Origin: Pseudomonadota bacterium
GTDB taxonomy: Bacteria; Desulfobacterota; Desulfuromonadia; Geobacterales; Pseudopelobacteraceae
DNA: 33,119 nucleotides
Assembly: GCA_019352135.1 (NCBI GenBank)
Contig: JABBNX010000020.1
Span: 1 to 33,119, forward strand
Reading direction: 5' to 3'
Below are positions 1 to 33,119 of the stretch, in pieces; the stretch's first letter is position 1; each line of letters opens with the position of its first letter. The position numbers were made by a program, and so were the translations under genes. A model generated the notes under the pieces. It was not told the origin of the DNA and did not search any database. It was given only the letters and a program-made list of their open reading frames with translations.

Positions 1-157
1 TGGACACGGCCTTCACCTCTTCAAGTGTAAATTCAAACCCAGCCTCTTTTACGTACGACATACTCGCCTCATAGTCTTTGTATTCTGTGACGTTTTTGGC
101 GAACTCCTCGTCGCTCTTCATTCTCTCGAGAAATGCCTGTGCGGATTCGATGCTCAT
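1..157 (-). CDS. Nif11-type leader RiPP precursor (partial, 3' end outside window)
   Basis: The minus strand from 157 encodes a peptide starting MSIESAQAFLERMKSDEEFA, the typical Nif11-like leader. Nif11 leaders are nitrogenase-associated-like helical domains reused as recognition leaders of ribosomal peptides. The frame stays open for 52 codons to the window edge, so the Gly-Gly cleavage site and the core peptide are not seen. A clear ribosome site (AAGGAG, about 7 nt before the ATG) fixes the start. The DNA is almost the same as 341-497, so this is a recent tandem copy of the next gene. Its role, as substrate of the radical SAM enzyme at 963-2396, is inferred from position and family. Confidence 0.85.
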   Translation of the reverse strand, partial: MSIESAQAFLERMKSDEEFAKNVTEYKDYEASMSYVKEAGFEFTLEEVKAVS

Positions 158-191
158 GTAGTTGCCTCCTTAAAGTTTGATGGGCAGCTAT

Positions 192-497
192 TTATGCTAT
201 AAATTCCAAAGGTTTGAGGGAATAAGATATCACGGGACCTCCGGAGGAGGTTTTAGTGGTGATGGCTGTGATATCTGGTATACTAAAGACGGTTCCGCTC
301 CCTCCGACCACATTATCTAATACATCATCCGTAAGTTCACTGGACACGGCCTTCACCTCTTCAAGTGTAAATTCAAACCCAGCCTCTTTTACGTAAGACA
401 TACGCGCTTCAGAGTCTTTGCATTCTGTAACGTTTTTAGCAAACTCTTCGTCGCTCTTCATTCTCTCAATAAATGCCTGTGCTGATTCGATGCTCAT
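192..497 (-). CDS. Nif11-type leader RiPP precursor peptide, 101 aa
   Basis: A 101-residue peptide starting MSIESAQAFIERMKSDEEFA, a Nif11-like leader of about 65 residues ending in VVGG. The Gly-Gly is the usual cut site for C39-peptidase exporters. The predicted core is 35 residues, rich in Thr, Ser, Ile and Pro, with no Cys at all and two Tyr/Phe-containing stretches near the end. This makes a lanthipeptide-type thioether unlikely and a radical SAM modification more plausible. The start was chosen at the conserved MSIESA with GGAGC upstream; a longer reading from 590 adds 31 residues that are not Nif11-like. It lies in tandem with the copies at 1-157 and 581-835, all divergent from the maturase gene. 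No exporter is in view. The product is unknown. Confidence 0.85.
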   Translation of the reverse strand: MSIESAQAFIERMKSDEEFAKNVTECKDSEARMSYVKEAGFEFTLEEVKAVSSELTDDVLDNVVGGSGTVFSIPDITAITTKTSSGGPVISYSLKPLEFIA

Positions 498-580
498 GCT
501 GGTGGCTCCTTTTGAAGTTGGATTTGCTGGTGAAGTTTCGTAGGATGGGCAAAAGTTTTGTCTTGCCCACCCTTCAAGGC

Positions 581-835
581 TCACCAACACATACGACTCC
601 CAACCCCCACAGCCATCCCTCCAATACCTAACAAGAACCCGCCCGCCACCGCTTCTAACTCCTCTTCGCTTAACTCGCCACTAGCCTCCTTAACTTGATC
701 TGGCGTAAAATCAAACCCTTCCGCATTCACTAATGCATTGCGTGCCTCGGTGTCTGTGCATTCGATGACTCTTTTAGCAAACTCCTCATCGGTCTTCATT
801 CTCTCAATAAATGCCTGTGCGGATTCGATGCTCAT
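581..835 (-). CDS. Nif11-type leader RiPP precursor peptide, 84 aa
   Basis: An 84-residue peptide with the same MSIESAQAFIERMKTDEEFA leader start. The leader continues through an acidic helical region to AVAGG, then a short core FLLGIGGMAVGVGSRMCW. The core is Gly-rich and hydrophobic with one Cys next to a terminal Trp, quite unlike the 35-residue core of its neighbour. The leader is diverged from the other two copies but its upstream DNA (CTTTTGAAGTTGGA, seen on the plus strand near 847 and again near 509) is shared, which points to duplication of the whole transcription unit. Start at 835 with AAGGAGC upstream. It is the copy closest to, and divergent from, the radical SAM gene. Core length this short could reflect decay or a frameshift, so functional status is less sure than for the neighbour. 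Confidence 0.8.
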   Translation of the reverse strand: MSIESAQAFIERMKTDEEFAKRVIECTDTEARNALVNAEGFDFTPDQVKEASGELSEEELEAVAGGFLLGIGGMAVGVGSRMCW

Positions 836-962
836 GTTGTTGCTCCTTTTGAAGTTGGATATGATAGTGAAGTATACCAAATAATGAATTAATGTAGAGT
901 TAAATAACGTGAAAGGTTATAAAGACCGAGACCAACTGATGCCACGCCAAAGGAATATATAA

Positions 963-2396
963 ATGACTGAATCCAAAGAACAGCAGAATCCTACAATGGC
1001 AGCGTATCTCATAAAACCGTATCACCTCTTTCACCACCAGGGTCGCAGCTATGTCATCAATGTCGAAGGGATGTCAGCCAGCACCATCGATGCTGCAACG
1101 GCAGAGGTACTTCAACAGATAACATCCGGAGAGATCTTGTCACTTGACTCCGGTGCGGAAGATCATCTCAAAAAGCTGGGGTTGCTGGTGGATGTCAGCA
1201 AACAGCCCCCAAAAGTCAAAAAAGATATCAATAAAGATCCCATGCCAGTGGTAAACCTGAGCCTTTTTCTGACCCAATCGTGCAACCTGAAATGCGTCTA
1301 TTGCTATGGCGATGAGGGGAAATACGGCAGTGGTGGCAACCTGGACGAAAAGACCGCCTTTCAGGCTGTGGACTGGCTGCTGGAGCAATCGGGAAAGATC
1401 AAAAAGTTGCACATCGGTTTTTTTGGCGGCGAACCTTTTCTAAACTTTCCTATGATGAAAACGGTTGTGGAATACGCCAGAAACAGGGTTCAGGAACTGG
1501 GCAAGGATATTGAATTTAATACCACCACCAATGCCACCCTGTTGGGTGATGAGCAGATTGCCTTTATTAAAGAGCACAAGATACGGGTCATGGTCAGTTT
1601 TGACGGCACCAAAGAGTTGCAGGATGCCCAGCGCCCCTTTGCCAATGGTCAGGGTTCATATGATAACACGCTCCCCAGAATAAAAAAGCTGCTGGAAGCT
1701 GTGCCAGCAACCCCCGGTCACGCGGTAATCGTCGGGGCTACCGATCCGAAAATCGTCAAAGATGCCATGCAGGAAATCGGTTTTGCGGAGGTCTCCGTCG
1801 TGCCGGCCTCTCAATCACTGCTGGCCGGAGAGCCGGATACGACACAATCAGCTAGAGACACGCAGGAGACATTCCAGTCGTTGGAGCAGGAGGCAGATAC
1901 CTGGATAGACCTTGTCGGGAAGAGGGACGACGAGTCTTTAAAGAAGCTCAAGAACAAGAGTGGATTGTACCATGCATTGCTCACCTTGCTTCATAACAGT
2001 AAACAACGCCACGCCTGCGGTGCCGGTCTGGGGTTGGCGGCTGTCTCCTGCGCCGGGGATATTTATCTCTGTCACCGTTTTGTCGGGCGGGACGAGTATA
2101 AAATGGGGAATGTCTTTGAGAAGGGGTTGAACCGAGAGGAATATCTAAAAAGTCCGACCACGGAGAGTGCTGTCTGTGCGGCCTGTTTTGCCAAATATTA
2201 CTGCGCCGGTGGCTGCAAGCACGACAACGCCGGGTCGTGCGGATCGATAGCAACGCCTGCAGAGGATATTTGCCGTTTGAAATGCCGGGAGCTTGAGCTT
2301 GCGGCGTCCATCGTCGGCAGGTTGGGTATTGAAGAGAGGGCGTTTCTGGTTAAGCAGGATATTTTCCCACCAAAACCATGTCCGCTTGATTTTTGA
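963..2396 (+). CDS. Radical SAM/SPASM peptide maturase for Nif11-class RiPPs
   Basis: A 477-residue radical SAM enzyme. Residues 1-90 resemble the N-terminal peptide-binding region of RiPP maturases. The radical SAM cluster motif is CNLKCVYC at residues 107-114, followed by GGEP at 155-158. A cysteine-rich SPASM region fills the C-terminus (Cys at about 352, 370, 405, 408, 414, 418, 426, 437 and 441), expected to hold auxiliary Fe-S clusters. It matches the annotation family called nif11-class peptide radical SAM maturase. Members studied elsewhere act on Nif11-leader precursors, including splicing enzymes that remove a tyramine unit from a Tyr-Gly motif. No such Tyr-Gly motif is visible in the two complete cores here, so the chemistry is open. 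AGGA about 8 nt upstream supports the start. The gene is divergent from the three precursors. Confidence 0.88.
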   Translation: MTESKEQQNPTMAAYLIKPYHLFHHQGRSYVINVEGMSASTIDAATAEVLQQITSGEILSLDSGAEDHLKKLGLLVDVSKQPPKVKKDINKDPMPVVNLSLFLTQSCNLKCVYCYGDEGKYGSGGNLDEKTAFQAVDWLLEQSGKIKKLHIGFFGGEPFLNFPMMKTVVEYARNRVQELGKDIEFNTTTNATLLGDEQIAFIKEHKIRVMVSFDGTKELQDAQRPFANGQGSYDNTLPRIKKLLEAVPATPGHAVIVGATDPKIVKDAMQEIGFAEVSVVPASQSLLAGEPDTTQSARDTQETFQSLEQEADTWIDLVGKRDDESLKKLKNKSGLYHALLTLLHNSKQRHACGAGLGLAAVSCAGDIYLCHRFVGRDEYKMGNVFEKGLNREEYLKSPTTESAVCAACFAKYYCAGGCKHDNAGSCGSIATPAEDICRLKCRELELAASIVGRLGIEERAFLVKQDIFPPKPCPLDF

Positions 2397-2480
2397 CTCT
2401 AAAAACAGTAAATCCGGCCATTCTCTGAATAGTCGGATTCGAACTGTTTGATTTGTGATCCTGAATGTAATTCCTTACAC

Positions 2481-2690
2481 ATCCAAGTGCTTTGCTTTGC
2501 CGGAGGAGAAAGCCCTTGAGTTGCTGTTTGGACACACGCCCGGCTTTTACGGCATCCTGACGAGCCCGGACTAGGTCACGCATGGCCTCATCTTCTTCTC
2601 TGGGAACATAGACCGGCGCAAGTTCTCCGGCACGATGTAGGCTGGCAAGCATTATAGAATCACGACGGTCAGTTTTGATCCGGTTATCCT
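2481..2690 (-). pseudogene. Fragment of IS110-family transposase
   Basis: The minus-strand frame reads NRIKTDRRDSIMLASLHRAG and continues through MRDLVRARQDAV and LKGFLLRQ. This is the conserved stretch after the DEDD catalytic region of IS110-family transposases. Only about 70 residues are recognisable. A stop lies just upstream in frame, and after about 2481 the reading loses similarity. Both ends of the element are therefore gone. The fragment abuts the 3' end of the truncated GHKL gene, whose last residues are read from IS110 DNA in another frame. This shows an old insertion followed by deletion. Confidence 0.75.
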
Positions 2691-3209
2691 AGTGTTGGAC
2701 AACCTGATCTCTAGCGTGGCATCAAATTTAATCGCCCAATCGGCACTTGTTTTGAGACCACAGCCTCTTCCTCGACCGTGACGAGACACACCCTTCTTAA
2801 AGACTTCAAGGAGTAATTCCGTATCTTTCAAACGATTTAGTTTCGGGAATTCTGTAGTTAACGCTGGTCTAAGAGTTTGTAATATTCCAGTGCCGCTATC
2901 TGATATGGCAATTCTGATTATTTTTCCGCCATCAGATATTTCTACACCTGCGAAACTATTAATCTTTGTAGAGCTATGTTGTAAAATATTATCAATTAGT
3001 TCCCCAAGAATCGTAAACGCTGCAATGTTGAATCGTTTGGTGAAAGAACTATTTTTGACCGCATTAAGAATAGTATCAGTAAGTCGCGAAGGGACTGTAC
3101 GGTCAGGTCTATCCGTACTAATGTTAACCAGCTTAATGATCCTATCGGACAATATTCCATCATGGGGTACACAATTAAATTCACAGGTCCTTTTGATCAA
3201 ATCCGTCAA
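2652..3209 (-). pseudogene. GHKL-type ATPase (histidine-kinase-like ATP-binding protein), damaged
   Basis: A 185-residue frame with the Bergerat ATP-binding fold: N-box ELIDNILQHS near residue 70, G1-box ISDSGTGI near 100, and a glycine-rich G2 segment GRGRGCGL near 145. There is no dimerisation/phosphoacceptor domain, so it resembles stand-alone GHKL ATPases such as anti-sigma or regulatory ATPases rather than a full sensor kinase. The only available start is a TTG with an in-frame stop immediately before it, and the frame contains no other Met. The last 14 or so residues are encoded by IS110 DNA. I therefore treat it as a remnant with a replaced 3' end and a doubtful 5' end. A small basic frame (3181-3303) overlaps its start. 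Confidence 0.55.
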
Positions 3210-3303
3210 TTAAACTTTTATCACTATATTGGACCATTAGCTTCCTTCGCAAAGCTGATTTCATTCCCCTCTTAATTTCTCGCCTTAAAATGTTGAACTT
3301 CAT
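3181..3303 (-). CDS. Possible 40-aa basic peptide upstream of GHKL remnant
   Basis: An ATG at 3303 opens a 40-codon frame (starts MKFNILRREIKRGMKSALRR) with GAGG about 10 nt upstream. It is Arg/Lys-rich and overlaps the TTG start of the GHKL frame by 29 nt. It may be the original N-terminal end of that gene, now shifted out of frame, or a small upstream partner, or chance. It resembles no family I recognise. Confidence 0.25.
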   Translation of the reverse strand: MKFNILRREIKRGMKSALRRKLMVQYSDKSLIDGFDQKDL

Positions 3304-3368
3304 TGAACCATAACCTCAGAATACCCGGTTGAACCATAAATTTGGAAATTTACAAATTTATGGTTCAA
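3303..3368. repeat. Inverted repeat with extra half-site (TTGAACCATAA motif x3)
   Basis: TTGAACCATAAATTTG at 3329-3344 is repeated perfectly in reverse complement at 3353-3368, with an 8-nt AT spacer. A third copy of the first 11 bases lies in direct orientation at 3303-3313. The stem is AT-rich with no T-tract, so it is a poor terminator. The arrangement looks like a multi-site operator between the minus-strand GHKL remnant and the plus-strand dcw promoter, or like the ends of a small lost insertion. No regulator gene is linked to it. Confidence 0.7.
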
Positions 3369-3402
3369 GGCACATTTTCCCTTATTAAATTCATATTTTA
3401 TA

Positions 3403-3432
3403 TTGACACAAGCCATTGACCGCCGGTATAAG
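3403..3432 (+). promoter_or_regulatory. Candidate sigma-70 promoter of the dcw cluster
   Basis: TTGACA at 3403-3408 and TATAAG at 3427-3432 are separated by 18 bp, close to the sigma-70 consensus. Transcription would start near 3439, just ahead of the three GTGG boxes and about 50 nt before the mraZ start codon. This is a pattern call only. Confidence 0.6.
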
Positions 3433-3442
3433 TTTCCTTACT

Positions 3443-3470
3443 GTGGAAAAAAGTGGAATATCGTGGAAAA
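3443..3470 (+). promoter_or_regulatory. MraZ-box operator: three GTGG repeats at 10-bp spacing
   Basis: GTGGAAAA, GTGGAATA and GTGGAAAA begin at 3443, 3453 and 3463, exactly one helical turn apart. MraZ is known to bind short G-rich direct repeats of this spacing upstream of its own gene and repress the cluster. Position at the likely transcription start and just before mraZ fits autorepression. Confidence 0.75.
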
Positions 3471-3489
3471 TAATGCCATAGAGGCGAGT

Positions 3490-3966
3490 ATGTTCAGGGG
3501 AATTTTCGAGACAACCATTGACGCAAAAGGGCGAACCAGCCTGCCGGCCAGATTCAGGGAAATCCTCGTCGACACCCATGGTGACGAGCGTTTTTTCCTG
3601 ACCAATTCTGTTCCGGTTGATCTGGGAGGCGGTCTGCACAGTTCCGGACTGCTGATTTTTCCCTACAAAGAGTGGTTTGTCTTTGAGGAAAATTTCCGTG
3701 TCAGTAAGGGCTTCACCTCTGAACAGCGCAAGAGCATCCTGCGCACGATTATTTCCCCCGCACAGGAATGCTCCGCCGATAAACTGGGACGGTTTCTGAT
3801 CCCGCCGACATTTCGCAAGATCGCAGCCCTTGATCGGGAGATTCAGTTCGTCGGCACTATGGACAAGATAGAAATCTGGAGCATGAGCGAATGGGACAAA
3901 GTTCGTGCCCAGGATGTGAAAAACTTCCCGAGCGGCACTGAAGCAGCCGCAGAGCTTGGTCTCTAG
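3490..3966 (+). CDS. mraZ: Transcriptional regulator MraZ
   Basis: A 158-residue protein of two SpoVT/AbrB-like double-psi swapped-hairpin repeats: the first begins [22 protein letters not shown] and the second lies around residues 80-125 ([14 protein letters not shown]). MraZ forms a ring and represses the dcw promoter by binding phased direct repeats, which are seen at 3443-3470. The start at 3490 matches the family N-terminus; a longer reading from 3403 would run through the promoter and operator and is rejected. GAGG lies just upstream. First gene of the cluster, ending one base into rsmH. Confidence 0.95.
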
Positions 3967-4901
3967 TGGCAGAATTTCATCATCTTTCGGTTCTGCCGGA
4001 TGAAGTCATCCGTTTTCTTGAACCGGCAGACGGCAAAACATATCTGGATGGTACGTTGGGGGGCGGCGGCCATGCCGCATTGATTCTTGAGAAAGCTCCT
4101 GATGCCCTGCTGATCGGCATCGACCGGGACCAGTCAGCGCTGGCAGCAGCAGGGGCGCGACTGGCAGCTTACGGTGAACATGTGCGGCTGGTCCATGGCG
4201 ACTTTGCCGATGTCGCCCAACACCTCAACAAGCTTGGCATAGCGGCGCTGGACGGCTTTATTCTTGATCTGGGAGTTTCATCACATCAACTGGATACGAG
4301 AGAGCGCGGCTTCAGCTTCCAACAGGATGCCCCGCTGGATATGCGGATGGATACCAGCAGCGGCGAAACTGCTGCGGATCTGGTTAATAGGCTTCCGGAA
4401 CCGGAACTGGAACGGATTATCAGCCAGTTTGGCGAGGAGCGCTGGGCAAGACGGATCGCGTCTTTCATCGCCAAGGAACGGGCAGAGTCACTGATCACGA
4501 CCACCTTCCGGTTGGTGGACATCATTAAAGGGGCGGTGCCCAAGGCCAAATGGGATGAACGGATTCATCCTGCCACCCGCACTTTCCAGGCTCTCCGCAT
4601 TGCGGTAAACAGTGAGCTTGACAGCCTGCAACAAGGGATGCGTGCGGCTCTTGACCTGCTTAAGCCGGGCGGACGGGGAGTGATTATTTCATTCCATTCA
4701 CTGGAAGACAGGATCGTTAAACAGGTCTTTCGGGAATATGCCGAAGGATGCACCTGCCCGCGACAGTTCCCGGTCTGTGTCTGCGGCAATCAACCTCGGG
4801 TGAAGATCCTGACCAGCCGCCCGGTGACGGCAACGCAGACAGAAATCGTCGATAATCCGCGCTCTCGAAGCGCCAAGCTGCGCGCAGTAGAAAAATTGTA
4901 A
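3966..4901 (+). CDS. rsmH: 16S rRNA (cytosine(1402)-N(4))-methyltransferase RsmH
   Basis: A 311-residue SAM-dependent methyltransferase (formerly MraW) that N4-methylates C1402 of 16S rRNA in the ribosomal P-site. The N-terminus has the family HxSVLPDEV block, and the SAM-binding glycine loop LGGGGHA is at about residues 31-37. The C-terminal third holds the conserved [11 protein letters not shown] block and a Cys-rich stretch near [13 protein letters not shown]. The GTG start overlaps the mraZ stop (TAGTG), which implies translational coupling. Length is normal for the family. Confidence 0.97.
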
Positions 4902-4929
4902 CCAACGAACGGTTCACGAGGTACTCATT

Positions 4930-5271
4930 ATGGCACAAGCAAGAACCGATTATACAAAAGTCGCCGCACCACGTGTCCTTGGCGGGATAGAAGTATCACC
5001 GCATCGAATAGACCTCTTCAAGTATCTTATGATCTGTATGATTGTGTTTACGCTTGTATCTGTCTTCCATGTCTGGTCACGCTTCAAACTGGTAGAGCTC
5101 AACCTGCGGATATCCGAAGCGAGCCGCCAACTGAATGCGGCGGAGCAGGAGCAAAAGTGCCTGAGCCTTGAAGCCGCCTCACTGAAATCACCGGCACGCA
5201 TCGAAACCATCGCCAAAAATGACCTTGGAATGGCGCTGCCGACCGAGCAGCAGGTCATTCACGTCAAATGA
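4930..5271 (+). CDS. ftsL: Cell division protein FtsL
   Basis: A 113-residue bitopic membrane protein. It has a short cytoplasmic N-terminus, one membrane segment around residues 30-50 (YLMICMIVFTLVSVFHVW) and a periplasmic coiled-coil rich in Leu, Glu and Gln to about residue 95. FtsL pairs with FtsB and FtsQ and helps activate FtsWI at the septum. Sequence conservation in this family is weak; the call rests on size, topology and place between rsmH and ftsI. GAGGT upstream supports the start. Its stop overlaps the ftsI start (ATGA). Confidence 0.88.
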   Translation: MAQARTDYTKVAAPRVLGGIEVSPHRIDLFKYLMICMIVFTLVSVFHVWSRFKLVELNLRISEASRQLNAAEQEQKCLSLEAASLKSPARIETIAKNDLGMALPTEQQVIHVK

Positions 5272-7235
5272 AAGACGACCGGGAAAAATGGGCACGAATC
5301 CGGATCGTCATGATCGGGACTATTTTCGGCCTGATGTTCCTGAGTGTGACCGGACGCGCGTTCTATCTTCAAATACTCCAACACGAAATACTCGTTAAAA
5401 GAGCGGACAAACAGCATCAGCACAAAGTCGATCTCACGCCGGGCCGCGGCAGCATTCTTGATCATAACGGTACCATTCTGGCCGAATCCATACATATGGA
5501 TTCCTGTTATGCCGAACCGCACAACATCAAGGACGTTGATGGAACAGCCGGAGTGCTGGCACCGATCCTGGGCATCTCAAAAAATGAATTGGCTGCAAAA
5601 CTCTCAGCCGACAGATCATTCACGTGGATTGATCGCTACCTGGCACCGGAAGTCGCAACCCGCGTCAGAAACATGAAACTGCCGGGGATAGGATTTGTTG
5701 CTGAATCCAAACGTTTTTACCCCAATATGGAGATCGCCGCACATGTGATCGGGTTCACGGGGCGCGACCCAAATGGCCTGGAAGGAATCGAGCTCAAGTA
5801 CGACAGTACGATTCTGGGCAACACCGGTTATATGATAACGGAGCGAGATGCTCTCGGCAGAAATATTGGTATAATGAATACAGTCATCAAGGACTCGTCT
5901 CCCGGCAAAAGCGTTGTCCTGACCCTTGACAAGACTATCCAGTTTATTACCGAAAAAGAGCTGGCCAAGGCTGTGATGGAGAGTAATGCCAAAAACGGCA
6001 TGGCAGTTGTTATGGAAGCAGATACCGGCAGGGTTCTGGCCATGGCAAACTACCCTACGTTTAACCCGAACTCCTATTCACGCTACCCATATGCGCAGGT
6101 ACGTAACCGCGCGGTAGCGGATAGTTATGAGCCCGGATCAACATTCAAGATATTTACCATCGCTGCGGCGATCGATTCGGGCCGCATCAAGGCAACCGAC
6201 GTATATAACTGCGAGAATGGCACCTATCGGATTGCTGATCGCACAATCCATGACGACCATCCTCAATCACGACTGAGTGTCTCGGATATCATAAAATATT
6301 CGAGTAACATTGGTGCCGCAAAGATTGGCTTCAGGACGGGAGAAGAGCGGTTATTCACATACCTGCGCAACTTCGGCTTCGGTGAGCGAACCGGCATTGA
6401 TCTGCCGGGGGAATCGACCGGAAACCTGAAACGGCACTGGTATGGAATTGACCTTGCGACAATTTCTTTTGGACAGGGAGTTTCACTGTCAGCCATCCAG
6501 CTCGCTACGGCACTTTCAGCGGTTGCCAATGGCGGCAATTTGATGAAGCCGTATCTGGTGGAACAGATCCTCGACGACAACGGTACTGTCGCACAAAAAT
6601 TTGAGCCGCAGATAGTGCGACGAGTCATTTCACCAGAAACCGCTCGGAAAGTGACAAAAATGATGGAGACCGTTACCGGTCCCGGCGGCACCGGCACAAA
6701 GGCAGCACTTGACGGCTTCCTGGTGGCAGGAAAAACCGGGACGGCACAGAAAGTCGACCCGGTAACCCACACGTACTCGCCGACCAAGCGCATCGGTTCA
6801 TTTGTCGGCTTTGTCCCGGCCGACAAACCGAAACTGACGATCGTCGTCGTTATTGATGAACCCCAGGGCGTCAGGTATGGAGGTGTTGTCGCTGCTCCCG
6901 CATTCAGAGAAATCGCACAGAGTTCGCTGGCATACCTCAAGATCCAGCCGAACCTGCCAACAACGGCACTGTCCAAACTGGCTGACGCTCAGCCTGCTCC
7001 TGTTCCGGCAGCTGAATCACTGTCAGATGGAGATGCAGAAAATATGACTATCGACGGCGGAGCAATGCCGAATTTCAAAGGGATGAGCATGCGCCGGGTT
7101 CTGCAGGTGATGGAGAAGCGCGGCATCAACATCCGGTTGATTGGAAGCGGACGGGCAACCGAGCAAAGTCCGCCTTCTGGTCAGAAGATCCGGGGTGTCG
7201 GCGAAGTCTGGATTAAGTTTGCCCCTTCAGCATGA
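5268..7235 (+). CDS. ftsI: Septal peptidoglycan transpeptidase FtsI (PBP3) with PASTA domain
   Basis: A 655-residue class B penicillin-binding protein that crosslinks septal peptidoglycan in the periplasm together with FtsW. There is one membrane anchor at residues 12-35 and a PBP dimerisation region at about 50-200. The transpeptidase domain has the SxxK motif STFK at 291-294 (catalytic Ser291), SSN at 345-347 and KTG at 489-491. A PASTA domain at about 600-655 (starting MPNFKGMSMRRVL) is typical of delta-proteobacterial and Gram-positive homologues but absent from E. coli FtsI. Starts within the ftsL stop codon. A gap of 136 bp with hairpins follows before murE. Confidence 0.96.
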   Translation: MKDDREKWARIRIVMIGTIFGLMFLSVTGRAFYLQILQHEILVKRADKQHQHKVDLTPGRGSILDHNGTILAESIHMDSCYAEPHNIKDVDGTAGVLAPILGISKNELAAKLSADRSFTWIDRYLAPEVATRVRNMKLPGIGFVAESKRFYPNMEIAAHVIGFTGRDPNGLEGIELKYDSTILGNTGYMITERDALGRNIGIMNTVIKDSSPGKSVVLTLDKTIQFITEKELAKAVMESNAKNGMAVVMEADTGRVLAMANYPTFNPNSYSRYPYAQVRNRAVADSYEPGSTFKIFTIAAAIDSGRIKATDVYNCENGTYRIADRTIHDDHPQSRLSVSDIIKYSSNIGAAKIGFRTGEERLFTYLRNFGFGERTGIDLPGESTGNLKRHWYGIDLATISFGQGVSLSAIQLATALSAVANGGNLMKPYLVEQILDDNGTVAQKFEPQIVRRVISPETARKVTKMMETVTGPGGTGTKAALDGFLVAGKTGTAQKVDPVTHTYSPTKRIGSFVGFVPADKPKLTIVVVIDEPQGVRYGGVVAAPAFREIAQSSLAYLKIQPNLPTTALSKLADAQPAPVPAAESLSDGDAENMTIDGGAMPNFKGMSMRRVLQVMEKRGINIRLIGSGRATEQSPPSGQKIRGVGEVWIKFAPSA

Positions 7236-7249
7236 TGCTGAAAGCGCCT

Positions 7250-7271
7250 GCCGGGCTACCGGCCGGTTTTT
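7250..7271 (+). terminator. Weak hairpin after ftsI
   Basis: GCCGG-GCTA-CCGGC (7250-7263) is followed by CGGTTTTT. The stem is only 5 bp and the T-run starts 3 nt later, so it is at best a leaky terminator within the dcw operon. Confidence 0.35.
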
Positions 7272-7289
7272 ACCGTTTTTAGTAAGTTA

Positions 7290-7329
7290 GAAGTTTATTT
7301 TATGCGGCTTTAGGCAGAAAATAAACTTC
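7290..7329. repeat. 12-bp inverted repeat in the ftsI-murE gap
   Basis: GAAGTTTATTTT (7290-7301) pairs perfectly with AAAATAAACTTC (7318-7329) around a 16-nt loop. It ends about 40 nt before the murE start. It could be an RNA hairpin controlling read-through or mRNA stability, or a protein site. No T-tract follows. Confidence 0.6.
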
Positions 7330-7371
7330 GGTAACGCACGTATCCTGCTTGTCAGGGATACAGGAGAGCGC

Positions 7372-8895
7372 ATGACACTGGGTGAACTACTTGAAAAACT
7401 GCCCGACACGGAGATTCATGGAGACACGACTGTCCCCATCAGTTTCCTGACCTGTGATTCTCGCACAGTTCTGCCGGGTGCTCTCTTTTTCGCCCTTCCT
7501 GGCACACAGGCAGATGGCCATCGCTATATTGAGAAAGCCGTGGCAACCGGTGCAGGTGCGGTAATTCTTGAGGATGCTACCGCGGCTCCAGCCGGAATTC
7601 CCTGGGTAAAGGTGCCGGACGGACGCGCTGCCATGGGGCACATGGCCGCACTCTTCAACGGCGATCCAACTGCGACAAGACCGTTAATCGGCATTACCGG
7701 AACCAATGGCAAGACGACGACGACGTATCTGCTGGAAGCAATTCTGGCTGCAGCAGGCCACCCGGCAGCGGTTCTCGGTACGATCAGTTACCGTTTTGGC
7801 GCGGCAACCATTCAGGCATCTCATACCACTCCGGAATCAACCGAGCTGCAGAAAGCGTTCAGGCAGCTCGCGGACGCCGGAGCGCAGGCCTTCGTGATGG
7901 AGGTCTCCTCACATGCATTGGAACAGAACCGGGTCGATGGGTGCCACTTTGACGTCGGGATTTTCAGCAATCTGACTCGGGACCATTTGGACTACCATGT
8001 CACCATGGTAAACTATCTGGATGCTAAAAGCCGCCTCTTTTCCGACCTGCTCAGGCCATCACAAGAAAAACCGCGCCGCCGGGCAGTGGTTAACATGGAT
8101 GATCCCTACGGACAGGAAATTGCCCGTCGCTGCGCCTGCCCGGTAGTCACCTTCGGAATCCAAGGAGACTATGATGTCACGACAGCCAACGTTTCCTCAT
8201 CAGTTACCGGTATCCGCGCCACATTGATTACGCCGTCAGGAGAGCTTGAATTTGCGTCACGCCTTCTGGGACGCTTTAACCTGTCCAACATTCTCGCTGC
8301 TGTTGCAGCGGGTGTCGCCCTCGATCTGCCGCTTCAGGCAATCAAGAGCGGCATTGAAAATCACGGTACCGTCCCGGGGCGTATGGAGCGAGTGGAAAAC
8401 AATCATGACATCACCTGCCTGGTTGATTACGCCCATACCGGGGATGCACTGGAAAACGTCCTTACAACGCTGAAAGAAATAGCCACCGGAAGGATCATTA
8501 CTCTCTTCGGCTGCGGCGGAGACCGTGATAACGGCAAGCGACCGATCATGGGCAGGATCGCCGCCAGCATGAGCGATCTGGCTATTGTGACCTCCGATAA
8601 CCCACGCACCGAAGACCCATTGAGCATTCTGACACAGATCAAGAGCGGCATAACTCCGCTGGGCCTCCGTGAATACCGTCATGATGAATTGACTGATGGC
8701 TTTACGGATAAGGGCTTTATACTTTTGGAAAATCGCCATGAGGCAATCCGGCTGGCGATAAGTCTGGCACGTCCCGGTGACATACTCCTGTTGGCGGGCA
8801 AGGGGCATGAAGACTATCAGATAATCGGGACGGTCAAACAGCACTTTGATGACAGGGAAGAAGCTTCCTCAGCCTTTACCGAGAGAGTGAAATAA
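7372..8895 (+). CDS. murE: UDP-MurNAc-L-Ala-D-Glu:meso-diaminopimelate ligase MurE
   Basis: A 507-residue cytoplasmic Mur ligase that adds the third peptide residue to UDP-MurNAc-dipeptide using ATP. ATP-binding loop [11 protein letters not shown] lies at about residues 107-117, and the lysine expected to be carbamylated is in YLDAKSRLF (Lys219). DNPR at 409-412 is the signature for meso-diaminopimelate rather than lysine as substrate, matching a Gram-negative wall. GGAG upstream of the ATG supports the start, the first gene after the ftsI-murE hairpins. The stop TAA overlaps the murF ATG by one base. Confidence 0.97.
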   Translation: MTLGELLEKLPDTEIHGDTTVPISFLTCDSRTVLPGALFFALPGTQADGHRYIEKAVATGAGAVILEDATAAPAGIPWVKVPDGRAAMGHMAALFNGDPTATRPLIGITGTNGKTTTTYLLEAILAAAGHPAAVLGTISYRFGAATIQASHTTPESTELQKAFRQLADAGAQAFVMEVSSHALEQNRVDGCHFDVGIFSNLTRDHLDYHVTMVNYLDAKSRLFSDLLRPSQEKPRRRAVVNMDDPYGQEIARRCACPVVTFGIQGDYDVTTANVSSSVTGIRATLITPSGELEFASRLLGRFNLSNILAAVAAGVALDLPLQAIKSGIENHGTVPGRMERVENNHDITCLVDYAHTGDALENVLTTLKEIATGRIITLFGCGGDRDNGKRPIMGRIAASMSDLAIVTSDNPRTEDPLSILTQIKSGITPLGLREYRHDELTDGFTDKGFILLENRHEAIRLAISLARPGDILLLAGKGHEDYQIIGTVKQHFDDREEASSAFTERVK

Positions 8896-10289
8896 TGTTT
8901 ACCATCACCGAAATAGGCCGTGCCACCGGAGGCCGGATTATCGGCCAGGCCACAGGGGAAGTGACTGCGGTATCTACCGACTCACGAACTGTTGCCCCCG
9001 GCCAGCTTTTCGTACCGCTGCGTGGAGAACGTTTTGATGGCCATAATTTTATTCAGGAGATTGCGGAGAAAGGAGTCACTGCCGTTCTTGTTGAAGAACA
9101 GTGGCTTAAAACACACGAACTACCGGCTTCCCTTACCTGCATAGCAGTCAAAAACAGCCTGCGAGCGTTCGGTGACCTGGCGGCGGAGTGGCGGCGACGC
9201 TTTGACATTCCTGTTATCGGCGTGACCGGGAGCAATGGAAAAACAACGGTCAAGGAGATGCTGGCAACAATTCTGGAGCTGACCGGGCCAGGACTCAAAA
9301 CGTCAGGCAACCTTAACAATCTGGTCGGTCTGCCGCAGATGATCTTCCAACTTCTGCCGGAGCACAGATGGGCAGTACTGGAAATGGGGATGAGCGAGCC
9401 GAACGAGATTGACCGTCTCGCATCTATTGCCGTTCCCTGCGTCGGGATTGTACTGAACGCTTTGCCGGCTCATCTGCAGAGCATGGGAACAGTTGAGGCA
9501 GTAGCGGCAGCCAAAGGTGAATTGCTCCATCGTATCACTGACGGTGGCCTGGCGGTTGTCAACGCCGATGACCCCCGAGTCGCCTCGCTCTCCCAAAACG
9601 CATCCGCTCGCCGAATCAGTTTTGGCATTGACCGGGGCGAAGTGCGCGCCAAGGAAATCGAGCCGTTAGGCCTGGAAGGCCAGCGTTTCCTGCTCATTAC
9701 CCCTCGCGGCGAAGCACCCGTCCACCTGAAAGCCTGTGGCCGCCACAATATCTATAACGCCCTTGCAGCCACCGCAGCACTTCTGGAGAAAGTTGAATTG
9801 CCGACAATCGTCGCCGGGCTGGAAGCTTTTTCCCCGTACAGAGGTCGTTTCCAGATCGAGCGTTTAGGCGGTATCACGCTTATTGACGACAGTTACAATG
9901 CCAACCCGGCTTCTACAAAAGCCGCACTTGAAACCCTCTCACAGATTGCCGCGAAGGGACATCGCATCGCTGTGCTCGGTGATATGCTGGAACTTGGAGA
10001 ACACGAAGATGAAGCACATCAGAGCGTCGGAGTTGTGGCCGGACGAAATGTCGACCGCCTCTATCTGACCGGCGACCTGATGACAAAACATGCTGCCGAA
10101 GGTGCCCTGATGGCTGATATGCCCCCGGAATCAGTGATCTGCTGCACAAGCCTTACGGAAATTGCCGGGCGGCTGCATCAAACCGTCACGGAAGGCGATG
10201 TCATTCTTTTTAAAGGATCACGCGGAATGACCATGGAAAAGGCGGCCACGGAGCTGAAGGATCTGATGCAACACACCAAAGGGGAATAG
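8895..10289 (+). CDS. murF: UDP-MurNAc-tripeptide:D-Ala-D-Ala ligase MurF
   Basis: A 464-residue Mur ligase that adds D-Ala-D-Ala to UDP-MurNAc-tripeptide, the last cytoplasmic step before MraY. N-terminal substrate domain with the STDSRTV block at residues 27-33, ATP loop GVTGSNGKTTVKE at 109-121, and the central-to-C-terminal DDSYNANP block near residue 333. Length is normal. Translationally coupled to murE by a 1-nt overlap. Confidence 0.97.
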   Translation: MFTITEIGRATGGRIIGQATGEVTAVSTDSRTVAPGQLFVPLRGERFDGHNFIQEIAEKGVTAVLVEEQWLKTHELPASLTCIAVKNSLRAFGDLAAEWRRRFDIPVIGVTGSNGKTTVKEMLATILELTGPGLKTSGNLNNLVGLPQMIFQLLPEHRWAVLEMGMSEPNEIDRLASIAVPCVGIVLNALPAHLQSMGTVEAVAAAKGELLHRITDGGLAVVNADDPRVASLSQNASARRISFGIDRGEVRAKEIEPLGLEGQRFLLITPRGEAPVHLKACGRHNIYNALAATAALLEKVELPTIVAGLEAFSPYRGRFQIERLGGITLIDDSYNANPASTKAALETLSQIAAKGHRIAVLGDMLELGEHEDEAHQSVGVVAGRNVDRLYLTGDLMTKHAAEGALMADMPPESVICCTSLTEIAGRLHQTVTEGDVILFKGSRGMTMEKAATELKDLMQHTKGE

Positions 10290-10292
10290 CCC

Positions 10293-11369
10293 ATGCTCTA
10301 CCACATTTTTTATCCGCTCGCGACCGACATAAAACTGTTCAACATATTCAAATACCTGACATTCCGCACCATCTATGCCATGATAACCGCACTGATAGTC
10401 TGCTTTATTCTTGGCCCCTGGATCATCCGCAAACTGGAGTCCCTGCAGGCTCGCCAGGTGATCCGCACGGATGGCCCGGAATCGCATCTGCAGAAACAGG
10501 GCACCCCTACCATGGGTGGCGTAATAATTCTGGCGGCAATTGTCATCCCTACCCTGCTCTGGGCCGATCTCACCAATCACTATATCTGGATCACGCTTTT
10601 CATCACAATCGGATACGGGGTGATCGGCTTTGTGGACGACTACAAAAAGGTGGTCAAGAAAGATACCAAGGGACTTTCTGCCCGCCAGAAATTGTTCTGG
10701 CAGGTTTTGCTGGCCGGCTCGGCGGCAACTTATCTGTTTTTCAAGCCAGGTTTCAGCGAACTGCTCTATTTTCCGTTATTCAAAAATTTTCACCCCGACC
10801 TCTGGATCTGGTTCATCCCGTTTGCCACTCTGGTAATTGTGGGTGCCAGCAACGCCGTCAACCTGACCGACGGGCTTGACGGACTTGCCATCGGACCGGT
10901 GACGATCAATGCCGCCACCTACATGCTCTTCTCCTACATCGCCGGCCACGCCACGCTGTCGGCCTATCTGCAGATTCCCCGCGTGGTGGGCGCCGGTGAG
11001 CTGGCCGTGTTGTGCGGCGCCATGGTCGGTGCCGGCCTCGGGTTCCTCTGGTTCAACTCGTATCCGGCCGAAGTCTTTATGGGAGACGTCGGGTCGCTCT
11101 CACTGGGCGGGACGCTGGGAACCATCGCGGTGCTGACCAAACAGGAAATCCTGCTCGTGATCGTGGGAGGCATCTTTGTAATTGAAGCGCTTTCTGTTAT
11201 CTTTCAGGTCGGTTCATACAAATATCGCGGCAAACGGATCTTCCGCATGGCTCCGATTCATCACCATTTCGAGCTGAAGGGCGTTGCAGAACCGAAGATC
11301 ATCGTCCGTTTCTGGATCATCACCATCATTTTGGCACTGGTAGCGATTTCCACTCTTAAGATGAGGTAG
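10293..11369 (+). CDS. mraY: Phospho-N-acetylmuramoyl-pentapeptide-transferase MraY
   Basis: A 358-residue polytopic membrane enzyme that transfers phospho-MurNAc-pentapeptide to undecaprenyl phosphate to form lipid I. About ten membrane segments are visible. Catalytic motifs: Asp pair in FVDDYKK (Asp115-Asp116), the [10 protein letters not shown] block at 190-199, and the HHH motif in APIHHHFE near residue 323. GGGGA before the ATG supports the start; only 3 nt separate it from murF, and murD follows after 1 nt. Confidence 0.97.
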
Positions 11370-11370
11370 C

Positions 11371-12711
11371 ATGGAACTGAAAGACAAAAATATTCTTGTT
11401 GTCGGCCTTGCAAAAACCGGTATTGCCTGTGCCCGCGTCCTGGCTTCGATGGGTGCACGGGTAACCGTCACCGACATGCGGAGCGAAACGGACCTGGCGG
11501 AACCATTGGCCGGACTGGCAGGATACACGATAGTCCGGGAACTGGGACGCCATGACGAAGCAACGTTCCTGGCCAGCGATCTGATCGTGGTTTCTCCCGG
11601 AGTGCCTATGGACCTGCCGCAGCTGATTGCGGCACAGCACGCAGGCCGGGAGATCATTAGCGAGATCGAACTTGCTGCACGTTTCATCAAAGTCCCACTG
11701 GCAGCAATTACCGGCACCAACGGCAAAACTACCACGACCACGCTTTTGGGAGCAATCTTCAAACATAACGGCTATCATACGTTTGTCGGCGGCAACATCG
11801 GCAACCCGTTGATTGAACTGGCGGAATCTCACCAGATAGTGGATCAGGTGGTTGCCGAGATCAGCTCGTTCCAGCTGGAATGGATCACGTCATTCCGCCC
11901 CACGGTGGCGGCGCTTCTGAACCTGAGTGAAGATCACCTTGATCGATACCCGGATTATCAGACATACATCGATGCCAAGCTGCGAATTTTCGAGAATCAG
12001 ACCGGTGATGATTTTGCGGTAGTCAACCGCGATGACGAGCTGGTCTGGCGCCATGTGCAGGGCCTCAAAGCGGCACTATTTCCCTTCAGTCGCAAAATTG
12101 AACTCGTGGAAGGTATTTTTTTCAGAGACGGCGTAATCACCTATCGTCATGACGGTCACGAAGAATGCTTCCCTACCGCCGCCATCCGCTTGCAGGGGGT
12201 ACACAACCTGGAAAATATCATGGCTGCGACGGCATGCGCACTGCTGCTCGGTTGCCGGCCTGATGAAACCTTTGAGACGATACTCTGTTTTGAGGCGCTG
12301 CATCACCGCATGGAATTTGTGCGCGAAGTTGGCGGAGTCAGTTACTACGAAGACAGCAAGGCCACCAATGTCGGAAGTGTCGAGAAGGCGCTGGAAAGCT
12401 TCACCAACATCACGCTCATAGCGGGCGGCAAGGATAAGGGCGGTTCATACGCCCCGCTGGCCCCGTTGGTCCGTGAGCGGGTGGAACACCTGGTATTGAT
12501 CGGCGAGGCGGCGGAACGGATGGAGCAGGAACTCGGGGCGCTGACTGATACCCGCCGGGCGGCAACGCTGGAAGAGGCCGTGAGGATTTCCGCACACATA
12601 ACAGCTGCAGGAGGGACTGTTCTCATGTCACCCGCCTGTTCCAGCTTCGACATGTTCCGTGATTATGAAGAGCGGGCACAGAGGTTTATCGCAGCAGTGA
12701 AAGCATTGTAA
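11371..12711 (+). CDS. murD: UDP-MurNAc-L-alanine:D-glutamate ligase MurD
   Basis: A 446-residue cytoplasmic Mur ligase adding D-Glu to UDP-MurNAc-L-Ala. An N-terminal Rossmann-like domain ([10 protein letters not shown] at 10-19) binds the UDP-sugar, the ATP loop [11 protein letters not shown] is at 113-123, and the C-terminal domain carries [10 protein letters not shown] near residue 423. GAGGT upstream supports the start. A 59-bp gap with a 9-bp tandem repeat follows before ftsW. Confidence 0.97.
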
Positions 12712-12718
12712 AGCTGTC

Positions 12719-12745
12719 CGACACGTTCGACACGTTCGACACGTC
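12719..12745 (+). repeat. Three tandem copies of CGACACGTT in the murD-ftsW gap
   Basis: Units at 12719-12727, 12728-12736 and 12737-12745 (last base C instead of T). The palindrome TGGCCGGCCA follows directly at 12746-12755. The repeat is short and could change copy number by slippage, but it lies outside coding sequence. Function unknown. Confidence 0.8.
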
Positions 12746-12770
12746 TGGCCGGCCAGAGGATTAAACACCT

Positions 12771-13898
12771 ATGTTCAAAAAGCTGGAAGAATATGATCTG
12801 GTGATCATGCTGATGGCAATTGCCCTGACCTGTTTTGGGGTAGTAATGGTCTATTCGGCTTCTTCTGTCATGGCTGCCAAACGCTTTCATGACGGTTTCT
12901 TCTTCCTCAAACGCCAGGGTCTGTTCGCATTGTGCGGCTTTGCAATCATGCTGGGAACCATGCGCGTCAACTACCAATTCTGGCGCAAGCTGGCCGCTCC
13001 GATCCTGCTGGGGTGCATTATACTGCTGGTACTCGTGCTGATCCCCGGGATTGGCGGCAGCGCCGGGGGAGCGTCCCGCTGGATCAGGCTGCCGGGCTTC
13101 AACCTTCAACCTGCTGAAATTGCCAAGATCGCCCTGATTATGTACATGGCCTATTCGCTTGACAGAAAACAGGATAAAATCAAGCAGCTCGGTCCCGGAT
13201 TTGTTTCATACATGCTGATCCTGGTCGTGATGCTGGGACTCCTGCTCAAACAGCCGGATATGGGTTCTGCGCTGACACTGGCAGCAGTTGCCATCATAAT
13301 GCTCTTTGCCGCCGGAACACGGATGGTCTACATAATTTCGATATTCCTGATGTCGATGCCGTTCCTCTATTTTCTGGTAATGAATGTCGCCTACCGCAAA
13401 CGGCGGATCCTGGCTTTTCTCAACCCATGGCAGGACCCGCAAAACAGCGGTTTTCAGATTATCCAGTCGTGGCTGGCATTCGGAACCGGTGGACTCTTCG
13501 GGCAGGGACTGGGCGAAGGGAAGCAGAAGCTCTTCTACCTGCCGGAGGCTCATACCGACTTCATACTCTCGGTAGTCGGGGAAGAACTCGGTTTTATCGG
13601 AGTCATCGTTATTATCGGGATGTTCTTTCTGCTGGTGCAGCGGGCAATGCGCATTGCCGTTGCCGCTCCTGACACGTTCGGCCGCTTTCTGGCTTTGGGA
13701 ATTGCCGTACTGTTCGGGATTGAGGCTTCGGTCAATATGGGCGTGGTCACCGGCCTTCTCCCCACGAAAGGTCTGGCGCTCCCCTTTATCAGCTACGGCG
13801 GCAGTTCTCTTTTGATCAGCCTGTTTGCAGTCGGCATTCTGCTCAATATTTCATCGGGGCTGAAGATTTCCTCCATCAGCCTTAAGGAGGAAAAATGA
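12771..13898 (+). CDS. ftsW: Septal peptidoglycan glycosyltransferase FtsW (SEDS family)
   Basis: A 375-residue SEDS-family membrane protein with about ten membrane segments. FtsW polymerises lipid II into glycan strands as partner of FtsI. Family marks seen: HDGFFFLKRQ near the second helix, the LPEAHTDFI block near residue 259, and the ISYGGSSLL block near residue 340. AGAGGA lies upstream of the ATG. The stop overlaps the murG start (ATGA). RodA is a relative, but the dcw position favours FtsW. Confidence 0.95.
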   Translation: MFKKLEEYDLVIMLMAIALTCFGVVMVYSASSVMAAKRFHDGFFFLKRQGLFALCGFAIMLGTMRVNYQFWRKLAAPILLGCIILLVLVLIPGIGGSAGGASRWIRLPGFNLQPAEIAKIALIMYMAYSLDRKQDKIKQLGPGFVSYMLILVVMLGLLLKQPDMGSALTLAAVAIIMLFAAGTRMVYIISIFLMSMPFLYFLVMNVAYRKRRILAFLNPWQDPQNSGFQIIQSWLAFGTGGLFGQGLGEGKQKLFYLPEAHTDFILSVVGEELGFIGVIVIIGMFFLLVQRAMRIAVAAPDTFGRFLALGIAVLFGIEASVNMGVVTGLLPTKGLALPFISYGGSSLLISLFAVGILLNISSGLKISSISLKEEK

Positions 13899-15049
13899 AG
13901 CTGATCATTGCCGGCGGCGGAACCGGCGGACATCTCTTCCCCGGCATTGCCGTTGCGGAAGAGTTTCTGTCACGCGACCCGGCTAACGAGGTGTTGTTTG
14001 TCGGAACCGAACGGGGTATTGAAGCACGGGCGGTGCCGGCAGCGGGGTATCCATTGGAGATGATTTCAGCAGCCGGCATTCGGGGAAAAGGAACGTTCAG
14101 CCAGCTCAGAGGTACGGGCATGATGGTATATGGCTATGCGCAGTCGAGAAAGATACTGAAAAGGTTTCGACCGGATATGGTGCTTGGTGTTGGCGGCTAT
14201 GCCTCGCTGCCAATGGTGCTGGCGGCCCGCGGCATGCAGGTGCCGCGATTCATCCATGAGCAAAATGCGATTCCAGGGCTGACGAATCGCCTGTTGGCCA
14301 GGTTTGCCACCAGGATTTTCATTACACTGGAAGAATCTGCCAGTTATTTTCCTTCCGCGACAACCATGTTGACGGGAAATCCACTGCGGCGTCAGATCCT
14401 CAATATGATTGCAAAGCAAGCTCTCACCTCGGCTCCACTTTCTTCGTCGGGTGAAGAGAAACTGTGTGGGGATAAAGCACCCGGCAGCTTCCGGCTGTTG
14501 GTTTTTGGCGGCAGCCAGGGCGCCCATGCAATCAATACCGCCATGAAAGATGCGCTCCCGTTGTTGAAAGATAGCCCGGTCACGCTGTCCATCACCCACC
14601 AGACCGGCGAAAAGGAGTGTTCGGAGGTTACGGCAGCATACCGTGCAGCAGGTGTCGAAGCAATAACAACCCCTTTCATCAGTGATATGGCGGCAGAATA
14701 CGCCAGAGCCGACCTGATAATCTGCCGGGCAGGCGCCACAACCATTGCCGAAGTGACCGCCTGCGGCAAGGCATGCCTGTTCATACCGTATCCGTATGCG
14801 GTAGATGATCACCAGCGGCGTAACGCCGAGGCACTACTCAAAAAGGATGCCTGTTTTATGATGCTTGAGCAGGAGCTGACCGGCAAGACTCTTGCCGAGT
14901 CCATCCGCACGCTGGCTACAGATACTGATCTCGTGCGCCGCACCGGAGAAGCGGCCTTTATTCTGGCAAAACTGGATGCCGCCAAGATCATTGTGGATGA
15001 AATGATCCAAGAAACTACATACAGAGGGACTCCATGTACGGAAAAATAG
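13895..15049 (+). CDS. murG: Lipid II synthase: UDP-GlcNAc transferase MurG
   Basis: A 384-residue GT-B glycosyltransferase that adds GlcNAc to lipid I on the inner face of the membrane. The glycine-rich donor/acceptor loop [11 protein letters not shown] is at residues 6-16 and a second loop [11 protein letters not shown] near 205. It is somewhat longer than usual because of a Ser/Gly-rich linker between the two Rossmann domains (about residues 170-190). AAGGAGG is well placed. It overlaps murC by 16 bp, and ftsW by 4. Confidence 0.96.
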
Positions 15050-16413
15050 ATAAAATACACTTCGTCGGCATTGGCGGCATTGGCATGAGCGGCATTGCCG
15101 AAGTGCTCCTCAATCTTGGCTATAAAGTTTCCGGCTCCGATCTGCGCGGTTCCGACATCACCGAACGCCTGTCCGGGCTGGGAGCCGAAATCGGTATTGG
15201 CCACAGTGCAGAAAACCTGAAGAATGTCGACGTAGTGGTGATCTCTTCCGCCGTTCATGATGATAACCCGGAGGTGATTGAAGCCAAGAAGCTGCACATA
15301 CCGGTTATTCCGCGCGCGGAAATGCTTGCCGAACTGATGCGAATGAAATACGGCATCGCCATTGCGGGTACTCACGGCAAGACAACGACCACCTCTATGG
15401 CCGCTGCCATTCTGGGACATGCCGGCATTGATCCAACGATTGTTATCGGCGGCAAACTGAATGCCATCGGCACTAATGCGCAGATCGGGCAGGGTAAATT
15501 CCTGCTCGCCGAAGCGGACGAGTCGGACGGGTCCTTTCTGCTCCTTTCGCCGACAATAGCCGTAGTTACCAATATCGACGCCGACCATCTCGATCATTAT
15601 TCCGGCATAGAAGAAATCAAGGATACGTTTGTCGAATTTATCAACAAAGTTCCCTTTTATGGCCTGGCAATCCTCTGTCTGGATGACAAGAACATCCGTG
15701 AGATTCTGCCACGGGTCAAAAAAAGGTACATGACATACGGGCTGTCAGCCCAGGCTGATATCCGCGCCACCCACATCAGGCATGATGGTTTTATTACCTC
15801 GTTTGTTGCTCATTTCAAAGGGTACAGGCTTGGTGAGATCTCCTTCCCGATGCCGGGCCCGCATAACGTCCTGAACGCCATGGCATGTATTGCCGTGGCT
15901 CTTGAGCTGGATGTTCCGTTCGTGGCCATGCAGGAAGGATTCGCAACGTTCAGCGGCGTCGGGCGGCGCTTTACCGTCAAGGGAGAGCCACACGGAGTTA
16001 TGGTGGTTGATGACTATGGCCACCACCCGGCAGAAATCAAGGCAACGCTGGCAGCAGCGCGCCAAGGATGGCCTGAGCGCCGCATTGTGGCCGCCTTCCA
16101 ACCGCACCGCTACACCCGTACCCATGAACTGTTCAACGAATTCGTAACCGCTTTCTATGATGCTGACGTACTGGTACTGACCGACGTGTATGCCGCCGGA
16201 GAGCAACCGATTGAAGATGCCACGGCAGAGCGGCTTTCACAGGAAATCAGCCGTCACGGGCAAAAAGACGTGACCTATATTCCGGACCGGGAGCTGCTCC
16301 CCGAACATCTGGCCGGAATCGTCCGAGAAGGCGACATTGTCATCACTCTTGGCGCCGGGAATATCTGGCAGCAGGGGGAAGCGTTAGTCCGGTTACTGGG
16401 AGAAAAAAACTGA
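15034..16413 (+). CDS. murC: UDP-N-acetylmuramate:L-alanine ligase MurC
   Basis: A 459-residue Mur ligase that adds L-Ala to UDP-MurNAc, the first peptide step. N-terminal Rossmann loop [15 protein letters not shown] is at residues 9-23, ATP loop [10 protein letters not shown] at 112-121, and the C-terminal block [14 protein letters not shown] around 325-340. The start at 15034, inside murG, is supported by GAGGGA and by the family N-terminus. Immediately followed by murB. Confidence 0.97.
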
Positions 16414-16460
16414 AGCCTGTTGCGATCGAAATACGCGGTCAACTGCTGAGCAACGAACCG

Positions 16461-17297
16461 ATGAGCCTCCACACCTCGCTTAAGACTGGCGGCCCGGTTG
16501 ATCTGTACGCAATTCCGGAAGATACGGCGGATCTACAGAACCTGCTGTCATGGTTGGGCAGGCAGAACATCCCGTGGCTCCCGATCGGCAAAGGTTACAA
16601 CCTGTTGGTGCGGGACGGGGGCATTCGCGGGGCGGTTATCTCGCTGGAACGGTTCGACCGGATTGACGTTATTGAAGAAGGGGTGATAAGAGCAGAGGCG
16701 GGAGCCGAAAATCTGGCTGTGGTACGGTTTGCCCAGCGGATTGGACGGGGAGGCATCGGATTTATATCCGGGATTCCCGGTACGATCGGCGGGGCAATAA
16801 AGATGAATGCCGGTGCATATGGCGAAGGGATACTGGAACGAACCGAATATCTTACCCTGCTGCGCGGCGGAAAAATCAGTGACTACCGAATGACGGAGCT
16901 TGATTACGGCTACCGCCACCTGAGACTTGAAGATGGCGACATCGTGTTGGCAGCCGCATTCAGGCTGGATGAACGCGAGCCGTCCCACACCGAGGAGGAG
17001 ATTCGCAAAGATCTGGAACTGCGGCGTTCGAAACATAACGTCGGCTATCCAAGTGCAGGGTCATTTTTTAAAAACCCGCACGGCCAGGCTGCCTGGAGAT
17101 TGATTGATGCTGCCGGAATGCGTGGTGAAAAAGTTGGCGGTGCACAGGTTTCCGAGGTGCACAGCAATTTCCTGGTTAACACGGGAAACGCGACCGCCCA
17201 GGATTTTCTTGACCTGGCAGCGATCGTAAAAAATGCTGTATTTGCCTCATCCGGTGTAAAGCTTGAAGAAGAAGTTCGAATAGTTGGCGAAACGTAA
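16461..17297 (+). CDS. murB: UDP-N-acetylenolpyruvoylglucosamine reductase MurB
   Basis: A 278-residue (from the first ATG) flavoenzyme that reduces UDP-GlcNAc-enolpyruvate to UDP-MurNAc with NADPH. FAD-binding region with HTSLKTGGP at residues 4-12 and GKGYNLLVRDGG around 44-55, the GIPGTIGGAIKMNAGAYG block near 105-120, and the catalytic Ser in AGSFFKNP near residue 200. The ATG has no ribosome site and lies in the middle of the expected N-terminal segment. The same frame extends 17 codons upstream to a CTG at 16410, preceded by GGGAGA, so the real protein may be about 295 residues. Confidence 0.93.
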   Translation: MSLHTSLKTGGPVDLYAIPEDTADLQNLLSWLGRQNIPWLPIGKGYNLLVRDGGIRGAVISLERFDRIDVIEEGVIRAEAGAENLAVVRFAQRIGRGGIGFISGIPGTIGGAIKMNAGAYGEGILERTEYLTLLRGGKISDYRMTELDYGYRHLRLEDGDIVLAAAFRLDEREPSHTEEEIRKDLELRRSKHNVGYPSAGSFFKNPHGQAAWRLIDAAGMRGEKVGGAQVSEVHSNFLVNTGNATAQDFLDLAAIVKNAVFASSGVKLEEEVRIVGET

Positions 17298-17311
17298 TTT
17301 TAATTTACGTT
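17291..17311. repeat. Short inverted repeat at the murB end
   Basis: AACGTAA (17291-17297) pairs with TTACGTT (17305-17311) over a 7-nt AT loop. It is weak and AT-rich, overlapping the murB stop, and unlikely to terminate. The 118-bp murB-ddl gap holds nothing else I can name. Confidence 0.35.
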
Positions 17312-17415
17312 CTTAACCACGTAATATCACCAGAATTCATGTTATGCATATTTTGCGGAATATCAGATTAGTGAAAGCACAATCCGGTTCATAACGGAAG
17401 CAAGGGCATCAATAC

Positions 17416-18342
17416 ATGATAAAATCAAAAAAAATCGGCGTACTGTTCGGCGGGCTTTCGGCCGAACGGGAGGTCTCTCTTAAAAGCGGCGCCGCCGTCT
17501 ATCAGGCGCTTGTTGCACAGGGGTACAATGCGGTGGCTATTGATGTCGGCCGTGATCTGGCTGATGTTTTGAAACGTGAAGGAGTTGAAGTTGCCTTTAT
17601 TGCCCTGCATGGCCGCTACGGAGAAGACGGCTGTGTGCAAGGATTGCTCGAACTGTTGCAAATCCCGTACACCGGGTCCGGCGTCCTCGCCAGTGCTCTG
17701 GCCATGCACAAGCTGTACAGCAAACAGGTTTTTGCCGCCAGCGGCATCCTGACCGCACCCTTCCGCTGTTACCGACGCGATGAAACCGTAACTGTGGCCG
17801 AGTTGCCATTCTCCGTGCCGCTGGTTGTCAAACCGGTACAGGAAGGCTCCTCGGTCGGAGTCTCTATTGTCAAAGAAGAAAGTCAGCTGCCACAGGCGCT
17901 TGAAATGGCTTTTCGACATGATGACGAGATCCTCGTGGAACAGTTCATCAAGGGACAGGAAGTGCAGGTAGGAATTCTTGACAACCGGCCGGTAGGCGCT
18001 ATCGAAATCGTTCCCAAGAATGAGTTCTACGACTTCGAGGCAAAATATACCGACGGTATGGCAGAGCACATTTTCCCCGCACGCCTTGAAAAGGCACTGT
18101 ACGAAAAAGCACTGCAGGTTGGCCTGGCAGCCCACCGCTCTTTGGGGTGCACAGGCTACAGTCGCGTAGACCTGCTGGTAACCTCTGCCGGCGACTGCTA
18201 TGTACTTGAAGTCAATACCCTGCCGGGGATGACAGCTCTCTCGCTCCTGCCGGAAATCGCCGCAAAAGGCGCAGGGCTGACGTTTGAAGCACTTGTTTCA
18301 CGTATAATTGAATCAGCGGCACTCTCAATAAAAGGAAACTAA
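17416..18342 (+). CDS. ddl: D-alanine:D-alanine ligase
   Basis: A 308-residue ATP-grasp enzyme making D-Ala-D-Ala, the substrate of MurF. N-terminal block [14 protein letters not shown] at residues 12-25, [12 protein letters not shown] near 69-80, the ATP-grasp region with [12 protein letters not shown] around 136-147, and the Mg-binding end EVNTLPGMT near 275. Length is normal. AGGG lies somewhat far from the ATG, giving a modest ribosome site. The stop is 3 nt before ftsQ. Confidence 0.96.
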
Positions 18343-18345
18343 CGA

Positions 18346-19170
18346 GTGCGGGACTTTGCCAATTCATCATACCAGCGCAGAAAAGTGGCGCCCAACAAAG
18401 TCAAGGTTCAGCGTAAACCGCTTGACCTTAAAAAGCATCTGCGCCTGATAAAGGTGGTTGCCACCGGCCTGGGCGCGCTCATCCTGATGAGCGGCATCGC
18501 GTATGGAGGCTATCGGGCTATAACATCGGTGACCCTGTTCTCTCTCAAATCAATCGAAGTATCGAACGTAAAACACCTGACCCGTGAAGAGATCCTCGGC
18601 TTGGCAGGTCTAGAGCCGGGCAAAGATCTGCTCCGCATGAATCTGAAAAGCATGGGTGAACATATCCTGCAGAACCCCTGGGTTGAAACGGTACGCATTA
18701 ACCGGTATTTTCCGGATACTGTTTCAATCGCCATCACCGAGCGTGAACCGGTGGCAATTGTCAACATGGGTTTCATTTACTATCTTGATAAAAAAGGAAA
18801 TATTTTCAAGGTACTTAATCAGGGCGATAAGCTTGATTATCCGGTTATTACCGGCTTCAGCGAAGAAGATCTGGGCAGCGATCCAAAAGGGACACGGGAG
18901 GCACTTGAAGCCACCTGTGATCTCCTGAATATATTACATGAAAAGGGCGCATTAATCCTTGCGGATGTATCAGAGATTCATTACGATAAGGGGTATGGTT
19001 TTACTCTGTTTACCGCTTCCGGGGCCCTTCCGGTCAAGGTCGGTTCGGAAGATTTTCCCGCAAAAGTGGAGCGCTTCGCCCGCATCTACCGGGATCTGAT
19101 GGTGCAGCTACCATCAATTAGTTACATCGACCTCGATTATAACGACAAAATAATTGTAAAAAAGAGCTAA
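18346..19170 (+). CDS. ftsQ: Cell division protein FtsQ
   Basis: A 274-residue bitopic protein: a basic cytoplasmic N-terminus (residues 1-38), one membrane segment at about 38-58 and a POTRA domain at about 64-135 (LFSLKSIEVSNVKHLTREEI), followed by the FtsQ beta domain. FtsQ links FtsL/FtsB to the divisome in the periplasm. The GTG start is supported by AAGGAAAC 8 nt upstream at the end of ddl. A 37-bp gap leads to ftsA. Confidence 0.93.
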   Translation: MRDFANSSYQRRKVAPNKVKVQRKPLDLKKHLRLIKVVATGLGALILMSGIAYGGYRAITSVTLFSLKSIEVSNVKHLTREEILGLAGLEPGKDLLRMNLKSMGEHILQNPWVETVRINRYFPDTVSIAITEREPVAIVNMGFIYYLDKKGNIFKVLNQGDKLDYPVITGFSEEDLGSDPKGTREALEATCDLLNILHEKGALILADVSEIHYDKGYGFTLFTASGALPVKVGSEDFPAKVERFARIYRDLMVQLPSISYIDLDYNDKIIVKKS

Positions 19171-19207
19171 TTACCACATTTATATTTATGCAGCAGGAGG
19201 GAGCGGT

Positions 19208-20446
19208 ATGTCAGCTACAAAACGGGAAAATCTGATCGTTGGCCTCGACATCGGCACCACCAAGATTTGCGCGATTGTCGGCAATGTCACGGAAGAAGGT
19301 ATCGATATCGTCGGCATCGGGACAAGCCCTTCCAGCGGCCTGCGCAAAGGTGTTGTCATCAATATTGAAAGTACTGTGGGGGCAATTCGCAAAGCCATTG
19401 AGGAAGCCGAATTAATGGCGGGTTGTGAAATCAAGTCCGTCTATGCCGGCATTGCCGGCGGACATATCAAGGGGCTTAACTCGAACGGTGTGATCGCTAT
19501 CAGGAATCGTGAAGTTTCACAAGAGGATGTACGCCGGGTTATCGACGCCGCCAAAGCGATCAACATCCCGATGGATCGTGAAGTGCTGCATATCCTGCCG
19601 CAGGAATTTATCATTGATGAACAGGACGGCATTCGCGAACCGCTCGGCATGAGCGGCGTCAGACTGGAAGCCAAGGTGCATATTGTAACCGGTGCCGTGG
19701 CAAGTGCCCAGAACATTGTTAAATCATGCAACCGGGCCGGACTGGATGTCGCTGACATCGTCCTGGAACAATTGGCGTCATCCCACGCAGTCCTCTCCGA
19801 AGATGAAAAGGAACTCGGCGTCTGCATGGTGGATATCGGTGGCGGAACGACCGATATTGCCATTTTTGCAGATGGGGCGATCAAATATACATCGGTAATT
19901 TCGCTCGGGGGCAACCAGCTTACGAACGATATTGCCGTAGGACTCCGCACCCCGTTTGCCGAAGCTGAGAAGATCAAGCAGAAATACGGGTGTTGCCTGG
20001 CTTCGCTCGTCGGCAAGGAAGACAAGATTGAAGTGCCGAGTGTCGGGGGGCGCAAGCCTCGTGAACTTTCACGCAACGTCTTGTGCGAAATTCTTGGCCC
20101 GCGCATGGAAGAGATCTTCTCGCTTGTCAATCGCGAGATCATTAAATCCGGACTGGAAGATTCTATCGCATCAGGAGTCGTTATCACCGGCGGTTCCAGC
20201 ATCCTGGAAGGGATACCGGAACTGGCAGAGCAAATATTCAATCTGCCGGTTCGCCGGGGCCTTCCCCAGAAGATCGGCGGCTTGACGGACGTCGTGAAAT
20301 CTCCGGTTTATGCTACCGGCGTCGGCCTGGTGGTTTATGGAAGCCGCAACTCGGGATCCCGCGAATTCCCGACCGGCAAACCGGAAGCAAACCTGTTTGG
20401 ATCCGTTTTCGGACGGATGAAGGGCTGGTTTCGAGAGTTTTTCTAA
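19208..20446 (+). CDS. ftsA: Cell division protein FtsA
   Basis: A 412-residue actin-like ATPase that tethers FtsZ to the inner membrane. Phosphate-1 motif VGLDIGTTKICAIVG is at residues 12-26, the second phosphate motif MVDIGGGTTDIAIF at about 206-219, and an adenosine motif VVITGGSS near 322. The C-terminus ends in an amphipathic helix (FGRMKGWFREFF), the membrane-targeting tail. A very strong AGGAGGGAG precedes the ATG, suggesting its own translation rate apart from ftsQ. Confidence 0.97.
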   Translation: MSATKRENLIVGLDIGTTKICAIVGNVTEEGIDIVGIGTSPSSGLRKGVVINIESTVGAIRKAIEEAELMAGCEIKSVYAGIAGGHIKGLNSNGVIAIRNREVSQEDVRRVIDAAKAINIPMDREVLHILPQEFIIDEQDGIREPLGMSGVRLEAKVHIVTGAVASAQNIVKSCNRAGLDVADIVLEQLASSHAVLSEDEKELGVCMVDIGGGTTDIAIFADGAIKYTSVISLGGNQLTNDIAVGLRTPFAEAEKIKQKYGCCLASLVGKEDKIEVPSVGGRKPRELSRNVLCEILGPRMEEIFSLVNREIIKSGLEDSIASGVVITGGSSILEGIPELAEQIFNLPVRRGLPQKIGGLTDVVKSPVYATGVGLVVYGSRNSGSREFPTGKPEANLFGSVFGRMKGWFREFF

Positions 20447-20475
20447 CCTGACCTAAAATTATTTTATTTTTTCTT

Positions 20476-20504
20476 TTGATTCTTGGCCAAATAGAGGTTA
20501 CATT
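20476..20504 (+). promoter_or_regulatory. Candidate promoter ahead of ftsZ
   Basis: TTGATT (20476-20481) and TACATT (20499-20504) are separated by 17 bp in the 109-bp ftsA-ftsZ gap. A separate ftsZ promoter is common in other bacteria. The match is moderate and not tested. Confidence 0.4.
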
Positions 20505-20555
20505 TCCGTCACACTTAATCGAATCCGGGTCATTATACATATAGAGGAGGGATGC

Positions 20556-21725
20556 ATGTTTGAATTTGATGAGACCATTGAACAAAGTGCCGTTATTAAA
20601 GTAATTGGAGTCGGTGGCGGCGGTGGCAATGCCGTCAATACCATGATATCCAGTTCCATACATAAAGTAGATTTTATTGTTGCCAACACAGATGCCCAGG
20701 CCTTGCGCACGTCAAAAGCCCCGGTCAAACTCCAGATCGGCAGGGAGTTAACCAAAGGACTTGGAGCCGGTTCAAAACCCGAGGTTGGAACTGCTGCTGC
20801 TCTTGAAAACAAGGGACAACTTGCAGAAGCAATCAAAGGAGCTGATCTGGTTTTCATCGCTGCCGGAATGGGTGGTGGCACCGGCACCGGTGCGGCACCG
20901 GTTATCGCCGAAGCTGCCCGTGAAACCGGCGTTCTCACCGTCGGAGTCGTAACCAGACCCTTCACATATGAGGGTAAAGCACGTTCGGTTCTCGCAGAAC
21001 AGGGAATCGCAGACCTGAAAAAACATGTCGATTCACTGATCATCATCCCCAATGACCGCCTCATAAGCCTGGCCAGCAAGAACATGTCTCTCTTCGACGC
21101 ATTCAAACCGGCAGATGACGTTCTTCGTCAGGCTGTTCAAGGGATTTCCGAACTGATCACGTCAACCGGGCTGATGAATCTGGACTTTGCCGATGTCAAA
21201 ACGGTTATGAGTGTCCGCGGTATGGCCATGATGGGCATTGGCATGGGCAATGGCGAGAATCGCGCTGCCGATGCCGTTAATAATGCCATCTCCAGCCCGT
21301 TGCTGGAAGACAATGACATCTCGGGCGCCAAAGGGGTGCTGGTCAACATCACCGGCTCTGAATCCATGACTATGGACGATTATAATACGGTCAACCGCAT
21401 CGTTCATGAGAAAGTTCACGAAGAAGCCAATATCAAGATTGGTGTCGTCCGTGATGACGAGATGGGAGACACCATAAAAGTAACCGTCATCGCCACCGGT
21501 TTTGGCGATCGGTTTGATGTTGAAAAAAGTCGTGACATCCGTAGAAGCAGCATCTCATTGGCAGAGAAACATGTCGTCACTCCGGTATCTCTCGATCGAC
21601 CGACCTTCCAGCGCGACCGTGAAAAGACAGAAAGCATCACAAGAATCCGTCCGACAGTCTCATTTATTGAAGAAGATGAAGACCAGTACGACATTCCAAC
21701 TTTTTTACGTAAATCAGTGGATTAA
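20556..21725 (+). CDS. ftsZ: Cell division protein FtsZ
   Basis: A 389-residue tubulin-like GTPase forming the Z-ring. The tubulin signature GGGTGTGAAP is at residues 106-115, the T7 catalytic loop NLDFADVKTVM at about 208-218, and the conserved C-terminal tail YDIPTFLRK at about 378-387 binds FtsA. AGAGGAGG 5 nt before the ATG is one of the strongest ribosome sites in the window, in line with the high amount of FtsZ cells need. It closes the dcw cluster. Confidence 0.98.
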   Translation: MFEFDETIEQSAVIKVIGVGGGGGNAVNTMISSSIHKVDFIVANTDAQALRTSKAPVKLQIGRELTKGLGAGSKPEVGTAAALENKGQLAEAIKGADLVFIAAGMGGGTGTGAAPVIAEAARETGVLTVGVVTRPFTYEGKARSVLAEQGIADLKKHVDSLIIIPNDRLISLASKNMSLFDAFKPADDVLRQAVQGISELITSTGLMNLDFADVKTVMSVRGMAMMGIGMGNGENRAADAVNNAISSPLLEDNDISGAKGVLVNITGSESMTMDDYNTVNRIVHEKVHEEANIKIGVVRDDEMGDTIKVTVIATGFGDRFDVEKSRDIRRSSISLAEKHVVTPVSLDRPTFQRDREKTESITRIRPTVSFIEEDEDQYDIPTFLRKSVD

Positions 21726-21730
21726 AACCA

Positions 21731-21780
21731 GCCATGCCGGGAAGGAGCCTGCCATGCGGCAGGCTCCTTCCCGGCATGGC
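21731..21780. terminator. Perfect 23-bp stem-loop after ftsZ
   Basis: Bases 21731-21753 are exactly complementary to 21758-21780 with a 4-nt loop ATGC. It starts 6 nt after the ftsZ stop. On the plus strand no T-run follows, while on the minus strand the stem is followed by TGGTTTT. It may stop transcription, protect the ftsZ mRNA end, or be a mobile palindromic repeat. Confidence 0.6.
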
Positions 21781-21985
21781 CGTATCCATCCTGATTCTGC
21801 ACTCACCACGTCTTCCTACCCTGCTTTATCCAATACATTTTCACATCTACCCAGTTAACAATCTGATATATCTCAATTATTTTATTTTCGAACACGTCAT
21901 TAAAATTTTTCTGGACGAACGGGAAACTCTCCCGTATCCTAATTAATCGCACCATATTACTATACAAACAATGAGAGGCAATCCA

Positions 21986-22489
21986 ATGGCACACGCAGAA
22001 AAAGGCAACACTGTAACAATTAACTTTACCGGAACGCTTGAAGACGGAACGGTATTCGACTCGACTCTTGAAGACACTGAATGCTGCGAAGATGAATGCT
22101 GTGATGACGGTTGTGAAGATGATGAATGCGGCTGCGGCGGCCATGAAAGCGGACCGATGACGTTCGTATTGGGAGAGGAAATTCTCTTCCCCCAAATAGA
22201 CGCTGCCATTGTCGGCATGACTCCGGGAGAAAAGAAAACTGTCAAGATCTCTGCAGCCGACGCTTTTGGAGAGTACGACAAGGAGAAAATATTCACCGTA
22301 CCACGCAGCGATCTTCCGGAAGATCTTATTCCTGAAGTCGGCGATGAACTGAGCCTCTCTAATGAGGATGACGAGGAACTTGATGTTGTCGTTCTCGAAA
22401 TGACGGAAGACCAGGTTACCTTTGATGCCAACCACCCGCTCGCCGGTGAAGACGTAACCTTTGAGATCGAACTGATAAGCATTCAGTAA
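21986..22489 (+). CDS. FKBP-type peptidyl-prolyl isomerase, SlyD-like, Cys-rich insertion
   Basis: A 167-residue cytoplasmic FKBP-family prolyl isomerase/chaperone of SlyD type: VTINFTGTLEDGTVFDST at the N-terminus, GMTPGEKK and AFGEYDKE in the middle, then an IF-like chaperone domain and the closing strand VTFEIELISI. Unlike E. coli SlyD there is no metal-binding His tail. Instead a loop after FDST carries seven Cys (residues 33, 34, 38, 39, 43, 48, 50) and His53 among many acidic residues. The start at 21986 has GAGAGG 7 nt upstream; the ATG at 21971 would itself overlap that site. Acts on protein folding and perhaps metal handling, the latter by inference. Confidence 0.88.
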   Translation: MAHAEKGNTVTINFTGTLEDGTVFDSTLEDTECCEDECCDDGCEDDECGCGGHESGPMTFVLGEEILFPQIDAAIVGMTPGEKKTVKISAADAFGEYDKEKIFTVPRSDLPEDLIPEVGDELSLSNEDDEELDVVVLEMTEDQVTFDANHPLAGEDVTFEIELISIQ

Positions 22490-22541
22490 GGCATCGACAC
22501 AATAAGCGTTCCGGGTACAGTTTCCGAAGCGCAGGAATCTG

Positions 22542-22577
22542 AACAAAAAAAACGGCCACGCGGCCGTTTTTTTTGTT
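22542..22577. terminator. Strong bidirectional rho-independent terminator
   Basis: CGGCC-ACGC-GGCCG (22553-22566) is flanked by a run of eight A on the left and eight T on the right, which also pair. It ends the FKBP gene and would also stop minus-strand transcripts from the right. Confidence 0.92.
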
Positions 22578-23337
22578 ATTCAATGTGCCACAACAATGTT
22601 AAAGCAAATTAAAATTATTCTGGTACGCCACCAAAACAAATAAACGTAATAAAATGCAATAGTTATGTGTAGTTACAATAACAAGAAAAAATTCTGGTCA
22701 GGTCGCTTGATACTAAACTGGTTAAGAGTTAAAAGTCAAGACTCCAAAACAAGAACTATTTTAACCATTTGCGAGTAATTCAAAGCTAAAAGTATCCTGA
22801 TTTATACACAAAAACATTTTGCGGGGTAATGCCTTAAGTAACTGATATTATGTGTTTTGTCTATGCCCGCGTCTGATAAATTTCATATTTCTTGTTTTTT
22901 GGTCACCGTTTGGTACACCGTTAGTCCTGAGTTAGTACACCCTAGTTTTCTTGCATCTGCTGCAGCGTTCTACGGAAGCTGACAATGTTATATTTACTAG
23001 AAACTCCCGTGGGTCATTATTTTCGGATGCGCGTACCGAAGGACCTCCGCAAACAGACGGACATCTACAGTTTTTGCTTGCTGGGCGCGGGGTATTACTT
23101 CATTGCAGCAGTTGCGGGGCATTGAATCAAAAGGGACAAGATTCTTGAGTGAAACATATGATTTAATTGGTGGATGGAATATACATAACTAACGTCTTAG
23201 CTTTATTGCGCCGGGCACCTGAGTTCCGTCAATCGACCAACCGCATATACCTAGGTACCTCCGCATGCGGCGTTACCCAGGCTCGGCCAGACAACCAGAT
23301 ACACCGGATGTCCCCCAAAAAAATACGGGTAGTCATT
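22578..23337. other. About 760 bp with no credible gene
   Basis: AT-rich DNA to about 22930, then more mixed composition. Frames up to 65 codons exist (for example 22951-23148 and 23167-23361 on plus) but have no ribosome site and no recognisable family. The 10-bp palindrome CCGCATGCGG lies at 23261-23270, and GGTACACC/AGTACACC occur 21 nt apart near 22912-22940. It lies between the housekeeping block and a recombinase and may hold an island junction. Confidence 0.5.
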
Positions 23338-23601
23338 TCAACGGAATTTGAGCGACAATGAACTTTCAACTGCCTGTCTGACAAACTCATACTCCTGCAT
23401 CATCCTCAGCAGATCAATCGCTGTCATTCCTGTATCCCGATAATACCAGTTCCGCACCCGTTCTACAGGTATGTTGAGTTTGCTCGCAACCTGCTTTGTC
23501 GTAACCCCCTGCTCTTGCAGCAACCTCATAATATATCTCGTTACCTCGCCATTGTTGAGATTTTTTTTGTGGCTAATCTGCCACAGATTCTTTGTAGACA
23601 T
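23338..23601 (-). CDS. Small helix-turn-helix protein, 87 aa
   Basis: An 87-residue protein with a helix-turn-helix-like centre: VTTKQVASKLNIPVERVRNWYYRD around residues 33-56, followed by a Leu/Met-rich helix. Size and position, divergent from the recombinase gene with about 65 bp between the two starts, suggest a local repressor or accessory factor of the recombinase module. I do not recognise a named family. The ribosome site is weak (AAGGGG very close to the ATG). Confidence 0.65.
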   Translation of the reverse strand: MSTKNLWQISHKKNLNNGEVTRYIMRLLQEQGVTTKQVASKLNIPVERVRNWYYRDTGMTAIDLLRMMQEYEFVRQAVESSLSLKFR

Positions 23602-23666
23602 ATGCCCCTTGTCGGATGAAAAGTATTACTGGAAAATTTTGCGTTGTAACAAGGAGTACCCAGAAT

Positions 23667-25268
23667 ATGCTGCAAACTGGAAGGGCATATACTCCAGATG
23701 AAATCAAAAACCTGCACCTTAAAGGCGCGATGTATATTCGCATGTCCACAGAGCTGCAGGTAGAATCGCCGGAAAATCAGAACCGCGCAATACGTACCTA
23801 TGCCGCTGAGTACGGCATTGAAATTATTAAAACCTATGTTGATCCGGGCGTTAGCGGAATAACTGAAAAACGGGAGCAGTTTCAGACTTTGATTGATGAC
23901 GTGGAGCAAGGGCGTAACGGATACAACATTGTCCTGTATCTGGATGCAAGTCGCTGGGGACGGTTTTTAGACAGCCGCGAGGCTGAGTATCACCGGATGA
24001 GATTGGAACGCAGAAACGTCGTGTGTCAGTCCTGCGAAAAACCGCTGACGCTGACCAGCAATATCGCTGACCGGATTATGACCCTGCTTCGAGACGAAAG
24101 CGCCAGCGACTATTGCCGACAGCTTTCACAGAAGGTGTGGGTGGGACAATGCAACCTGGTGACGAAAGGATTCCGGCAGGGAGGCGTGGCAGGTTTTGGG
24201 CTTCGGCGCATGTTGCTGGATGAGACCGGTAGACCCAAGCAGGAATTGGCAATGGGGCAGCGTAAAAGCCTGCTCACCGAGCGGGTGATTCTGATGCCGG
24301 GCTCAGACGAGGAACGGGGGATTGTGATCTGGATTTATGACCAGTTCATTGCCGGGATAAGTGAAACTGAAATTGCTACGCAGTTGAACGCAAAAGGAGT
24401 GAAAACCCATTTTAGTCGTCCATGGTCACGAGGAACTGTGTGCGAAGTGCTGACCAATGAAAAATATGTTGGCAACAACTTATTCAACCGCACATCTGGC
24501 AAGATGAAGAGTAAAGCCAAACCCAATCCGGAAAGCGAGTGGGTTCGCAAGGAACGCGCCTTTGAGCCCATAGTCGATATGGAGCGTTTCTACACGGTCC
24601 AGGGGATATACCGGGAACGGAACAAAAAGACTACCGACGAAGAACTACTGCAAGGTCTGCGGGACTTATATGCCAGGCAAGGACGCCTTTCCGCGCTGAT
24701 AATTGACGAAGCGGATCATTTACCTCCCAGTAGCCTGTTTAGTACTCGCTTCGGCGGACTTTTGCGGGCCTACCAGATGATCGGTTATTCCCCGAAGCAC
24801 GACTATACGTATATTGACATAAACCAACGGTTGCGCGTTCTTCATGCCGAAATAGTGGCTGACGTTGTTCACAGCATAGAGAGCCTCTGCTGTAGACAGA
24901 TTCCCATAGATCCGAAAAGCTGCCTGTTGGAATTGAATCACAATCTATCTGTCTCGGTTGTCATCAGCCGTTGCTTTACCACACCAGCCGGAACACGGCG
25001 CTGGAAAATCCGTTTTGATAGCGGCCTTTATCCCGACATAACCGTAGCGGTACGCATGGACACCCGCAATGAAGCGATCTACGATTACTATATCCTGCCC
25101 GCGTTGGAGTTCTCACATGGGCAGTTAAAGCTATCGGAGGACAACGTAGGGTTTCTGGACAGCTTTCGTTCTGATACGTTGGATTATTTGCTGAATTTGA
25201 GCATTAACATCTCTCTCGACAAGGCGGTGGAATATGGTGCAAGGGGCAATAATACTTATTTCCATTGA
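23667..25268 (+). CDS. Large serine recombinase
   Basis: A 533-residue serine-family site-specific recombinase. An N-terminal resolvase domain has the catalytic Ser in AMYIRMSTE (Ser27) and the DASRWGRF segment near residue 92. A Recombinase domain follows (GFRQGGVAGFGLRR near 170). A long C-terminal part (from about 340) contains LSALIIDEADHLP and RFGGLLRAYQMIGY, blocks also found in recombinases of this subtype. The start at 23667 has AAGGAG 10 nt upstream; the earlier ATG at 23616 has none. It overlaps the next gene by 35 bp, so the recombinase and two ParB-like genes form one operon. Its DNA target is not known. Confidence 0.88.
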   Translation: MLQTGRAYTPDEIKNLHLKGAMYIRMSTELQVESPENQNRAIRTYAAEYGIEIIKTYVDPGVSGITEKREQFQTLIDDVEQGRNGYNIVLYLDASRWGRFLDSREAEYHRMRLERRNVVCQSCEKPLTLTSNIADRIMTLLRDESASDYCRQLSQKVWVGQCNLVTKGFRQGGVAGFGLRRMLLDETGRPKQELAMGQRKSLLTERVILMPGSDEERGIVIWIYDQFIAGISETEIATQLNAKGVKTHFSRPWSRGTVCEVLTNEKYVGNNLFNRTSGKMKSKAKPNPESEWVRKERAFEPIVDMERFYTVQGIYRERNKKTTDEELLQGLRDLYARQGRLSALIIDEADHLPPSSLFSTRFGGLLRAYQMIGYSPKHDYTYIDINQRLRVLHAEIVADVVHSIESLCCRQIPIDPKSCLLELNHNLSVSVVISRCFTTPAGTRRWKIRFDSGLYPDITVAVRMDTRNEAIYDYYILPALEFSHGQLKLSEDNVGFLDSFRSDTLDYLLNLSINISLDKAVEYGARGNNTYFH

Positions 25269-26100
25269 AGATATTCACATCTTGAATCCACGGGTACGCA
25301 ATCAAATTATTGCCGAAGAAATACGGCAAAACATTTTGAGCGTCGGCTTGAAAAGGCCCATAACGGTATCTCCCAGAAATGATGCTAAAGGTGGCAAGAA
25401 ATATGATCTGGTTTGTGGACAGGGAAGGCTTGAGGCATATATTTCTGCTGGAGAAACGGAAATGCCCTGTGTCGTTCGCAAAGTGAGTGAAGAAGATGCG
25501 CATATTATGAGTCTGGTGGAGAATATCGCCCGACGTAATGGTAATGCCCTGGAACTTCTTCAAAGCATCAAGTATCTGAAAAGCCAGGGTTACGAGGATG
25601 ACGCCATTGCTGCTAAGACTAATCTTGGCAAAGACTATATTCGAGGCATTATCCGTCTGTTAGAGCAAGGAGAGGAATACTTGGTCAACGCAGTGGAAAA
25701 AGGACGAATCCCTTTATACCAGGCACTGAACATAGCTTCGGAAGATGACACTGCCGTACAGATGGCTTTGACAGAAGCGTATGAATCGGGAGCATTGACC
25801 GGCAAAAAGCTTGTTGATGCACAAAAGATTATTTCCCGGCGGAAACATTACGGCAAAAGCCTTTCAGCTCCACACCGTGAACATGCCAAGGTTTCCGCAG
25901 AAGATTTGATTGCGGTCTATGAAAAGGAAGCTAAGGAGAAGAAGCGGTTACTGGCTCAATCAAATTATATCAAGGAGGTTTTGGACTACACGTCCACTGC
26001 CCTTCGCCAGTTATTGAAGGAAGTCCATTTTACCAATCAACTGAAAGCCGTCGGCATGAATGAAATTCCCCAGCATGTAACTGACCTTCTGAAAAGGTAG
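25234..26100 (+). CDS. ParB/RepB-like nuclease-fold protein
   Basis: A 288-residue protein with an N-terminal ParB-like domain: a PITVSPR segment near residue 40, CGQGRLEAYISAGETEMPCVV near 63-83 and SLVENIARRNGNALELL near 93-110, the box where ParB proteins bind CTP and the clamp forms. Then a helix-turn-helix segment (DDAIAAKTNLGKDYIRGIIRLLEQG) and a Lys-rich C-terminal helix. There is no ParA gene nearby. The start lies inside the recombinase gene (35-bp overlap). Likely DNA-binding partner of the recombinase; real partitioning is doubtful without ParA. Confidence 0.82.
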   Translation: MVQGAIILISIEDIHILNPRVRNQIIAEEIRQNILSVGLKRPITVSPRNDAKGGKKYDLVCGQGRLEAYISAGETEMPCVVRKVSEEDAHIMSLVENIARRNGNALELLQSIKYLKSQGYEDDAIAAKTNLGKDYIRGIIRLLEQGEEYLVNAVEKGRIPLYQALNIASEDDTAVQMALTEAYESGALTGKKLVDAQKIISRRKHYGKSLSAPHREHAKVSAEDLIAVYEKEAKEKKRLLAQSNYIKEVLDYTSTALRQLLKEVHFTNQLKAVGMNEIPQHVTDLLKR

Positions 26101-26105
26101 CGGCC

Positions 26106-26999
26106 ATGGCAAACAGAATTAAGCAGAGTTTCCAGGAAAAACTGATTGAGCTTGCCGTGGAGGAATTGTTCCCCACAAAAAACATTTCCATTACTGTAAG
26201 ACATTGCAGAAAATATTCTCAGGTACTTTCCTCCATACGGGAAGTGGGGCTGATAGAGGCCCCTGTGGTCGCTCCGTTGAAGAAAGAAAAAGGATATCTT
26301 CTGCTCGATGGGCATGTGCGTATAATGGCTCTGAAGGAATTGGGGGTGGAGCGCGTTTTCTGCCTGATCTCCACTGATGACGAGACCTACACCTACAACA
26401 AATACATCAATCGGCTTACAGCAATTCAGGAACATCATATGATTGTGAAAGCCGTGCAGTCAGGAGTCTCTGAAGAAAAGCTCGCCCGTGCCTTAAATCT
26501 TGACATCGGCACTATCAGAAATAAGAAGAATTTGCTTGAAGGTATTTGTCCAGAGGCTGTCGATTTGCTGAAGGATAAGGCCGTGCCGGAACCGGTTTTC
26601 AAAGTGTTGAGAAAAATGCAGGCGCCTCGGCAAGTTATCGTCGCCATGTTGATGAACGACCAGAATAAGTTCAACTCCAACTACGCCAAGGCACTTTTGG
26701 AAGCAACACCCTCACATCAGCTCATCAATAGAGGCAAACCGAAAAAGGAGACTCCAGCAATACTGGCGCGCCAGGCTCGTCTTGAAGAGGAGAGTCTTGC
26801 CTTGTCCACGGAAATTGGCTCATTGAAGGAGCAGTATGGTACAGCAATGATAGATATGACATCTATGCAGGCGTATTTGAAAAGATTGATCCGTAACGAA
26901 GCGGTTGCAAAATATCTACGTGATTTCAATGAGTCGTTTTATGACAAATTCAAGGAAATTGCTGAACTTGACTTTTTTAGATTGAAAAATATGGAGTGA
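26106..26999 (+). CDS. ParB/RepB C-terminal domain protein
   Basis: A 297-residue protein with a diverged ParB-like N-terminus (YLLLDGHVRIMALKELG near residue 64, NRLTAIQEHHMI near 102), a helix-turn-helix at about 120-145 (SEEKLARALNLDIGTIRNKK) and a C-terminal region of the type annotated as RepB plasmid-partition C-terminal domain. It is 5 nt downstream of the other ParB-like gene, with AAGG upstream. It retains the DGHxR in place of the GxRR/GERR of true ParB. Together with the recombinase it makes a three-gene module whose job is not known to me. Confidence 0.8.
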   Translation: MANRIKQSFQEKLIELAVEELFPTKNISITVRHCRKYSQVLSSIREVGLIEAPVVAPLKKEKGYLLLDGHVRIMALKELGVERVFCLISTDDETYTYNKYINRLTAIQEHHMIVKAVQSGVSEEKLARALNLDIGTIRNKKNLLEGICPEAVDLLKDKAVPEPVFKVLRKMQAPRQVIVAMLMNDQNKFNSNYAKALLEATPSHQLINRGKPKKETPAILARQARLEEESLALSTEIGSLKEQYGTAMIDMTSMQAYLKRLIRNEAVAKYLRDFNESFYDKFKEIAELDFFRLKNME

Positions 27000-27185
27000 G
27001 ACAGATAATTGCGATCGCTTTGACCATGAATCGGTGCTGCTCATAGTCTGGAGGCATGCTTGTTTTTCACTTTGCTATTTCCAAGCTGCTACAAGTTTGT
27101 AAACTGACATTTTGACACTATCTGAAATCAATTGTTTTGAAAGAGAATCATAGCAATATTTACGTTAGGGTGAAAAAAGTGAAAG

Positions 27186-27203
27186 GGCCGGGTTGCCCCG
27201 GCC
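27186..27203. terminator. GC-rich hairpin between convergent operons
   Basis: GGCCGGG-TTGC-CCCGGCC. On the minus strand it is followed by CTTTCACTTTTTTC and could end the higB-higA-small peptide unit; on the plus strand by TTCCGTTT and could end the recombinase-ParB operon. The remaining 27000-27185 holds no gene I can see. Confidence 0.65.
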
Positions 27204-27220
27204 TTCCGTTTGTAGTTACT

Positions 27221-27328
27221 TCATTCTCTCATCAGTAGCAGAGCAGTTAGATAAAACATCTCTCCGACCTGCGTGGTCTCTGGCAATAAAAAATATACTG
27301 CTCCAGCGGTAATGATGAACCACTTCAT
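27221..27328 (-). CDS. Unlisted 35-aa hydrophobic peptide
   Basis: An ATG at 27328 with an excellent ribosome site (TGGAGG, 6-nt spacing) opens a 35-codon frame. The peptide has two hydrophobic stretches (WFIITAGAVYFLL at residues 3-15 and MFYLTALLLM at 24-33) separated by a short polar PETTQVGE turn. It lies 65 bp downstream of the HigA-ImmA gene on the same strand and ends 18 bp before the GC-rich hairpin. A short palindrome CTGTCGTCACGACAG (27343-27357) precedes its ribosome site. It may be a small membrane protein or a toxic peptide; no family recognised. Confidence 0.5.
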   Translation of the reverse strand: MKWFIITAGAVYFLLPETTQVGEMFYLTALLLMRE

Positions 27329-27342
27329 GTGATGCCTCCAGT

Positions 27343-27357
27343 CTGTCGTCACGACAG
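27343..27357. promoter_or_regulatory. Palindrome upstream of the small peptide
   Basis: CTGTCG-TCA-CGACAG is a perfect 6-bp inverted repeat with a 3-nt centre, starting 3 nt upstream of the ribosome site for the 35-residue peptide. It could be an operator or an RNA hairpin. Confidence 0.45.
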
Positions 27358-27392
27358 TCTTTGTATTAACCCATTTCTGGGGTGCTGCTTAC

Positions 27393-28583
27393 TTATGTAT
27401 AGAGCCTACGAACTTTATTGCGACCAATCAATCCGTCATACAATTTATAGTTACCAGTTTCCTTGCGGATACGGCCAGCCGGGATTGCTGGAGTTATTCT
27501 AAGGCTGGTAGCAAAATTGTGAACAGCTTGAATTGTAGGCCTTTTCCCAAGGTGGGCCGTTTGCCATGATTCCGGCGGGATCAGTGCATCTGAAGCCCAA
27601 TGGTCTGCATCGCTCTCGAAAAGATCAAGTCCCGCCTGCTCAAGATCATCGAAAAATGCGGTTTCTTCGCCGTCAAAATGAAGCGCGATATGTGCCAACT
27701 CATGACTAAGGGTAAACCAGAAATTATCCAATCGGTCATGACGCAGAGTCACGGCAACGAGTGGCGAGTCGTCCGGCAATTTTATTGCGGCGCCATCCAG
27801 ATGGGTATGCTTGAGGTGACTTTCCACAACAAAATGAATACCATTTTTGAGAAGAAATTCCTGTGCCAGCAGCGGCCCATCATCCATATAACTTAGGCGA
27901 ACCAGGTCATGGACAAAATCTTGAGTGACCGTTCCCTTCTGGTATTTTGGTACCTTCTGTTCCATTGCCAACAGTGACACCCGAATCCGCCATGCGGTAA
28001 GCGCATAATTGTCTGCATCACTTCCAGCGCGTACGTGCTGACGCAGCAGAGCAGGTTGCGGAATCTCGAAACTGAATTCACGCGCCCACTTTGTGAGTAA
28101 TTCACACGCCTGTTTTTTTGCCTCTGCGACGGTACCATGAAAATCTTGGAACCAGTTCCGCTTGAACATTTCTGCTAACGGAAACCGATCCCACTCAATG
28201 CCCTCTGGTGCGGGTATTATCTGCGCTCCAGGCTCTTTAAGCAGCACGTCTGCAGGTATCCCCAAGCCTTCATGCAACTTGCGGATCATGGTGATACTCA
28301 ATGGGCGCTGGTGTGACAGAATTTCTGAAACCTTGCTACGGCTGCCAATAAATGGGATCAGATCTTTCTGTTTCAGTCCCGCCTGCTCCATACGGAATTT
28401 AATTGCCTCAATCGGATCAGGCAGGTCTATCGGATGGGCAACTTTTTCGTATAGTTCGACCAGGGTAACCAACAATTCCAGTTCGTCACCCTCAGGGGTG
28501 CCTGGGTCGGCATCCATCAATGTGTCAATTCGTTCAAGTGCCGTGTCGTATTCGGCTTCCGTTTTAATTATTTTGGGGATCAT
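27393..28583 (-). CDS. HigA-type antitoxin fused to ImmA/IrrE metallopeptidase
   Basis: A 396-residue two-part protein. Residues 1-120 are HigA-like, with an acidic helical lead and an Xre-type helix-turn-helix (IKFRMEQAGLKQKDLIPFIG and SKVSEILSHQRPL, about 62-95). Residues 170-395 form an ImmA/IrrE-type zinc peptidase with HELAH at about 295-299 and a downstream ESDADHWA helix giving the third ligand. In ImmA systems the peptidase cleaves a phage-type repressor; fused to an antitoxin it may control the antitoxin itself or serve another target. The TGATG overlap with higB fixes coupling; ATG at 28583 is preferred over the GTG just before it. Confidence 0.85.
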   Translation of the reverse strand: MIPKIIKTEAEYDTALERIDTLMDADPGTPEGDELELLVTLVELYEKVAHPIDLPDPIEAIKFRMEQAGLKQKDLIPFIGSRSKVSEILSHQRPLSITMIRKLHEGLGIPADVLLKEPGAQIIPAPEGIEWDRFPLAEMFKRNWFQDFHGTVAEAKKQACELLTKWAREFSFEIPQPALLRQHVRAGSDADNYALTAWRIRVSLLAMEQKVPKYQKGTVTQDFVHDLVRLSYMDDGPLLAQEFLLKNGIHFVVESHLKHTHLDGAAIKLPDDSPLVAVTLRHDRLDNFWFTLSHELAHIALHFDGEETAFFDDLEQAGLDLFESDADHWASDALIPPESWQTAHLGKRPTIQAVHNFATSLRITPAIPAGRIRKETGNYKLYDGLIGRNKVRRLYT

Positions 28584-28876
28584 CACACTACCTCGACGTC
28601 AATTGCGTCATATTCCTTGTGGGTGCCAATAAAGCGGATGAGTACCACTCCGTTTTTGTAGCTGATTTTAACCACCAGCCGATACTTGTTACCGCAGATA
28701 TTAAAAACGACCCGGCTGTCCTTAATGATGCTGGCGTTTCGGTGCTGGGTCTTTATTTCAGCCGGAGACTGCCAACAAGCGGTTGCAGCTTCTGCATACC
28801 AGAATTTAAGGGCATCCTCGGAATCCGGAAATCGTGTCCAGAATTCACGCAATGTTCGTTTTGCAACAACTCTCAT
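28583..28876 (-). CDS. higB: HigB-type mRNA interferase toxin
   Basis: A 97-residue protein of the HigB toxin family (RelE-like fold, ribosome-dependent mRNA cleavage). It contains LREFWTRFPDSEDALKFWY near residues 9-27, the ASIIKDSRVVFNICGNKYRLVV core at 48-69 and the C-terminal RFIGTHKEYDAI block, all typical of HigB. It precedes its HigA-like partner, the usual order of higBA loci, and shares the TGATG overlap. There is no clear ribosome site; the -10-like TATACA ends only a few nt from the start, so the mRNA may be nearly leaderless. Confidence 0.88.
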   Translation of the reverse strand: MRVVAKRTLREFWTRFPDSEDALKFWYAEAATACWQSPAEIKTQHRNASIIKDSRVVFNICGNKYRLVVKISYKNGVVLIRFIGTHKEYDAIDVEVV

Positions 28877-28879
28877 TCA

Positions 28880-28931
28880 TGTATACCAGTTCCCTGATTT
28901 ATTTCAATAATAAAAATTCCCATTTTGGGAA
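28880..28931 (-). promoter_or_regulatory. higBA promoter with palindromic operator
   Basis: On the minus strand, TTGAAA and TATACA are 16 bp apart directly before higB. Just upstream is the perfect palindrome TTCCCA-TTT-TGGGAA (28917-28931). HigA antitoxins repress their own promoters through such palindromes. Confidence 0.6.
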
Positions 28932-29046
28932 ACATTTGGCATAAAAAACATTTGCTGCTCAGTACTGTCGATAATGCATTACTCCGTTTATCACCGTTCC
29001 ACGCTCCCGTGACTCCCTCTGTACAAACAAAATCTATTTCAAGGTT

Positions 29047-32000
29047 TCATCCGTTATTCTGTTGTTCATACAACGCCCTCAAAAACTGGTGCCCTCTCGC
29101 CCCATAAATATTGCAGATTTTATCGGCGGCCTCTTTGTTCCCTGCCTCATATAAGAAATTTACAACTGACAGAATATGCTCCTGGTCATAATCAGGCGTG
29201 AAACTTTCCAGCATTGCCAAATAAAGAATGCCAATATGCCCCGCTGACTCAACCGGTTCGCCTTTATATTTCAGGTGATCAAGCTCTTTGATCACTGAAT
29301 ATGCGTGGTGATTCACGTTAGCTAAAGGCAACGCTTGCAACAGCCACTTGGAGTTTTCATCATCAATTTGTGACAGGAATACTGCCAGCCTTGAAATGTT
29401 AGATAAAAGGGATTTTTCCTCTCTGGAATATTCACTGGCAGTCTTATCTGAAAACCGTTCGTAGAGCCATCTCCAGAAACTGATTACCTTTGCAATAATC
29501 TCTTGATTATGTGGCTCATCATTTTCAGCAATCCTACGTTGCATCCAGAAGAAATCCACCACCTCTTTTAAGAGGTCGAGATTGCCATCGCGAATGAGTT
29601 TCCCAAACAGGCAATTGTCTTCAAGCGTTTCATTGCCTCGAAGATAGCCAAGTGATAAATGCTGAATAAGTCGATCCTTGACTTCTTTTTTGGCGAACTC
29701 AAAACCGTAGGCACGTTCGTAATTCGCTTTCATCAGCTTGAAAAGTTCATCATAAACATGACTGCTGTAGAGATAGCCGTACATAAAATATGACCACAGC
29801 AGGTCGTTTTCAATAGTTTCAAGTTGCTGGATCATGCTCCGTGTCCAGTCATTATCTAAATAAGAAATATTAGGGAGGTATTCGCCAAAGAACACATAGG
29901 CTTCAATTTTGTTGTGATGAAGTGCCTTTGAATAAGCATCTCGCAATTCCGGTCGCCATCGTGGCTGGGTAGATTGCTCTTTCTCGTTGTCAAGGCTTGC
30001 AAGTCTCAACGACAGATAGATCAGTGCAAGAACTAGTTTCCCAGATGGTGAATTCAGGGAATAAGAAATAGGATCAGATTTGGCTTCACCGTCTTCATCC
30101 GCCTCATTTGACTTGGACAAAATCCATAACAAGAACTCTTGCACTTGTGGCAGAAGATCATCCTCAAATTCCCAGGAGCGATCTTTCGTCCCGGCTTGGA
30201 TTAACTCTGCAACCTGCCCAACAACCCAGCCATGCCCGGCATTCCAGCTACCATCTTCCAGTTTATATGTGTCATTCCAGAAAGCCACTGGCCCCATATA
30301 CTGCTGTAGAAAGTCGAATGCAGCCGCCCAGCTGACGGATTTTTTTGAATTCCAGCATTCCAGTAAGCCGCGAAGTATTTCATAAATGTAGTAATAACTT
30401 GTGGAGAGGAATGGCTGCAGATCTGCGGTGAGCTTTTCTGGGTTTTGCTTGGCTAACTCCCTAATCGCTTGAGCAAGCCCTTCATAAGTTGGCCCATCGT
30501 CCCATCGCGATTTCTGTCGGAACTCCATCAGATACTTGGCAATATCTGAATTCGGCAACTCTAGCATGTCTTCGTATTTGAGGGGTGACTCGCCTGGCCC
30601 GACCCATCCAGATTTGACATGACCGATAGCGGGTGCCATTTCAGCATCGGTACCGGTAACAAGCTTGAGCCGATTGTACTCTTCCAGAAACTCTGGATCG
30701 ACAGCAGACAATGCCCCATAACGCTGCTGTTTCCAGAAAGCAATATCTCGTTCCGGATTGTCTCGATCCCTCTCTTTTGGCCCCTTTTCAATAATAGTTT
30801 TCAGAATCGTTTTCTGTTCTGGTGACAAGTGCCGAAGTTTCAGGAAAACATGCTTGATCTCATCAGTGAAACAGATGTCATCCTCACCGAAGAATTTTGG
30901 CTTTGCAGCAATAAAGTCCCACAGGAGATCAGTATAACCATCGCAAGAACCAATGACATATAAAGCAAGCTTGGGGAATATTAGGTGCTTTTCGTTGAAA
31001 AGCTTACGGAGTGCTTCCGTCGTGGCATCAATATTTGTGTTGGTTTTTGCGATAAGAACCTTTTTCAAGATGTCCGTTAGGACATCAAGTGGATCAGTCA
31101 GATGGTATTCAGGTTCTTCATGCAGTGATTGATATGACCGGTAGGGCTTTTCATCGTCTCCGAGAAGAATTTTCAAGTTGTTGCAAATATTGTAAACGAC
31201 CTCATTGGAAAGCCATTTGCCGATATTGCTGGAATGCTTATTAAATGATTCTTCAAGCCAATGCGGTTCAACAAATAATTTACCGTTCTCCTTGTTGACC
31301 GATGTTATGTATGTAATTATTTTTTCGGCTTTATCTATGCTTTGAATTGAACTGAAATCAGACAGGAATTTGGACAATAACTGTATTGAGATGGTGGAGT
31401 CAGCCAATGTTGCAGAAAAGTTGCTTTGCAGCCATATGGGAATCAAGTCAATAACATCGAGGGGGATTTCTGAATTGGGAATATTCAGCAAACATTTTAC
31501 GAAAAACCACCAAGTACGATAATTATCAATATGTTGATCGTTAGAGTTTTTGTAAAGTGATACAGATTTTATGATGTTCAATAATTCAGGTATATGATGT
31601 TTATTTTCATCCTTAGACATCTGAACAGAAACAGCTTCTAAGTATGGCAGCACGATCCATTCAGGGATTGAAAAATATCCTTCTTGCGCTGCTTTCTCTG
31701 GCTCAGGGTTATTTTCTGGATCAAAATACCCCTCTTTTATCAGTAACGGTAGCCACTCTATCGAGGTAATGCTACTAAAGAAATGCCTTCTGAATGGGGT
31801 GTCATTTTTGATCAACTGCAGAATTTCAGAGGTGGTTCCTTCATCCGTCGGTCCAGAGCATTCCTCTAGTATTTTAAAAGTCTTGTATTGATATGAGGTT
31901 GTTAGATTGATTTCCTTTTGCCATTTTTCAATTACTGAAAACAGTTGATTATATCCATTCGTATCAATCGCATAAGGACAGACAACAACACCAAGTTGGC

Positions 32001-32775
32001 TGAAATAACTTTTTTCAAAACGAAGCAGACTTTCTTCAACCTTGTAGAACGGAAGCAGCAGCAGATTGTTAGTTTCGTGACTCACATTCGGTTTTATTGC
32101 CGGATTTCCCTTAAGCAACAAGTAATCGAGGATTTCCATTTCTGACAAGCTATAGCCAACAAACAATACCAGATACTTCCCACCAAATATTTCTCTCAAA
32201 AAACTTTGAACCGTATTGTCATTGTAATGTTTGATATAGTCTCTTGTTGCAAAAACTATTGATTTTTCTTGAGTTATGCATCCATGCAATTTGAACAATG
32301 TATTGATTTTTATGTTTTCAGATTTGAAAGAAGAAGAGTCTCTAAATATCCTTGATTCGTTGAATTTATTATCGAAATGAACGTCTATGTTTGTAGTTAT
32401 ATAGATACCACGCAGCTTAATAAGCTCGTCGTATATTGGATATTTAATTGCTTTCTCAGGATTTGTTTCGAGACAATTGCGTATGGTTGAATAATAGTTT
32501 TCTGCTGGCAACAACCCTTTCAGAATACTGATGCTTTTTCGCGGGTCATTTCCAAGTAGACGCTCTTTTTCCCAGTGGTTAATTACTTTTGATTCGTATG
32601 CCGATTCTATGAGTTTATCAGCAACACCTTTCCATCTCTCGCAACCGAGAAGAGTAGAACAACCAGCACCAACAAATACGACAAGCTGCTTTGACCCAAT
32701 GTTCTTAATTACATCAGGTAGTTGCGGTTCGTCGTATATTTCGTGTGATAGCTGTTCTGGTGGAGAAGGGTTCAT
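29047..32775 (-). CDS. SIR2-domain large protein, likely antiphage effector
   Basis: A 1,242-residue protein. The N-terminal 250 residues form a SIR2-like NAD-binding domain: GAGCS at 36-40, ITTNID with Asn129 and Asp131, KLHG with catalytic-type His164 and FVGYSLSEMEI near 205-215. These key residues are kept, so NAD hydrolysis is plausible, as in known defence sirtuins that deplete NAD on infection. The rest (about 300-1242) is helical, Trp/Leu-rich, with WLPLLIKEGYFDP and PEWIVLPYLE blocks suggesting HEAT-like repeats. No P-loop is visible, so it does not look like a STAND NTPase. It follows hsdS directly. An alternative TTG start at 32820 overlaps hsdS by 14 nt. Confidence 0.87.
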   Translation of the reverse strand: MNPSPPEQLSHEIYDEPQLPDVIKNIGSKQLVVFVGAGCSTLLGCERWKGVADKLIESAYESKVINHWEKERLLGNDPRKSISILKGLLPAENYYSTIRNCLETNPEKAIKYPIYDELIKLRGIYITTNIDVHFDNKFNESRIFRDSSSFKSENIKINTLFKLHGCITQEKSIVFATRDYIKHYNDNTVQSFLREIFGGKYLVLFVGYSLSEMEILDYLLLKGNPAIKPNVSHETNNLLLLPFYKVEESLLRFEKSYFSQLGVVVCPYAIDTNGYNQLFSVIEKWQKEINLTTSYQYKTFKILEECSGPTDEGTTSEILQLIKNDTPFRRHFFSSITSIEWLPLLIKEGYFDPENNPEPEKAAQEGYFSIPEWIVLPYLEAVSVQMSKDENKHHIPELLNIIKSVSLYKNSNDQHIDNYRTWWFFVKCLLNIPNSEIPLDVIDLIPIWLQSNFSATLADSTISIQLLSKFLSDFSSIQSIDKAEKIITYITSVNKENGKLFVEPHWLEESFNKHSSNIGKWLSNEVVYNICNNLKILLGDDEKPYRSYQSLHEEPEYHLTDPLDVLTDILKKVLIAKTNTNIDATTEALRKLFNEKHLIFPKLALYVIGSCDGYTDLLWDFIAAKPKFFGEDDICFTDEIKHVFLKLRHLSPEQKTILKTIIEKGPKERDRDNPERDIAFWKQQRYGALSAVDPEFLEEYNRLKLVTGTDAEMAPAIGHVKSGWVGPGESPLKYEDMLELPNSDIAKYLMEFRQKSRWDDGPTYEGLAQAIRELAKQNPEKLTADLQPFLSTSYYYIYEILRGLLECWNSKKSVSWAAAFDFLQQYMGPVAFWNDTYKLEDGSWNAGHGWVVGQVAELIQAGTKDRSWEFEDDLLPQVQEFLLWILSKSNEADEDGEAKSDPISYSLNSPSGKLVLALIYLSLRLASLDNEKEQSTQPRWRPELRDAYSKALHHNKIEAYVFFGEYLPNISYLDNDWTRSMIQQLETIENDLLWSYFMYGYLYSSHVYDELFKLMKANYERAYGFEFAKKEVKDRLIQHLSLGYLRGNETLEDNCLFGKLIRDGNLDLLKEVVDFFWMQRRIAENDEPHNQEIIAKVISFWRWLYERFSDKTASEYSREEKSLLSNISRLAVFLSQIDDENSKWLLQALPLANVNHHAYSVIKELDHLKYKGEPVESAGHIGILYLAMLESFTPDYDQEHILSVVNFLYEAGNKEAADKICNIYGARGHQFLRALYEQQNNG

Positions 32776-32806
32776 AGTATCCAGTTTACTCTGTTGTGTA
32801 GTTTGA

Positions 32807-33119
32807 TTACTCCTGATCAAATGCTTCCCGCAGCACTGTCTGCATCAGCAAATGCGCCTGTTCCTTCCGTTCGACAACCTGTATTTCCAACTCATCGATA
32901 ACGGCCATGAGGCTATCAACGCGGGCAACGATAGCTTGTTGTTCGGCGAGAGGGGGAAGGGGGATAATCATCTCTCTGCATTGAGTCAACGAAATATTGT
33001 CCTGTCCAACAACGCCAAGAGTTTGTATTTTTCGAATCTCTGCGCCCTCGTTCAAATACAAGTACTGGACTTTAGAGTTGCAGCGCCACCTTTCCGCCAT
33101 CAAGGCGGGTCGTATGGCG
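32807..33119 (-). CDS. hsdS: Type I restriction-modification specificity subunit HsdS (partial, C-terminal end)
   Basis: The minus-strand frame is open at the window edge and ends at 32807, so only about the last 103 residues are seen. They show the end of a target-recognition domain (NISLTQCREMIIPLPPLAEQ) and the conserved spacer helix (IVARVDSLMAVIDELE), both hallmarks of HsdS. HsdS directs the methyltransferase HsdM and nuclease HsdR to a bipartite DNA site. The rest of the operon lies beyond the window. The next gene downstream is the SIR2 protein, so the pair are probably co-transcribed. Confidence 0.88.
   Translation of the reverse strand, partial: AIRPALMAERWRCNSKVQYLYLNEGAEIRKIQTLGVVGQDNISLTQCREMIIPLPPLAEQQAIVARVDSLMAVIDELEIQVVERKEQAHLLMQTVLREAFDQE

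Follow-up and report, generated by a model that had tools for sequence, protein, structure and literature searches.

A serine recombinase operon with two ParB-fold RepB-type proteins and no ParA, a putative site-specific recombination module of mobile DNA

Large serine integrases and Ccr recombinases, among them phiC31, Bxb1, SPbeta SprA/YokA, TP901-1 and CcrA/B/C, have in common a Resolvase catalytic domain followed by a Recombinase domain. In the known large serine integrases, a zinc-ribbon domain with a coiled coil controls the direction of recombination. The operon described here encodes an enzyme with the same two domains, but it lacks the zinc ribbon and any CxxC motif, carries another C-terminal domain and is accompanied by two RepB-type proteins. 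These partners resemble ParB, Spo0J, Noc, KorB and the RepB of repABC systems in their ParB_N and RepB domains, with structure and sequence matches to CTP- or CDP-bound ParB, Noc and KorB. They differ from them in forming a tandem pair behind a recombinase, in having no ParA and in that one of the two, RepB2, departs from the ParB nucleotide motifs.

The module lies at positions 23338–26999 of a 33,119-nt stretch of DNA, the window (contig JABBNX010000020.1, GCA_019352135.1), from a member of the Pseudopelobacteraceae (Table 1). The open reading frame list and Pfam searches located its four genes, encoding a divergent HTH protein, a serine recombinase, a ParB_N plus RepB-domain protein (RepB1) and a RepB-domain protein (RepB2), exactly where an earlier note on this DNA had placed them. 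That note had described overlapping or nearly touching genes with a divergent HTH gene, and this was borne out: the recombinase and RepB1 genes overlap by 35 bp, and 5 bp separate RepB1 from RepB2. It had also pointed to two ParB/RepB-like proteins without ParA; indeed, neither the open reading frame list nor family scans revealed a ParA within 19000–33119, and none was found in the annotated homologous operons. This combination makes ordinary partition unlikely, in agreement with the role other than partition suggested there. Identical arrangements were found in other genera and phyla, which argues that this one is more than chance. A mur/fts cluster and slyD precede the module, and no tRNA was found in the window. 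The G+C content falls from 52% in the chromosomal part to 47% in the module and 43% beyond it. The short tail that follows RepB2 showed no convincing structure.

Table 1. Coordinates of the module, its neighbours and the linked RNA (window positions unless a locus is given).
Feature	Position	Strand	Evidence or remark
Island left junction, folD 3' end (convergent with slyD)	22619-22634		Empty site in relatives G020 and G027
DUF6538 tyrosine integrase remnant, first 25 codons	22985-23059	+	tblastn E 1e-7, 19/25 identical to the G030 integrase
Small HTH gene, putative regulator	23338-23601	-	Weak HTH matches; divergent HTH gene likewise placed in homologous loci
Palindrome TGTGGCTAATCTGCCACA, candidate operator or parS-like site	23568-23585		Kept as TGTGGCARATCTGCCACA in most Geobacter-type copies
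Large-serine-recombinase-type enzyme without zinc ribbon	23667-25268 (ORF opens 23616)	+	Pfam, catalytic residues, fold match
RepB1, ParB_N plus RepB-domain protein	25234-26100	+	Pfam
RepB2, RepB-domain protein with ParB-like fold	26106-26999	+	Pfam, fold search
Short tail 3' of RepB2, module right border	27000-27070		Common to some relatives only; homology stops here
PD-Lambda-2 A and B (HigB-like toxin and HTH/ImmA protein), neighbouring cargo	27393-28876	-	PADLOC 7.5e-43, 2.2e-144
Dsr1 (SIR2 defence protein), neighbouring cargo	29047-32820	-	PADLOC 9.3e-241
HsdS fragment, neighbouring cargo at contig end	32807-33118	-	Pfam 2.7e-07, PADLOC
Structured RNA, example	L116:10901-11050		Also in 69 other loci

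The recombinase matches the Pfam families Resolvase (1.6e-17) and Recombinase (1.3e-21), and a fold search matched it to serine integrases (E 7e-14) over about 335 columns. Its translation probably starts at 23667, because an AAGGAG motif lies upstream and the homologues begin there. When 30 diverse copies were aligned, the residues S27, R25, D93, R96 and R99 were invariant or nearly so; the enzyme thus has both the serine-recombinase catalytic domain, with its nucleophilic serine and arginines, and the Recombinase domain that define the class. In the place of the zinc ribbon stands a different domain with no Pfam match: all 95 homologues (95/95) lack CxxC in the C-terminal part, and no Pfam zinc-ribbon family matched. 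The match to SCC CcrB was weak, its 55 bits falling short of the NCBIfam equivalog cut-off of 900.

RepB1 matches RepB (1.3e-12) and ParB_N (1.5e-09) in Pfam, aligns with Spo0J/ParB across the nucleotide motifs and retains most ParB motifs, including GxGR and ENxxR. RepB2 has the stronger RepB match (3.8e-35) and a fold like those of ParB, Noc and KorB; it has DGHxR, and its second motif is incomplete. Both are thus ParB-fold DNA-binding proteins of the kind found in partition systems, in this case with no cognate ParA ATPase. Their fold suggests that they may use CTP. Since the recombinase is without the domain that otherwise supplies control of direction, RepB1 and RepB2 are natural candidates for that task, and we infer that the two proteins may provide it.

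The HTH gene is present in 60 of the 82 homologous loci where the contig has room for it, and in Geobacter-type copies the palindrome TGTGGCARATCTGCCACA lies at its 5' end; the gene probably encodes a repressor. Two unusual loci involve this gene. In one (L042:1-553), its 3' part is fused exactly to the RepB2 start codon, the recombinase and RepB1 being gone, through either a deletion or an assembly artefact. In the other (L027:11188-11922), a second, inverted partial module, consisting of the HTH gene and the recombinase start, lies beside a complete one.

Comparison with relatives of the same order delimits the module. DNA similarity of about 80–94% sets in near the HTH stop codon and stops near that of RepB2; beyond these points the sequences are mostly different. 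Roughly a third of the genomes of the same genus carry the module, in a patchy distribution and sometimes in two or three copies; one of them has it in three places. At least 573 RepB2 relatives were recovered in the genome scan, mainly from Alphaproteobacteria among the matches listed, and 48 in the viral scan. The order recombinase–RepB1–RepB2 is the same throughout the loci examined, whether these are chromosomal or lie on plasmids or phage contigs, and at the protein level the three genes with the divergent HTH gene also occur on plasmids of Agrobacterium, Sphingobium, Roseomonas and Aminobacter and on one gut phage scaffold. Where the contig has room, RepB2 is accompanied by RepB1 in 106 of 109 loci and by the recombinase in 89 of 93. 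The distances of the three proteins correlate (r 0.48–0.60), above all 500 permutations. Had such triplets been decayed plasmid remnants, as the earlier note considered, no conserved order would be expected; by these comparisons, the module is a conserved operon and a discrete unit. On several viral contigs, the genes 3' of it include those for tail fibre J and other tail proteins or for a primase-helicase, and prophage integrases are usual in such a position.

Hints that the module moves come from Agrobacterium pAt plasmids. In this region pAtC58 (NC_003064.2) and pAt1D1460 share only the 3904-bp module, at 96.9% identity, in different surroundings. The sequence CCTTGANNGGRRTYGAACC, whose complement resembles a tRNA T-arm, stands at both module borders on both plasmids (one border with one mismatch). 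Allowing up to two mismatches, it occurs 16 times on pAtC58, always on one strand, against 0 occurrences of a reversed-pattern control. On other pAt plasmids the sites lie in one-strand blocks, and repeated strand-polar sites were found on NC_003064.2, NZ_CP032928.1, NZ_CP109970.1 and NZ_CP039899.1. Pairs of sites about 889 bp apart were seen in three places, bracketing a VapC-type operon in two, and further pairs enclose a single nucleotidyltransferase gene or other PIN-domain operons. On two of these plasmids the module thus appears as a member of a series of toxin-antitoxin and defence cassettes, with a repeated polar site between one cassette and the next. The SoFic gene that adjoins the module recurs alone on many plasmids, and the pAt plasmids of C58, CFBP5507 and CFBP5877 have three different sequences beyond one and the same AbiE flank. 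A replichore polarity of the sites was unsupported, all those of pAtC58 lying on one strand over 40–411 kb, and only blockwise strand polarity is claimed.

This arrangement recalls integrons and other cassette arrays, in which small cassettes are likewise separated by one repeated polar site. It differs from integrons in its serine rather than tyrosine recombinase, in its short T-arm-like site instead of attC and in the scattering of the sites over the plasmid. The module recombinase may act on the pAt sites; on pAt plasmids that carry the sites but no module, it would have to do so in trans. Cassettes bounded by one repeated site were found on the Agrobacterium pAt plasmids and not in the other lineages examined. 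The site was absent, by sequence and by scan, from the surroundings of five other rhizobial modules, and it was rejected as a general module border and kept as lineage-specific. At the left end of the window module, TTTCAACGGAATTYGAGC was rejected as a dispersed site, with 5 matches in its genome against 6 in the control. Of the attachment repeats that the earlier note proposed to look for, candidates stand at the module borders on pAtC58 and pAt1D1460; none were found at other Agrobacterium modules or for the window left end, and the link to a site comes from one lineage. By eye, the Geobacter left end resembles the pAt site, an observation to which we attach no claim.

The neighbourhood of the module is rich in defence genes, both in the window and in homologous loci. 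In PADLOC and Pfam tallies over 104 flanking proteins, the leading entries are SoFic/Fic, Hachiman, DrmD, Brx, mads, McrBC, AbiEii and type I methyltransferases, an enrichment that we state in qualitative terms. In the window, PD-Lambda-2 and Dsr1 are adjacent to each other and both convergent to the module. Geobacter relatives show three combinations of cargo, the module with CARF (D) and Jet-like (B) in one genome, and with Jet-like (B) or with CARF (D) in others, and one locus of the last kind is followed by a scrap of another RepB2. Of the features that the earlier note proposed to look for around homologous triplets, defence genes are present; the flanks vary, and no constant defence partner was found among the 104 proteins.

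These neighbours, together with the patchy distribution, would suit a module that is itself a defence system, in which invading DNA would be loaded with the ParB-like proteins and then damaged or rearranged by the recombinase that they recruit. We consider this unlikely. PADLOC models gave no match for the recombinase or RepB1 and one at only E about 0.005 for RepB2, and no constant effector or partner accompanies them. Moreover, the module also sits beside phage structural genes and in plasmid backbones, and defence islands often contain mobility genes in any case. The earlier idea that the proteins sense foreign DNA consequently finds no direct support in the PADLOC matches or in a constant partner.

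Site-specific recombination in mobile DNA must also be weighed against a role in plasmid or island stability or multimer resolution, the recombinase being a resolvase and the RepB-like proteins ParA-independent segregation or copy-control factors. The RepB-family membership agrees with this, as do the frequent occurrence on large, mostly conjugative plasmids and the position on Sphingobium plasmids, where the module looks like a stable part of the backbone. However, it occurs equally on chromosomes and phage contigs, it has no ParA, the domain layout of the recombinase is closer to integrases than to resolvases, and the flanks change as they do in mobile units. This role appears no more probable to us than defence.

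A structured RNA accompanies many copies. In 70 of 133 homologous loci other than the window, a conserved element of about 115 nt is found in exactly one copy, 5–100 nt 3' of RepB2 and on the same strand. Its alignment (n=43) supports 28 pairs, of which 20 show compensatory changes; 95.6% of cells are paired, more than in any of 500 shuffles, and pairing fell to 31–46% when the partners were slid. Several positions have G-U pairs, which speaks for RNA rather than folded DNA. No Rfam family matches, and HEARO/omega-RNA was considered as its identity and dropped. The element lies inside the mobile-looking unit, just 5' of a terminator-like hairpin beyond which similarity ends. RNA-bearing modules were found in Alphaproteobacteria, and the element is absent from the window and from other Geobacter-type copies, including the Geobacter tail, so some versions of the module do without it.

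The module of the window occupies an island at the 3' end of folD. Relatives G020 and G027 have the folD 3' end immediately after slyD; in the window genome they lie apart, with the folD end at the start of another contig (C51). A further relative, G030 (L255), has an island at the same site with an intact tyrosine integrase (Pfam Phage_integrase 7.5e-10). Because of this intact integrase and the remnant of its counterpart in the window, we conclude from the comparison that a tyrosine integrase, since truncated, put the window island in place, and that the serine-recombinase module either is its cargo or arrived later. The island resembles tyrosine-integrase islands in its location but, unlike that of G030, retains only 25 codons of the integrase and then the module. 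As the first intact gene cluster past the left junction, the module had been a candidate for the island's own integrase; this was rejected, since the truncated integrase lies between junction and module. In another Agrobacterium lineage, copies of the module (L243, L244, L245 and L249) adjoin TniQ/TniB/Mu-type transposase (or IstB/integrase) genes. That the module is passive cargo throughout, an old operon with another role such as gene regulation by the RepB-like proteins, shuffled by other integrases, would fit the window island, the Agrobacterium copies beside TniQ/TniB/TniA genes and a regulatory function of the linked RNA, but it seems very improbable, given that 30 diverse copies all keep the catalytic residues unchanged, which indicates recombination under selection, and that the module alone changed surroundings between pAt plasmids.

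Taken together, these results best support a role as a self-contained module for site-specific recombination in mobile DNA, which we regard as moderately probable. It is favoured by shared DNA that ends at the module borders, by the patchy, sometimes multicopy occurrence, by the conserved order and co-divergence of the three proteins with their invariant catalytic residues, and by the bordering pAt site, the swapped surroundings, the placement beside phage tail and primase genes and the shuffled Geobacter cargo. It is weakened by the restriction of the site to one lineage, its presence on module-free plasmids, the placement of the window island by a tyrosine integrase and the backbone position in Sphingobium. 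The serine recombinase would cut and rejoin DNA at short sites, moving the module, neighbouring gene cassettes or both. The two RepB-type proteins would bind DNA near these sites and assist in synapsis, directionality or regulation; as accessory factors they would take the place of the missing zinc-ribbon/coiled-coil domain and need no ParA. The HTH protein would probably act as a repressor in the 65-bp promoter region. Of the two ideas in the earlier note, guidance of recombination is accordingly the better one, since the module behaves as a mobile unit; the ParB-like proteins may do the guiding in an accessory role.

The recombinase and the ParB-type proteins are of known kinds. In open-access full text we found no description of this gene set, and the fixed association of its genes, the absence of a zinc ribbon and the linked RNA appear to be undescribed there. 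A bolder proposal, which we put forward tentatively and as the less likely case, is that a zinc-ribbon-less serine recombinase and two ParA-less ParB-type clamps, with a dedicated RNA in Alphaproteobacteria, form a machine for collecting and exchanging defence and toxin-antitoxin cassettes of one operon each, which would make it the serine-recombinase equivalent of an integron. The module bears on the open question of how anti-phage genes gather and swap in islands. The parts of the module are small enough for laboratory testing. This widespread module would offer a concrete, testable mechanism for defence-gene exchange and a use of ParB-type proteins other than partition.
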